Assembly: GCA_946183915.1 (NCBI GenBank)
Contig: CAMHDJ010000014.1
Location: 1-50,703 of the forward strand
DNA length: 50,703 nucleotides
Direction of reading: 5' to 3'
From: an uncultured Bacteroidales bacterium
Lineage (GTDB): Bacteria > Bacteroidota > Bacteroidia > Bacteroidales > P3
Both the position numbers and the translations under genes were made by a program. Each line of letters begins with the position of its first letter. The first letter of the stretch is position 1. Below the pieces are notes generated by a model. That model saw nothing but the letters and a program-made list of their open reading frames with translations. It searched no databases and was not told where the DNA came from. Positions 1-50,703 of this stretch are shown here, one piece after another.

Positions 1-866
1 GGCATAATCTGTTCCAAATTACTTTCACCGTTGCGTCGCACGATGAGGGCCTCGCCGGGCATCAACTCATGAATATCGTCGCACTGGAGGTTGAAAGTGG
101 TCTGCAGCACGGGTCGCTCGCTAGCCACAGTCACTATCTCGTCGTTGCGATAGTAGAACGCCGGACGGATGCCCCAGGGGTCGCGCACGGAGAACATCTC
201 GCCACTGCCCGTGAGGCCGCACATCACATAGCCGCCGTCGTAGTGTTCCATCGTGGTACGCAGCACATTGGCCATCTCCACATGGTCGTCGATATAACTC
301 GTGATGTCGATGCCTTCAAGCCCCTTGACTTTTGCTTCCACAAAGAGTCGCTCCACTTCGCGGTCAAGGCGGTGCCCCATCAGCTCCAGCGTGAGGTAAG
401 AGTCGCCGTAGATACGCGGTGACTGGCCCTGGGCGGTGAGGAATTGGAAGACCTCGTCGATGTTGGTCATGTTGAAGTTGCCGCAGAGGCAGAGGTTCTT
501 GGCGCGCCAGTTGTTGCGGCGCAGGAAGGGATGCACATATTGCAATCCACTCTTGCCTGTGGTGGAATAGCGCAGGTGACCCATCAGCAATTCGCCGGCC
601 ATCTCCTCTGTCACACGGGAGAAAATCTCCGTGATAGCGTCCTTGCCCTCGGCCCTCTCGCGGAACATATACTCTGTGCCGGGCTCGTTGGTCAGGCTCA
701 CCGATGCGATGCCGGCGCCCTCTTGACCGCGGTTGTGCTGCTTCTCCATCATCAGGTAGAGCTTGTTGAATCCGTAGGCCCACGTGCCGTACTTCTGGAC
801 GTAGTAGTCGAGCGGCTTCAGCAGGCGAATCATCGCTACGCCGCATTCATGCTTTAGCTGTTCCAT
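1..866 (-). CDS. purF: Amidophosphoribosyltransferase, N-terminal part (cut by window edge)
   Basis: Catalyses the first committed step of purine synthesis, moving the amide nitrogen of glutamine to PRPP. The 288 codons present hold the class-II (Ntn) glutaminase domain. Cys8, in HECGVA, is the expected nucleophile exposed after removal of a short propeptide; KQHNRGQEGAG and GHLRYSTTG are family motifs. The phosphoribosyltransferase half lies beyond the left edge. The ATG at 866 lies one base past the pyrG stop (868-870), so the two genes are almost certainly co-transcribed, pairing a purine and a pyrimidine gene that both use glutamine. The long form with KPLDYYVQKYG near the N-terminus is the one seen in Bacteroidales. 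Other glutamine amidotransferases such as GlmS are less likely, because the sequence after the Cys follows PurF. Confidence 0.9.
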   Translation of the reverse strand, partial: MEQLKHECGVAMIRLLKPLDYYVQKYGTWAYGFNKLYLMMEKQHNRGQEGAGIASVSLTNEPGTEYMFRERAEGKDAITEIFSRVTEEMAGELLMGHLRYSTTGKSGLQYVHPFLRRNNWRAKNLCLCGNFNMTNIDEVFQFLTAQGQSPRIYGDSYLTLELMGHRLDREVERLFVEAKVKGLEGIDITSYIDDHVEMANVLRTTMEHYDGGYVMCGLTGSGEMFSVRDPWGIRPAFYYRNDEIVTVASERPVLQTTFNLQCDDIHELMPGEALIVRRNGESNLEQIM

Positions 867-867
867 A

Positions 868-2463
868 TCAGAGGCAGGCTTTGAGAAACGACATAAACAG
901 CGGGTGTGGATTCAGCACCGACGACGAGTATTCGGGGTGGAACTGCGTGCCGATATACCAGCGTTTCTCAGGTATCTCCACTATTTCCACCAGATTGGCG
1001 GCGGGGTTGATACCCACACACTTCATACCCTTTGCCTCATATTCTTTCTTGAAGGCATTGTTGAACTCATAGCGATGACGGTGGCGTTCCTTGATAAGCG
1101 TCTCTTTGCCGTAGGCCTCGTAAACACGGCTTCCTTCTTTCAGCTGGCAGTCGTAGGCACCGAGTCGCATGGTGCCGCCCATCTGGGTGATGTTCTTCTG
1201 CTCCTCCATGATGTCGATGACATTGTGCGGTGTCTTTTCGTCCATCTCACGGCTGTTGGCATCCTTATAGCCCAGCATGTTGCGGGCAAACTCGATAACC
1301 ATCATTTGCATACCGAGGCAAATGCCGAAAGTGGGGATGTCGTGCGTGCGGGTGTATTCGGCGGCGATAATCTTGCCCTCGATGCCGCGTGTGCCGAATC
1401 CCGGGCAGATGACTATGCCAGCCAATCCTTCGAGTTTCTCGCCCACATTCTCTTGGGTAATCTCCTCGCTGTTGACAAAGTGCAGTTTGGCTTTTACGTC
1501 GTTGTAGATGCCGGCCAGGTTGAGGCTCTCGCGAATGCTCTTGTAGGCGTCCTGCAGGTCGTATTTGCCTACCAGCCCGATGTGCACCTCGCGTTGGGCA
1601 TTGCGCTGCTTGTCGAGGAAGTCGTGCCAGGCCTTCATCTCCGGTGTCTCGCCCACGGGGATGCCTATCTTGCGCAGGATGGCGGCGTCCAATCCCTGCT
1701 TCTGCATGCTCACCGGTACCTCGTAGATGCTCGGCATATCCTCGCTCTGCACAACGCATTCGAGGTCGACGTTGCAAAATGATGCCACCTTCATACGCAG
1801 GTGGTCGTCCAGATGACGCTCGGTGCGCAGCACAAGGATGTCAGGTTGGATTCCCATGCTTTGCAATTCCTTCACGCTGTGCTGCGTGGGCTTGGTCTTC
1901 AGCTCGTCGGCAGCCTTCAAATAAGGCACGTAGGTAAGGTGAACACAGACGGCGTTGCGACCCAGTTGCCAGCGCAGCTGACGGATGGCCTCCATGAAGG
2001 GGGCGCTCTCGATGTCGCCGATGGTGCCGCCCACCTCGGTGATGACGAAGTCGAGCTGCTCGTCCTTTTCGTCCTCACGCAGCATGCGACGCTTGATTTC
2101 GTCAGTGATATGCGGCACCACCTGGATGGTCTTGCCCAAGTAGTCGCCCTTGCGCTCGCGGTCGATGACCGTCTTATAGATGCGGCCGGTGGTGATGCTG
2201 TTGTTGCGTGTGGTGTGGATGCCCGTGAAGCGCTCGTAGTGCCCCAGGTCGAGGTCGGTCTCCATGCCGTCCACCGTCACGTAGCACTCGCCGTGCTCGT
2301 AGGGGTTCAGGGTGCCGGGGTCGATGTTGATGTAGGGGTCGAATTTTTGAATAGTGACCTTATAGCCGCGTGCCTGCAGCAGACGGCCGATGCTGGCGGA
2401 GATGATGCCCTTGCCCAACGAAGAGACCACGCCGCCCGTAACGAAAATGTACTTTGTGTCCAT
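868..2463 (-). CDS. pyrG: CTP synthase
   Basis: Makes CTP from UTP, ATP and glutamine. The 531-residue product has the usual family length (about 535). The N-terminal synthetase domain opens with the dethiobiotin-synthetase-like P-loop YIFVTGGVVSSLGKGI and carries YINIDPGTLNPYEHGE. The C-terminal class-I glutaminase domain has the nucleophile Cys in FGICLGMQ and the His-Glu pair in QFHPEY near the end. It sits 40 bp downstream of glnN and one base upstream of purF on the same strand, so glnN-pyrG-purF form a glutamine and nucleotide group. Nothing is broken or missing. Start is the ATG at 2463, at the first conserved residues (MDTKYIFVTGG). Confidence 0.97.
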   Translation of the reverse strand: MDTKYIFVTGGVVSSLGKGIISASIGRLLQARGYKVTIQKFDPYINIDPGTLNPYEHGECYVTVDGMETDLDLGHYERFTGIHTTRNNSITTGRIYKTVIDRERKGDYLGKTIQVVPHITDEIKRRMLREDEKDEQLDFVITEVGGTIGDIESAPFMEAIRQLRWQLGRNAVCVHLTYVPYLKAADELKTKPTQHSVKELQSMGIQPDILVLRTERHLDDHLRMKVASFCNVDLECVVQSEDMPSIYEVPVSMQKQGLDAAILRKIGIPVGETPEMKAWHDFLDKQRNAQREVHIGLVGKYDLQDAYKSIRESLNLAGIYNDVKAKLHFVNSEEITQENVGEKLEGLAGIVICPGFGTRGIEGKIIAAEYTRTHDIPTFGICLGMQMMVIEFARNMLGYKDANSREMDEKTPHNVIDIMEEQKNITQMGGTMRLGAYDCQLKEGSRVYEAYGKETLIKERHRHRYEFNNAFKKEYEAKGMKCVGINPAANLVEIVEIPEKRWYIGTQFHPEYSSSVLNPHPLFMSFLKACL

Positions 2464-2503
2464 AATGATGATAAAATTATATATTGATTGATTTCATGAT
2501 TGG

Positions 2504-4699
2504 TTAGTGCGAGAAGAGAATCTCCCGGTATTTTGGTAGCGGCCACAGTTCGTCGTCGACGATGAGTTCGAGTTTGTCGACATGGTAGCGAATGGGGTCG
2601 AAATAGGGTAGCACGCTGTCGTGGTAGGCGATGGCGCGTTCCCGCTCGTTGGCTATGTGGTTGGCCTGCTTGCGGGCTTCTACCATATTATCCACGTTCT
2701 GCTTGATGGAGGCGATATGCACGGAGAGCTCCTCGATGAGCGAGTCGTCGTGAGCCGAGAGGGAACGTGCCTTGTCTGCATCATAGACCTGGCGCATCTT
2801 ATAGACGTTGTCGAGCAGTGCCGACTGGTAGCGTGTGGCCACGGGGATGATGTGGTTAAGGACGATGTCGCCCAGCACACGGGCCTCTATCTGCACCTTC
2901 TTGATGTAGGTGTCCCATTTCACCTCGTTGCGTGCGGCCAACTCCGTGCGGTTCATCACGCCCGTCTCTTCGAACATCTGCACCGACGAGGGAGAGGTGT
3001 AGGCGTCGTATATGAGTGGCACGCTGCTTTCGCAATCCAAGCCGCGCCGCTGTGCTTCCTGCCGCCATTCGTCGCTGTAGCCGTTGCCGTCAAAGCGTAT
3101 GGCTTTCGACTCGCTGATGTACTCGCGCAGCACTTCGAAGATGGCGTGCTCCTTCTGCTCGCCTGCCGTCATACGGGCGTCCACCTCGCGTCGGAACTCC
3201 TTCAGCTGCGAGGCGACGGCGGTGTTGAGGGCAATCATGGCGCAGCCGCAGTTGGCCGAGGAGCCCACGGCGCGGAACTCGAAGCGGTTGCCGGTGAAGG
3301 CGAAGGGAGAGGTGCGGTTGCGGTCGGTATTGTCGACCAACACCTCGGGGATATGCGCCACGCCGAGCTGCATACGGCGCTTTTCGTCGAGGACGATGGC
3401 CTGCTCCTTGTCGGCGTTCTCCAGCTGGTCGAGCACAACCGACAGCTGGCTGCCGAGGAAGACGCTGATGATGGAAGGGGGCGCCTCCTGAGCTCCCAGA
3501 CGGTGGGCGTTGGTGGCAGTCATAATGGAGGCCTTCAGGAGGGCGTTGTGCTTCTTGACGGCCATCATCACGTTGACCAGGAAGGTGACGAAACGGAGGT
3601 TCTCCTCGGGAGTCTTGCCGGGGGTGAGGAGACCGACGCCGGTGTCGGTGCCCATCGACCAGTTGCAATGCTTGCCCGAGCCGTTGACACCGGCGAAGGG
3701 CTTCTCGTGCAACAGCACCTTGAAGCCGTGACGGCTGGCCACCTTGTGCATCAGCGACATGAGTATCAGATTCTGGTCGACGGCCAGATTGGTCTCATTG
3801 TAGATGGGCGCCAGCTCGAACTGGTTGGGTGCCACCTCGTTGTGGCGGGTCTTGCAGGGGATGGCATATTTGTAGGCCTCAAACTCCAGCTCCTTCATGA
3901 AAGATTGCACCCGGGCGGGGATGGCTCCGAAATAGTGGTCCTCGAGTTGCTGGTTCTTCGCCGACTCGTGACCGAGCAGGGTGCGCCCCGTCAGCAGCAG
4001 GTCGGGACGGGCGGAATAGATAGATTCGTCAACGAGGAAATACTCCTGCTCCCAACCCAGATAGGAATATACCTTGCGTACGGTGGGGTCGAAAAGGTGA
4101 CAAACGTCGGTTGCGGCACAGTCAACTGCGTGCAGCGCCTTGAGCAGTGGTGTCTTGTAGTCGAGTGCCTCGCCGGTATAGGAGACGAACACCGTGGGGA
4201 TGCAGAGGGTGTCGTCGACCATGAAGGCGGGCGACGAGGTGTCCCAGGCGGTGTAGCCACGTGCCTCGAAGGTATTGCGGATGCCACCGTTTGGGAAACT
4301 GGAGCCATCGGCCTCCTGCTGTGCCAGCAGTTTGCCCGAGAACTCCTCAATCACGTCGCTCCCCGGCAGACCGGCATATTCGATGAAGGCGTCGTGTTTC
4401 TCTGCAGTTCCCTCGGTGAGCGGCTGGAACCAGTGGGTATAATGCGTCGCGCCCATGTCCAGCGCCCAGTTCTTCATGCCTACAGCCACATTGTTGGCAA
4501 TCTCGCGGTTGAACGGAGCCCCGTTGTCGAGCACATTGCAGAATACCCTGTATGTCTCGGCCGAGAGGTAGCGTGCCATCTGTTTCCGTCCGAACACATG
4601 GTTGCCATAATAGTCGGAAACCATACCGGCAGGAGGTTGGACGGTCACTGCCTTCTTGGCGAAAGCCTCCTGCAACACTTTGAATCGAAGATTACTCAT
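2504..4699 (-). CDS. glnN: Type III glutamine synthetase
   Basis: ATP-dependent synthesis of glutamine from glutamate and ammonia; the main ammonium-assimilating form in Bacteroidales. At 731 residues it matches the type III (GlnN) length, far longer than type I (about 470). Visible type III features are the N-terminal VSDYYGNHVFG, the catalytic-domain stretches AGVNGSGKHCNWS and NRTSPFAFTGNRFEFRAVG, and a long helical C-terminus. Start is the ATG at 4699 (MSNLRFKVLQEAF). It precedes pyrG and purF, both glutamine consumers, on the same strand. No clear TAnnTTTG box was found in the 90 bp upstream. Confidence 0.96.
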   Translation of the reverse strand: MSNLRFKVLQEAFAKKAVTVQPPAGMVSDYYGNHVFGRKQMARYLSAETYRVFCNVLDNGAPFNREIANNVAVGMKNWALDMGATHYTHWFQPLTEGTAEKHDAFIEYAGLPGSDVIEEFSGKLLAQQEADGSSFPNGGIRNTFEARGYTAWDTSSPAFMVDDTLCIPTVFVSYTGEALDYKTPLLKALHAVDCAATDVCHLFDPTVRKVYSYLGWEQEYFLVDESIYSARPDLLLTGRTLLGHESAKNQQLEDHYFGAIPARVQSFMKELEFEAYKYAIPCKTRHNEVAPNQFELAPIYNETNLAVDQNLILMSLMHKVASRHGFKVLLHEKPFAGVNGSGKHCNWSMGTDTGVGLLTPGKTPEENLRFVTFLVNVMMAVKKHNALLKASIMTATNAHRLGAQEAPPSIISVFLGSQLSVVLDQLENADKEQAIVLDEKRRMQLGVAHIPEVLVDNTDRNRTSPFAFTGNRFEFRAVGSSANCGCAMIALNTAVASQLKEFRREVDARMTAGEQKEHAIFEVLREYISESKAIRFDGNGYSDEWRQEAQRRGLDCESSVPLIYDAYTSPSSVQMFEETGVMNRTELAARNEVKWDTYIKKVQIEARVLGDIVLNHIIPVATRYQSALLDNVYKMRQVYDADKARSLSAHDDSLIEELSVHIASIKQNVDNMVEARKQANHIANERERAIAYHDSVLPYFDPIRYHVDKLELIVDDELWPLPKYREILFSH

Positions 4700-4792
4700 T
4701 GTCTAGATGATGGTTATATGCTGGGAAAAATATAGCGTTTCCCGCTAGTTTTTGATTTCTGGCGGGTGGTTTGTTATACGTAAGTGGTTGTG

Positions 4793-4900
4793 TCAGTCTT
4801 TGCGGACGGGTTCGCTGGTGAGGCCGACGCCGAGCTTCTTGAAAATCTTGCGGTCGACCTCGCTGGTCATGACGGTGGTGTGCACCTGGCAGCCGTCGAG
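4793..4900 (-). pseudogene. Remnant 3' end of a second DUF1846 gene
   Basis: About 105 bp reads in frame as the last 35 codons of the DUF1846 gene at 5229-6719, from LDGCQVH to GLTSEPVRKD and a TGA at 4793-4795. Over positions 4801-4900 it matches 5262-5361 with 11 differences in 100 bases. In the shared protein stretch up to EPVRK I see one amino-acid change (Val for Ile), so almost all differences are silent. Homology stops abruptly at 4900, and nothing upstream resembles the rest of the gene. The real gene ends differently (PSGEDARMPS after PVRK). Best read as the surviving tail of a former full-length copy, displaced or replaced by an incoming allele. Confidence 0.8.
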
Positions 4901-5004
4901 CGAACACCACGTTGACAGCAAACGGTATCAGGTATGTCGCATTGGGGACAGTCATGGCATAATCCCGAAGATACTATAGTGAGGATAATGGCGATTGTTT
5001 CTGG

Positions 5005-5205
5005 TCAATTCCAGAAGTTACCACTTTGTGATTCAGTCCATGTACTGTGGGTTGAGAAGACCTCGGTATCCTGGTATTGATTGGACGAGGGGTCAGTTAG
5101 AAAGAGTAGTTGCAAGGTGCTATATGGGTTGCTCATGGAGTAACCGGCTTCGCTACGGTATTTGAATACGGTGAGTTCTGGTTTGATATAGGTCTTCTTC
5201 TCCAT
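5005..5205 (-). CDS. Small Bacteroidales peptide (KKTYIKPEL type)
   Basis: A 66-residue product starting MEKKTYIKPELTVFKYRSEAG. This basic, aromatic and proline pattern at the N-terminus (KKxYxxPxL) is shared by many short, unannotated proteins of Bacteroidales; no function is assigned here. The rest is polar, rich in Ser, Thr and Asn, without a clear membrane segment. The ATG at 5205 is preferred because it begins the recognisable pattern; a GTG at 5232 overlapping the DUF1846 stop is possible. It lies between the DUF1846 gene and the decayed copy of that gene's tail, so it may have arrived with the same rearrangement. Confidence 0.55.
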   Translation of the reverse strand: MEKKTYIKPELTVFKYRSEAGYSMSNPYSTLQLLFLTDPSSNQYQDTEVFSTHSTWTESQSGNFWN

Positions 5206-5228
5206 TGTTTGTCTTGTTTTGTGATGGT

Positions 5229-6719
5229 TCACGACGGCATGCGGGCGTCTTCACCACTGGGTTTGCGCACTGGCTCGCTGGTGAGTCCGATGCCTAGTTT
5301 CTTGAAGATCTTTCGGTCCACCTCGCTGGTCATGACGGTGGTGTGCACCTGGCATCCGTCGAGGAGTGGCAGGCAGTCCAGCGCTTTGCGACAGTTGTCG
5401 TCGAGCAGGCTGAGGATGGAGAGGGTGACGAGCACCTCGTCGGTGTGGAGCCGTGGGTTGCTGCCGTGGAGCATGCTGACTTTGGTGTGCTGGATGGGCT
5501 CGATCATCTTTTGTGAGATGAGTTTCACGTCGTGGTCGATGCCGGCCAGATGCTTGAGCGCGTTGAGCAGCAGTGCGGCGCAGGCACCGAGGAGGTCGGA
5601 GGTCTTGGAGGTGATGATGGTGCCGTCGCTGAGCTCGATGGCGGCGGCGGGCGCCCCTTCCTTGTCGCGGCGCTCCTTGGCAGCCACGGTGGTGCGGCGG
5701 TCGTCGGTGGTGATTTTGGCCTGCTTCATGAGGAGGGCGATCTTGTTCACCTCGTTGGGTGTGGCTTTGCCGTCGGCACAGTCGCACAGGGCGCTGTAGT
5801 AGCGGCGGATGATTTCGTCCTTCGAGGCTTGGCAGCAGGCGTCGTCGTCGCTGATGCAGAAGCCGGCCATGTTGACGCCCATGTCGGTGGGCGACTTGTA
5901 GGGGTTCTCGCCGTAGATGTGCTCGAAGATGGCATTGAGCACGGGGAAGATCTCGATGTCACGGTTGTAGTTGACGGTGGTCTTGCCGTAGGCTTCGAGG
6001 TGGAAGGGGTCGATCATGTTGACGTCGTTGAGGTCGGCGGTGGCGGCCTCGTAGGCGATGTTGACAGGGTGCTTCAGGGGAATGCTCCAGATGGGGAAGG
6101 TCTCGAACTTGGCGTAGCCGGCTTTGATGCCGCGGCGGTTCTCCTGATAGAGTTGGCTGAGGCAGACGGCCATCTTGCCGCTGCCGGGGCCCGGGGCGGT
6201 GATGACCACCAGGGGACGAGTGGTCTCGACATAGTCGTTCTTGCCGAAGCCCTGGTCGGAGGCGATGAGTTCTACGTTGGTGGGGTAGCCCTCGATCATG
6301 TAATGGTAGTAGGCTTTGATGCCCATGCGCTCCAGCCGTTCGCGGTAGGCGGTGGCGCTGGGTTGGCCGTTGTAGTGGGTGATGACTACCCCGCTCACGA
6401 GGAAGCCGCGCTGCATGAAGGCCTCGCGCAGACGCAGCACATCCTCGTCGTAGGTGATGCCGAGGTCGCCGCGTTTCTTGTTTTTCTCGATGTCGGTGGC
6501 ACTGATGACGATGACGATCTCGGCGTCATCCTTCAGTTGGGTGAGCATCTTGAGTTTGCTGTCGGGCTCGAAGCCGGGCAGCACACGACTGGCGTGGTAG
6601 TCGTCGAATAGTTTACCGCCAAATTCCAAATAAAGCTTGTTTCCGAACTTGCTGATGCGCTCTTTGATGTGTTCGGACTGTATCCGCAGATACTTCTCGT
6701 TGTCAAATCCGTATTTCAT
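5229..6719 (-). CDS. DUF1846 (UPF0371) family protein
   Basis: A 496-residue protein of the DUF1846 family, whose members run to about 495-500 residues. Structures exist for the family but no biochemical role is settled. Visible features are the N-terminal MKYGFDNEKYLRIQSEHIKER, a P-loop-like APGPGSGKMAVCLSQLY near residue 180, and the conserved tail VHTTVMTSEVDRKIFKKLG. The start is the ATG at 6719. The reading frame stays open upstream, but that part matches only the opposite strand of other DNA, and a TTG-N19-TACTTTTG promoter at 6761-6790 lies just upstream of the chosen start. The last ten residues (PSGEDARMPS) differ from the nearby remnant copy. Monocistronic or followed by the small peptide gene. 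Confidence 0.9.
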   Translation of the reverse strand: MKYGFDNEKYLRIQSEHIKERISKFGNKLYLEFGGKLFDDYHASRVLPGFEPDSKLKMLTQLKDDAEIVIVISATDIEKNKKRGDLGITYDEDVLRLREAFMQRGFLVSGVVITHYNGQPSATAYRERLERMGIKAYYHYMIEGYPTNVELIASDQGFGKNDYVETTRPLVVITAPGPGSGKMAVCLSQLYQENRRGIKAGYAKFETFPIWSIPLKHPVNIAYEAATADLNDVNMIDPFHLEAYGKTTVNYNRDIEIFPVLNAIFEHIYGENPYKSPTDMGVNMAGFCISDDDACCQASKDEIIRRYYSALCDCADGKATPNEVNKIALLMKQAKITTDDRRTTVAAKERRDKEGAPAAAIELSDGTIITSKTSDLLGACAALLLNALKHLAGIDHDVKLISQKMIEPIQHTKVSMLHGSNPRLHTDEVLVTLSILSLLDDNCRKALDCLPLLDGCQVHTTVMTSEVDRKIFKKLGIGLTSEPVRKPSGEDARMPS

Positions 6720-6760
6720 AAATGATGTTTTGTATATGTTGAAATAAAAAATACGGGATT

Positions 6761-6790
6761 CAAAAGTACGAACATTTCTGAATGTGGCAA
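6761..6790 (-). promoter_or_regulatory. Promoter of the DUF1846 gene
   Basis: On the minus strand: TTG (6790-6788), 19 bp, then TACTTTTG (6768-6761). This fits the Bacteroidota sigma-ABfr consensus exactly in spacing. The ATG follows 41 bp after the -7 box. Confidence 0.75.
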
Positions 6791-6882
6791 AATTTTTTTT
6801 AACGATTAGTTGTATTTTGCTAGAAATCAATTCGGAAAATTGGTTTGTGGGGATGTGTGATTTTATGTAAAAATAATAAAAT

Positions 6883-6911
6883 AGGGCCGAAAAAGTGGAT
6901 TTTTCGACCCT
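6883..6911 (-). terminator. Intrinsic terminator after the radical SAM gene
   Basis: Twelve-base-pair stem (6883-6894 with 6900-6911, one G-U pair on the minus-strand transcript), 5-nt loop, followed on that strand by a U-rich run (AUUUUAUUAUUUUU). It lies 27 bp past the stop of the 6938-8023 gene and closes the peroxide operon. Confidence 0.75.
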
Positions 6912-6937
6912 GTTTCTTGTTGTAAAATAGTGAATGA

Positions 6938-8023
6938 TCAGGCGGAAAGCATTTCGTCCACCTCGTCGCGGTGCTCGTAGAGGGTGCAACCGCCGGTGTG
7001 TTCCCAGGCCAGGGCGCTGGCGTCGCGCAGCTTGCTGAAGAGGGGCGAGCGGAGTGCCGCCCGCAGGCCGTCGCGCGAGGCGTTGGTGTCGCTGTGGGGC
7101 GAGAAGGGGCAGGGCTCGGCGGCGCCGTCGGGGCCGATGTGGAAAAAGCCTCGTCCGGCGGCCATGCAGCCGTCCAGCAGCTTTTCGTCGCCGGGGAAGG
7201 AGACGAAGATCATGTCCTGTCGGGTGGTGCGCAAGGCGTCCACCGTGCGCTCCATCCACTGCACATCCTCATCTTTGAAAGCCAAATGTTCGGTGCCTTC
7301 GTCGATGGGTACGTACTCGACGTAGAAGACCAGTTTGCAGCCAAGCTCGTGCAACCGGTCGATGTACTCCGGCGCCGTGACGGCCTCTTTGTTCTCCGTG
7401 GTGACGGTGATGCTGGTGCCAAAGAAGAGTCCGGCCTCTTGCAACATCTGCATGCTCAGCAGGGCACGCTCGTGGACTCCCTTGCCGCGGCGGGCATTGG
7501 TAGCCATGGCGTCGCCTTCAAGGCTTATGACGGGCAACACATTGAGGTGTTTCTTGAAGAATTCGATGTATTGCGGTCCGATGAGGGTGCCATTGGTGAA
7601 GACGGGGAAGAGCATGTCCTTCACGTCGGCGATCTGCTCCAGCAGGTCGCGTCGGGTGAGGGGCTCGCCACCGGCCAACAGTGCCACGCTGAATCCCATG
7701 TCCACGGCCTCCTTGAAAAGCGCGTTCCACGCTTCTGGCGAGAGGCTGGGTTTGGTGGGCGTGTCGCCGGCGATGCCGTTGCTGCGGGCATAGCAACCCT
7801 TGCATGCGAGGTTGCATGTGGTGGCGATGGAGCAGATGAGGAACGGCGGCACCGCCAGCCCCTCTTTCTTGAGGATCTGTTTGCGGCGGCGGTCGCCGCG
7901 GGCCATAGTGCGTTGCAACTGCAAGGCGAAGCGCGCTTCGCGCGGGTTGCTCAGCACCGATCGGTAGCCGGTCTGCACCAACTGGCGCAGGTTGTCGGTC
8001 ATGAATTGGGCCAGATCGGTCAT
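6938..8023 (-). CDS. Radical SAM protein
   Basis: A 361-residue radical SAM enzyme. The 4Fe-4S/SAM motif is CNLACKGCYA at about residue 80 (CxxxCxxC), followed by a GGEP motif (LLAGGEPLTR). The C-terminal third has further cysteines (EPCPFSPHSD and GGCTLYEHRD) that could bind an auxiliary cluster as in SPASM or Twitch enzymes. Substrate unknown. The ATG at 8023 overlaps the ohrR stop in an ATGA (8020-8023), a sign of translational coupling; the frame is open further upstream but that part is the ohrR gene in another frame. Last gene of the ferritin, peroxidase and OhrR operon, so it is probably induced by peroxide. Such enzymes with a MarR regulator recur in Bacteroidales, but I cannot name a product. 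Confidence 0.85.
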   Translation of the reverse strand: MTDLAQFMTDNLRQLVQTGYRSVLSNPREARFALQLQRTMARGDRRRKQILKKEGLAVPPFLICSIATTCNLACKGCYARSNGIAGDTPTKPSLSPEAWNALFKEAVDMGFSVALLAGGEPLTRRDLLEQIADVKDMLFPVFTNGTLIGPQYIEFFKKHLNVLPVISLEGDAMATNARRGKGVHERALLSMQMLQEAGLFFGTSITVTTENKEAVTAPEYIDRLHELGCKLVFYVEYVPIDEGTEHLAFKDEDVQWMERTVDALRTTRQDMIFVSFPGDEKLLDGCMAAGRGFFHIGPDGAAEPCPFSPHSDTNASRDGLRAALRSPLFSKLRDASALAWEHTGGCTLYEHRDEVDEMLSA

Positions 8024-8460
8024 TGCTGATAGAGTGTGTTGATGATGGTGTCGAGTGATGCGATCAGCTTTATGAAATCTTCTTTGGCAATCGGAGCTCC
8101 TTCCCAGCATTTGACCATGCAAGCGGGGACATCCTTGGCCTTCTTCTCCAGCCGGCGGCCGGTCTGTGTAAGGCTAACGACGGTCTGCCGCTTGTCGCCG
8201 ATGCCATGGGTGCGCACCAGGAATCCGGCGCGTTCCATGCGTTGCAGCAATGGGGTGAGCGTGTTGCTGTCGAGTTTTAGCCGTCGGCCTATCTCGTTGA
8301 CGGTTAGGTTGTCATTTTCCCATAGCACCATCATCACCAGATATTGGGAGTAGGTCAACCCCAGCGGATCCAGCATGGGATGGTAGGCTTGGGTGATCAG
8401 CCGCGAGGCGGTGTAGAGCCTGAAGCAAAGTTGATTGTCGAGTTTGAGCTGTTCGTACAT
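8020..8460 (-). CDS. ohrR: OhrR-type MarR family redox regulator
   Basis: A 146-residue winged-helix repressor. The N-terminus LDNQLCFRLYTASR places Cys12 where OhrR proteins carry their organic-peroxide-sensing cysteine. GLTYSQYLVMMVLWE and the wing GIGDKRQTVVSLTQTGR are typical of OhrR. In the family, oxidation of this cysteine releases the repressor from a palindromic operator. Here it is the third gene of an operon with a ferritin-like protein and a glutathione peroxidase, so it most likely controls its own operon; an operator-like palindrome covers the operon start (see 9594-9605). Cysteines at about residues 114 and 118 could take part in disulfide chemistry. A general MarR role is the alternative. 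Confidence 0.85.
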   Translation of the reverse strand: MYEQLKLDNQLCFRLYTASRLITQAYHPMLDPLGLTYSQYLVMMVLWENDNLTVNEIGRRLKLDSNTLTPLLQRMERAGFLVRTHGIGDKRQTVVSLTQTGRRLEKKAKDVPACMVKCWEGAPIAKEDFIKLIASLDTIINTLYQQ

Positions 8461-8475
8461 GGTCTTTGACGTTGG

Positions 8476-9099
8476 TTAAAGTTGTTCTTCGATGGCTTTC
8501 TCAAAGTCTTTCGGCTCAGTGGTGGGAGCGAAGCGCATGACCGTCTTGCCGTCCTTGGCAATGAGGAATTTGGTGAAGTTCCACAGAATGTCGCCCTCTT
8601 TCTTGGCGCTCTTGCTGATGCCTTTCAGCATGGTGTGCGTGGCCTTGGCCTTCAGACCCTTGTACTCCTCGGTGGGAGCCTGGGCTTTGAGGAAAGTGAA
8701 CACGGGGTGCTCGTCGTCACCGTTGACGTCGACCTTCTTCATGATCTGGAAGGTTACGCCATAGTTCATGCGGCAGAAGCCTTCTATCTCGCTGTCCGTG
8801 CCGGGATCCTGCTCGGCAAACTGGTTGCAAGGGAAGCCGATGATGACCAGGCCGCGGTCGCGGTACTTCTCGTTGAGCTTCTCCAACCCATCGAACTGGG
8901 GCGTAAAGCCACACTTGGAGGCGGTGTTGACGATGAGGAGCACTTTGCCCTCGAAGTCCTTGAAGTTAATTTCTTTGCCATTGCTGGCAGTGGCGGTGTA
9001 ATCGTAAATCGTTGCCATTGTATTATTGTTTTGTGCTACCGCACGGGTGCTCACTAGAGCAAGCAACAATGCGGCAGCGATGGTTAATACTCGTGTCAC
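8476..9099 (-). CDS. Glutathione peroxidase family protein with signal peptide
   Basis: Reduces hydrogen peroxide and organic peroxides, in bacteria usually with thioredoxin rather than glutathione. The peroxidatic residue is Cys63 in NTASKCGFTPQF; the family motif GFPCNQFAEQDPG and the WNFTKFLI stretch near the end are intact. Start is assigned to the GTG at 9099, which gives a convincing signal peptide (TIAAALLLALVSTRAVAQ) and a periplasmic enzyme. An internal ATG at 9018 (MATIYDY) would give a cytosolic form of about 180 residues, the more usual length, and cannot be excluded. It lies 6 bp downstream of the ferritin-like gene and 15 bp upstream of ohrR, consistent with a peroxide-defence operon. 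Confidence 0.87.
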   Translation of the reverse strand: MTRVLTIAAALLLALVSTRAVAQNNNTMATIYDYTATASNGKEINFKDFEGKVLLIVNTASKCGFTPQFDGLEKLNEKYRDRGLVIIGFPCNQFAEQDPGTDSEIEGFCRMNYGVTFQIMKKVDVNGDDEHPVFTFLKAQAPTEEYKGLKAKATHTMLKGISKSAKKEGDILWNFTKFLIAKDGKTVMRFAPTTEPKDFEKAIEEQL

Positions 9100-9105
9100 T
9101 GTTGT

Positions 9106-9561
9106 TTACATCTGGCGCAGTAACCAGTTCTGGTAGCCCAGTTTGTCGATGAGGTCGAGCTGCTGCTCGTCCCAATACTGATCCTCTTCCTCGTCGGCCA
9201 GGTAGGCCTTGGTGATGTCGTAGGTCGTCGGGTCGTTGGCCAGAGCAGGCATCAGCTGATACAGTTTCTCAACGCCTTCGCGCTGCAGCTTGAGGTCGGC
9301 CTCGATGTACTGCTTCGGATCCTCGACGAGGGCGCTCTTGTGGCAGATGTTCACCTCCGGCGTGCAGCCGAGGTCCATCATACGGTTGGCGTACTTCTCG
9401 ATCCACTCCTGCTCCTCGGCATAGTGGTCCAGATACTTCTGACCCAGCTTCTCATAGCCGATCGATTTGAAGAGTAAACCCTGCATTTTGTGCACAAAAG
9501 AACTGCCCGAAAGCTCGTTCACGATCATCTGTGAGACCTGAAGTGTGGTGTTAAATTCCAT
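9106..9561 (-). CDS. Ferritin-like (bacterioferritin/Dps-like) protein
   Basis: A 151-residue all-helical protein of the ferritin superfamily. Carboxylate and histidine residues spaced as in di-iron four-helix bundles are seen: Glu16, the HYAEEQEW helix (residues 46-53) and the DEEEDQYW helix (123-130). Cys66 and Cys73 (C-X6-C between the helices) recall the cysteine pair of Dps-like thioferritins described in Bacteroides fragilis and archaea, but I cannot confirm that assignment. It would store iron and consume peroxide. First gene of the operon with glutathione peroxidase, ohrR and the radical SAM gene. Its promoter and an operator-like palindrome are visible just upstream. Confidence 0.8.
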   Translation of the reverse strand: MEFNTTLQVSQMIVNELSGSSFVHKMQGLLFKSIGYEKLGQKYLDHYAEEQEWIEKYANRMMDLGCTPEVNICHKSALVEDPKQYIEADLKLQREGVEKLYQLMPALANDPTTYDITKAYLADEEEDQYWDEQQLDLIDKLGYQNWLLRQM

Positions 9562-9593
9562 AATCTTAATGTTTTATTTGTTTATTAAATTAA

Positions 9594-9605
9594 ATCGTTC
9601 ACGAT
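9594..9605. promoter_or_regulatory. Operator-like site on the start of the peroxide operon
   Basis: Core ATCGTTCACGAT inside a longer stretch that matches the palindrome at 9666-9691 in most positions (AAATTA to the left, degraded on the right). It lies immediately downstream of the -7 box of the ferritin-like gene, over the expected start site, where a repressor would block transcription. OhrR from the same operon is the obvious candidate to bind. Binding is an inference. Confidence 0.5.
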
Positions 9606-9606
9606 G

Positions 9607-9636
9607 CAAATATACAACTATTATTTATACTACCAA
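9607..9636 (-). promoter_or_regulatory. Promoter of the ferritin-peroxidase-ohrR operon
   Basis: Minus strand: TTG (9636-9634), 19 bp, TATATTTG (9614-9607). Exact Bacteroidota consensus and spacing. The ATG of the ferritin-like gene is 45 bp downstream of the -7 box. Confidence 0.8.
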
Positions 9637-9665
9637 ACATAAAATGTGATATTTAACATTATTTA

Positions 9666-9691
9666 AAATTAGATCGTGCACGATCTAATTT
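9666..9691. promoter_or_regulatory. Perfect 26-bp palindrome, copy 1
   Basis: Half-site AAATTAGATCGTG followed by its exact reverse complement. It lies about 30 bp upstream of the -33 element of the peroxide operon. Identical to the palindrome at 9880-9905 and to the ones that end the dispersed repeats at 14303, 26179 and 35061, but here the rest of the repeat is absent. A 12-base core (ATCGTGCACGAT) differs at one base from the site at 9594-9605. Symmetry and size suit a dimeric MarR-type operator. Confidence 0.55.
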
Positions 9692-9879
9692 GATATTCTG
9701 TTGATTTTCTTTGGTTTGTTTTTGCCATAATTTTTCCCTGTTGTTAAAGGATTTCTGATGTCTTTAAATAGGAATTTTTTAATAATATATTAGTTTTAAA
9801 TTAGTGTAAATTATGAATTTAACTAGTGTTTGGATGATGTTCCTTTTGTATGGATCTAGGGCGAAATGTGGGTGTGATG

Positions 9880-9905
9880 AAATTAGATCGTGCACGATCT
9901 AATTT
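9880..9905. promoter_or_regulatory. Perfect 26-bp palindrome, copy 2
   Basis: Same 26 bases as copy 1, centred 214 bp away and about 50 bp upstream of the rRNA methyltransferase start. The 392 bp between the ferritin-like and methyltransferase genes contain only these palindromes and two promoters; the rest is AT-rich with no gene seen. Confidence 0.55.
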
Positions 9906-9941
9906 GAAACGCCTTTTTGCAGCCATGTAAATTTTATTGTG

Positions 9942-9949
9942 TATCTTTG
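9942..9949 (+). promoter_or_regulatory. -7 box of the rRNA methyltransferase gene
   Basis: TATCTTTG ending only 4 bp before the ATG at 9954. With the usual start a few bases past the box, the mRNA would be leaderless or nearly so. No well-spaced TTG upstream (nearest about 22 bp). Confidence 0.5.
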
Positions 9950-9953
9950 CACT

Positions 9954-10754
9954 ATGAATATAATACATATTAATACGCTCGAAGACGAAGCGTTGGCGCC
10001 CTATGCACGGCTGACGGAACGACAGTTGCAAAACACTTTGCATCCCGACGAGGGGTTGTTTATCTGCGAAAGCATGAAGGTGATCGAAGTGGCGCTGGCG
10101 CATGGCATGGAGCCGGTGTCGTTCCTCTGCGAGGAGAAATTCCTGCCAACGGTGCCAGATTGCGGCGTGCCTGTCTACACAGCCGAGCGTCAACTCCTGA
10201 AATCGTTGACGGGCTATGAACTATCACGCGGCGTGCTGTGTGCCATGAGGCGCCTCAAAAGGCCCGGAGTGGGGGAGGTGCTCGACGGGGCACGCCGCGT
10301 GGCGGTGCTCGACGGGGTGGTGAACAGCGAGAATACCGGCGCCATCTTCCGGGCCGCCGCCTCGCTTGGACTGGACGCCGTGCTGCTGACCCGCACCAGC
10401 TGCGACCCGCTCAACCGGCGTGCCTGCCGCGTCAGCATGGGCACGGTGTTCCAGCTGCCGTGGACATTCCTCGACAGCTACCGCCAGCTGAAGGACAGCG
10501 GTATGGCGGTGGTGGCCCTGGCGCTGACCGACCGCTCGGTGACTATCGGCGATGAACGGCTGAAACAGGTGGAAAAAATGGCCATCGTCCTCGGTAGCGA
10601 GGGCGATGGCCTAAGCGATGCGGTGCTGGGAGTGGCCGATTATGTGGCGCGGATCCCGATGCAGCGTGGGGTCGACTCGCTCAACGTCGCTGCTGCGGCA
10701 GCTGTGGCTTTCTGGGAATTAGGCAAGCCACCCGCAGGGCAAGCATCAGAATAA
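9954..10754 (+). CDS. TrmH/SpoU family rRNA 2'-O-methyltransferase
   Basis: A 266-residue SPOUT (knotted) methyltransferase acting on rRNA or tRNA with SAM. An N-terminal substrate-binding part (about residues 1-100) precedes the catalytic domain. The three SpoU motifs are visible: VVNSENTGAIFRAA, VLGSEGDGLS, and the knot strand SLNVAAAAAVAFWEL. The ATG at 9954 is preferred over an in-frame ATG 15 bp upstream, because that one lies ahead of the -7 box. The last 74 bp overlap the end of the convergent DUF4105 gene. Exact target nucleotide not predictable. Confidence 0.9.
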   Translation: MNIIHINTLEDEALAPYARLTERQLQNTLHPDEGLFICESMKVIEVALAHGMEPVSFLCEEKFLPTVPDCGVPVYTAERQLLKSLTGYELSRGVLCAMRRLKRPGVGEVLDGARRVAVLDGVVNSENTGAIFRAAASLGLDAVLLTRTSCDPLNRRACRVSMGTVFQLPWTFLDSYRQLKDSGMAVVALALTDRSVTIGDERLKQVEKMAIVLGSEGDGLSDAVLGVADYVARIPMQRGVDSLNVAAAAAVAFWELGKPPAGQASE

Positions 10755-11856
10755 CAGGCAGGATGGCGACCGAAAGGCCGCACACAATGACCCACACGGC
10801 GGCCACAGCGAAGCAGACTTCTTGCAGCCAGAGGCTCCACTGGGGACTGCGGCGCAGCCGGATGGCAATCAGCAACAGCAGGGGGGAGGCCCAGAGGATA
10901 TTCAGGTTCCAACGGGTGCACCAGTGGTCGGTGCCGAACCACATGAAGCACAAGAACAGCCCCACCAGCCCTGCCAGGACGAATAGCACGCAGTCCATCC
11001 AGGGACGCCACCAGCCTCGCCACGTGGCGATGGCCGTCAGGGCCAGCAGCAGGGCGAAGACCACCAGCGGCGGGAAGCTGCGATGCAGCGGCTCGCGGTG
11101 GTCTCGCAAGTACTGACGTGTGGCGGCCGTCAGCGGCTGGCCGTCACGTGTGGCGTCGGCGTAGAGTTGCATCATGACCAGTGGGTGGAACATGGCCTCG
11201 CGGCTGTCGGTGCGATGGTCGGCCGGCAGACCCAGCAGCAGGTCGACTCCGAGGGTCCACCACTCGAGCCGTCCCCCGGCGGTGGAGCGGTGCACCATGT
11301 GCCGGTAGCTCTCCGGCTTCCACCCCCCGGTCGCCATTTCCCGCTTTCCGCAAGCGCTTTCTACCATGTCGCGCACACGCGTGGCACAGTTGTCGCGGAA
11401 GAAGTCGTAGCGATAGTAGCGGTTTTCGGGCAGGTAGTTCCACTCCAGCATCAGGAGGAGGTTGGACACCTCCTGCGGCGTGAGGTCGAGCCGCTGCTCC
11501 CACACGGCGCGCCGCTCGTAGTCGTAGGTGGCCATGAAGCGGTCGAAGGGTGTGCGGCTGAGGCAGTAGTCCATCATGCCGCGGGCAAAGTTCCAGTAGA
11601 AATGGGGCGTGTCGAAGTCGAAGGTGCCGTAGTTGTAGGCCACGTCGATGCCGCGGGTGGAATCCTGGATGCGGATGGCGGAGTGGCCGAAGGCAAGGTA
11701 GAACTCGTTGCCGGCACCGCAGGTGATGAGGCTGGCGGAGGCGCTGTCGCTCAGCGGCAGCGGCTGGGTCTGGGCCTGCGCAGAACCCATAAGACTTATA
11801 AGCCCGATAAGTGCTATAAGTCCCAAGTGCTTTCCTCTGGATGCTCTCTGTTTCAT
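10681..11856 (-). CDS. DUF4105 membrane protein
   Basis: A 391-residue Bacteroidota protein of unknown function. A signal peptide is followed by the DUF4105 domain (ITCGAGNEFYLAFGHSAIRIQD, YDFFRDNCATRVRD: Cys, His and Asn residues resembling cysteine-peptidase-like or lipoprotein-handling folds), then several hydrophobic segments after about residue 265. The signal-peptide core (GLIALIGLISLMG) is encoded by four 9-bp units at 11785-11820 related to CTTATAAGT, the same repeat that interrupts hemW. The ATG at 11856 overlaps the mscS stop as ATGA. Third gene of a hydrolase-mscS-DUF4105 operon. Its tail overlaps the convergent methyltransferase gene by 74 bp. Confidence 0.85.
   Translation of the reverse strand: MKQRASRGKHLGLIALIGLISLMGSAQAQTQPLPLSDSASASLITCGAGNEFYLAFGHSAIRIQDSTRGIDVAYNYGTFDFDTPHFYWNFARGMMDYCLSRTPFDRFMATYDYERRAVWEQRLDLTPQEVSNLLLMLEWNYLPENRYYRYDFFRDNCATRVRDMVESACGKREMATGGWKPESYRHMVHRSTAGGRLEWWTLGVDLLLGLPADHRTDSREAMFHPLVMMQLYADATRDGQPLTAATRQYLRDHREPLHRSFPPLVVFALLLALTAIATWRGWWRPWMDCVLFVLAGLVGLFLCFMWFGTDHWCTRWNLNILWASPLLLLIAIRLRRSPQWSLWLQEVCFAVAAVWVIVCGLSVAILPVILMLALRVACLIPRKPQLPQQRR
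11785..11820 (-). repeat. 9-bp tandem repeat in the DUF4105 signal peptide
   Basis: Four 9-bp units on the coding strand: CTTATAGCA, CTTATCGGG, CTTATAAGT, CTTATGGGT. They read in frame as (L-I/M-x) triplets and form the hydrophobic core of the signal peptide. The same unit type occurs at 24179-24223. Confidence 0.8.
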
Positions 11857-12935
11857 TTGGCGGCGACGGTTACTTCTTCGGCCAGGGCGGTGCGGGCGGC
11901 CTCGGCGCGCGTCTGCATGTGGATGGGTTCGCCGGTGCGACCCTGATGCACGGTGACCTGCGGGAAGGGAATCTCGATACCGGCGTTGTTGAAGGCGATG
12001 TAGATGTCCTCGCGGATGTCGATCCAGAGGTCCCAGTATTCCTCGACGGTGGTCCAGAGCCAGAGGGTGATGTCGACCGAGCTGGTGTTCAGTTCGCTGA
12101 CGGCGATGGTGGGCTTCTTGTAGTCCCAGTGGATCCGCTTGTCGGCGTTGACCACCTCCCAAAGCACCTCTTTGGCCTTCTTGAGGTCGGTACCGTAGGC
12201 CACCGACGCCACCACGTCGAGGCGTATCTGCGGCTCTTTGGTGTGGTTGATCAGGCTCTTGGTGGCCAGGTCGCTGTTGGGAATGATGATGATGCGGCCG
12301 TTGAAGGGGCGCATGATGGTGTGGAAGATGCGGATTTCCATGATATAGCCTTTGTAGGAGCCGCATTCGATGTAGTCGCCCACCTTAAAGGGTTTCATCA
12401 GCAGGATGATCACGCCGCCGGCGAAGTTCTGCAGCGTGCCCTGCAGGGCCATACCGATGGCCAGACCCATAGCACCCAGCAGCGCGATGAAGGAGGTGGC
12501 CTTGATGCCGATGACGTCCATGGCCATGATGAGGATCATGGCTTTCAGCAGTACGTCGGCCAGCGAGCCGAGGAAGGTCTTGAGGCTCGGCTCAGCACCG
12601 CGCCGCTCGAGGCCGCGCACGATGACCTTCTTCAGCCATTTGGCCAGCTTCATGCCCAGCCACAGGATGAGGATGGCGGCGATCAGTTTGGGCAGGAAGG
12701 CCACCGAGAGCTCGGTGAGTTGTTGCAGGCTGTCTTTGAAGAAGGTGTTTTCGCCCGTCACCACGGCCTTGAGGTCGGTGATGTCCATGTTCTTGATGCT
12801 GTCGCTCATGGCGCGCGAGATGCTGTCTTGTGCTTTGACCATCTGGCCGAATTCGTCCTTCGGCTGCAGGCTGTCGGGCGGTGCCCCTGCCGCCGCTGCC
12901 AGCAGCACGGGGGTCTTGTCGTCTAGTAGTATCAT
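11853..12935 (-). CDS. Small-conductance mechanosensitive channel (MscS family)
   Basis: A 360-residue inner-membrane channel that opens on osmotic downshock. An N-terminal extension (residues 1-80) with a hydrophobic start may be exported. Transmembrane segments follow at roughly 80-100, 125-145 and 150-180. The pore helix is the glycine/alanine-rich stretch LGAMGLAIGMALQGTLQNFAGGV, followed by the MscS beta domain (FKVGDYIECGSYKGYIMEIRIFHTIM, IIPNSDLATKSLINHT). Start ATG at 12935. It lies 38 bp downstream of the lipoprotein hydrolase and overlaps DUF4105 by 4 bp. Confidence 0.93.
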   Translation of the reverse strand: MILLDDKTPVLLAAAAGAPPDSLQPKDEFGQMVKAQDSISRAMSDSIKNMDITDLKAVVTGENTFFKDSLQQLTELSVAFLPKLIAAILILWLGMKLAKWLKKVIVRGLERRGAEPSLKTFLGSLADVLLKAMILIMAMDVIGIKATSFIALLGAMGLAIGMALQGTLQNFAGGVIILLMKPFKVGDYIECGSYKGYIMEIRIFHTIMRPFNGRIIIIPNSDLATKSLINHTKEPQIRLDVVASVAYGTDLKKAKEVLWEVVNADKRIHWDYKKPTIAVSELNTSSVDITLWLWTTVEEYWDLWIDIREDIYIAFNNAGIEIPFPQVTVHQGRTGEPIHMQTRAEAARTALAEEVTVAAK

Positions 12936-12973
12936 TGTCGTTTGTTTGTTTTGTTGTTCTGGATCGGGAGGGT

Positions 12974-14176
12974 TTACATGATGCTCCAGGGCTCGATGCC
13001 GAGGATGTCGCAGACCAGATCGCGGGTGTGCACGATGAAGTAGAGGGCGCCGCTCTCGTGGGCGGGCAGGGCGGCCGACGAGCCGTAGTCGGCCACGTCG
13101 AGCGTCACATTGCTCACGCCGTGCGCCGTCAGGTAGCGGTACATGTTCTCCGTGTTCTCCACCGGCACGGTGATGTCCTGTGTGTTGTGGAAGAGCACGA
13201 TGCGCTCGTCGCCGCGCGGCGACCAGCCCTGGCAGAGGTTGTCGGTCTGCATGGCCCCGAGGAAGCGCTGCGAGAGGGCGCTCGAGGTGTCGAGCATGGA
13301 GGGTGTCACATAGTCCGACACGCGCAGCGACCCTACCAGCGAGTCGATCTGTTCGCGCGTGTAGCGCTTGCTGAGCACCCACTCGTCGATGTGGCTCAGC
13401 ACCGGCTCGATGAACACCTCGTCGCGGCGGGCGCCGAGGCCGAAGTATTCGTTGTAGGAGAGCAGCACACTGATCACCGTGCTGGGCATGCCCGCCACGG
13501 TGTCGACCAGGAAGCGGCTGTAGGTGGCCGGAATGTCGTAGGAGCCCGCGCCGGCCATCGTGCAGGTGATGTCGAGGTCCGGGTAGCGCTCGGCCACCAG
13601 CCGCACCACCCCCATCGAGGTCTGGCCCCCTTGCGAGTAGCCGACGTTGAACAGGCGATCCTCCCAGCGGTAACCCATCGCGGCCAGCAGCTCGCGTGCC
13701 GCCAGCAGGGCGTCGACGCTGGCCTGCGCGTTGACGGCCGAGATGCAATAGGCCTGATGCTCATGCTCGGTGACGCCGAAGCCGTAGTAGTCGGCCGAGA
13801 CGGTGATCATCGGGCTGCGAGCCAGCACCTTCTGCACCGTCAGGTCGCCCCGCGTCGGGCACTGGTCGGCCCGGTAGACGGTGAAGTGGTTGTATAGCAC
13901 CAACGCCGGTGCCGCCGACTGCCGCCCCACGCCGTCGCCCATTGTGATCGTGCCCGACAGCATCACCGGCTCCCCGTAGGGGTCGGTCGAGGGGTAGACG
14001 TAGTTGTACGCCATCATGTGGTCGGCCGCATAGTAGACGGAGTCGGTTATGCGCGCCGCGCCCATCGCCATGCCGGGGCCGGGTTGAGGCTCGGCCTCCT
14101 CGCGCTGGCACGACGCTACGGCTGTGGAAATCAGCACGCAGGCGGCAATCATCCAAAGGATATACTTCCGTTTCAT
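12974..14176 (-). CDS. Lipoprotein alpha/beta hydrolase (secretory-lipase-like)
   Basis: A 400-residue lipoprotein: signal peptide with lipobox TAVASC (Cys24), then an alpha/beta-hydrolase fold. The nucleophile elbow is GYSQGGQ at about residue 200, preceded by the oxyanion-hole region HFTVYRADQ and MITVSADYYGFG. A late Asp (HNTQDITVPV) and His (FIVHTRD or PAHESG) could complete the triad. This organisation fits bacterial secretory lipases and esterases; substrate unknown. Probably anchored in the outer membrane, facing either side. First gene of the hydrolase-mscS-DUF4105 operon, with a TATTTTTG box 29 bp upstream of the ATG at 14176. Confidence 0.8.
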   Translation of the reverse strand: MKRKYILWMIAACVLISTAVASCQREEAEPQPGPGMAMGAARITDSVYYAADHMMAYNYVYPSTDPYGEPVMLSGTITMGDGVGRQSAAPALVLYNHFTVYRADQCPTRGDLTVQKVLARSPMITVSADYYGFGVTEHEHQAYCISAVNAQASVDALLAARELLAAMGYRWEDRLFNVGYSQGGQTSMGVVRLVAERYPDLDITCTMAGAGSYDIPATYSRFLVDTVAGMPSTVISVLLSYNEYFGLGARRDEVFIEPVLSHIDEWVLSKRYTREQIDSLVGSLRVSDYVTPSMLDTSSALSQRFLGAMQTDNLCQGWSPRGDERIVLFHNTQDITVPVENTENMYRYLTAHGVSNVTLDVADYGSSAALPAHESGALYFIVHTRDLVCDILGIEPWSIM

Positions 14177-14204
14177 AGGCAACGTTGGCTCTTTTTTCGG
14201 GCTG

Positions 14205-14212
14205 CAAAAATA
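14205..14212 (-). promoter_or_regulatory. -7 box of the hydrolase-mscS operon
   Basis: TATTTTTG on the minus strand, 28 bp before the ATG at 14176. No exact TTG at the right distance, so support is moderate. Confidence 0.5.
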
Positions 14213-14302
14213 CAAAAATAAATCCATACCGCTGAAAAAACTTCGCCCAAGTGTACCCGTTCCGCTCCCGACACGTACCTGTTCCACATCCGTTCCGACC
14301 CC

Positions 14303-14492
14303 CTCAACTCCCTGGTGTTTCCCTGATGACTCCCTGATGACTCCCTGATGACTCTCTTAAAACCAGGGTGAAACCCCCAATTTTACTGGGATTTTGCTCG
14401 GTTTCAAGCAAGGATTGCACACTTTCGAAGAGTCAAATGCTTCGTTTCGAATGGTTTAAAGGTGAAAATTAGATCGTGCACGATCTAATTTT
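14303..14492 (-). repeat. Dispersed 190-bp palindrome-to-11-mer element, copy A
   Basis: Oriented on the minus strand it begins with the 26-bp palindrome (14466-14491), continues through a diverged middle, and ends with TTTTAAGAGAG and three or more units of GAGTCATCAGG. Aligns over its length with copies B (26179), C (35061) and D (41031). The middle hairpin of the other copies (CAGGGCAAGGATTTTGCCCTG type) is mostly lost here, so this is the most diverged copy. It lies between the hydrolase promoter and the methyltransferase island. Confidence 0.85.
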
Positions 14493-14758
14493 TTAACGCA
14501 ATTTAACTAAAAAGAGCCGTTCGGCCCCCGGAGGGGCACCGGTGTTCCATTGGTTCCCATCCGGGGGTATGCCGAGGGCCTATTGAAGACCTTTTGAAGG
14601 CCTATTACTGGATTGGCGAGACAGGAATATCTACACCCTCTTTTTCCTGAACACGAATGGCACGCATAGCACGAATAATTCGTTGGATTTGTCCGATTCG
14701 TGTTCGTTTTCATTCAACGCGAATTACCGTAAATGACCGTGAATTTCCGTTAATTATT
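14493..14758. other. Intergenic stretch with short degenerate repeats, no gene seen
   Basis: Contains repeated GGCCTATTGAAG-like pieces (about 14575-14610) and CACGAAT-type units (about 14650-14710). No open frame here has recognisable protein features. Confidence 0.5.
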
Positions 14759-14788
14759 TTGCCGGTTTAAATAATATTCGTATTTTTG
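14759..14788 (+). promoter_or_regulatory. Promoter of the structured RNA upstream of the methyltransferase
   Basis: TTG (14759-14761), 19 bp, TATTTTTG (14781-14788): exact Bacteroidota consensus. There is no ORF start for 275 bp downstream, which argues for a long leader or a separate RNA. Confidence 0.75.
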
Positions 14789-14794
14789 CACTTG

Positions 14795-14984
14795 CTTTCG
14801 AGAGCGAAAGCTGTAAGCAAGAAAAGCATTTGCTTATTCGGAGAACGTCCTTGAAGTTTGGCCACAGATAGACGATTATACGGAATAAAGCAGATGTCCA
14901 CTTATGTGGACTTCTGAATTGTCTGTATAATCGGGTTAGGCCAAACACCCAAGGACGTGGACAAGGAAGATGTCCACGTTTTTT
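14795..14984 (+). ncRNA. Structured RNA or leader of the EcoRI-type methyltransferase gene
   Basis: Four nested perfect helices follow the promoter: P1 14845-14853 with 14950-14958 (9 bp), P2 14856-14863 with 14939-14946 (8 bp), P3 14873-14881 with 14925-14933 (9 bp), and a hairpin 14896-14901 with 14906-14911 (loop TTAT). An intrinsic terminator follows at 14955-14984 and shares bases with P1. The stretch 14930-14950 can pair instead with 15055-15065 (11 bp, including the AT of the methyltransferase start) and with 14999-15008 (10 bp). No known RNA family recognised. It could act as a cis attenuator or as a short RNA controlling methyltransferase translation. A DNA element with palindromic ends is the alternative. 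Confidence 0.55.
14955..14984 (+). terminator. Intrinsic terminator in the methyltransferase leader
   Basis: Nine-base-pair stem (14955-14963 with 14971-14979), 7-nt loop, then six Ts. Its left arm overlaps the right arm of helix P1, so the two folds compete. The sequence of its right arm (GATGTCCAC) also occurs upstream at 14893-14901, which could act as an antiterminator strand. Confidence 0.75.
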
Positions 14985-15063
14985 ATGCCTCATGGGCCGG
15001 GTGTTTGGGTTAGCTGCGCGTTCTCAATATTAATAACAGAACGTACACCAACAACCTAACCCG

Positions 15064-16080
15064 ATGGTTACTCGAACATCAAGGCTGCAAGGCAGCAAAA
15101 AGAGAAGGGACGACGAATATTACACGTTGTTCCAAGACATAGCGGACGAAGTGAGCCACTATTTGCCCCAACTGCGAGGCAAGCGCATCCTGTGCCCCTG
15201 CGACTGGGACGAGAGTTACAACGAGGAGATTGTTTACAAGGAAGAAGGCTATGTGCTGGGACGTGGGCTGTTCGGTGCCGAAGGTACCATTAAGAATATT
15301 GACATCGCGGGAACTCGCGAGAAGATAGAGAAGCGGATGGATCGGGTGAAATGCCAGTTTGTCTATTATTTGCTCAATCAGGCAGAGGAATGGGGTATTA
15401 AGTCCATAAGCGTGAGCGGTTACAATCCACAGACGGGCGAGGGCGTGCGCTTTCAAGACATCGACTACAGCCATTACGATGTCATTATTACCAATCCACC
15501 GTTCAGTCAGTTCGACGAATTTGTTGACTTAATGGTCAAGAACGGCAAGGAGTTTCTCGTTATTGGTCCACAAACAGCACCTACGGAGAAGAGCATTATC
15601 CGACATTTCCAAGAAGGGAATATCCGCATCGGCTATCACTACCATCTGAGCGGCTTCAACCGCCCTGATGGCAGCACCCTGCCCAAGCAGCACAATACGC
15701 CACGTAGCTGCATGTGGTACACAAACCTACAGGTGGACGCTGACGACAGAGAACTGACGTTAATGGCCTCATATTATGATAATCCAGAAAAGTACCCGAA
15801 ATACGTGAACTATGATGCCATAGAGGTGCCAACCGTAGCTGATATACCCTACGACTATTATGGCGAGATGGGAATCCCCGTTACGTTTATGCAGAAATAC
15901 AATCCCAAACAGTTTGAGATCATCGGATCAAGCAGTCAACTAAGCAAGCCTCTAAAACCTTTAGTAGAAACAGATGCAGTATATACAGGTGGAGGACGTG
16001 GCCGTTTTTATCTTGCCGAAGGGAATAAGCACTATCGCAGATTGTGGGACAGAATGGTTATCAAACGAAGAAAGGAGTAA
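15064..16080 (+). CDS. EcoRI-family adenine-specific DNA methyltransferase
   Basis: A 338-residue N6-adenine methyltransferase of the EcoRI-methylase family. The catalytic motif NPPF is at residues 144-147 (DVIITNPPFSQFDEF), and the family-specific stretch LCPCDWDESYNEE (residues 43-55) stands in for the SAM-binding region. The length matches M.EcoRI relatives (about 320-340). The next gene, 3 bp downstream, is a DUF262-HNH nuclease, so the pair probably makes up a modification and restriction unit; no EcoRI-type endonuclease is present. Base composition is AT-richer than the flanking housekeeping genes, which suggests transfer. The region before the ATG is complementary to the upstream leader (14930-14940). 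Confidence 0.9.
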   Translation: MVTRTSRLQGSKKRRDDEYYTLFQDIADEVSHYLPQLRGKRILCPCDWDESYNEEIVYKEEGYVLGRGLFGAEGTIKNIDIAGTREKIEKRMDRVKCQFVYYLLNQAEEWGIKSISVSGYNPQTGEGVRFQDIDYSHYDVIITNPPFSQFDEFVDLMVKNGKEFLVIGPQTAPTEKSIIRHFQEGNIRIGYHYHLSGFNRPDGSTLPKQHNTPRSCMWYTNLQVDADDRELTLMASYYDNPEKYPKYVNYDAIEVPTVADIPYDYYGEMGIPVTFMQKYNPKQFEIIGSSSQLSKPLKPLVETDAVYTGGGRGRFYLAEGNKHYRRLWDRMVIKRRKE

Positions 16081-16083
16081 CAA

Positions 16084-17184
16084 ATGATGACAGTAAGAGA
16101 ACTATATGAAAAGGTTGTCAATGGTGTTATCATCAGTGACATTGAGCTACAACGGAATATTGTTTACGATGCAGACAAGCAGGCCCTGGTGATTGACAGC
16201 CTCTACAAAGGCATCCCTCTGCCAGCCTTCTACTTGTGGCAGAGAGAGGACGGAAAACTGGAGGTGCTCGACGGGAAGCAGCGCATCGAAGCCATCAAGA
16301 AATTCAAGCAGGGTAACCTACTGTATGAGGGTAAGTCATGGAAAGCCTACGCCTACGACAGTGACCTGCAGCAGGTAATTGACAATACAGAACTTACAAT
16401 CATTACTTGCAGCGGCGACGAAGAGAAGAAACGAATGATATTTAAGCGTATCAATACGCTGGGCGTTCAGCTCTCGAAGTTTGAGGTTCTTAATGGCCTG
16501 TACCATGGCGAGTACATAGAAGGGTTGAACTACTACTTTGCTAATGACGCCAATGTTAGAAATGTGTTGCCAAACGCACCTGTTGACCGTGGAGATAATA
16601 AGTATCGCCTGCTTGAATACATATACTATGTACGAAACAAGAGTGTTTTTCCCAAACGGAGCGAGTTGGACGACTATGTGCAGCAACACAAGGATGAATC
16701 ATTCAACGAGGAGGTCAAGAAGATAAAACCATATATTGGCTTTATTCGTGATGTTTTTGGCGATGCCTCCAAGATAAGCCCAGCATTGAAATTCAAGTTG
16801 GCGGTGAAATACCAGAAAGACCGAGCCATCTGGCTGCAGCACAAAGATGCAATATGCAAAGACTGCAACGCATTCATTAAAAGCGATGGATACAAGTTAT
16901 CTTCCAGCAAGGATGAGGATATTGAGGCAATGGTTCTCGGTATTGTTGGCAATCTGAGTGTTGATCCGAAGCGTTTGTTTACAGCAGATGACAAGGCAAA
17001 ATTGCTTGCAGAGTTGGAACCAGATGAGAGGGGACTATACGAATGCACAAAGTGCCACCAGCATTTTGCGGCAGACGAACTAACTATTGACCACATAAAA
17101 CCGTGGAGTAAAGGTGGACGAACTGTGTTGACGAATGCTTGCTTATTATGCAGAGCCTGTAATAGTAGCAAGGGGAATAAATGA
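16084..17184 (+). CDS. DUF262 and HNH nuclease protein
   Basis: A 366-residue protein. The N-terminal DUF262 (ParB/Srx-like, GmrSD-N) domain has the signature LDGKQR at residues 62-67 within LEVLDGKQRIEAIKKF, used for nucleotide binding or hydrolysis in relatives. The C-terminus (about 319-366) is an HNH nuclease with zinc-type pairs CTKC and CRAC around DHIKPWSKGGRT and CNSSKG. DUF262 occurs in type IV restriction (GmrSD), BrxU and SspE, all anti-phage nucleases. Here it follows an adenine methyltransferase by 3 bp, suggesting a nuclease gated by methylation state. The gene is clearly AT-rich. A role in defence is inference from family and context. Confidence 0.88.
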   Translation: MMTVRELYEKVVNGVIISDIELQRNIVYDADKQALVIDSLYKGIPLPAFYLWQREDGKLEVLDGKQRIEAIKKFKQGNLLYEGKSWKAYAYDSDLQQVIDNTELTIITCSGDEEKKRMIFKRINTLGVQLSKFEVLNGLYHGEYIEGLNYYFANDANVRNVLPNAPVDRGDNKYRLLEYIYYVRNKSVFPKRSELDDYVQQHKDESFNEEVKKIKPYIGFIRDVFGDASKISPALKFKLAVKYQKDRAIWLQHKDAICKDCNAFIKSDGYKLSSSKDEDIEAMVLGIVGNLSVDPKRLFTADDKAKLLAELEPDERGLYECTKCHQHFAADELTIDHIKPWSKGGRTVLTNACLLCRACNSSKGNK

Positions 17185-17311
17185 TGCCATTTTCGTCGAA
17201 CCATCACAGACGGACCACCGAAGCATCACTATAAGAACACTATCGGAACCATAGCGTTACCATATACCGAGGCAAAAGGGGAGCAAAAGATGAGCAAAAG
17301 GGGAGTAAAAC

Positions 17312-17527
17312 CTATAGAGCATTTTTTAGCTCTTTCTCAAGACTATCGTAAAGATAAGCTGGACTTTGAAAATAGAGGCCGGTTTTCGTATTGTTCAGCG
17401 CAGCGTAAGTCTTGGATTTGTATACAATATTCATGGCCTCACGCATCGTCATTGAACGCTCTTCCATTAGACGAGCTATCATTTCGCGCGTCAACGTCTC
17501 TATCATGAATGTTTCTTTCCCGCTCAT
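17312..17527 (-). CDS. Small third protein of the DUF3791/DUF3990 cassette
   Basis: A 71-residue protein starting at the ATG (17527) that overlaps the DUF3990 stop in ATGA. The sequence MTMREAMNIVYKSKTYAALNNTKTGLYFQSPAYLYDSLEKEL resembles small proteins regularly found beside DUF3990 genes in Bacteroidales and Firmicutes. An antitoxin or accessory role is likely by position but not proven. No known domain is named here. Convergent with the DUF262 gene, whose end is about 130 bp away; that gap holds only short AAAAGGGGAG-type repeats. Confidence 0.75.
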   Translation of the reverse strand: MSGKETFMIETLTREMIARLMEERSMTMREAMNIVYKSKTYAALNNTKTGLYFQSPAYLYDSLEKELKNAL

Positions 17528-17994
17528 GATCTTTGCAATGATTGAATAGCCATATCCGTGGCAAACATATACTGGATGGTCACGGTATGGTATTTGATTT
17601 CTTCAAGGAACTGCTCTTCTGTTATGATCCCCTCTTCTACTCGGCGTATCTGGTAGCCAATCACATCGTCGGCAATTGGTCCAATTACAATATCGTAGTT
17701 GTGAACCTGTGTTCGTGTGCGGTTCTTGCGGTTCATCAACACAAAACGAGCCCACTCCATAGTATAACTGTCAAACTGGAGTACCTTCAATGCTTGTAGT
17801 GCATTGTTGTCAATGGTGTATTCATACACACGGGCTTCGCCGACGCCATATTGTTCAAACTTGCGTTCGGCTTGTCGTTGTGCCACCTGTTTGTCGGGAG
17901 TAAGATAAAATCCGATACCAAAGTCTTTGCCGACTCGACTTTCTTTGAGGTCTATTCGCAGTATTTCTGCATTGGTTCCATGATAGAGTTTCAT
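17524..17994 (-). CDS. DUF3990 protein, ADP-ribosyltransferase-like putative toxin
   Basis: A 156-residue member of DUF3990, which belongs to the ADP-ribosyltransferase fold. Candidate active-site residues in the expected order are His5 (KLYHGT), Tyr30 (GIGFYLT) and Glu80 (MEWARFVL), an H-Y-E arrangement. Such proteins would transfer ADP-ribose from NAD to a cellular target. It overlaps the upstream DUF3791 gene and the downstream small gene by 4 bp each, the tight coupling seen in toxin-antitoxin units. Target unknown; the toxin role is inference from fold and arrangement. Confidence 0.82.
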   Translation of the reverse strand: MKLYHGTNAEILRIDLKESRVGKDFGIGFYLTPDKQVAQRQAERKFEQYGVGEARVYEYTIDNNALQALKVLQFDSYTMEWARFVLMNRKNRTRTQVHNYDIVIGPIADDVIGYQIRRVEEGIITEEQFLEEIKYHTVTIQYMFATDMAIQSLQRS

Positions 17995-18221
17995 GCAAGA
18001 GTCCCTCCCATTCGTTTGCAGTAAGCCGTTAGGTCCTCAACTGTGTTGTCAAAAGAGAATGTGTGTTCTACATCATAAAATCTATCCACGAAGTCAAGGC
18101 CTTTGTATCGCTGTAAATACTCGTATGCCTGCGACGTAGATATTTGGTGCGCCGTGGCAAACTCTGTTATAAGAGCCACAAAGTAGTTGATTTTATCAAG
18201 TGTATTCTTACTCATATTCAC
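17991..18221 (-). CDS. DUF3791 protein, putative antitoxin
   Basis: A 76-residue DUF3791 protein; FVDRFYDVEHTFSFDNTVEDL is the family signature (YDxxHT). DUF3791 genes normally precede DUF3990 genes, as here, and are thought to be the antitoxin partner. The stop overlaps the DUF3990 start (ATGA, 17991-17994). The start is the ATG at 18221, with MSKNTLDKINYF beginning two codons in; either Met could be used. First gene of the three-gene cassette. Confidence 0.8.
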   Translation of the reverse strand: MNMSKNTLDKINYFVALITEFATAHQISTSQAYEYLQRYKGLDFVDRFYDVEHTFSFDNTVEDLTAYCKRMGGTLA

Positions 18222-18266
18222 CCAATTTAACGCGACATTTCATTTTTTATTGTGTAAAAAGCAAAA

Positions 18267-18296
18267 AGCAGGCCGCCATATTTATGGCGGCCTGCT
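18267..18296. terminator. Strong terminator downstream of the DUF1015 gene
   Basis: Fourteen-base-pair perfect stem (18267-18280 with 18283-18296), 2-nt loop. On the minus strand it is followed by TTTTTGCTTTTT, fitting termination of the 18337-19659 gene and separating it from the DUF3791 cassette. Confidence 0.8.
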
Positions 18297-18336
18297 ACTT
18301 ATCTACTTAAATACTGTCTACTTTACTACTGACAGC

Positions 18337-19659
18337 CTAGCAGAGCTCGTGGATCACGAGGCCGGAGCGCAGTTTGGGCTCGAACCAGGTGGTCTTCGGA
18401 GGCATGATGTTGCCGGTGTCGGCAATGTCGATGATCTGCTTCATGCTGACGGGATAGAGGGCGAAGGCCACCTTCATCTCGCCGCTGTCGACGCGACGTT
18501 TCAGCTCGCCGAGGCCGCGGATACCGCCCACAAAGTCGATGCGCTTGTCGGTGCGGAGGTCCTTGATGCCGAGCACCTTGTCCAGCACGAGGTTGGAGAG
18601 GATGGTGACGTCGAGCACGCCGATGGGGTCGTTGTCGTTGTAGGTGCCGGGCTTGGCCGTGAGGCTGTACCACACACCCTCGAAGTACATCGAGAAGTTG
18701 TGGAGCTTGGCGGGCTTGTACTCCTGGCTGCACTCGCAGTGGCAGGGCAGTTCGCACTCGCACTTTCCGCCGTTCTTGGTGCAGTCGCACTTGCACTCGA
18801 TGTCGAAGTTCTCGGCCAGCTTGGCGAAGAACTCCTTGCCGCTGAGGCCGTTGAGATCCTTGACGACGCGGTTGTAGTCGATGACGTTCAGCTGGTTGTC
18901 GGGGAAGATGACGGTCATGAAGTAGTTGTACTCCTCCTTGCCGGTGTGGTGGGGGTTCTGTTCCTTCTTCTCCTGTCCCACGAGGGCGGCGGCGGCGCTG
19001 CGGTGGTGGCCGTCGGCGATGTACATGGCGGGAACCTTCTTGTCGAAGAGCTCGACGAGCTCGTCGATGAGCTTGCGGTCGTCGATGACCCAGAAGCGGT
19101 GGCCGAAGCCGTCTTCCTTGGCGATGAAGTCGTAGATGGGCTTCTTGGCGGTGACGCTGGCCACGATCTCGTCGATGCGAGCCACGGAGGGATAGGCGAA
19201 GAACACCGGCTCCACGTTGGCGTTGGTGATGCGGACGTGCTTCATGCGGTCCTCTTCCTTGTCCTTGCGGGTCAGCTCGTGTTTCTTGATGACCTTGTTG
19301 ACATAGTCCTCGCTGTAGGCGCAGGCCACGATGCCGTACTGCCACTTGGCGTTGGCATCCTTGGGGTTCATGCTCTGGGCGTAGATGTAGAGTTTCTCCT
19401 CCTCATCCTTCACCAGCCAGCCGAGGTCCTTGAACATGTTGTAGTTCTTCACCACCTGGAGGTACACTTCGGGCGAGTGCTCGTCGGTGCCGGCGGGCAG
19501 GTCGATCTCAGCCTTGGTGACATGCAGCAGGCTGTAGGGGTTGCCCTCGCACTCCACGCGGGCCTCTTCGGAGTTCAGTACGTCGTAGGGACGCGAAGCC
19601 AGTTTCTCGACGATGTCCACCGGGGGGCGGAATCCTTTGAAAGGTTTGATAACGCTCAT
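18337..19659 (-). CDS. DUF1015 family protein with cysteine-rich insert
   Basis: A 440-residue DUF1015 protein; the family is conserved in Bacteroidota and often annotated as a putative SpoOJ/ParA/ParB/repB-like protein without clear function. The signature is MYIADGHHRSAAA (residues 212-224), with SRPYDVLN near the N-terminus. Unusual is residues 289-310, where eight cysteines lie within 22 residues in CxC pairs (CKCDC, CEC, CHCEC), a metallothionein-like arrangement that could bind metal. Transcribed from the divergent promoter region at 19705 and ended by the hairpin at 18267. The cysteine insert sits between NFDIE and the conserved YKPAKLHNF stretch. Confidence 0.88.
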   Translation of the reverse strand: MSVIKPFKGFRPPVDIVEKLASRPYDVLNSEEARVECEGNPYSLLHVTKAEIDLPAGTDEHSPEVYLQVVKNYNMFKDLGWLVKDEEEKLYIYAQSMNPKDANAKWQYGIVACAYSEDYVNKVIKKHELTRKDKEEDRMKHVRITNANVEPVFFAYPSVARIDEIVASVTAKKPIYDFIAKEDGFGHRFWVIDDRKLIDELVELFDKKVPAMYIADGHHRSAAAALVGQEKKEQNPHHTGKEEYNYFMTVIFPDNQLNVIDYNRVVKDLNGLSGKEFFAKLAENFDIECKCDCTKNGGKCECELPCHCECSQEYKPAKLHNFSMYFEGVWYSLTAKPGTYNDNDPIGVLDVTILSNLVLDKVLGIKDLRTDKRIDFVGGIRGLGELKRRVDSGEMKVAFALYPVSMKQIIDIADTGNIMPPKTTWFEPKLRSGLVIHELC

Positions 19660-19704
19660 ATTGTGTCTGTTTTATTTGTTGATTTTTAATATTATTTGAG
19701 GCTG

Positions 19705-19712
19705 CAAAGATA
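19705..19712 (-). promoter_or_regulatory. -7 box of the DUF1015 gene
   Basis: TATCTTTG on the minus strand within GTGCGTATCTTTGCAG. The identical 16 bases occur on the plus strand at 19761-19776, so the two promoters form an inverted repeat facing away from each other. Confidence 0.65.
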
Positions 19713-19743
19713 CGCACATTTTCTCACATGGCGAAATCTTTTT

Positions 19744-19773
19744 TTGCCGTATGGAAAAAAGTGCGTATCTTTG
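19744..19773 (+). promoter_or_regulatory. Promoter of the 6S-like RNA
   Basis: TTG (19744-19746), 19 bp, TATCTTTG (19766-19773). Exact consensus; no convincing ORF follows within 200 bp, consistent with an RNA gene. Confidence 0.75.
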
Positions 19774-19778
19774 CAGTC

Positions 19779-19970
19779 GATTTCAACAGTGAAATCAACG
19801 AAGCGTTGTATCTTCGTCTTGCAATTGGAAACCTGAGAAATTTTCAAGTGACGCAAGGAAATATGACGGCTTCGCGCATATTAGCGTGGGCTGTTGTCTG
19901 TTTCTCCGTCACAAGGTAATTCTCAGGACCTCCAATTGAAGAAGTGGTACACGGCACCACGCTTCTTTTT
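19779..19970 (+). ncRNA. Rod-shaped small RNA, candidate 6S RNA
   Basis: About 190 nt between a consensus promoter and a terminator hairpin (19940-19964 followed by TTTTT). It folds as one long rod: CAATTGGA (19822-19829) with 19931-19938, CCTGAGAAATT (19832-19842) with 19918-19927, GTGACG (19848-19853) with 19907-19912. A large internal loop follows, then an apical hairpin (about 19865-19898). Size, long closing stem and central bubble fit 6S RNA, which imitates an open promoter and binds RNA polymerase. I cannot confirm family membership by eye; another structured RNA is possible. Short open frames inside it are not convincing. Confidence 0.5.
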
Positions 19971-20019
19971 ATTATTGCTCAACGGGGTGCGGGCGAGCAT
20001 AGATTAAAAAAAACATACC

Positions 20020-20418
20020 ATGTTCAAACAAATCAAAAAAGTGGCGATGCTGTTCTTTGTGGCAGCCACAATGTTCACCGCCTCGTCCTGCAGTAAGGAT
20101 GATGGGTATTCCGAAAGCGACATCATCGGTGTCTGGTATTTCCCGACGAGTGTCGGCTATGACCAGCTGCGCGGTGCGAAACTCGACATCAAGGCCGACC
20201 ACACCGTCACAATCAACGCTACCACTGGTACGATGACTTTCGATTGGACGTTCAAGGACAACCAGTTCACAGCCACCCGTACATCAGGGCAATACACTGG
20301 CGTTCTGTCATTCAACGTCAAGGAGGTTACCTCGGACTACATGACTGAGGAGGGAGACTACCGAATGAATGGTAATGTCCTCGGCAGCGTAAGTGGAACG
20401 ATGCGGCATTCTTTGTAG
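20020..20418 (+). CDS. Small lipocalin-like lipoprotein
   Basis: A 132-residue lipoprotein with lipobox TASSC (Cys24). The mature part begins IIGVWYFPTS and alternates short beta strands (LDIKADHTVTINATTGTMTFDWTFKDNQFTATRT is strand-rich), as in small lipocalin-like Bacteroidales lipoproteins that open with a GxW motif. Function unknown; probably sits at the outer membrane. Stands alone between the 6S-like RNA and a bidirectional terminator. Confidence 0.75.
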   Translation: MFKQIKKVAMLFFVAATMFTASSCSKDDGYSESDIIGVWYFPTSVGYDQLRGAKLDIKADHTVTINATTGTMTFDWTFKDNQFTATRTSGQYTGVLSFNVKEVTSDYMTEEGDYRMNGNVLGSVSGTMRHSL

Positions 20419-20447
20419 TCCATCCCATTAAATAGAAGGAATAGAAA

Positions 20448-20477
20448 AGAGGCTTGCGCCTATTGGCGCAAGCCTCT
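20448..20477. terminator. Bidirectional terminator
   Basis: Perfect 13-bp GC-rich stem (20448-20460 with 20465-20477), TATT loop. T-rich sequence follows on both strands. It sits between the convergent lipoprotein gene (ends 20418) and ORF6N gene (ends 20503). Confidence 0.8.
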
Positions 20478-20502
20478 CTCGTTTTGTTTGTTTTGAGTCT
20501 GA

Positions 20503-21135
20503 TTATTCTGTAGAGGTTTTATATCCTATCTTTTTGCGTGGTTGGGCAGGCTTCTCTCGCATCTCGTCAAGCGCGTCGTTGAGTGCGGCTATCTGGATGG
20601 CCACTTCCATGTTGGTGGCGCTCTGGTCATGGAGAATGTCGTCGACGCGGGCATTGAGTTGGTCAACTTTCATCGACAGTTTCTCCAATTTCATATCCGT
20701 AGCCTGCATGGCGCTCATGGCATTGCGGATAGCCACGAAGGCACGCATTATGTTGATGTTGACCTGTATGGCTATGCTTGAACGCAGAACAGAACTGAGC
20801 ATGGCAATACCGAGTTCAGTAAAGGCATAGGGCAAGGCTCTGTCTCCACCTCTGTTTGAAATCGCAATTTGCGATTTCATAGCATCGGCTTTTTTGTTTG
20901 AAATCGCAATTTGCGATTTCAAACGCGTCCACTCGTCCTTGTCAAGACGAAACATGAAGTCTTCAGGGAATCGTTCAATGTTTCGTTTTACAGCCTCGTT
21001 AAGACGACCTGTTGTAACATCATATAGTTCTGACAGGTCACGGTCAAGCATCACACGCTGGCCGCGTATCAAATAGATACGGTCCTTGATGGCCTCAATG
21101 GGAACGTTCTCTACAGGGACAATCTCTTTATCCAC
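20503..21135 (-). CDS. ORF6N domain protein
   Basis: A 210-residue protein. The ORF6N domain (about residues 10-100; IYLIRGQRVMLDRDLSELYDV, LPYAFTELGIAML) is a DNA-binding module common in phage and accessory regions. A helical, coiled-coil-prone C-terminus follows. The segment KSQIAISN occurs twice (residues about 73-80 and 86-93), encoded by two near-palindromic copies of AAATCGCAATTTGCGATTT. Its end is close to gcvT (12 bp gap from its start to the gcvT stop), so it may be transcribed from the gcvT promoter. Lower GC than gcvT suggests a later arrival. Role unknown. Confidence 0.85.
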   Translation of the reverse strand: MDKEIVPVENVPIEAIKDRIYLIRGQRVMLDRDLSELYDVTTGRLNEAVKRNIERFPEDFMFRLDKDEWTRLKSQIAISNKKADAMKSQIAISNRGGDRALPYAFTELGIAMLSSVLRSSIAIQVNINIMRAFVAIRNAMSAMQATDMKLEKLSMKVDQLNARVDDILHDQSATNMEVAIQIAALNDALDEMREKPAQPRKKIGYKTSTE

Positions 21136-21147
21136 GGAGTCTGTGCT

Positions 21148-22254
21148 TTATCCCTCGTAGAAGGGCATCTTGACGGTGACGGCCTTGAGGAGTTTCTCGC
21201 GGATCTTGATGTAGATCTCGGTGCCGACTTTGGCGTACTCGGCCTTGATGAGGGCGGTGCCGATGTTCTTGCCGGTGCTGGGGCTGGGGCTGCCCGAGCG
21301 CACCTCGCCGATCTTGTTGCCCTGGGCGTCGCAGACCTCGTAGCCGTTGCGGGCGATGCCGCGGTCGACCATCTCGAAGCCGGCCACTTTGCGCTTGAAG
21401 CCGGCGGCCTTCTGGGCGAGGAGGAGTTCCTTGTTGATGAAGTTGTTGTTCTCGGCTTTCAGCTTGACAATGAAGGCCAGCGGAGCCTCCAGCGGGCTGA
21501 CGGTGTCGTCCATCTCGTGGCCGTAGAGGGCGAAGCCCTTCTCCAGACGCAGGGTGTCGCGGCAGCCCAGACCGGCGGGCATGATGCCGTACTCCTTGCC
21601 AGCCTCGAAGACCTTGTCCCACACCTCGATGGCTTTCTCCTTGGGGATGTAGATCTCGCATCCGCCGGCGCCGGTGTAGCCCGTGGTGCAGAGGATGATG
21701 TTGGGGATGCCGGCGAAGGTGAGGATCTTGAAGGTGTAGTACTCCATGTCGACGATGTTCTCGCTGGTCAGCTTCTGCATGGCCTTCAGGGCGTTGGGGC
21801 CCTGCACGGCGAGCTGAGCCCACTGCTCGCTCTCGTTGACGAAGTCGCGGCCGAGCTCCATGCCCATCTTGTCGGCAATCTGGCTCATCCAAGCCCAGTC
21901 CTTGTCGATGTTGGCGGCGTTGGGCACCATGAAGTACTCGTCGTCATGGACGCGATAGACGAGCATGTCGTCCACCACGCCACCCTGACCGTTGGGCAGG
22001 CAGGTGTACTGCACCTTGCCGTCGAAGAGGTCCTCGACGTTGTTGGTGGTCACATACTGCATGAAGTGCTTGGCGATGGGGCCTTTGGCGCGGAACTCGC
22101 CCATGTGGCTCACGTCGAACACGCCCACGTTGTTGCGCACGTTGTTGTGCTCCTCGATGAGGGTGGTGTACTGGATGGGCATGTTGTAGCCCGCAAATTC
22201 GGCCATCTTGGCGCCGAGTTTGATGTGAAGGTCGGTGTACGGTGTGGTTTTCAT
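21148..22254 (-). CDS. gcvT: Aminomethyltransferase (glycine cleavage T protein)
   Basis: Releases ammonia from the aminomethyl-lipoyl intermediate and hands the one-carbon unit to tetrahydrofolate in the glycine cleavage system. At 368 residues it has the family length. Visible motifs are VGVFDVSHMGEF near residue 45, VVDDMLVYR, GYTGAGGCEIYIP, and the C-terminal SPSTGKNIGTALI. Start ATG at 22254. No other gcv gene lies in the window, so the system is not clustered here. The product is cytosolic. Confidence 0.96.
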   Translation of the reverse strand: MKTTPYTDLHIKLGAKMAEFAGYNMPIQYTTLIEEHNNVRNNVGVFDVSHMGEFRAKGPIAKHFMQYVTTNNVEDLFDGKVQYTCLPNGQGGVVDDMLVYRVHDDEYFMVPNAANIDKDWAWMSQIADKMGMELGRDFVNESEQWAQLAVQGPNALKAMQKLTSENIVDMEYYTFKILTFAGIPNIILCTTGYTGAGGCEIYIPKEKAIEVWDKVFEAGKEYGIMPAGLGCRDTLRLEKGFALYGHEMDDTVSPLEAPLAFIVKLKAENNNFINKELLLAQKAAGFKRKVAGFEMVDRGIARNGYEVCDAQGNKIGEVRSGSPSPSTGKNIGTALIKAEYAKVGTEIYIKIREKLLKAVTVKMPFYEG

Positions 22255-22481
22255 TACTAATTTATTGTTTTTGTTTGATTTATTTTCATTGTTAATATGT
22301 GCTATAACGTAGTGTTGTCCGCTTTATTGTGCGCGGATGAAAAAAAAGCGCCAAGTGTTGAAAGTCATGTTTTTGAGATAAAAAAAACAGTCTGTCGGAC
22401 ACGTTGCCGGGGACTGATTCCAACGTCGGAAACGGCAGCCCGCCACGCTACATGCAGATAATCTGCATATTCTGTGCATTT

Positions 22482-22547
22482 ATGCCTAGATGATGCCTAG
22501 ATGATGCCTGGATGATGCCTAGTTGATGCCTGGAGGATGCCTGGATG
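22482..22547 (+). repeat. 11-bp tandem repeat array, first locus
   Basis: Six consecutive 11-bp units: ATGCCTAGATG twice, ATGCCTGGATG, ATGCCTAGTTG, ATGCCTGGAGG, ATGCCTGGATG. It lies 35 bp upstream of meaB, in a 327-bp gap whose remainder has a small inverted repeat (ATGCAGAT-A-ATCTGCAT at 22452-22468) and no gene. The same unit recurs at 48309-48363. Confidence 0.85.
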
Positions 22548-22581
22548 ATGCGCACAATAAAAGCGCAAGAATGGCGTTAAC

Positions 22582-23679
22582 ATGACAATTATGGACGACA
22601 AACATCTGTATAGCAACTTTGAATACGAGTCGGCGCTGTCGACCGGCACCGGCGCCACGCCGCAGAACCAAGTGAGCGACAGCTATGTGGAGCGCATGCG
22701 GGCCCTGCGCCGGCAGGAGCCGTCGGTCGAGGAACTGGTCAGCGGCATCCGTCATGGCGACCGCACGCTGCTCAGCCGCGCCATCACGCTGGTGGAGAGC
22801 TCTCTCTATGCCCACCAGAAGAAGGCGCAGGAGGTCATCGAGCGCTGCCTGCCGCTGAGCGGCAAGAGTGTCCGCCTGGGCATCACCGGCGTGCCGGGAG
22901 TGGGCAAGAGCACCACCATCGAGGCCCTGGGCAAGCACCTCACCGCCCACGGGCACAAGGTGGCTGTGCTGGCCATCGACCCCAGCAGCGAGCGCTCGCG
23001 CGGCAGCATCCTGGGCGACAAGACGCGCATGGAGGAGCTCAGCGTCGACCCCAACGCCTTCATCCGCCCCAGCCCCTCGGCGGGGAGCCTGGGCGGTGTG
23101 GCCCGCAAGACGCGCGAGATCATCACCCTCTGCGAGGCCGCCGGCTTCGACGTGGTGATCGTCGAGACCGTCGGCGTCGGACAGAGCGAGGTGGCGGCCC
23201 ACTCGATGGTCGATTTCTTCCTGCTGCTCCAGCTGGCCAACGCCGGCGACGAGCTGCAGGGTATCAAGCGCGGCATCATGGAGATGGCCGACATGATCAG
23301 CATCAACAAGTGCGAACTCGACCCCCAGCGGGCCCAGCTGGCCGCCAGCCAGTACCGCAACGCCCTCCACCTCTTCCCCATGCCCGACAGCGGCTGGACC
23401 GTCAAGGTGACCCTCTGCTCGGCCTACACCAAGGAGGGCATCGAGGAGCTGTGGAACACGGTGATGGAATACGTCACCTTCACCAAGCAGAACGGCTATT
23501 TCTACCACAAGCGGCAGCAGCAGAGCCTCCGCATCATGACCGAGGCCATCGAGAACGGCCTCCGCGAGCGCTTCTACTCGGCCCCCGGCATCGAGGAGCG
23601 CATCGAGGCCCTCAAGCAGCAGATCCTCGACAACCGCATCACCCCCTACGCCGCCGCCGACCAACTGCTCGACGCATGA
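22582..23679 (+). CDS. meaB: Methylmalonyl-CoA mutase-associated GTPase (MeaB/ArgK)
   Basis: A 365-residue G3E-family GTPase that protects and reloads B12-dependent methylmalonyl-CoA mutase. P-loop GVPGVGKSTT at about residues 99-108, switch region VIVETVGVGQSE, and the base-specificity NKCE all visible. ATG at 22582; an in-frame ATG lies three codons later. It overlaps hemW by 4 bp (ATGA), so the two are translated together. The mutase genes are not in the window. Confidence 0.95.
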   Translation: MTIMDDKHLYSNFEYESALSTGTGATPQNQVSDSYVERMRALRRQEPSVEELVSGIRHGDRTLLSRAITLVESSLYAHQKKAQEVIERCLPLSGKSVRLGITGVPGVGKSTTIEALGKHLTAHGHKVAVLAIDPSSERSRGSILGDKTRMEELSVDPNAFIRPSPSAGSLGGVARKTREIITLCEAAGFDVVIVETVGVGQSEVAAHSMVDFFLLLQLANAGDELQGIKRGIMEMADMISINKCELDPQRAQLAASQYRNALHLFPMPDSGWTVKVTLCSAYTKEGIEELWNTVMEYVTFTKQNGYFYHKRQQQSLRIMTEAIENGLRERFYSAPGIEERIEALKQQILDNRITPYAAADQLLDA

Positions 23680-24770
23680 TCTACGTCCACGTGCCGTTCT
23701 GCCACCGCAAGTGTACCTACTGCGCTTTTTTTTCACGTCCGGAAAGTGGAAAGTGGAAAGTGGAAAGTTATGTTGATGTACTGCTGCAGGAGATGGAGCT
23801 CCGCCGGGGCGAGCAGGCGCACCCCATCCGGACGGTCTACTTCGGCGGCGGCACCCCGTCGATGCTTCCCATCGGGCACCTGGCCCGCATCGTCGAGGGG
23901 CTGCGGCGTTGCTTCGACCTCTCTCAGGTCGAGGAGGTTACCCTCGAGGCCAATCCCGAGGACCTGACGCCCGACTACCTGGCGGCGCTGGCCTCGCTGG
24001 GCCTCTTCAACCGCCTCAGCATCGGCATCCAGAGCCTCGACGACGACGTGCTGCGGTGGCTCAACCGCCGCCACACCTCCCGCCAGGCCATCGACGCCGT
24101 GGAGCGTGCCCACGAGGCAGGCTTCCACAATATCAGTGTCGATTTTATCTATGGGGTAGTGTCTGCAAGTCCGATGGGTCCCATAAGCCCTATAGGGCCT
24201 ATAAGTCTTATAAGTCCAATAGTTTCCATGGTCAACCACATCTCCGTCTACTCGCTCACCGTCGAGGCGGGGACCGCCCTGGCGCGCCAGGTGGAGCAGG
24301 GGAGGGTCGCGCTGCCCGACGAGGACGAGGTGGTGCGGCAGTACTTCGCACTGCACGACCTGCTGGAGCGCGAAGGCCTGCATCAGTACGAGGTGAGCAA
24401 CTACGCCCGCCCGGGCTTCGAGTCGCGCCACAACAGCCGCTACTGGGATCGCACCCCCTATCTCGGCCTCGGCCCCGGGGCCCATAGTTTCGACGGGCAG
24501 TGCAGGCACTGGAATAACCCCGACGGCACTGTGGGCGAGGAACTGCTCACCCCTGCCGATGCCTACAACGAACTGCTGATGACCTCGTTGCGTACCGTCC
24601 GAGGCTTGCCGTTGGAGGCAGTGCCAGAGGGGCAAAAAGAAAGGCTGCACCGTGCGATGCAGCCTTATGTCGACTGTGGTTGGATCGAGCGTTCCGACCG
24701 TTTCTACCGTCCCACCCCCGAGGGTCTGCTCCATGCCGACGGCATGGCCGCTGCGCTATTCATCGCCTGA
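23676..24770 (+). CDS. hemW: HemW-like radical SAM protein, interrupted by tandem repeats
   Basis: A 364-residue HemW-family protein (heme chaperone, often annotated as oxygen-independent coproporphyrinogen oxidase). The SAM cluster motif is CHRKCTYC (Cys9, 13, 16); FGGGTPS, EANPEDL, LSIGIQS and GLGPGAHSF are conserved. Two unusual stretches: residues 20-30 (RPESGKWKVES) are encoded by four 7-bp units after a T8 run, and about residues 164-183 (PMGPISPIGPISLISPIV region) by 9-bp units. The second replaces the usual segment after DFIYG that begins LPGQT. The frame is open throughout. The start at 23676 overlaps the meaB stop; the end overlaps the SPOR gene by 15 bp. Whether it is functional is open. 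Confidence 0.88.
   Translation: MIYVHVPFCHRKCTYCAFFSRPESGKWKVESYVDVLLQEMELRRGEQAHPIRTVYFGGGTPSMLPIGHLARIVEGLRRCFDLSQVEEVTLEANPEDLTPDYLAALASLGLFNRLSIGIQSLDDDVLRWLNRRHTSRQAIDAVERAHEAGFHNISVDFIYGVVSASPMGPISPIGPISLISPIVSMVNHISVYSLTVEAGTALARQVEQGRVALPDEDEVVRQYFALHDLLEREGLHQYEVSNYARPGFESRHNSRYWDRTPYLGLGPGAHSFDGQCRHWNNPDGTVGEELLTPADAYNELLMTSLRTVRGLPLEAVPEGQKERLHRAMQPYVDCGWIERSDRFYRPTPEGLLHADGMAAALFIA
23726..23768 (+). repeat. T8 run and heptamer repeat at the 5' end of hemW
   Basis: Eight Ts (23726-23733) followed by four copies of GGAAAGT (23741-23768), all in the first 31 codons of hemW. Neither unit length is a multiple of three, so slippage in either tract would shift the frame. Confidence 0.85.
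24179..24223 (+). repeat. 9-bp tandem repeat inside hemW
   Basis: Five 9-bp units: TCCCATAAG, CCCTATAGG, GCCTATAAG, TCTTATAAG, TCCAATAGT. They read in frame as Pro/Leu-Ile-Ser/Gly triplets. Related to the repeat at 11785-11820. Confidence 0.85.
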
Positions 24771-25196
24771 CTGCTCGTCGTCGGGGGCGTAGAGCTCTTG
24801 TTGTGGCGGTTCGGGGTTGATGTTGTCCTTGATGATGTAGCCTTTGTAGGTTTCTTTGATCTCTTGCAGGAAAGCGTAGGCTTCGAGGCGGGTGCGGAAG
24901 TCGCCCACCTTGACCTTGAAGTTGGGCTCTTCGAAGACGATGTAGGCCTGCACCGCCGGGTAGTCGAGCTGGAAGCGGTCGCGCAGGTTGAAGGCACTGG
25001 TCTTGGAGTTGGTGCCGGAGAAGGAGGCTATCTGCACGCGGAAGCCGGGGATGGTCTTGGCGCGGCTGTTGAGTTCGACGTGGCGTTCCACCATGCGGGC
25101 GGCGTCGACGTCGCCGATGATGCTGACGTGCCCCGTCTGGCACCAGCCGGTGGCGCCGAGGCTGAGCAGCAGCATCAGGAGGGGCAAGTGCTTCAT
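24756..25196 (-). CDS. SPOR domain protein, secreted
   Basis: A 146-residue protein with a signal peptide (LLMLLLSLGATGWCQ). A SPOR-type domain (about residues 48-125; FRVQIASFSG, FKVKVGDFRTRLEAYAFLQEI) would bind denuded septal peptidoglycan glycans in the periplasm. The acidic tail DDEQSGDE lies in the 15-bp convergent overlap with hemW. Downstream of a universal stress protein by 3 bp on the same strand. Likely a cell-envelope accessory protein. Confidence 0.85.
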   Translation of the reverse strand: MKHLPLLMLLLSLGATGWCQTGHVSIIGDVDAARMVERHVELNSRAKTIPGFRVQIASFSGTNSKTSAFNLRDRFQLDYPAVQAYIVFEEPNFKVKVGDFRTRLEAYAFLQEIKETYKGYIIKDNINPEPPQQELYAPDDEQSGDE

Positions 25197-25199
25197 GGA

Positions 25200-26021
25200 C
25201 TAGTAGTTGGCAGTGTCGGCCAGCACGCGCGTGGGACGCACGGTGAGCACGGGGATGGTGGATTCGTTGATCATCTGCTGGGCGTAGGTACCCAGGAAGA
25301 GGCTGGTGAGCGTCGACTCCTGCTCGGTCATGATGGTGATGAGGTCGGCCTTCACCGCGTTGGCGTAGTCCAGGGTGCTGGTGGTGACGTTCTTCTCCAC
25401 CTCGATGTACTTGGTGACGTAGGGGATCTCGGCCTTGTCGAGGTAGCGCTCGACGAAGTTGACGTAGTTGTTGATGATGCGGCGCACGTCGGACACCGAG
25501 GAGGTGTAGAGTCCCAGCAGGTGGATGGTGGCGCCGAAGGTCTTGGCGAAGAGGGCCGCCTGGGCGGCTTTCTGGCGGGTGTCGTCGCTGCTGTCGAGCG
25601 GTACGACGATGGTTTCCAGCTGCTTGTTGAAGTTGAAGTCTTCGCGCACGATGAGCACCGGCACGGGGCTTTGCTCGATGGTCTTGTAGCTGTTGCGGCC
25701 GAGGAGGCTCTTCTTCATGCCGCTCATGCCGTGGGTGCCGACGACGAGGAGGGCGGCGTCGTCCTCCTTGGCTTGGCGTGTGAGCTCGTCGGCGGGGTTG
25801 CCCTCGCGGAGCACATACTCCAATTTGATGCCTTTCAGCAGGTGGGCCACACCGGCGTTGCGGCGCTCGATTTCGGCGCGGATGGGGCCTTCGTCCTCTT
25901 TTTTCTCTTTCACGTAGACCAACCGGATGTCGCTTTGCCAGCGATTGGCGATGTCTATGGCCAGATCGACGGCGTAGGCCGATCCCGAGGAAAAGTCAAA
26001 ACCAACGACTACTCTGTTCAT
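25200..26021 (-). CDS. Universal stress protein, two-domain
   Basis: A 273-residue cytosolic protein with two tandem USP domains (about 1-140 and 145-273). The first has the clear nucleotide-binding pattern VVGTHGMSGMKKSLLGRNS (G-2x-G-9x-G-S/T); the second lacks a full copy (MTEQESTLTSLFLGTYAQ). Start is the ATG at 26021 (MNRVVVGFD). Promoter with exact spacing at 26049-26078. Precedes the SPOR gene by 3 bp. Role in stress survival is by family only. Confidence 0.9.
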   Translation of the reverse strand: MNRVVVGFDFSSGSAYAVDLAIDIANRWQSDIRLVYVKEKKEDEGPIRAEIERRNAGVAHLLKGIKLEYVLREGNPADELTRQAKEDDAALLVVGTHGMSGMKKSLLGRNSYKTIEQSPVPVLIVREDFNFNKQLETIVVPLDSSDDTRQKAAQAALFAKTFGATIHLLGLYTSSVSDVRRIINNYVNFVERYLDKAEIPYVTKYIEVEKNVTTSTLDYANAVKADLITIMTEQESTLTSLFLGTYAQQMINESTIPVLTVRPTRVLADTANY

Positions 26022-26048
26022 TATGTTCTTAGTTTTAATATTGCGGTG

Positions 26049-26078
26049 CAAAATTACGAAAAAAATCGAATACGGCAA
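26049..26078 (-). promoter_or_regulatory. Promoter of the USP-SPOR operon
   Basis: Minus strand TTG (26078-26076), 19 bp, TAATTTTG (26056-26049). Repeat copy B begins about 100 bp upstream. Confidence 0.75.
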
Positions 26079-26178
26079 AAAAAAGTTTCATTCCGGAGCA
26101 AAAAAGTGTATTCCTGTCTTGCAACGCCATTCGACGGCAGTTTTTGAAGGAATGAAAATTAAGTTAATTTATGTCAAA

Positions 26179-26362
26179 AAATTAGATCGTGCACGATCTA
26201 ATTTGCATGTTTAAAACATTCAGAACGAGATGTTTGACCTTCCGGAACTGTGCAAACCATGCTGGAAAACTCGCAAATCGCTGACAGGGCAAGGATTTCA
26301 CCCTGGTTTTAAGAGAGTCATCAGGGAGTCATCAGGGAGCCATCAGGGAGAAGTCAGGGAAT
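26179..26362 (+). repeat. Dispersed 190-bp palindrome-to-11-mer element, copy B
   Basis: Perfect 26-bp palindrome at 26179-26204, then a region shared with C and D (GACCTTCCGGAA, CATGCTGGAAAACTCGCAAA), a hairpin around ACAGGGCAAGGATTTCACCC, then TTTTAAGAGAG and four 11-bp units GAGTCATCAGG/GAGCCATCAGG. It lies between the divergent USP and rnf promoters in a 520-bp gap that holds no gene. Confidence 0.9.
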
Positions 26363-26455
26363 CATGGGCGTTTCGGAGGGGTGGCGACGGGGTCGGAACG
26401 GGGGGTGTCGGAGGGGCGCTGGAGGGGATGTAAACCCGCTGTTGAAAAAAATATT

Positions 26456-26485
26456 TTGCTATATTAAATAAAATGCGTACTTTTG
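26456..26485 (+). promoter_or_regulatory. Promoter of the rnf operon
   Basis: TTG (26456-26458), 19 bp, TACTTTTG (26478-26485). A leader of about 50 nt precedes rnfB. Confidence 0.78.
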
Positions 26486-26541
26486 CATTTGATTTTTTGA
26501 GTAGAAAACGTGATTTGTAATCCTAAAACAACAACAAATAT

Positions 26542-27438
26542 ATGACTCATGACATTCTGATTGCGGTATTGGTTCTGGGCGCCTTGGGTGTCCTCTTTGC
26601 CGTAGTGCTCTACATTGTGGCTCAGAAGTTTAAGGTGGTCGAAGACCCGCTGATCGACGAGGTGGCCGAGGTACTCCCCGGAGCCAACTGCGGCGGTTGC
26701 GGCAAGGCCGGCTGCCGGGCGTTTGCCGAGGCTTGTGTGAGCCAGGGAAACATGGAAGGATTGCGTTGTGCGCCGGGCGGCGACGCGGTGGCGGCCAAGG
26801 TGGCCGAGCTGCTGGGCTGCGCCGTCGTGCAGGGTGAACCCCAGGTGGCTGTGGTGCGTTGCAACCCCGCCAACTGCGGCGACCAGCGCCGTTCCAACTA
26901 TGACGGTCTGCGCTCCTGCGCCTTCCAGAATACGGTCTACACCGGCGAGGGCGGCTGCCCGTTCGGCTGCCTGGGCTGCGGCGACTGCGTGGCCGCCTGC
27001 CAGTTCGACGCCATCCACATGGATCCCGAGCGCGGGGTGCCGGTGGTCGACGCCGACAAGTGCACCGCCTGCGGTGCCTGCGCCAAGGCCTGCCCGCGCC
27101 GCATCATCGAGTTGCGCAACAAGGGCAAGAAGGACCGCCGCGTGTACGTCAGCTGCGTCAACAAGGAGAAGGGCGCCGTGGCCATGAAGAGCTGCGCCAA
27201 CGCCTGCATCGGCTGCGGCAAGTGCGCCAAGGTGTGCCCCATGGAGGCCATCACCATTGCCGACAACGTGTCGTACATCGACTACACGAAGTGCATCGCC
27301 TGCCGCAAGTGCGTCACCGAGTGCCCCACCAAGGCCATCAAGGACGTGGGCTTCCCGACGCCGGCCGTCAAGCCTGCCCCCAAGCCCGAAGCCGTCGAGG
27401 TCCCCGCACAGCCGGTGGCCGAACCCGTCAAAGCCTGA
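26542..27438 (+). CDS. rnfB: Rnf complex subunit B (iron-sulfur)
   Basis: A 298-residue cytosolic electron-entry subunit of the Rnf complex, which couples ferredoxin:NAD+ oxidoreduction to ion pumping. One N-terminal transmembrane helix (residues 5-27), then the Fe-S domain CGGCGKAGC, then several 4Fe-4S ferredoxin motifs (CLGCGDCVAACQ, CTACGACAKACP, CIGCGKCAKVCP, CIACRKCVTECP). The C-terminal tail is rich in Pro, Ala and Glu. First gene of rnfBCDGE; consensus promoter just upstream. Confidence 0.96.
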   Translation: MTHDILIAVLVLGALGVLFAVVLYIVAQKFKVVEDPLIDEVAEVLPGANCGGCGKAGCRAFAEACVSQGNMEGLRCAPGGDAVAAKVAELLGCAVVQGEPQVAVVRCNPANCGDQRRSNYDGLRSCAFQNTVYTGEGGCPFGCLGCGDCVAACQFDAIHMDPERGVPVVDADKCTACGACAKACPRRIIELRNKGKKDRRVYVSCVNKEKGAVAMKSCANACIGCGKCAKVCPMEAITIADNVSYIDYTKCIACRKCVTECPTKAIKDVGFPTPAVKPAPKPEAVEVPAQPVAEPVKA

Positions 27439-27486
27439 AGCAACCGATCTAACATCTCAACGTATCAACGCATCAACGAGAAGGAT

Positions 27487-28815
27487 ATGAAGACATTTCG
27501 CATGGGTGGTGTACACCCCGAAGAGAACAAGATATCGAACGATGCCGCCATCGAGGTGATGCCTGTGGGCAAACAGATGGTGGTGCTCATGAACCAGCAC
27601 CTGGGCGCCCCGGCGACGCCGGTGGTGCAGAAGGGCGACAAGGTGAAGGTGGGCCAGCTGATCGGCGAGGCCCAGGCCTTCATGTGCGCCAACGTCCACT
27701 CGCCCGTGAGCGGCACAGTGCTCAAGGTCGACACCTGCAAGGACGCCTTCGGCCTGAGCAAGCCCGCCGTCTACATCAACGTCGAGGGCGACGAGTGGCT
27801 GGAGACCATCGACCGCACCCCCGACATCAAGCGCGAGTGCACGCTCGAACCCAAGGAAATTGTGGCCAAACTGAAGGAAATGGGTATCGTCGGACTGGGC
27901 GGTGCCACCTTCCCGGCCCACATCAAATACAGCATTCCCGAGGGCAAGAAGGCCGAGTACCTCATCGTCAACGCCGCCGAGTGCGAGCCCTACCTGACGA
28001 GCGACTACCGCGTCATGATGGAGCACGCCGAGGAGGTCTGCATCGGCATCAGCATCCTCCGCAAGGCGCTGGGGGTGCCGAACGCCTACATCGGCATCGA
28101 GAGCAACAAGCCTCTGGCCATCGCCCACATGCAAGAGGTGGCCCGCGGCTTCGAGGGCATCGTTGTCGAACCCCTGAAGGTGAAGTACCCCCAGGGCGCC
28201 GAGAAGCAGCTGATCAACGCCGTCACCGGCCGTCGGGTGCCCAGCGGCAAGCTGCCTATCGACGTGGGCTGCGTCGTGTCGAACCTCGGCACCACCTTCG
28301 CCGTCTACGAGGCCGTGCAGAAGAACAAGCCGCTCATCGAGAACATCCTCACCGTCACCGGCAAGGAGCTCCCGAGCCAGCACAACTACATCGTCCGCAT
28401 CGGCACCACCTACAACGAGATCATCAAGCACTCCATCGGCGAGCTGCCCGCCACCACCGGCAAGGTGATCAGCGGCGGCACCATGATGGGCAAGGCCGTG
28501 GTGAACCTCGACGCCCCGACGGTGAAGGGCAACGCCAGCGTGCTCGTGATCGGCGAGAAGGAAGCCCGCCGCGCTCCGGAGACCAACTGCATCCGCTGCG
28601 GCAAGTGCATGCACGCCTGCCCCATGGGATTGGAGCCCTACCTCTTCTCGGCCTTGGTCAAGAACGGTCGCACCGAGGAGGCCAAGGAGCACAACATCCT
28701 CGACTGCATCGAGTGTGGATGCTGCTTCTTCAGCTGCCCGGCCAACAAGCCCCTGACCGACGAGATCCGCCTCGGCAAGAACCGCGTGCGCGCCATGATG
28801 GCCGCCAAGAAGTGA
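27487..28815 (+). CDS. rnfC: Rnf complex subunit C
   Basis: A 442-residue peripheral subunit that binds FMN and NADH and exchanges electrons with NAD+. An N-terminal barrel-sandwich part is followed by the Rossmann-like GLGGATFPAHIKY (near residue 137) and ECEPYLTSDYR, with two 4Fe-4S motifs near the end (CIRCGKCMHACP and CIECGCCFFSCP). Length as in Bacteroidales RnfC, without the long alanine-rich tail of proteobacterial forms. Start ATG 27487, 48 bp after rnfB. Confidence 0.96.
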   Translation: MKTFRMGGVHPEENKISNDAAIEVMPVGKQMVVLMNQHLGAPATPVVQKGDKVKVGQLIGEAQAFMCANVHSPVSGTVLKVDTCKDAFGLSKPAVYINVEGDEWLETIDRTPDIKRECTLEPKEIVAKLKEMGIVGLGGATFPAHIKYSIPEGKKAEYLIVNAAECEPYLTSDYRVMMEHAEEVCIGISILRKALGVPNAYIGIESNKPLAIAHMQEVARGFEGIVVEPLKVKYPQGAEKQLINAVTGRRVPSGKLPIDVGCVVSNLGTTFAVYEAVQKNKPLIENILTVTGKELPSQHNYIVRIGTTYNEIIKHSIGELPATTGKVISGGTMMGKAVVNLDAPTVKGNASVLVIGEKEARRAPETNCIRCGKCMHACPMGLEPYLFSALVKNGRTEEAKEHNILDCIECGCCFFSCPANKPLTDEIRLGKNRVRAMMAAKK

Positions 28816-28854
28816 TGTGGAATTGAATGTTGAACCAAGAACACTATATATAGT

Positions 28855-29853
28855 ATGAATCTATTAAATATATCGGGCTCGCCCCACGTGCATAGCGACG
28901 AGTCGACAAAGAAAATCATGTGGCGTGTCAACCTGGCCCTGGTGCCGGCGTTGCTTGTCGCCATTGCCTATTTTGGCGTCAATGCCCTGTTGGTCAGTTT
29001 GATTTCGGTGGTCAGCTGCGTGTTGTTCCAGTGGCTGATGGAGAAGTTCATCCTCAAACAGCCGACCACCATCTGGGACGGCTCGGCCATCGTCACCGGT
29101 CTGCTGCTGGCCTTCAACGTGCCGGCCACGGCCCAGATGCTGTGGATCGTCGTCATCGGTGCCCTCGTGGCCATCGGCATCGGCAAGATGTCGTTCGGCG
29201 GCCTGGGCAAAAACCCCTTCAACCCCGCGCTGGTGGGCCGTGTCTTCCTGCTCATCTCCTTCCCGGTGCAGATGACCACCTGGCCCAAGGTGGGCGCTTG
29301 GTTCCCGACGCACTTGATGACCGACGCCAACAGTGGCGCCACCCCTCTCGGCATCATCAAAGAGGCGGTGAAGAACGGCCAGAACATCAGTGACGTTATG
29401 GCTTCGGCCGATATGCCGTCGCTGATGCAAATATTCCTGGGCCATATGGGCGGCTCGATGGGTGAGATCTCGGCCTTGGCCATCCTCATCGGTGCCATCT
29501 ACCTGCTCTGCCGCAAGGTTATCAGCTGGCACATCCCCGTGGCCTTCATCGGCACGGCCTTCATCTTCAGCGGTATCCTGTGGCTCGTCAACCCCGAAAA
29601 GTTTATGGATCCCACGATGACCATCCTCACGGGCGGCATCATGCTGGGTGCCTGCTTCATGGCTACCGACATGGTCACCTCGCCCATGGCCAAGAGCGGC
29701 CAGCTCATCTTCGGCTTTGGCTGCGGCCTGCTGACGGTCGTCATCCGCAACTGGGGCGCCTACCCCGAGGGTGTGAGCTTCGCCATCCTGATCATGAACA
29801 GCGTCACCCCGCTGCTCAACCGCTGGTGCAAACCCAAACGCTTCGCTTGTTAA
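28855..29853 (+). CDS. rnfD: Rnf complex subunit D (membrane flavoprotein)
   Basis: A 332-residue integral membrane subunit of the RnfD/NqrB family, with about eight to ten hydrophobic segments. The covalent FMN attachment threonine is in DANSGATPLG (near residue 162). FGGLGKNPFNPALVGRVFL and the late ATDMVTSPM stretch are conserved. Forms the ion-translocating core with RnfA, E and G. The ATG at 28855 is 39 bp after rnfC. Confidence 0.96.
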   Translation: MNLLNISGSPHVHSDESTKKIMWRVNLALVPALLVAIAYFGVNALLVSLISVVSCVLFQWLMEKFILKQPTTIWDGSAIVTGLLLAFNVPATAQMLWIVVIGALVAIGIGKMSFGGLGKNPFNPALVGRVFLLISFPVQMTTWPKVGAWFPTHLMTDANSGATPLGIIKEAVKNGQNISDVMASADMPSLMQIFLGHMGGSMGEISALAILIGAIYLLCRKVISWHIPVAFIGTAFIFSGILWLVNPEKFMDPTMTILTGGIMLGACFMATDMVTSPMAKSGQLIFGFGCGLLTVVIRNWGAYPEGVSFAILIMNSVTPLLNRWCKPKRFAC

Positions 29854-29874
29854 ACTTGTAAATACTGTACGATT

Positions 29875-30438
29875 ATGGCAAAGAAAGCACAATCTACATT
29901 ACCCAATATGCTGGTGTCGCTGACGGCAATCGCCCTGGTGGCGGCCGCAGCGCTGGCAGCACTCAACGGAATGACCAAGGATCCCATCGCCAAGGCCCAG
30001 GAGGCCAAGGTCAAAGCGGCTATCAGCGCCGTGATGCCGGCCTTCGACCGGCTGGAGGATCGCGATATCAACGGCGCCCTCTGCCACTTGGGCTACGACG
30101 CCGAAGGCAACTTTGTCGGCGCCGCTGTCGAGGCTGGCAACGACAAAGGCTTCGGTGGTCATTTGCAGCTGATGGTGGGCTTCGACAAGGAAGGCCAGGT
30201 CAGCGGCTATCGGATTCTGGAGACCCACGAGACTCCGGGCTTGGGTGCCAAGGCCGACCAGTGGTTCCAGAAGGGGGGCAAGGGCGACGTCATCGGTACC
30301 ACCCCTGCCAGCAACGCCCTCAGTGTCAAGAAGGACGGCGGCACGGTCGATGCCATCAGCGGCAGCACCATCACCTCGCGCGCCTTCCTCGATGTGGTCA
30401 ACGATGCCGCCAAGGTATTCTCTAGTATCACCCTCTAA
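29875..30438 (+). CDS. rnfG: Rnf complex subunit G (FMN-binding)
   Basis: A 187-residue protein with one N-terminal membrane helix and an exported FMN-binding domain. The attachment motif is SGSTITS (near residue 160), where the second Thr would carry FMN; HETPGLGAKAD is the other family mark. Relative of NqrC. Lies 21 bp after rnfD and 11 bp before rnfE. Confidence 0.95.
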   Translation: MAKKAQSTLPNMLVSLTAIALVAAAALAALNGMTKDPIAKAQEAKVKAAISAVMPAFDRLEDRDINGALCHLGYDAEGNFVGAAVEAGNDKGFGGHLQLMVGFDKEGQVSGYRILETHETPGLGAKADQWFQKGGKGDVIGTTPASNALSVKKDGGTVDAISGSTITSRAFLDVVNDAAKVFSSITL

Positions 30439-30449
30439 ACATTGCTATT

Positions 30450-31049
30450 ATGAAGACAAAAGATATAATCAAGAACGGTCTCATTAAAGAGAACCCTACA
30501 TGGGTTCTTGTCCTCGGCATGTGCCCCACGTTGGCCACCACCACCTCGGCCATCAACGGTCTCTCGATGGGTCTGGCCACCACTTTTGTGCTGATGATGT
30601 CCAATATGGTCATCTCGCTGCTCAAGAGTGTCATCCCCGACAAGGTGCGCATACCGGCGTTTATCGTCATTATCGCCACCTTCGTCACGATGGTGGAAAT
30701 GGTTATGAAGGCCTACCTGCCGGCGCTGTACGACAGCCTGGGACTCTTCATCGCCCTGATCGTGGTCAACTGCATTGTGCTGGGTCGCGCCGAGGCCTTC
30801 GCTTCGAAGAACAACGTGGGCCAGTCGTTCCTCGACGGCCTCTTCATGGGATTGGGTTTCACCTGGGCTCTCACCCTGCTCGGCATGGTGCGCGAGCTGC
30901 TGGGTACGGGCTGCTTCTTCGGCCACAGCCTCATTGGTGGTGCCGACGGCATGCTGATGATGATCCTGCCTCCGGGCGGCTTCTTGGCGCTAGGTCTGCT
31001 GATGGCTCTGATCAATCATATTAGGCGTCGCGGTGTTAAAAAATCATAA
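30450..31049 (+). CDS. rnfE: Rnf complex subunit E
   Basis: A 199-residue six-helix membrane subunit. NPTWVLVLGMCPTLATTTSA at the N-terminus is specific for RnfE/RsxE; Cys25 here and Cys107-type residues in the middle (VNCIVLGRAEAFA) match the positions that hold the membrane Fe-S centre shared with RnfA. The next gene should be rnfA, but the sequence goes straight to an unrelated secreted protein, so the operon is rnfBCDGE only. Confidence 0.93.
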   Translation: MKTKDIIKNGLIKENPTWVLVLGMCPTLATTTSAINGLSMGLATTFVLMMSNMVISLLKSVIPDKVRIPAFIVIIATFVTMVEMVMKAYLPALYDSLGLFIALIVVNCIVLGRAEAFASKNNVGQSFLDGLFMGLGFTWALTLLGMVRELLGTGCFFGHSLIGGADGMLMMILPPGGFLALGLLMALINHIRRRGVKKS

Positions 31050-31133
31050 AAAACGCCAAGCGCTGACCCAAAAAGGGGGCCAAAAACGTCTATAGGGCAG
31101 AACGTGGAACAAAACAATATAAAATATCCGAAA

Positions 31134-31610
31134 ATGAAACGTCTAGTTTTGATAGTGGCAGTAGTAATGATGGCCGTGGGTGCACAGGCGCAGAATTGCG
31201 ATTCGATCATGCTTCCCTACTTCCGATGGAACACGGAGCAGATGGAACGCTATCTGATGCAGGCTCCGGAAAAGTTCGAGTACCGGTGCCAATATGCCCG
31301 CAACGCTTTCTATGAGTCCGACACGATGCCTACGGGTGTCATCTTGTACGACATTGCAGATGTGCAGGACAAGTTTACCGGCGAGACGCTTCCCGCCAAC
31401 TATGTGGTCGATCTGAACACGTTGAGCTACTATCGCTACAATTTTGCATGGTTCCAGCTGGTTAACCGTGATGTGGAAGAGACGATCTGTTTCCAGACTC
31501 CCGGGTCAACGCACCCTTACTTGGTGGTTCGTTCTATCATGGAGATGAGGGAGGTTACCGATCTATGGTTTAACGAGTATATGGCGACACGGCAGAACAG
31601 CCAAGATTGA
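31134..31610 (+). CDS. Secreted protein of unknown function
   Basis: A 158-residue protein with a signal peptide (LVLIVAVVMMAVGAQAQ). The mature part is rich in aromatic residues, with three cysteines (CDS, RCQY, ICF) and no domain I recognise. ATG at 31134 chosen because it begins the signal peptide; the open frame upstream is untranslated leader. It lies 33 bp before the T9SS cargo gene and may be co-transcribed with it. Confidence 0.7.
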   Translation: MKRLVLIVAVVMMAVGAQAQNCDSIMLPYFRWNTEQMERYLMQAPEKFEYRCQYARNAFYESDTMPTGVILYDIADVQDKFTGETLPANYVVDLNTLSYYRYNFAWFQLVNRDVEETICFQTPGSTHPYLVVRSIMEMREVTDLWFNEYMATRQNSQD

Positions 31611-31642
31611 CGAAAGAATAACCTATAGAAATATATTTTGAT

Positions 31643-34600
31643 ATGAAAAAGATATCTGCATATTTCGTTTTGTTTGCGCTTGCCTTAGCATTCTCCCCTT
31701 CGGTGAAGGCTCAGGGGTATACGTACCGTATGAATGCAACAACGAACGGTACGATAGCGTCCCTTTCGGCGACGATGACGGCTATCACTATTCGTGACGA
31801 CGACTCGCAGGGTGCGGGTGCTCCCGAGGAAGGGTCGCCAGCGCGCGGAGTGGACTACTCAATAACCATTGAGGGAAACTGTACAGCCGACAGCCATTTG
31901 GCAGTATATGTCTCCGAGTTGTCGGTCCACTGCCTCGATACGATCTACCTCTACGACGGACCTTCCACCAGTTCTCCCCTCATCAAGAAGTTCAATAACA
32001 GTTACGGCGATGTGCATGCGGGTGACTATATCTATGTGTCGGCCAGCAACACGTCCAACATGATGACCATCCGTTTCAAGACTGACGCCTTGACAGACAC
32101 CAGTCGGACGCGGCTTTCGTGTTATCAAAACCGGGGCGATGTCGGAAAAGGGTTTATCCTTGTGGCTCAGTGCAACAAACCCTGCGAAGATGTTATACCG
32201 ACGATTCTGCCGAAATTCTATCGCACACGTAACAATGTGGTCTACGATTCGTCATACATCCGCGAGGTGACAGTCTACGACACGGTCTATATCAACGAAG
32301 ACAACCCCTCGTTAGACAGCATCGATCACATTGATACGATCCGTTTCATGGGCGCCAATCTCTGCATTGGTGACGGTGTCATCTTCCAGGGTAAAGGTCA
32401 GTACTCCTACCGGTATGGCTTCTACACCCCATCGGACAACACCTCTCTCTTCAAGTGGAATATGGGTAACGAGGGTGATACTGTCGTGGGTATCGGTATC
32501 ACTCAGGTTGAATACAACGAATATCAGCGGACGGGCTGCTACGACGTCGAACTCCGTCTGATAGACAGCTATGGCTGTCTCAATGGCAGTTATGCCAGTA
32601 TCAAGGTGCGCACCGCACTAAACCCCATCAAGACCCTCTTCTCTTTGGGCGACCTGTGCAACAGCGATTCGCTGACAGTCAACATGGGTTACTCGGGTGA
32701 AAACGCTACTTTGACCCTCCGTCGCATTGTTAACGACAGCGCTGTGTCGAAGACTTTTGAAGCCGTTACTTTCATTCCCGACGGATGCAACTGCCCTCAG
32801 GGCAACTTCTTTGAAGCTCCGGTCGACTTCTCGGAGTTCCCCAACAATGGTATGATTACCCAGCCGACCGATATTTGCTCCATCTGTATCAACATGGAGC
32901 ACACGTGGCCGAGCGACTTCTACATGTCGATCATTTGCCCGATCAACAAGGAAGCCATGATCAAATACGGAAACAATATTACTTGTGACCCGCAGGGCTT
33001 TCTTGGAGAAACGAACTTTACAAACTCTGAACCCGGTGGCTCCTCTGGTGATAATACCAACTACGGTTGGGCTACCCACGATGACAATGGTTCGTGTACC
33101 GATCCGTGGAACAATCCGTATGGCATCGGTGCCGATTATTGCTTCAGCCGTAACGAGGCCTACACCCTCGTGACCGGCGAGAATGCAGGAACGGTGTGGA
33201 CCCCGTCCAATGTGCGCCCTGCGGGTCAGTTCTACATCAATGAGGATGAGGGTAATATCAATGTGGTTTCGTCGACCGGAGTCACGCTCCCGGTGGTGCC
33301 AGCCACATACGTGGATGCTGCCGGTGTGTCGCACCCATTCCGCAATGCGGGCACAACCCCCACGCTTGACGGATCGACTATGCGCAAGCCCAGCAATCAC
33401 GAGGAGAAAACCGACTACTACATTCCTTGGACCGATTTCTCCGAGTTGGTCGGTTGCCCGCTCAACGGTACGTGGAAAATCCGTGTCTATGACACGTGGG
33501 GCGGCGACAACGGTTGGATCTTCAATTGGTCGCTTGACATCTGCAACATCACCATGGCTGGCGACTGCAAGTATCAGGTGGGTATCGACAGTCTCGTATG
33601 GCATCCCGATCCCTCGCCGCAGTATCACGACTACGACCTGGGCCATTACCGCGGTCTCAAAATCAATGCCGCTTCCCCAACGGTCAGTTATATCTCCTCG
33701 CCCGACACGGCAGGTACCTTCCCCGTCCTGGTGAAGATCTACGATGAGTTCGGTTGTGTGTGGGACACCAACACCCGCATCAACACCTACTGGACCCCCA
33801 TGCCCGACCTGGGTCCCGACACGGCGCTCTGCGGTGTGGACCGTATGCTGCTCGATGCCGGCGACCGCCACAAGAACACCGAGAACTTCAACTACATCTG
33901 GTCGCCCTTCGGCCAGAATACCGACACCATCACCACGGCCGAAGGCGCCACCGACGAGATTGAGTACATCGTGCGCGCCTGGAACAAGCCCGAAGGTACG
34001 GTCGGCCTCACCTGCGAGGCGCGCGACACCATCCGCGTGGACATCCGCCGACAGCCTATGCCCAACTTTGTGCCTACGCCCTTCACGTTCGAAGGTTGCG
34101 CGCCGTTCACCCTGTCGTTCGACAACCGTAGCGTCGATGCCGTCGAGCACTACTGGGTGTTTGGCGACGGCATCACCTCGACCGAGGCCAGCCCGACCCA
34201 CACCTACGATGCCGGTCTCTACGACCTGAAGTACTACGCCACCTCGGCCGACGGATGCATCGACTCCATCATCAGTCCGCAGGCCATCGCCGTCTTCGAC
34301 GCGCCTCATGCCGGTTTCTCGTGGAATCCGACCTATCCTTCGGTGCTCAACCCGGTGGCCACCTTCACCAACCTGACCGAGCCCAAGACCAGCTGGACCA
34401 AGTATTTCTGGGAGGTGCAGTACAACCTCGACTACCCGCTCTCGGTCGAGACGCTCACCGAAGAGACCCCGAGGTTCGACTTCTCGCAGTACACCGAAGG
34501 CGACCCCTCGGGCAACTATGCCGTGCGCCTCATTGCCCGAACCGACAACCTGGCCCCCTCGGGCAATGTCATCTACTGCCGCGACACCGCCGAGAACACC

Positions 34601-34894
34601 ATCCTCGTGGTCAATGACTTCCTCCAGTTCCCCAATGTGGTCAGCCCCAACGGCGACGGTGTCAACGACCGCTTCGTCATCGGCAACCTCGTCAACGGCA
34701 TGGGCTACCCCATCAACCAGCTTGACATCTACAACAAGTGGGGCACCCGGGTCTACCACCGCGAGAATATCTCGAACGACGAGGACTTCTGGGATCCCAA
34801 GGACATGCCCACCGGCACCTACTTCTACCGCTTCTCGGCCAAGGGCTACAATGGCAACATTGAGCACAACGGCTCCATCGAGGTGGTACGCTAG
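31643..34894 (+). CDS. Large T9SS cargo protein with P-domain, PKD and type-B C-terminal domain
   Basis: A 1083-residue secreted protein. Signal peptide 1-23; a CUB-like beta domain near residues 70-190 (CLDTIYLYDGPSTSSPLIKKF); a proprotein-convertase P-like domain around 400-640 (ICINMEHTWPSDFYMSIICP, LNGTWKIRVYDTWGGDNGW); a PKD repeat near 825-880 (YWVFGDGITST, PTHTYDAGLYDLKYY); and the gliding-motility/T9SS type-B sorting domain at about 990-1083 (FPNVVSPNGDGVNDRFVI, YNKWGTRVYH). It should be exported by the type IX system, whose PorP and PorK genes are in this window, and act on the cell surface as an adhesin or binding protein. No catalytic domain seen. Followed by a strong terminator. 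Confidence 0.92.
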   Translation: MKKISAYFVLFALALAFSPSVKAQGYTYRMNATTNGTIASLSATMTAITIRDDDSQGAGAPEEGSPARGVDYSITIEGNCTADSHLAVYVSELSVHCLDTIYLYDGPSTSSPLIKKFNNSYGDVHAGDYIYVSASNTSNMMTIRFKTDALTDTSRTRLSCYQNRGDVGKGFILVAQCNKPCEDVIPTILPKFYRTRNNVVYDSSYIREVTVYDTVYINEDNPSLDSIDHIDTIRFMGANLCIGDGVIFQGKGQYSYRYGFYTPSDNTSLFKWNMGNEGDTVVGIGITQVEYNEYQRTGCYDVELRLIDSYGCLNGSYASIKVRTALNPIKTLFSLGDLCNSDSLTVNMGYSGENATLTLRRIVNDSAVSKTFEAVTFIPDGCNCPQGNFFEAPVDFSEFPNNGMITQPTDICSICINMEHTWPSDFYMSIICPINKEAMIKYGNNITCDPQGFLGETNFTNSEPGGSSGDNTNYGWATHDDNGSCTDPWNNPYGIGADYCFSRNEAYTLVTGENAGTVWTPSNVRPAGQFYINEDEGNINVVSSTGVTLPVVPATYVDAAGVSHPFRNAGTTPTLDGSTMRKPSNHEEKTDYYIPWTDFSELVGCPLNGTWKIRVYDTWGGDNGWIFNWSLDICNITMAGDCKYQVGIDSLVWHPDPSPQYHDYDLGHYRGLKINAASPTVSYISSPDTAGTFPVLVKIYDEFGCVWDTNTRINTYWTPMPDLGPDTALCGVDRMLLDAGDRHKNTENFNYIWSPFGQNTDTITTAEGATDEIEYIVRAWNKPEGTVGLTCEARDTIRVDIRRQPMPNFVPTPFTFEGCAPFTLSFDNRSVDAVEHYWVFGDGITSTEASPTHTYDAGLYDLKYYATSADGCIDSIISPQAIAVFDAPHAGFSWNPTYPSVLNPVATFTNLTEPKTSWTKYFWEVQYNLDYPLSVETLTEETPRFDFSQYTEGDPSGNYAVRLIARTDNLAPSGNVIYCRDTAENTILVVNDFLQFPNVVSPNGDGVNDRFVIGNLVNGMGYPINQLDIYNKWGTRVYHRENISNDEDFWDPKDMPTGTYFYRFSAKGYNGNIEHNGSIEVVR

Positions 34895-34920
34895 TCCCGT
34901 CTGTCGGCAAAGAACCAGCG

Positions 34921-34959
34921 AGGGCTGGCCGCTTCTGGCGGCCAGCCCTCCTTTTTTTT
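34921..34959 (+). terminator. Intrinsic terminator after the T9SS cargo gene
   Basis: Twelve-base-pair GC-rich stem (34921-34932 with 34938-34949), 5-nt loop, then CC and eight Ts. Lies 27 bp after the stop. Confidence 0.88.
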
Positions 34960-35060
34960 CGTCGCACCCCGACTGTGAGGCCCGGCGATGCCCGTGCCGC
35001 TAGCCGAAACCCACCCCATCTGCCACCCGTTTTCCGTCCGCATTGCACCCCTCTCGACCC

Positions 35061-35249
35061 CCCTGAAACCCTGTCTGCTCCCTGATGGCTCCGTGATGAC
35101 TCCCTGATGACTCTCTTAAAACCAGGGCAAAATCCTTGCCCTGTCAGCGTTTTGCGAGTTTTCCAGCATGGTTTGCACACTTCCGGAAGGTCAAACGTCT
35201 CGTTTAGAAACAGTTGAATGTGCAAATTAGATCGTGCACGATCTAATTT
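35061..35249 (-). repeat. Dispersed 190-bp palindrome-to-11-mer element, copy C
   Basis: On the minus strand: perfect 26-bp palindrome (35224-35249), GACCTTCCGGAAGTGTGC, CATGCTGGAAAACTCGC, hairpin CAGGGCAAGGATTTTGCCCTG, TTTTAAGAGAG, then 11-bp units. Its palindrome end lies about 60 bp upstream of the dnaG promoter. The 453-bp gap between the cargo gene and dnaG otherwise holds only the terminator and promoter. Confidence 0.9.
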
Positions 35250-35305
35250 TTTGACTTAAATTAACTTAATCTGTTTCTTGGTGGGCGATCGGGTGAGATT
35301 TAATT

Positions 35306-35335
35306 TTGCTATGTCGGAAAAAAGTCGTATTTTTG
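35306..35335 (+). promoter_or_regulatory. Promoter of the dnaG operon
   Basis: TTG (35306-35308), 19 bp, TATTTTTG (35328-35335). The ATG at 35348 comes only 12 bp after the box, so the leader would be very short. Confidence 0.78.
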
Positions 35336-35347
35336 CATTTTGTTTCG

Positions 35348-37378
35348 ATGATAGACCAGGAGACCATACAACGTATCATGGACACCGCCCGCATTGAGGA
35401 GGTGATCGGCGATTTCGTCTCGCTCAAGAAGCGCGGCGCCAACCATATCGGCTGCTGCCCGTTCCACAACGAGAAGACGCCGTCGTTCTATGTCTCCCCG
35501 TCGAAGGGTATCTTCAAGTGCTTCGGTTGCGGCGAGGCGGGCGACGTGGTGGCCTTCCTGAAGAAGCACGAGCACTACACCTACCCCGAGGCGTTGCAGT
35601 ACCTGGCCCGCAAGTACAACATCGAGATCCAGGAGGAGGAGATGACCCCCGAGCAGCAGCAGCGGCAGAACGAGCGCGACGCCCTCTTCCATGTCTCGGA
35701 GTTTGCCCAGAAGTATTTTGCCGACCTGCTCTACAACGACGAGATGGGCCGCGCCGTGGGCCTCAGCTATTTCCACCAGCGGGGCATGAGCGACGAGATC
35801 ATCAAGCGCTTCGGACTGGGCTATTGCCTCGACGAGTGGTCGAACTTCACCGACCATGCCCTCAAGCAGGGCTACAGCCTGACGGTGCTCGAGAAGACGG
35901 GTCTCACCATCGTCAAGGAAGACAGCGGCAAGCGCTACGACCGCTTCCGCGGCCGGGTGATGTTCCCGATCTACAGCATCTCGGGCCGCGTGCTGGGCTT
36001 CAGCGGCCGCGTGCTGAGCTCGGAGAAGCAGGCTGCCAAGTATGTCAACTCGCCCGACTCCGACATCTACAACAAGAGCCGCATCCTCTACGGCCTCTAC
36101 CAGGCGCGCACGGCCATCGCCAAGGCCGGCAAGTGCTACCTGGTGGAGGGCAACGTCGACGTGGTGTCGATGCACCAGTCGGGGGTGGAGAACACCGTGG
36201 CCTCGTGCGGCACCAGCCTCACCACCGAGCAGATACGCCTCATCAAGCGCTACACGTCCAACGTCACCGTGCTCTACGACGGCGACTCGGCCGGCATCAA
36301 GGCGGCCCTCCGCGCCGTCGACCTGCTCTTTGCCGAAGGGATGCACGTGCGCCTCGTCCTCTTCCCCGACGGCGAGGACCCCGACAGCTACGCCCAGAAG
36401 TACGGCTCGTCGGCCCTGCAGGACTACCTGGCCCAGCACGAGGACAACTTCATCATGTTCAAGACGCGCGTCCTCCTCGACGGCGTCAAGGACGACCCCA
36501 TCCGCCGGGCCGAGCTCATCAGCGACACCGCCCGCTCGATCGGCCTGGTGACCGACATGCTCGAGCGCGCGGAGTACATCCGTCAGTGCGCCCACCTGCT
36601 GCACGTCAGCGAGGAGGTGCTGGGCAGCGCGGTGGCCAAGGCTGCCGCCACGGCCCGTCAGAAGGCCTACGAAGAGGCCCAGCGGGCCCAGACGGCCGGA
36701 CAACAGACGGCAGCGCCCGAGGCCGATGTGGCTGGTCAGTCGGCGCCTGAGGCCGAAGTGCCCGAAGGAGTGCCTGCCGCGCCGGTGGCCGATACCGCCC
36801 CGATGCACCGCCCCTTGCCCGAGGCCGAGCGCCATCTGGTCAAGCTGCTGCTCGACTATGGCAACCGCATGGTGCCGCAGCAGACCGTCGACGACCAGGG
36901 CCAGCCGCAGACCGTCGAGTACAGTGTGGCGGAGATCATCGTCTCCGAGCTGCGCAACGACCAGCTCTCGATGTCCCATCCCCTCTGCCAGCGCATCTTC
37001 GAACAGTGCGCCTTGATGGTCGATATGACCCACCAGATCGACACCTCGCGCTTCCTCAACTCGACCGACGAGCAGCTGCGCGTCTTTGCGGTCACCCTGA
37101 TGATGGACACCTACTCGCTGAGCGACAGCTGGCGCGCCAAAGGAGTCTTCGTGCCAAAGATCGAGGACAACCTGCTGCAGGACCTCACCGAGAGCATCTA
37201 TGCCTTCAAGAGCGGCCGCCTGTCGCAGATGACCGCCGACCTTCGCGAGCAGCTTCGCACGGCCACCGAGGAACAGCAACGCGAGCTGCTGCTCCAGATC
37301 CAGCAATACAACTCCGTCATGCGGCAGATGCAGACGGTGCGCAACATCGTCATCGCGCCGCGATGCGACACCTATTAG
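35348..37378 (+). CDS. dnaG: DNA primase
   Basis: A 676-residue primase that makes RNA primers at the replication fork. The N-terminal CHC2 zinc finger (CPFHNEKTPSF, CFGCGEAGD, residues about 35-65), the TOPRIM domain (YLVEGNVDVVSMHQSG near 265, DGDSAGIKAA near 310) and a long C-terminal helicase-binding region are in order. A Pro/Ala/Glu-rich linker lies at about 440-500. ATG at 35348 (MIDQETIQRIMDT) fits the family start; upstream codons belong to the promoter. Heads an operon-like run with the sigma-54 activator, aroA and miaA. Confidence 0.96.
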   Translation: MIDQETIQRIMDTARIEEVIGDFVSLKKRGANHIGCCPFHNEKTPSFYVSPSKGIFKCFGCGEAGDVVAFLKKHEHYTYPEALQYLARKYNIEIQEEEMTPEQQQRQNERDALFHVSEFAQKYFADLLYNDEMGRAVGLSYFHQRGMSDEIIKRFGLGYCLDEWSNFTDHALKQGYSLTVLEKTGLTIVKEDSGKRYDRFRGRVMFPIYSISGRVLGFSGRVLSSEKQAAKYVNSPDSDIYNKSRILYGLYQARTAIAKAGKCYLVEGNVDVVSMHQSGVENTVASCGTSLTTEQIRLIKRYTSNVTVLYDGDSAGIKAALRAVDLLFAEGMHVRLVLFPDGEDPDSYAQKYGSSALQDYLAQHEDNFIMFKTRVLLDGVKDDPIRRAELISDTARSIGLVTDMLERAEYIRQCAHLLHVSEEVLGSAVAKAAATARQKAYEEAQRAQTAGQQTAAPEADVAGQSAPEAEVPEGVPAAPVADTAPMHRPLPEAERHLVKLLLDYGNRMVPQQTVDDQGQPQTVEYSVAEIIVSELRNDQLSMSHPLCQRIFEQCALMVDMTHQIDTSRFLNSTDEQLRVFAVTLMMDTYSLSDSWRAKGVFVPKIEDNLLQDLTESIYAFKSGRLSQMTADLREQLRTATEEQQRELLLQIQQYNSVMRQMQTVRNIVIAPRCDTY

Positions 37379-37393
37379 TACACTAATCACTCT

Positions 37394-38605
37394 ATGGACA
37401 CTAAGAATATCAAACTGCGATACGACATCATCGGCAACGATCCGCGCCTCGAGATGGCCCTCTACAAGGCCATACAGGTGGCCCCGACCGACCTCTCCAT
37501 CCTCATCACCGGCGAGAGCGGCGTGGGCAAGGATGTCTTCTCCCGCATCATACACGAGAACAGCCGTCGCAAACACGCCAAGCAGGGCCGGGGTCTCATC
37601 TCGGTCAACTGCGGCGCCATCCCCGAGGGCACCATCGAGAGCGAGCTCTTCGGCCACGTCAAAGGCGCCTTCACCGGGGCCGACCGCTCGCGCAAAGGCT
37701 ACTTTGAGGAGGCCGATGGCGGCACCATCTTCCTCGACGAGGTGGGCGAGCTGCCCCTGGCCATGCAGGTGAAGCTGCTGCGAGTGCTCGAGAATGGCGA
37801 GATCATCCCGGTCGGAAGTTCGTCGGCGCAGAAGATTGACGTCCGGGTGGTGGCGGCCACCAACGTCGACATCGTCGAGGCAGTCCGTCAGGGCCGCTTC
37901 CGTCAAGACCTCTACTACCGCCTCAACCAGTTCAGCATCTACCTCCCGCCGTTGCGCGAACGCAAGGACGACATCCCGCTCCTCTTCCGCAAATTCTCGT
38001 CCGACGTGGCCGAGAAGTACCACATGCCCCCCATCGTCCTCACCGACGAGGCCAAGCGCATGATGATGAACTACCCCTGGCACGGCAATGTGCGCGAGCT
38101 GAAGAACATCACTGAGCAGATAGCCGTGGTGGAAACCGAGCGCACCATCACGCCGGCCATCCTGCAGAACTACCTCACATACGTGCCTTCCGGCGAGCGG
38201 ATGCCGGCCGTCGTGAGCGATCAGGGGCCCCAGAGCAGCCAGATCACCGACCGCGAACTCCTCCTCAAGGCCCTCTCCATGGGTCAGATGATCAACGAGA
38301 TGCGCAAGGAGATCAGCGATCTGCGCCAGGCTGTGGCGCAGTTGGCCCAGGGAGTCCCGATGCAGGTGGACCAGCATCCGGCGCCTTACCTGTCCGCGCA
38401 GCCTCTGTCAACCCCCGCCGAAGAGGAGGAATTCCTCACCCCCGAGGTGATCGACGAAGGGACCGTGGCCCTCGACCAGCGCGAGAAACAAGCCATCCTG
38501 ACCGCCCTCTCCCTGCACGGCGGCAACCGCAAGTTGGCCGCAGCCGACCTGCACATCTCCGAACGCACCCTCTATCGCAAACTTAAGGAATACGACATCG
38601 CATGA
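37394..38605 (+). CDS. Sigma-54-dependent transcriptional activator without receiver domain
   Basis: A 403-residue protein. The AAA+ domain starts near residue 10, with Walker A GESGVGKD (40-47), the sigma-54 contact loop GAFTGA (91-96), Walker B GGTIFLDEVGE, and the arginine-finger stretch FRQDLYYRLNQF. A C-terminal Fis-type helix-turn-helix (GGNRKLAAADLHISERTLYRKLKEY) binds DNA. There is no N-terminal receiver or sensor domain, so activity is probably set by abundance or a partner. A predicted disordered linker with Pro/Ala/Gln lies at about 300-360. Lies 15 bp after dnaG and overlaps aroA by 4 bp. Target genes unknown. Confidence 0.92.
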   Translation: MDTKNIKLRYDIIGNDPRLEMALYKAIQVAPTDLSILITGESGVGKDVFSRIIHENSRRKHAKQGRGLISVNCGAIPEGTIESELFGHVKGAFTGADRSRKGYFEEADGGTIFLDEVGELPLAMQVKLLRVLENGEIIPVGSSSAQKIDVRVVAATNVDIVEAVRQGRFRQDLYYRLNQFSIYLPPLRERKDDIPLLFRKFSSDVAEKYHMPPIVLTDEAKRMMMNYPWHGNVRELKNITEQIAVVETERTITPAILQNYLTYVPSGERMPAVVSDQGPQSSQITDRELLLKALSMGQMINEMRKEISDLRQAVAQLAQGVPMQVDQHPAPYLSAQPLSTPAEEEEFLTPEVIDEGTVALDQREKQAILTALSLHGGNRKLAAADLHISERTLYRKLKEYDIA

Positions 38606-39828
38606 ACACCAACGACATTCGGATCAATCTGCCGGCATCGAAGAGCATGAGCAACCGGTGGCTGATGATCAACCACCTGATGGGAAGCCATTTCCGTATC
38701 GGTAAACTCTCCACTTCAAACGACACCAAACTACTCCGCTCGCTGCTCACTCAACTCGAGGATCACTCGTCGGACGTCTTCTACTGCGACAACGCGGGCT
38801 CGGTGGCGCGCTTCATGATGCCGCTGCTGGCCTTCTCGTCGGGCCACTATGTGCTGACGGGCGACGAGCGTCTCTGCCAGCGGCCGATGGCGCCGCTGAT
38901 CGATGCCCTGCGACAGATGGGTATACGTGTGGACTGCACCGAGCAGGAGGGGTTCCTGCCGGTCCAGATACAAGGCGGCGTGCCCAACAAGCGCACCGTC
39001 AGCGTCGACCCCCTGCTGAGCAGCCAGTTTGTCAGTGCCCTGCTGCTGGTGGCCCCCAAGATGCCGGAAGGCATCTCGCTGACTATGACCCAGCGCCCCA
39101 CGTCGCGCCCCTATATCGAGATGACCTGCGACGCTTTGCGCCAGGCGGGCGTCGAGGTGCGCCGCTCGTCGAACGGCCGCACCTACTACGTGCAACCCTA
39201 TGAAGGTCGGCCCAAGCCCGCCACGATCACCATCGAGCGCGACTGGTCGTCGGCTTCCTACTTCTACACGATGGCCCTGTTGCGCCCCGAACTGCGTATA
39301 CGCCTGCTGGGTCTGCAGCTCGACTCGTGCCAGGGCGACAGCGCCACCGACCGTTTCTTCCGCCAACTGGGCGTGAACAGCACCGAGGTACGCTCCCCCT
39401 ACCGCGCCACCGGGCGCAGTGTGACCCTGCAGGGCGGGGGCGAGCAGGCCAAGGTGGTGCAGTTCAACTGCCTGGACTGCCCCGACCTGGTGCCCACCTT
39501 TGCCGTGGCGGCGGCCGCCGCCGGTGTGCGCACCATCCTCAAGGGGGTCAGCAATATAGCCCTCAAGGAGAGCGACCGCCGCGAGGCGATCACCACCGAG
39601 TTGCACCGCATGGGCGTCACCGTCAATGCTGCCGACGACGAGCTGCACATCCTGCCCTCCACCCTCAAACCGAAGGACATGGTGCGCACCTACGGCGACC
39701 ACCGCATTGCCATGGCGTTCGCCCCGCTCAAGCTGCGCTTCCCCGAGCTGCAGATCGAGAATCCCGACGTGGTCGGCAAGTCGTTCCCCGAGTTCTGGGA
39801 GGAGTTCGACAAGGTGCTCAATGCCTAA
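38602..39828 (+). CDS. aroA: 3-phosphoshikimate 1-carboxyvinyltransferase (EPSP synthase)
   Basis: Sixth step of the shikimate pathway to aromatic amino acids. At 408 residues it has the compact Bacteroidales form. LPASKSMSNRWLMINHL holds the substrate Lys/Ser/Arg; DNAGSVARFMMPLL corresponds to the usual NAGTA/TR motif; GDERLCQRPM, the catalytic DCPDLVPT, KESDR and the late GDHRIAMAF are all present. ATG overlaps the upstream stop (ATGA at 38602), and miaA starts 8 bp before its stop. Confidence 0.95.
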   Translation: MNTNDIRINLPASKSMSNRWLMINHLMGSHFRIGKLSTSNDTKLLRSLLTQLEDHSSDVFYCDNAGSVARFMMPLLAFSSGHYVLTGDERLCQRPMAPLIDALRQMGIRVDCTEQEGFLPVQIQGGVPNKRTVSVDPLLSSQFVSALLLVAPKMPEGISLTMTQRPTSRPYIEMTCDALRQAGVEVRRSSNGRTYYVQPYEGRPKPATITIERDWSSASYFYTMALLRPELRIRLLGLQLDSCQGDSATDRFFRQLGVNSTEVRSPYRATGRSVTLQGGGEQAKVVQFNCLDCPDLVPTFAVAAAAAGVRTILKGVSNIALKESDRREAITTELHRMGVTVNAADDELHILPSTLKPKDMVRTYGDHRIAMAFAPLKLRFPELQIENPDVVGKSFPEFWEEFDKVLNA

Positions 39829-40663
39829 GCTGGTCATCGTGGCAGGCCCCACGGCCGTGGGCAAGACGGCCCTGGCCGTGCGTCTGGCCCGGGAGTGGCA
39901 GACGGAGATCGTCTCCTGTGACTCTCGCCAGTTCTACCGCGAGCTGCGCATCGGCGTGGCACGCCCCACGGCCGACGAACTTGCCGCCGCCCCTCACCAC
40001 TTCATCGCCTGCCGTTCGGTCGACGAGCCCTACAACATCTATGACTATCGGCAGGACGCCCTGCGCCTGCTCCGCACCCTCTTCCGCCGGCACGAGACGG
40101 TGGTGGCCGTCGGCGGCAGCGGCCTCTACATCGACGCGCTGCTCCACGACGTGTCGCCCATGCCCAACCCCGCGCCCGAGTTGCGCGCCCGTCTGCAGCA
40201 GATGCCGCTGGAAGAAAAGCAGCGTCAGCTGCAGCAGCTCGACCCCGACTACTACGCCCGTGTCGACCGCCGCAACCCCGTCCGCCTGCAGCGGGCCCTC
40301 GAGGTGTGCCTCACCACGGGGCGTCCCTACAGCCAGGTGGTGAGCAGCGCGGCACAGCCGTCCGCCGCGGCTCAGGAGTGGACCACCGAGGTGCGCGTGC
40401 TGACCATGGAGTGCGACGAGTTGCGCGCACGCATCGACCGCCGTGTGGACTGCATGATGGAGGAGGGGCTGCTCGACGAGGTACGGACGCTGCTGCCGCG
40501 GCGCCACCTGAGCACCCTCAACACGGTCGGCTACCGCGAGCTCTTCCCCGTGCTCGACGGCACGCGCGGACTGGACGACGCCGTGGCCGAGATCAAGCTC
40601 AACACCTGGCACTACGCCCGCAAGCAGCTGACCTGGATGCGGCGCTACGCCACCGAGCAATAG
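39821..40663 (+). CDS. miaA: tRNA dimethylallyltransferase
   Basis: A 280-residue enzyme that prenylates A37 of tRNAs reading UNN codons. P-loop GPTAVGKTAL (residues 9-18), DSRQFYRELRIGVARP, GGSGLYIDAL and the late TVGYRELFPVLDG and AEIKLNTWHYARKQLTWMR are characteristic. The ATG at 39821 lies inside the end of aroA (8-bp overlap), fitting translational coupling. The upstream open frame is aroA read in another frame. Somewhat short compared with the usual 300-310 residues but complete. Confidence 0.95.
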   Translation: MPKLVIVAGPTAVGKTALAVRLAREWQTEIVSCDSRQFYRELRIGVARPTADELAAAPHHFIACRSVDEPYNIYDYRQDALRLLRTLFRRHETVVAVGGSGLYIDALLHDVSPMPNPAPELRARLQQMPLEEKQRQLQQLDPDYYARVDRRNPVRLQRALEVCLTTGRPYSQVVSSAAQPSAAAQEWTTEVRVLTMECDELRARIDRRVDCMMEEGLLDEVRTLLPRRHLSTLNTVGYRELFPVLDGTRGLDDAVAEIKLNTWHYARKQLTWMRRYATEQ

Positions 40664-40720
40664 TGCCGGTGGGCGCGATGCCGGTGCACCATTACACAGC
40701 GTTTAAGTTAATTTAAGTCG

Positions 40721-41000
40721 AAAAAATAGATCGTGCACGTGAAGGAAGCCTCCAGTGGAGGCTTCCGATAGCGAAGCGGAGAACGACCCACCCCAAACAA
40801 AGATTTTAACGGCGAATTACTCGAATTACTCGAAGCTACGCAGCTTTTTTTAACGACGAATTATGCGAATTACGCGAATGCTACGCAGGGTGATTTCAGC
40901 GAATTACTCGAATGGCCTGCGTAGCATTCGAGTAATTCGCAAAACAAAAAGATCACATAGCGACCTGCGTAGCTTCGAGTAATTCGAGTAATTCGCCGTT
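40721..41000. repeat. Nested inverted repeats with a decayed palindrome
   Basis: The block opens with a half copy of the ATAGATCGTGCACG palindrome (40726-40740) joined to a 10-bp hairpin (40744-40753 with 40757-40766). Then come perfect 36-bp arms in inverted orientation (40808-40843 and 40965-41000) built of GCGAATTACTCGAATTACTC and CTACGCAG. Inside them is a second inverted pair (about 40864-40889 and 40914-40938) with two mismatches. The whole could extrude as a large cruciform. No open frame of interest. Confidence 0.85.
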
Positions 41001-41030
41001 TTACAAAAATTAAGTAAATTTAGGTTAAAA

Positions 41031-41217
41031 AAATAGATCGTGCGCGATCTAATTTGCGCCTTTAAACCATTCTAAACGAGACATCTAGCACCTCGGAAGT
41101 GTGCTAACCATGCTGGAAAACTCGCAAAACGCTTACAGGGCAAGGATTTTGCCCTGGTTTTAAGAGAGTCATCAGGGAGTCATCAGGGAGCCATCAGGTA
41201 GTTGATAGGGAATCAGG
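41031..41217 (+). repeat. Dispersed 190-bp palindrome-to-11-mer element, copy D
   Basis: Palindrome with one changed centre base and one missing base (41031-41055), then CATGCTGGAAAACTCGC, hairpin CAGGGCAAGGATTTTGCCCTG, TTTTAAGAGAG, and 11-bp units GAGTCATCAGG/GAGCCATCAGG. It belongs to the 786-bp gap between miaA and rocD, which contains this element, the nested inverted repeats and the rocD promoter, but no gene. Confidence 0.9.
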
Positions 41218-41372
41218 GGGTAGGAGAGGGGGTGAATGTGCCGGTCGGAGGGCGGGGTGGGGAGTGCCGTGGCGGAGGAGGCCAAAAGTTAAAATTTGCG
41301 CCGCCCCGACGCGCCTCGGGCCTGAACGACGGAGGTTTGGGACGGCGCTTCGGGCGGATGGAAAAGATTTTT

Positions 41373-41402
41373 TTGCGGAAACAAAAAAAGTGTGTATATT
41401 TG
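41373..41402 (+). promoter_or_regulatory. Promoter of rocD
   Basis: TTG (41373-41375), 19 bp, TATATTTG (41395-41402). The ATG at 41450 follows after a leader of about 45 nt. Confidence 0.78.
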
Positions 41403-41449
41403 CACCTCGGAAACGATACAATTCAAACATAACAAAACATAACACAACT

Positions 41450-42670
41450 ATGACAAAATCAGAGCAATTCATGGAGATGGAAGCCCGCTATGGCGCCCAT
41501 AACTATCATCCGCTGCCCGTGGTGCTGGCCAAGGGCGAGGGAGCATTCGTTTGGGACTGCGAGGGCAAGAAGTATTACGACTTCCTTTCGGCCTATTCGG
41601 CTGTGAACCAAGGCCACTGCCACCCGAAGATTGTCAAGGCCATGTGCGACCAGGCCCACGAGCTGACGCTCAGCAGCCGCGCTTTCTACAACAATTGCTT
41701 GGGCGAGTGGGAGAAGTATGTCACCGAGTATTTCGGCTACGACAAGGTGCTGCCCATGAACACCGGCGCCGAGGCCGACGAGACGGCCCTGAAGCTGGCC
41801 CGCCGCTGGGGTGTGGTGAAGAAGGGTATTCCGAACGACGAGGTGATGATCGTCTGCTGCGAGGGCAACTTCCATGGCCGCACGATCACCATCATCACCA
41901 TGAGCAACGACCCCGAGAGCTACGCCAACTACGGCCCCATGACGCCTGGTTTCCTGCGTATCCCCTACAACGATCCCGACGCGCTGGAGCGCTGTCTGGC
42001 CGAGCACGGCAAGAAGGTGGCCGGCTTCCTGGTGGAGCCTATCCAGGGCGAGGCCGGCGTCTATGTGCCGGACGAGGGCTACCTCAAGAAGTGCTATGAT
42101 ATCTGCAAGAAGTACAACGTGCTGTTCATGGCCGACGAGGTGCAGTGCGGTATCGCCCGCACGGGCAAGATGCTGGCCTGCGACCACGAGGGCGTGCGCC
42201 CCGACCTGCTGATCCTCGGCAAGGCCCTCGGCGGCGGTGTGATGCCCGTCAGCGCTGTGTTGGCCGACGACGACATTATGCTCAACATCAAACCCGGCGA
42301 GCACGGTTCCACCTTCGGTGGCAACCCCATCGCCGCTAAGGTTTCGATCGCCGCCCTGCAGGTGATCAAGGACGAGCACCTGATGGAGAACGCCGAGCGT
42401 CTGGGCAAGATCTTCCGCGAGGAGATGTCGAGCTTCAAGAGCCCGATGATCGAGAAGGTGCGCGGCAAGGGCCTGTTGAACGCCATCATCATCAAACCGC
42501 ACAACGGCAAGGAGGCCTGGGACGTGTGCCTGAAGATGCGCGACCTGGGCGTGCTGGCCAAGCCCACCCACCAGCACATCATCCGCTTCGCCCCCCCGCT
42601 GGTGATCACCGAGGAGCAGCTGCGCGCTGCCATGGAGCTCATCAAGGAGGCCATCAAGTCGTTCGAATAA
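41450..42670 (+). CDS. rocD: Ornithine--oxo-acid transaminase
   Basis: A 406-residue PLP class-III aminotransferase that converts ornithine to glutamate semialdehyde. [19 protein letters not shown] and [17 protein letters not shown] are specific for ornithine aminotransferase; the PLP lysine is in [17 protein letters not shown], with the cofactor-binding Asp in [14 protein letters not shown]. Start at 41450 ([19 protein letters not shown]); the open frame upstream is leader and repeat DNA. Monocistronic, with its own promoter and terminator. Confidence 0.95.
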
Positions 42671-42686
42671 AAATAGCAGTAGCAAA

Positions 42687-42721
42687 AGCCACAGTCCTGG
42701 ATTCAGGATTGTGGCTTTTTT
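42687..42721 (+). terminator. Intrinsic terminator after rocD
   Basis: Thirteen-base-pair stem (42687-42699 with 42704-42716, one G-U pair), 4-nt loop, then a run of Ts. Confidence 0.85.
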
Positions 42722-42751
42722 CTTAATCATTTATTAAAATCAAATTACATT

Positions 42752-43186
42752 ATGGAAGAAAACATTACTACCGAAACCCGGGTGCCCGCCACCCCGTTGC
42801 GCACCAATCGCGGCATGGTCAAGTTCATCCTGCTGTCGCTGGTCACCCTGAGCATCTACGCCATCGTGTGCCTGACGCACATCTCGAACGAGATCAACAA
42901 AGTGGCTGGTCCCTACGACCAGAAGAAGACGATGAACTACTGCCTCGTCTTTTTCCTCCTTTCGTGGCTCACGCTGGGCATCTTCCCGCTCATCTGGTGG
43001 AGCATGCTCTGCTCGCGTATGGGCAATGAGCTGACCCGCCGTGGCATCGACTGCAAGTTCGGCGCCGGCACCTACTGGGGCTGGGGCTTCTTCGGCACGT
43101 TCATCATCGTGGGTCCGTTCGTGTTCTACCACAAGTTCTTCAAGGCGATGAACCTGCTTAATGCTGACTATAACGAACGTGGATAA
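42752..43186 (+). CDS. DUF4234 membrane protein
   Basis: A 144-residue protein with three hydrophobic segments (about 23-45, 60-82, 103-128) and the DUF4234 pattern LLSLVTLSIYAIVCLTHISNEIN. Function unknown. It precedes a DUF975 gene by 5 bp, and both are small multi-pass membrane proteins, so they may work together. Start ATG 42752. Confidence 0.82.
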   Translation: MEENITTETRVPATPLRTNRGMVKFILLSLVTLSIYAIVCLTHISNEINKVAGPYDQKKTMNYCLVFFLLSWLTLGIFPLIWWSMLCSRMGNELTRRGIDCKFGAGTYWGWGFFGTFIIVGPFVFYHKFFKAMNLLNADYNERG

Positions 43187-43191
43187 ACCCT

Positions 43192-43818
43192 ATGAAAGAT
43201 CAAGAATTCTACACTTCCGGGCAGCCTGTCATGCCATCGAACCGTGAGATCCGCATGGCGGCCCGACAGGCCCTCAAAGGCAACTGGGTCAACGCGGTGC
43301 TGGCGACGCTCGTCTTCTCGCTCGTCGTCGGAGCCGCTTCCTCCATTCCCTTGGTCGGCCTCCTGCTGGTCTGTCCGCTCGAGTTCGGTTTCATGCTCTG
43401 CTTCCTGCGCCTGGTGCGCGGCGAAGACAGCAGCGAGATGGTGGGCGACCAGTTCGGCGTCTTCAACAACTATGGCCGTGTGCTTGGCACATCGCTCCTG
43501 GTGTTCCTCTACACCGTGCTTTGGACGATGCTTTTCATCGTGCCAGGCATCGTCAAGAGCTATGCCTATGCCATGACGCCCTACGTGATGAACGACCGCC
43601 CTGAGTTGGACGCCGAGGAGTGTGTCCACGAGAGCCGTATGATGATGCAGGGCTACAAGTGGAAGCTCTTCTGCCTCGACCTGAGTTTCATCGGCTGGGC
43701 ACTGCTGTGTTGCCTGACGTTGGGTATCGGCTTCCTATGGCTGCAACCCTACATCGAGGCGTCGCACGCCAAGTTCTACGACGAGGTGAAAGCCCGTCGC
43801 AGCCAGCCGGTGGAGTGA
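43192..43818 (+). CDS. DUF975 membrane protein
   Basis: A 208-residue protein of the DUF975 family: NREIRMAARQALKGNW at the N-terminus, four to five transmembrane segments, the conserved FIVPGIVKSYAYAMTPYVMNDRPELDAEECVHESRMMM core and a final helix. Function unknown; members occur widely in Firmicutes and Bacteroidota. Ends before a perfect hairpin. Confidence 0.85.
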   Translation: MKDQEFYTSGQPVMPSNREIRMAARQALKGNWVNAVLATLVFSLVVGAASSIPLVGLLLVCPLEFGFMLCFLRLVRGEDSSEMVGDQFGVFNNYGRVLGTSLLVFLYTVLWTMLFIVPGIVKSYAYAMTPYVMNDRPELDAEECVHESRMMMQGYKWKLFCLDLSFIGWALLCCLTLGIGFLWLQPYIEASHAKFYDEVKARRSQPVE

Positions 43819-43840
43819 CCGGTGCAACATCAAGGACTGA

Positions 43841-43872
43841 CGAGGCCCCAGCCGCTAGCGGCAGGGGCCTCG
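43841..43872. terminator. Hairpin between convergent genes
   Basis: CGAGGCCCC-A-GCCG, loop CTAG, CGGC-A-GGGGCCTCG (43841-43872). Very stable, but T-runs are weak on both sides. It separates the DUF975 gene from the minus-strand lipoprotein gene that ends at 43877. Confidence 0.6.
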
Positions 43873-43876
43873 TGTT

Positions 43877-44314
43877 CTATAGCAGGTCGTCCTGCGCGAG
43901 GGTGAAGGTGTGCGTGTATTGCGTCGGGTGGATGCCGTTGCAGTTGGTGGTTTCCAGCAGGGTGGTGTCGGAAACCCAGCGGGCGTTGTCGGCCATGGGC
44001 AGGCTGTCGGTCGGCCAGCTGGCCCGTAGCTGCATTGTGCCGTCGACGATCAGCAGGTAATCTCCGTCGACATACCGCCGGAACTGTTCGCCCGCCGGTG
44101 CGCTTTCGCTATAGTACAGGTAAACCGAGTCGGGAAGGCGCTGCCAGCGGCAATCAGCGTTGGCCCAGGGCTGCGCCGAGCGGCTCCAGTAGAGATCCTC
44201 GCCGGTGGCGTTCTCCAGCTGCAGGAGGGTGATGGCGTCCGGCTCGTCGCATCCGCACTGGAAGCACATCAACAGGGGTGCGGCCATCAGAAGAAATAGT
44301 GTCAAGCGTTTCAT
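43877..44314 (-). CDS. Small exported protein, possible lipoprotein
   Basis: A 145-residue protein with an N-terminal hydrophobic stretch (LTLFLLMAAPLLMCFQCGC). The cysteine context is not a clean lipobox, so lipid attachment is uncertain. The mature part (ENATGEDLYWS, YVDGDYLLIVDGTMQLRASWP) looks beta-rich. Its start overlaps the stop of the upstream lipoprotein gene by 4 bp (44311-44314). The two have similar size and composition, possibly old duplicates. No family recognised. Confidence 0.7.
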   Translation of the reverse strand: MKRLTLFLLMAAPLLMCFQCGCDEPDAITLLQLENATGEDLYWSRSAQPWANADCRWQRLPDSVYLYYSESAPAGEQFRRYVDGDYLLIVDGTMQLRASWPTDSLPMADNARWVSDTTLLETTNCNGIHPTQYTHTFTLAQDDLL

Positions 44315-44817
44315 AATGTACTGTCGGTTATGTAATAGGTGTACACATAGGTGGTTTCGTAGTCATGGCAAGTCTCAACCATGTCGAGCCGAGTCTCGGT
44401 GCTGTCGGCCTCGGGCGAGAACCAGGGGTAGTCGGCACCGGCCAGGGCAGCGCGGCTGACGTCGTAGCAGGCCACGACGCTGTTGTCGTAGCGCAGCAGG
44501 AGCAGGTAGGGATAGTAGCCATACACTTCGCCGGAGCCTCGACGCCCGTTCGGGGTATAGCTGGGGGAGGTCATCACCTGCGAGGGACTGAACTGCTTGA
44601 AGTCGAGGATGTAAGCCAGCATTACCGGCAGTTGCAGCACCAAGCACTCCGGCGTCAGGTACGGGGTGTCGGAGAAGGTGTAGTACAGCGGCTCCGAGGT
44701 GCCGTTGTCCAGCCACACTTCGCTGGTGGTGTACAGGTTGTCGCACGCGTCGCTGATGCAACTTGTCAGCAGCAGGCAACTCAGCGCGACGGCGGTCAAA
44801 AGGTGTTGCTTTCGCAT
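44311..44817 (-). CDS. Small lipoprotein
   Basis: A 168-residue protein with a clear lipobox (LLLTSC, Cys20). The mature part begins ISDACDNLYTTSEVWLDNGTSEPLYYTFSDTPY and is rich in Tyr and Thr. No domain recognised. First of two overlapping small genes, starting 8 bp after the M23 peptidase stop, so the three are likely one transcript. Confidence 0.72.
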   Translation of the reverse strand: MRKQHLLTAVALSCLLLTSCISDACDNLYTTSEVWLDNGTSEPLYYTFSDTPYLTPECLVLQLPVMLAYILDFKQFSPSQVMTSPSYTPNGRRGSGEVYGYYPYLLLLRYDNSVVACYDVSRAALAGADYPWFSPEADSTETRLDMVETCHDYETTYVYTYYITDSTL

Positions 44818-44825
44818 AAGTTATG

Positions 44826-46523
44826 TTATTTTTGGATTGTCCAAGTGAGGTCTGTGACGTTGCCCACGGCGTCGGTCACCTCGACGCGCAGACGGTTCCG
44901 GCCGGCCTGAAGCTTGCCGCGGGCGTCGATGCTGAGGGTGGCGGTCTTGCCGTCGTATTCGGCCAGGACCCAGCTGCCGTTGAGGAAGCAGTGGTAGGTC
45001 TCGATGCCGCTCAGGTCATCGCCGGCTTTCAGGCGGAGGGTGGTGACCTTGAGCGGCTTGCCTTCGCTGAAGTTGACCGGCCGCACGGTGGGCGCCGTGG
45101 TGTCGGCGGCCAGGGTGAACTCGCCCCAGTCGCGCACTTGTGCGGTGTGGATGCCGTCGGCGTGGGTGGTCTTGTAGGCCGAGTGCCTGGCGCTGCCGCC
45201 CCTCCATGTCACCCGCACCACTACCGTCTTGCCGGTCGGCACGCCAGGCAGCGACCCCTTGATACCCAGGGTGTAGGCCACATGCGGCGGGATGTCGTTG
45301 ACGGTGGGGTTGACCGTCACCGTGTTGCCCTTGGCAGTGCACTCCAGCCGGTCGTCGGCATAGAGGGTGTGTGGGGAAAGTTGAATGTTGAGAGTTGAAA
45401 GTTGACAGTTGAAAGGTTGGTCGTACTTGACGGGGAGGGGGCCCGGAGGGGTCTGACCGGTCTGGCTGGTCTGACCTACGGTCACCGTGATGGTGCGCTC
45501 GGCCACATTGCCCTTGATGTCCAGTACGCGGATGCCGATGCGGTGGGTCGATCCGGGACGCAGGCGGAAGATGCCGTCGTCCACGCGCTCCGGGATCCAG
45601 GGCCCCTCGGCGCCGGGCAGGGCGCGGGTGAGGAGGTAGGCCTGGCGGGTGCGGGCAAAGAGGGGGTAGTCCAGCAGGGCGTTGACCATGCGGCTGCTGT
45701 CGATCGGGAAGCGCTCGGTGGTGTAGACGAAGAAGGGGGTGCCGTCGAGCAGCACCTCGACGCGGTCGGGCCCGTTCTTGGCTGTGGAGCCCTCGGCGGC
45801 ATCGGTGGCGTAGACGCCCAGATGGAACGGACCGCTGACGGTCACCGCATTGTCCTTGCCCACCTCGATGGGCTCGCCGCCCTCGGGGTAGACGCGCACG
45901 CCGCGGATGACGGGGTTGATGCCGTCGCGGTAGGGGAGGCCGAAGAGCAGGGGGTTGATGGTAGTGGCGTGGGTGTGGAGGTCGGCCATGCCGCCGCGCC
46001 GCAGCTCGAAGTGCAGGTGCGGGCCGCCACTGCTGCCGCTGTTGCCGCTGAGGGCCACTAGTTGCCCCTTCTTTACGGGCAACTCGTTGGGACCGAAGAG
46101 CTTGGTGATGCTGTAGTTGCGCTGCGCATACTGCTCTTTCAAGACCGCCTTGCCGATGGCACCGGCGTAGCTGTTGAGGTGCATGTAGACCGAGGTGTAG
46201 CCGTTTGGATGCTTGATATAGAGGATCTTGCCGCCACCCCAGGGCGAGATGCTCACCTTGGCCACGTAGCCGTCGGCCGCGGCGTAGACGGGCTGGTCGA
46301 CGGCACCGCCGGTGCGCATGTCGATACCGGCGTGGAAATGGCCCATGCGGAACTCGGCGAAGGTGGCGCTCAGGCCGATGTCAGACCCCAGCGGATTACG
46401 GAAATAGCCCTGCGGAAGCTCCTGCGCTGACAGCCTCACCCCCAGCCCCTCTCCTGAGAGGAGAGGGGAGTAGATGGTTGTATTGACAATGAGGAATATC
46501 AGGAGTTTATATGTTATCTTCAT
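44826..46523 (-). CDS. M23 family metallopeptidase with repeat-derived segments
   Basis: A 565-residue exported protein. The LytM/M23 domain lies near residues 50-180; zinc ligands are in FHAGIDMRTGG (His and Asp, near 59-63) and HLHFELR (near 174), so it should be catalytically able and cut peptidoglycan cross-links. A long C-terminal part of beta domains follows. Two stretches look foreign: residues 19-31 (SPLLSGEGLGVRL), coded by a CCCCTCTCC palindromic element inside the signal region, and about residues 371-382 (FNCQLSTLNIQL), coded by five AGTTGAA-type heptamers. Heads an operon with two small exported proteins. Confidence 0.86.
   Translation of the reverse strand: MKITYKLLIFLIVNTTIYSPLLSGEGLGVRLSAQELPQGYFRNPLGSDIGLSATFAEFRMGHFHAGIDMRTGGAVDQPVYAAADGYVAKVSISPWGGGKILYIKHPNGYTSVYMHLNSYAGAIGKAVLKEQYAQRNYSITKLFGPNELPVKKGQLVALSGNSGSSGGPHLHFELRRGGMADLHTHATTINPLLFGLPYRDGINPVIRGVRVYPEGGEPIEVGKDNAVTVSGPFHLGVYATDAAEGSTAKNGPDRVEVLLDGTPFFVYTTERFPIDSSRMVNALLDYPLFARTRQAYLLTRALPGAEGPWIPERVDDGIFRLRPGSTHRIGIRVLDIKGNVAERTITVTVGQTSQTGQTPPGPLPVKYDQPFNCQLSTLNIQLSPHTLYADDRLECTAKGNTVTVNPTVNDIPPHVAYTLGIKGSLPGVPTGKTVVVRVTWRGGSARHSAYKTTHADGIHTAQVRDWGEFTLAADTTAPTVRPVNFSEGKPLKVTTLRLKAGDDLSGIETYHCFLNGSWVLAEYDGKTATLSIDARGKLQAGRNRLRVEVTDAVGNVTDLTWTIQK
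45379..45413 (-). repeat. Heptamer repeat inside the M23 peptidase gene
   Basis: Five 7-bp units, plus-strand form AGTTGAA, TGTTGAG, AGTTGAA, AGTTGAC, AGTTGAA. Thirty-five bases, so a change of one unit would shift the reading frame. Confidence 0.8.
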
Positions 46524-46699
46524 ACATAATGGGTTAAATTGATTGCTCTTGGCCCCCGCCAGCCCCTCTCCTCACAAGAGAGGGGAGTAGATGGTTGTAT
46601 TGACAATGAGGAATATTAGGAGTATATGTTGTCTTCATACATAATGGGTTAGGTTGATTTTACTCCCCTCTCCTCTTAGGAGAGGGGTTGGGGGTGAGG
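46434..46699. repeat. CCCCTCTCC palindromic elements and tandem duplication
   Basis: Three copies of an element with arms CCCCTCTCCT and AGGAGAGGGG: 46434-46470, a partial copy at 46552-46587, and an inverted copy at 46663-46699 with the same flank (GGGGGTGAGG). Between them, about 73 bp is duplicated (46471-46543 and 46588-46659, few differences); it includes the M23 start and signal-peptide codons. The first copy encodes residues of the M23 protein, the third the last residues of the fucosidase. Confidence 0.85.
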
Positions 46700-48108
46700 C
46701 TGTTATAGAGAGCTATGCGGTTGATGACGGGCGGTGCGAGGCTGCGGAAAGTGAAGACGAGGCGGTCGGTGCGCAGGGGGCTGTCGAGTCGCACGATGCG
46801 CTTGTGGCCCACGGTGGTGCAGAGGGGGGGGTCGGGGGTGGTCTGCGGGTAGATGCCGTCGCCTTCGTCGATGGCCAGGCCGACGCTGGTCAGGCGTTGT
46901 CCGAGGGGTATGTACTCTTGAATGACGATGATGTCGAAGGTGGTGACGCTGTCGAGTCTCAGGGTCAGCTCGGCCTCCGTGCCCTTGGCGGCCCAGTAGG
47001 TGTGGTAGGCGGTGTCGAGCACGTTGCGGGCGCCGTGGCCGCGCAGGTGCTGCCCGTGGGCGTGGGCGCCCTGCGCCAGGTTGGTGGCGAAGAGACGCTC
47101 CCGCTCGGCGCGGAAGGCTACCAGCACGGCGCTGTCCTCGGCGGGGATGCGCCCAAGGGTGTCCGGCGGCACGTTGAGCAGCAGCAAGCCGTTGTGGCCC
47201 ACGGAGTTGAAGTAGATCTCCATCAGTTCGTCGACCGTCTTGGGGTGCTCCTGCGGGTGCCAGAACCAGCCGGGCCGGATGCTGACGTCGCACTCGGCGG
47301 GAATCCAGCGGCGAGTGTTAAGTGTTAAGTGTTCAGTGTTAAGCGGAGCGTGGCCGGTTTCCAGTTCGGCGGGGGCGGGCTTGTTGTCGCTCGGCGAGGC
47401 CCCTTCGGTGCAGAGGGTGCTCCAGCAGCTCTCGCCCGCGCGCCCCTCTTCGTTGCCCACCCAGCGGCAACCGGGACCCACGTCGCTGAAAACGACGCAC
47501 TGCGGGTTCAACTCATTCATAGTCTGCATGAAGCGAGGCCAGTCGTAGCGCTGCCGCTTGCCGTTGGGACCCTCGCCGCAGGCGCCGTCGAACCACTGCT
47601 CGAACAGCGGGCCGTACTGGCTGTGCACTTCGCGCAACGTGTTGACAAAGACGTCGTTGTAGTCTTCGCTGCCGTAGGTGGGGTGGTTGCGGTCCCAGGG
47701 CGAGATGTAGACGCCGGCCTTCACTCGCCCGCGGCAGGCGTCGACAAAGCGGCGCAGCACGTCGAGCGAATCCGGGACGGTGTGGGTGCTGAAGCGGCTG
47801 GGCCACAGGCAGAAGCCGTCGTGGTGCTTGGCCGTGAGGATGATGCCGCCCATGCCGGCCTGCTGTGCCACGTCGACCCACTGGGCGCAGTCCAGCGCCG
47901 CCGGCCGGAACACCCCGCCGCTCTCCCGCCCCGTGCCCCACTCGGCGCCGGTGAAGGTGTTGGGGCCGAAGTGGCAGAACATGTTGATTTCCATACGTTG
48001 CCAGGCCAGTTGCGCCTCGGAGGGCACGGGCCCGAAGGGTTCGGGATCGGCGGCCGTGCAGGCGGTGGCCAGCAGGACGACGGCAAGCAGCAGGGGGTGG
48101 CGTCTCAT
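46660..48108 (-). CDS. GH29 alpha-L-fucosidase lipoprotein
   Basis: A 482-residue lipoprotein (lipobox LLATAC) of glycoside hydrolase family 29, removing terminal fucose from host or plant glycans. Catalytic-barrel marks: INMFCHFGPNTFTGAEWG, LTAKHHDGFCLWPS, and the nucleophile Asp in FEQWFDGACGEG. PAECDVSIRPGWFWH and VGHNGLLLLNVPP follow, then a C-terminal beta (carbohydrate-binding-like) part. A loop at about residues 256-264 (LNTEHLTLN) comes from a heptamer repeat. The C-terminus after ALYNS (LTPNPSPKRRGE) is coded by a palindromic repeat element that also gives the stop. Start ATG 48108; upstream codons are leader. Confidence 0.9.
   Translation of the reverse strand: MRRHPLLLAVVLLATACTAADPEPFGPVPSEAQLAWQRMEINMFCHFGPNTFTGAEWGTGRESGGVFRPAALDCAQWVDVAQQAGMGGIILTAKHHDGFCLWPSRFSTHTVPDSLDVLRRFVDACRGRVKAGVYISPWDRNHPTYGSEDYNDVFVNTLREVHSQYGPLFEQWFDGACGEGPNGKRQRYDWPRFMQTMNELNPQCVVFSDVGPGCRWVGNEEGRAGESCWSTLCTEGASPSDNKPAPAELETGHAPLNTEHLTLNTRRWIPAECDVSIRPGWFWHPQEHPKTVDELMEIYFNSVGHNGLLLLNVPPDTLGRIPAEDSAVLVAFRAERERLFATNLAQGAHAHGQHLRGHGARNVLDTAYHTYWAAKGTEAELTLRLDSVTTFDIIVIQEYIPLGQRLTSVGLAIDEGDGIYPQTTPDPPLCTTVGHKRIVRLDSPLRTDRLVFTFRSLAPPVINRIALYNSLTPNPSPKRRGE
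47314..47341 (-). repeat. Heptamer repeat inside the fucosidase gene
   Basis: Four 7-bp units, plus-strand form AGTGTTA, AGTGTTA, AGTGTTC, AGTGTTA. Placed in a surface loop between the catalytic nucleophile region and RWIPAECDVS. Confidence 0.82.
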
Positions 48109-48137
48109 CGTGGCGGAGAATTGTAGGTTTCGGGATG

Positions 48138-48145
48138 CAAATTTA
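48138..48145 (-). promoter_or_regulatory. -7 box of the fucosidase gene
   Basis: TAAATTTG on the minus strand, 29 bp before the ATG at 48108. No exact TTG at the expected distance. Confidence 0.45.
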
Positions 48146-48308
48146 CATAAAAAAATCGACATACAGGCGCCCGTACGAAAAATAATGCCTCCCGCCGTTG
48201 CCCGGCAGGGTGGGGAAGATGCGGTAAGTGGTTTAGCGTCATGCTGTTATCTTTATCTTGCCAAGGCGCCGCCGGCCCCGTCCGGCCGTCGCGCCGCCAG
48301 GCCACCCT

Positions 48309-48363
48309 CCAGGCATCAACCAGGCATCCCCTAGGCATCCCCTAGGCATCAACTAGGCATCAT
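48309..48363 (-). repeat. 11-bp tandem repeat array, second locus
   Basis: Five 11-bp units, plus-strand form CCAGGCATCAA, CCAGGCATCCC, CTAGGCATCCC, CTAGGCATCAA, CTAGGCATCAT. The reverse complement matches the unit at 22482-22547 (GATGCCTAG core). It lies in the 517-bp gap between the fucosidase and porP genes; the rest of that gap shows no gene. Confidence 0.85.
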
Positions 48364-48594
48364 CTCTGCATGTGTGCGGAGGGGATGCATGGAAGGAATG
48401 GCGAAAGGGCCAGTGTGGGACTGGCAAAGCCGTGTTTTGCGACGGGCCGCAAAGGGCCAAAAAACGAAAAAACGACCTTTTGCGGGGCCCTTTTGTGGGG
48501 TGGAAGTGCGGTGGGAGTGAAAAAATATGTGGTTGATACAGTGATGATTGGGATTTTTTTTTGAGGAAAATTTCTCTATGTCGAAAAAACTTCG

Positions 48595-48602
48595 TAATAT
48601 TG
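48595..48602 (+). promoter_or_regulatory. -7 box of the porP operon
   Basis: TAATATTG, 23 bp before the ATG at 48626. Matches TAnnTTTG except for one base; no exact TTG upstream. Confidence 0.45.
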
Positions 48603-48625
48603 CGGTTTGATAATTGGCCAATAAT

Positions 48626-49639
48626 ATGTTAAAAAAGCATCTGAAAAAGGGACTGAAAGGGGCGCTTCTGGGTGCCCTGCTCCTGACGGCAGCGACCGCG
48701 GGGGCTCAAGATGTCGGTTTTTCTCAATTCTATGCAAATCCGCTCTACCTCAATCCTGCCTTTGCGGGATCGAAGGTGGCTCCGCGTATATCGCTGTCCT
48801 ACAGGGCCCAGTGGCCTTCGTTGGTGAGCCCGTACACCACGGTGTCGGCCTCGTATGACCAGTACATCGAGGCGCTGCACGGCGGCGTGGGCGCCATCGT
48901 GATGACCGACCGTGTGGGCGATCACGGTGCGTTGAGTACCAATATGTTGGGTATCATCTACGCCTTCCACTTCCAGCTAACGCGCGACATCCGGATGAGT
49001 GCCGCCCTGCAGGCGTCGATCGTCAACAACGCGCTCAACTGGAGCGACTATCTTCGCTTCCCCGAGCAGATCGACCCCGAGCTGGGCTTCTCCTATCCGC
49101 GCACGGTGGCTCCTCCCGACAACCTGAGCCGTTGGAGCGCCGACTTCTTCACCGGCGTGCTGGTGAGCAGCGACAAGTGGTATGCCGGTCTGTCGGCCGC
49201 CCACCTGACGCAGCCCAACCAGGCCTTCTACAGCGAGGACCGTGTGCCGATGAAGTTCACGGTGCATGCCGGCGGACTGATCAACGTGGCCGAGGAGGCT
49301 CGCCGCCAGTCGTCGATCGGTCTGGGCACGCCCGTCATCTCGCCCAACCTGGTCTACCAGTACCAGGGCGGCATACACTACTTCAACTACGGTGTCTACC
49401 TCGACTGGATGCCCTTCCTGGTGGGCGTGTGGTTCCGCCACGGCCAGAAGAATGCCGACGCCTTCATCTTCCAGGTGGGCGTGCAGCAGGACTACTTCAA
49501 GGTGGGCTACAGCTACGACGTGACCGTCAGCCAGTTGGCCAACCAGACGGCCGGCGCCCACGAGCTGACGTTCGGCCTGCTGCTGCCGGTGCCGGAGCGC
49601 GCCAAGAAGGTCAAGGCCATCCGTTGCCCCTCGTTCTAA
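48626..49639 (+). CDS. porP: PorP/SprF family type IX secretion outer-membrane protein
   Basis: A 337-residue outer-membrane beta-barrel protein. Signal peptide (GALLGALLLTAATAGAQ), then the family opening DVGFSQFYANPLYLNPAFAGS, repeated amphipathic strands, and a C-terminal barrel segment. PorP is a core part of the T9SS, and SprF-type paralogs help secrete specific large adhesins. The immediate position upstream of PorK supports the core role. The ATG at 48626 is preferred over a TTG four codons upstream, as it begins the positively charged signal-peptide start MLKKHLKKG. Confidence 0.92.
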   Translation: MLKKHLKKGLKGALLGALLLTAATAGAQDVGFSQFYANPLYLNPAFAGSKVAPRISLSYRAQWPSLVSPYTTVSASYDQYIEALHGGVGAIVMTDRVGDHGALSTNMLGIIYAFHFQLTRDIRMSAALQASIVNNALNWSDYLRFPEQIDPELGFSYPRTVAPPDNLSRWSADFFTGVLVSSDKWYAGLSAAHLTQPNQAFYSEDRVPMKFTVHAGGLINVAEEARRQSSIGLGTPVISPNLVYQYQGGIHYFNYGVYLDWMPFLVGVWFRHGQKNADAFIFQVGVQQDYFKVGYSYDVTVSQLANQTAGAHELTFGLLLPVPERAKKVKAIRCPSF

Positions 49640-49721
49640 CAAAAACAGAGGGCCGAGTGAAACAAAAATCGCTCTTTTGCGTTAATAGATAAAAAAGGAA
49701 TAAAATCAAAAGTTAGTATAT

Positions 49722-50703
49722 ATGAAGATTTCGAGATTTTCATTCGTGCTGCTGGCAGCCACGCTGGTGCTGGCGGGATGCTCCAACAAGGCCGGCAAGT
49801 CGGCCACTACGGGTTGGAACTACAATGATCCCAACTGGGGCGGCTACGATGTGTCGGGAGTCGTCGAGCAGGGCACTGCTCCGGGCCTCGTCTTCATCGA
49901 AGGCGGCTCGTTCGTGATGGGTCACGTGAGCGAAGATTCGCGCTACAGCTGGAACAACACGCCGCACACCGTCACCGTGTCGTCGTTCTACATGGACGAG
50001 TGCGAGGTGAGCAACAAGGCCTACGGCGAGTTCGTCTACTGGATGCAGCGTGCCTACGGCGAGGAGTACCCCGAGAAGGTCATCGCCATCATGCCCGACA
50101 CTGCCTGCTGGCGCGACAAGCTGGCCTGGCGCGAGGGCTTTGTGGACTTCTACTTCCGCAGCCCCAACTATGCCGACTATCCTGTGGTGGGTGTCACCTG
50201 GGAGCAGGCTCAGCAGTACTGCGTCTGGCGTACCGACCGCGTCAACGAGAAGATCCTCGTCGACAAGGGCGTCATCATGCTCGACCAGGAGAACCTGGGT
50301 ACCAACGCCTTCCAGACCGATGTCTACCTGGCTGGCCGCTACGAGGGTGAAACCCGCAAGGGCCTCACCGACTACAACCCCGCCGCTGGCGGCGAGGAGC
50401 GCCAGGTGCGCAAGGCCGACGGTCTGCTCTACCCCTACTACCGCCTGCCGACCGAGGCCGAGTGGGAGTTTGCGGCTCTGGGCTTGATCGGTAACACCTA
50501 CGACGAGCGCGTCACCGAACACAAGACCTACCCCTGGGCGGGTCAGAGCCTGCGTTCGGCCAACAAGAAATACTACGGTCAGTTCCTGGCCAACTTCAAG
50601 CGCACGCGTGGCGACGCCATGGGTGTGGCTGGCAACCTCAACGACGGCTGGGACTACACCTGCCCCGTCAAGTGGTACTTCCCCAACGACTACGGTCTGT
50701 ACA
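49722..50703 (+). CDS. porK: PorK/GldK type IX secretion lipoprotein (cut by window edge)
   Basis: The 327 codons present encode a lipoprotein (lipobox LAGC, Cys20) with a formylglycine-generating-enzyme-like (sulfatase-modifying) domain: FIEGGSFVMGHVSED, MDECEVSNKAYGEFV, DYPVVGVTWEQAQQYCVWRT and LPTEAEWEFAALG. PorK/GldK forms the periplasmic ring of the T9SS with PorN and uses this fold structurally. It follows porP by 82 bp, matching the porPKLMN order; porL, porM and porN should lie beyond the right edge. The gene is open to the end of the window. Confidence 0.92.
   Translation, partial: MKISRFSFVLLAATLVLAGCSNKAGKSATTGWNYNDPNWGGYDVSGVVEQGTAPGLVFIEGGSFVMGHVSEDSRYSWNNTPHTVTVSSFYMDECEVSNKAYGEFVYWMQRAYGEEYPEKVIAIMPDTACWRDKLAWREGFVDFYFRSPNYADYPVVGVTWEQAQQYCVWRTDRVNEKILVDKGVIMLDQENLGTNAFQTDVYLAGRYEGETRKGLTDYNPAAGGEERQVRKADGLLYPYYRLPTEAEWEFAALGLIGNTYDERVTEHKTYPWAGQSLRSANKKYYGQFLANFKRTRGDAMGVAGNLNDGWDYTCPVKWYFPNDYGLY

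Follow-up and report, generated by a model that had tools for sequence, protein, structure and literature searches.

A candidate leader RNA with two alternative folds before restriction-modification genes of Bacteroidales

The methyltransferase locus and its leader

The window is the whole stretch of 50,703 nucleotides that was analyzed, and the locus of interest consists of a structured leader, a DNA methyltransferase (MTase) gene, and a gene for a presumed restriction endonuclease partner (Table 1). The partner, a GmrSD_N-HNH protein, follows the MTase in 35 of the 36 MTase-relative loci that were found; the 36th stretch stops inside the MTase. As judged from these sequence relatives, the MTase and the GmrSD_N-HNH protein are a widely spread two-gene system. 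A domain scan of nine proteins around the leader revealed no HTH domain. Adjoining the restriction-modification (R-M) operon, three small genes on the minus strand (17312-18221) match the PADLOC candidate system PDC-M13, among them one DUF3990 and one DUF3791. The lipoprotein gene behind a second member of the RNA family has a weak GH43_C (lipocalin-like) match, and an ORF6N gene is present at 20503-21135.

The initial annotation described the leader as a consensus promoter followed by four nested perfect helices, an intrinsic terminator that shares bases with P1, and two alternative pairing partners with a small hairpin between them. Against the Bacteroides -33/-7 promoter consensus, both elements of the promoter-like box were found. 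All four helices lie where they had been placed, but P4 is imperfect, with one T-T mismatch. The terminator and P1 have ACGT (14955-14958) in common, and the small hairpin is present with 5 bp; in relatives, its ACGTTC arm has the 5' strand of P1 as an alternative partner. Both alternative pairings exist as described, 14941-14950 with 14999-15008 over 10 bp and 14930-14940 with 15055-15065 over 11 bp. The fold of the window leader is more than chance: positions 14786-15078 reach a minimum free energy of -112.6 kcal/mol compared with -73.6 +/- 5.2 kcal/mol after shuffling (z -7.6), and none of 200 dinucleotide shuffles was as good.

Table 1. Features of the leader and of the genes around it, in positions of the window
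Feature	Position	Strand	Basis and remarks
Promoter-like box	14758..14788	+	-33 TTTG (14758-14761), -7 TATTTTTG (14781-14788), 19-bp spacer; read from sequence
5' hairpin GCTTTC..GAAAGC	14794..14811	+	Fold prediction; part of the 5' module common to another RNA class
Core structured RNA, 141 nt; fold A = P1, P2, P3, P4, terminator	14844..14984	+	R1 164 bits, R2 134 bits; covariation in relatives
P1	14845-14853/14950-14958	+	Sequence reading, consensus folds
P2	14856-14863/14939-14946	+	Sequence reading, consensus folds
5' strands of P1 and P2	14845..14863	+	Sequence, consensus folds
P3 (14873-14881/14925-14933) around P4 (14891-14901/14906-14916)	14873..14933	+	Fold, alignment
3' strands of P2 and P1	14939..14958	+	Sequence, alignment
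Intrinsic terminator, 14955-14963/14971-14979 and T-run	14955..14984	+	Sequence, fold; stem in 20/20 aligned leaders
Post-terminator segment, fold B arm	14999..15015	+	Complementary to 14934-14950, 17 positions, one mismatch
Small hairpin, CGTTC 15019-15023/GAACG 15039-15043, 5 bp	15019..15043	+	Sequence, alignment
Start-codon arm, 11 bp with 14930-14940	15055..15065	+	Ends in A and T of ATG 15064-15066
DNA adenine methyltransferase, PF13651 (EcoRI_methylase), NPPF motif	15064..16080	+	Pfam; PADLOC type II MTase
GmrSD_N (DUF262) and HNH protein, presumed restriction endonuclease partner	16084..17184	+	Pfam; PADLOC best NsnA, then type II REase (REase_II)
Second member of the leader's RNA family	19820..19967	+	R2 53.5 bits, E 6.7e-11; precedes small lipoprotein gene 20020-20418

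Spread and covariation of the RNA family

The presence of the leader at close MTase homologs was one of the checks suggested by the initial annotation, and all 22 of the loci found whose MTase is at least 76% identical (L032-L052, L064) carry it. Seventeen are full matches (147-165 bits) to R1, a model built from 20 MTase leaders. The leader of L050 is cut by the contig start (48.7 bits), that of L043 is a diverged version (R1 31.9 bits, R2 82.5 bits), and those of L032, L046, and L064 were recognized by direct comparison or alignment. The leader of L048 is that of Prevotella communis E15-14. L062, whose MTase is only 48% identical, has the leader as well (R2 89.1 bits). In a scan of the taxonomic family, R1 matches were detected in 25 of 190 genomes, comprising eight MTase leaders and weaker full-length matches. 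The second model, R2, was built from 18 sequences, namely three MTase leaders, L043, L062, and 13 loci taken from the 21 weaker R1 matches with an available locus (L076-L096). Because the eight loci left out (L079, L082, L085, L087, L090, L094-L096) precede no recognized R-M gene, R2 favors the R-M branch. Four more weak R1 matches without a locus were set aside, and three were antisense shadows of MTase leaders.

R2 matches are present in 106 of 120 genomes of the genus at E<=1e-3 (54 of the 62 good ones), in 105 of 393 genomes and 68 of 206 genera of the order at E<=1e-4, and in 16 of 296 genomes of a phylum sample, with the genome of the window included in each count. Rfam 15 gave no match over the whole window at the gathering threshold; at E<=1, 14 loci were compared, nine of them containing all or part of this RNA, and the matches listed all fell outside it. 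By these sequence comparisons, the window leader belongs to a large, apparently undescribed RNA family of the Bacteroidales.

Compensatory base changes in homologous loci, another check put forward at the outset, are present. For the 18 sequences of the model, standard pairs fill 92.3% of pair cells versus 69.3 after shuffling, and covariation is 0.618 versus 0.229 shuffled and at most 0.109 slid. The 38 loci that were found by R2 and unused in building it display 90.6% standard pairs and a covariation of 0.676, versus 0.249 shuffled and at most 0.124 slid. The alignments were made to fit the model structure, and the kinship of the loci is left in them; the slid controls speak against an artefact. 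Changes on both sides of a pair are found in the 38 loci for 6 of 7 pairs in P1, all 8 in P2, all 6 in the P3 helix, 9 of 10 in the two P4-side helices, and 4 of 7 counted terminator pairs. The number of further pair types, 98 versus 91.7 shuffled, is barely above the control (reached by 15 of 500 shuffles). Within the MTase clade itself, up to 11 of the 20 sequences differ on both sides of P3, and a single compensatory change in P2 occurs in three of them. A conserved receptor-type fold of about 130-160 nt, as expected of a riboswitch, is thus backed by covariation in the 18 and 38 loci.

Nested inverted repeats in multiple copies would also fit the reading that the sequence acts as DNA, as a palindromic or mobile element (REP/MITE-like) or a recombination site. 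Such an element would fit the truncated copy in L010 and the different leader branch before the 85%-identical MTase of L043; the strand-specific features (promoter box, terminator, fixed distance to the ATG) and the G-U-tolerant compensatory pairs stand against it and make it very improbable. In L010, positions 1501-1620 hold only the 5' half of the leader, after which the sequence turns to unrelated DNA, a pattern suggestive of deletion or recombination. The mismatch of gene and leader branch in L043 indicates that the two can re-pair or diverge separately. Phage, plasmid, or viral origin was rejected: two leaders had no match in phage and plasmid records, and the MTase and two RNA patterns had none in viral contigs.

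The range of the leader is narrower than that of the enzymes. No R2 match was found in the seven scanned (L053-L056, L058, L065, L066) of eight distant Bacteroidota loci with an MTase about 52-63% identical. Single-sequence folds place a different, putative long nested leader about 280-306 nt upstream of the MTase in these eight loci (L053-L058, L065, L066), most with P1 GCGCATAGC/GCTATGCGC, P2 GCCTCGG/CCGAGGC, and GCGTGAT repeats. The five loci with the MTase and GmrSD_N-HNH pair in Patescibacteria (L060, L061, L067), a Bacilli MAG (L063), and an unclassified MAG (L059) likewise gave no R2 match; their gene pairs are about 48-52% identical. The RNA therefore looks, from this distribution, like an addition of this lineage rather than part of the enzyme.

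The RNAs of abiF and type III toxin-antitoxin systems (AbiF, ToxIN) are tied to one protein family, which is inhibited by the RNA. The present leader is similar in being a structured RNA ahead of a defense gene, and its layout of promoter, RNA, terminator, and gene resembles that of type III toxin-antitoxin, AbiF, or retron systems, in which the RNA is a working component. That the leader is such a component is nonetheless most doubtful. Its family members precede many downstream protein families, the proteins are mutually unrelated, and the pair occurs without an R2 match in Patescibacteria and the Bacilli MAG.

A sequence search found the first 45 nt of the query again in many genomes of the same genus. 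These matches were rejected as leader relatives; they belong to another RNA class, and 21 loci scanned, L010 included, had no R2 match at E<=0.01. This second class of structured RNA (L002, L011-L031, e.g. L018 and L023 from 1501) has only these 45 nt, a promoter-proximal hairpin module, in common with the window leader, and a copy of the module is present in the window's own genome (G000:C5:14060-14104). By eye, the class has CGCCAA/TTGGCG helices and a CATGAG..CTCATG terminator, and in several loci a box GTTGCGCCCGACACGTATAAGGG lies before unrelated genes (LRR surface proteins, unknowns).

Genes behind the leaders

A same-strand ORF of at least 50 aa starts at most 260 nt after the core end in 62 of 64 loci, compared with 29 of 65 in the upstream mirror control, and the start codon has a median position 64 nt downstream of the core. 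The close co-directional ORF points to action of the RNA family in cis, as far as gene order can tell. This arrangement speaks against an independent, trans-acting small RNA gene that lies upstream by chance and has the terminator as its end, as does the better fit of the post-terminator stretch to its own RNA than to that of other loci in R-M/HTH loci (see below). Such a gene is improbable, even though it would explain the terminator and the several copies per genome (nine R2 matches at E<=0.01 in the genome of the window). Paralogous small RNAs are known in Bacteroides; according to the FopS report (PMC11697453), FopS RNAs are about 65 and 70 nt long and act in trans with a seed, not as leaders. 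Both families comprise multi-copy structured RNAs of Bacteroidales, but the core alone of the window leader, at 141 nt, exceeds the FopS lengths given there.

Upstream of the RNA, 69 of the 83 family loci have a -7-like TAnnTTTG motif on the sense strand; the opposite strand gives 25 and shuffling 6. For the stricter -33/-7 pair, the figures are 25 versus 4. Between the promoter-like box and the gene, the terminator stem is kept in all 20 MTase leaders, and 38 further loci keep it in 79.9% of cells. Eleven MTase leaders, that of the window among them, have an intact T-run; in the remaining nine it is short or interrupted, and termination may be weak there. Termination strength thus probably varies among MTase leaders, as read from their sequences.

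The initial annotation tied the leader to a restriction-type MTase. The leader does precede this MTase, but its relatives are also found before unrelated R-M types and non-R-M genes. Thirty downstream proteins, picked by eye as informative, were scanned singly, and 22 match PADLOC at E<=1e-5. In 20 of them an R-M family is the best match (five type I MTases, eight type II MTases, one type II REase, five type IIG, and one type III MTase); the two with another best match are a helicase-like protein (PLD/Snf2) and one with DUF262. The other 32 proteins were scanned as a set, in which seven match R-M families and one a candidate defense family when family tallies are taken as separate members. Pfam identifies L089 and L100 as ResIII. 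Nine of the 21 loci L076-L096 precede R-M genes, eight by PADLOC and L089 by Pfam, with the assignment of L084 and L093 based on PADLOC tallies and likeness to L083. An HTH-like protein of 69-77 aa is encoded behind six leaders (L080, L081, L114, L121, L122, L138); L138 has a Pfam HTH_3 match, L122 has no Pfam match, and the other four are HTH-like by likeness. The pattern of this protein is IGxxIRxELRxQ..WLAxQ..DFFxYYS, and L138 belongs to the genome of the window. The remaining downstream genes appear by eye to encode surface, lipo-, or unknown proteins.

As a control, the longest ORF close to each RNA on its upstream side was scanned (62 members). No R-M family is among the 25 commonest of the 127 PADLOC families matched there, and none of those 25 has more than 3 of the 62 members. 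In the reverse survey, which covered 30 loci per family, mostly one per genome among top scorers, an R2 match lies directly before 1 of 30 HsdM loci (L165, ATG 51 nt after the core), 1 of 30 m5C-MTase loci (L214, 238 nt), and 0 of 30 integrase loci; the R2 matches in L213 and L179 are not before the searched gene. A universal R-M leader was rejected on the HsdM and m5C-MTase counts. R-M genes are thus frequent clients of one branch of the RNA family, yet the majority of those sampled lack the leader.

Two folds and a proposed riboregulator

The initial annotation gave the leader mutually exclusive folds. Throughout the MTase clade, the counterpart of 14934-14950 pairs with the post-terminator stretch over 16-17 positions in all 20 leaders (one mismatch, G-U allowed), and the pairing is kept through sequence change (GTTAGC, CCTAAC, CTTGGC, CCTGAT, CCTGAC, and so on). 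The start-codon arm has 5-11 bp in the 12 leaders closest to the window, compared with only 4-7 bp in the remaining eight. Two tests extended the comparison to 75 loci (15 MTase leaders and 60 others; L125 was too short and L138-L142 were outside). In the first, the 75 nt after the core were paired with the RNA's own 3' half and with those of non-homologous loci. The 52 R-M/HTH leaders averaged -44.3 kcal/mol with their own and -32.6 kcal/mol with other RNAs (p 8.8e-10, with p-values too small by an unknown factor as the loci are partly related), the own RNA being the best of all in 19; in the 23 other leaders, p was 0.26 and the own RNA was best in four. In the second, fold B beat all 60 dinucleotide shuffles in 30 of 47 R-M/defense leaders, failing to do so in 17, in all five HTH leaders, and in 4 of 23 others. 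By eye, L092 and L103, two of the stronger "other" leaders for fold B, look like broken relatives of the L104 helicase gene. The locus-specific complementarity after the terminator in R-M/HTH leaders suggests that two folds are under selection.

The ensemble folding of read-through RNAs covered 69 loci, of which L119, L094, and L106 were dropped on distance; L085, L091, L092, L096, L103, and L136 were outside. Fold B outweighs fold A in 28 of 51 R-M/HTH leaders (7 of 15 MTase leaders and 21 of 36 others), fold A equals or exceeds fold B in 23, and fold B outweighs fold A in none of the 15 non-R-M/HTH leaders. The claim of mutually exclusive folds therefore holds beyond this locus in R-M/HTH leaders, while most other leaders are without a second fold. 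For the further suggestion that the leader would either terminate early or expose and hide the start codon, the evidence is uneven. Pairing of the start codon rises strongly in the window, from 0.40 to 0.71, but over the 51 leaders it goes up in 20 and down in 10 (p 0.024), a weak effect that makes start-codon hiding doubtful as the general function. Since P1 and the terminator overlap by 4 nt in the window and, by eye, by about 2 nt in most relatives, a clean switch between terminator and antiterminator is at best tentative. Fold B forms after the terminator, and hence may act on translation, processing, or retention of fold A, and not on termination.

The reading held to be moderately probable is an attenuator-type riboregulator with a bistable read-through state, that is, a cis leader controlling the R-M operon behind it. 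Many transcripts would fold as A, stop at the terminator, and leave a short RNA. Read-through transcripts could refold to B, in which the post-terminator stretch would take the RNA's 3' half from the 5' half; fold B would thereby dismantle fold A and, in the window, also cover the start codon. A signal favoring either fold (ligand, protein, or transcription speed) would then set the output of MTase and endonuclease. Leader-peptide attenuation was rejected, as no conserved short ORF was apparent by eye in the leaders inspected.

A fixed, unswitched leader would keep R-M expression low through constant lowering by the terminator or through stabilizing, with fold B as an RNase III-type processing site or neutral. 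This explanation is unlikely, though by some way the most serious of the rivals: nothing points to a ligand, an effect on the start codon is not general, the terminator stem is kept, and most non-R-M leaders are without fold B, but the selection for two folds suggested by the R-M/HTH leaders argues against it.

Attenuators and riboswitches with an intrinsic terminator form a general class in which a folded leader, a terminator before the gene, and an alternative pairing are combined. The window leader is like them in its conserved fold, its terminator before the gene, and its alternative pairing partners, and unlike them in that its second fold uses a post-terminator segment competing with the 5' half; it also has no Rfam match. 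Control of type II R-M at the RNA level is described in two reviews (PMC3874152, PMC12707154) for EcoRI Rna0 and Eco29kI, where an antisense transcript arises from reverse promoters, in control of the EcoRI type inside the endonuclease gene. RNA-level control is proposed here too, in contrast as a sense-strand cis leader common to many R-M types. PMC12707154 presents C proteins and MTase repressors as protein regulators of R-M timing; the need for timed expression is the same, with an RNA leader here instead of a protein. Six family leaders do precede the small HTH-like gene, though no HTH domain was found among the nine proteins around the window leader. In these same two sources (PMC12707154, PMC3874152), C proteins, MTase autorepression, and antisense RNA are the main explanations for how R-M systems stay safe on entering a new cell, and the word "riboswitch" is absent from the main text of both. 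A search of open PMC texts yielded no description of such a leader RNA. It may be among the 3161 candidate structured RNAs of human microbiomes reported in PMC8040213.

Bacteroidales may thus control DNA-defense genes by an RNA leader with two folds. A sense-strand leader common to type I, II, IIG, and III systems would add a new layer to R-M control and open R-M regulation in Bacteroidales to direct tests. The family adds a multi-copy, order-wide RNA class without an Rfam match to a group of little-known RNA biology. A bolder and rather unlikely extension is that one RNA sensor class, responding to one signal, precedes unrelated R-M systems of all main types across the Bacteroidales and switches between two global folds. 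That signal could be a metabolite or an RNA-binding protein, or could follow from infection or DNA entry, and the lineage would own a common RNA "socket" for plugging in R-M genes.

A pseudoknot joining the 5' element UUUAUUCG to the P3-P4 junction CGAAUAAG was attractive in L081 and L118 and was rejected as not significant overall; the own pairing exceeded the median of the others in 46 of 75 loci and fell below it in 19. In L111, fold B outweighs fold A, and the leader precedes a long protein with a DarT domain (Pfam) near the end of the locus sequence.
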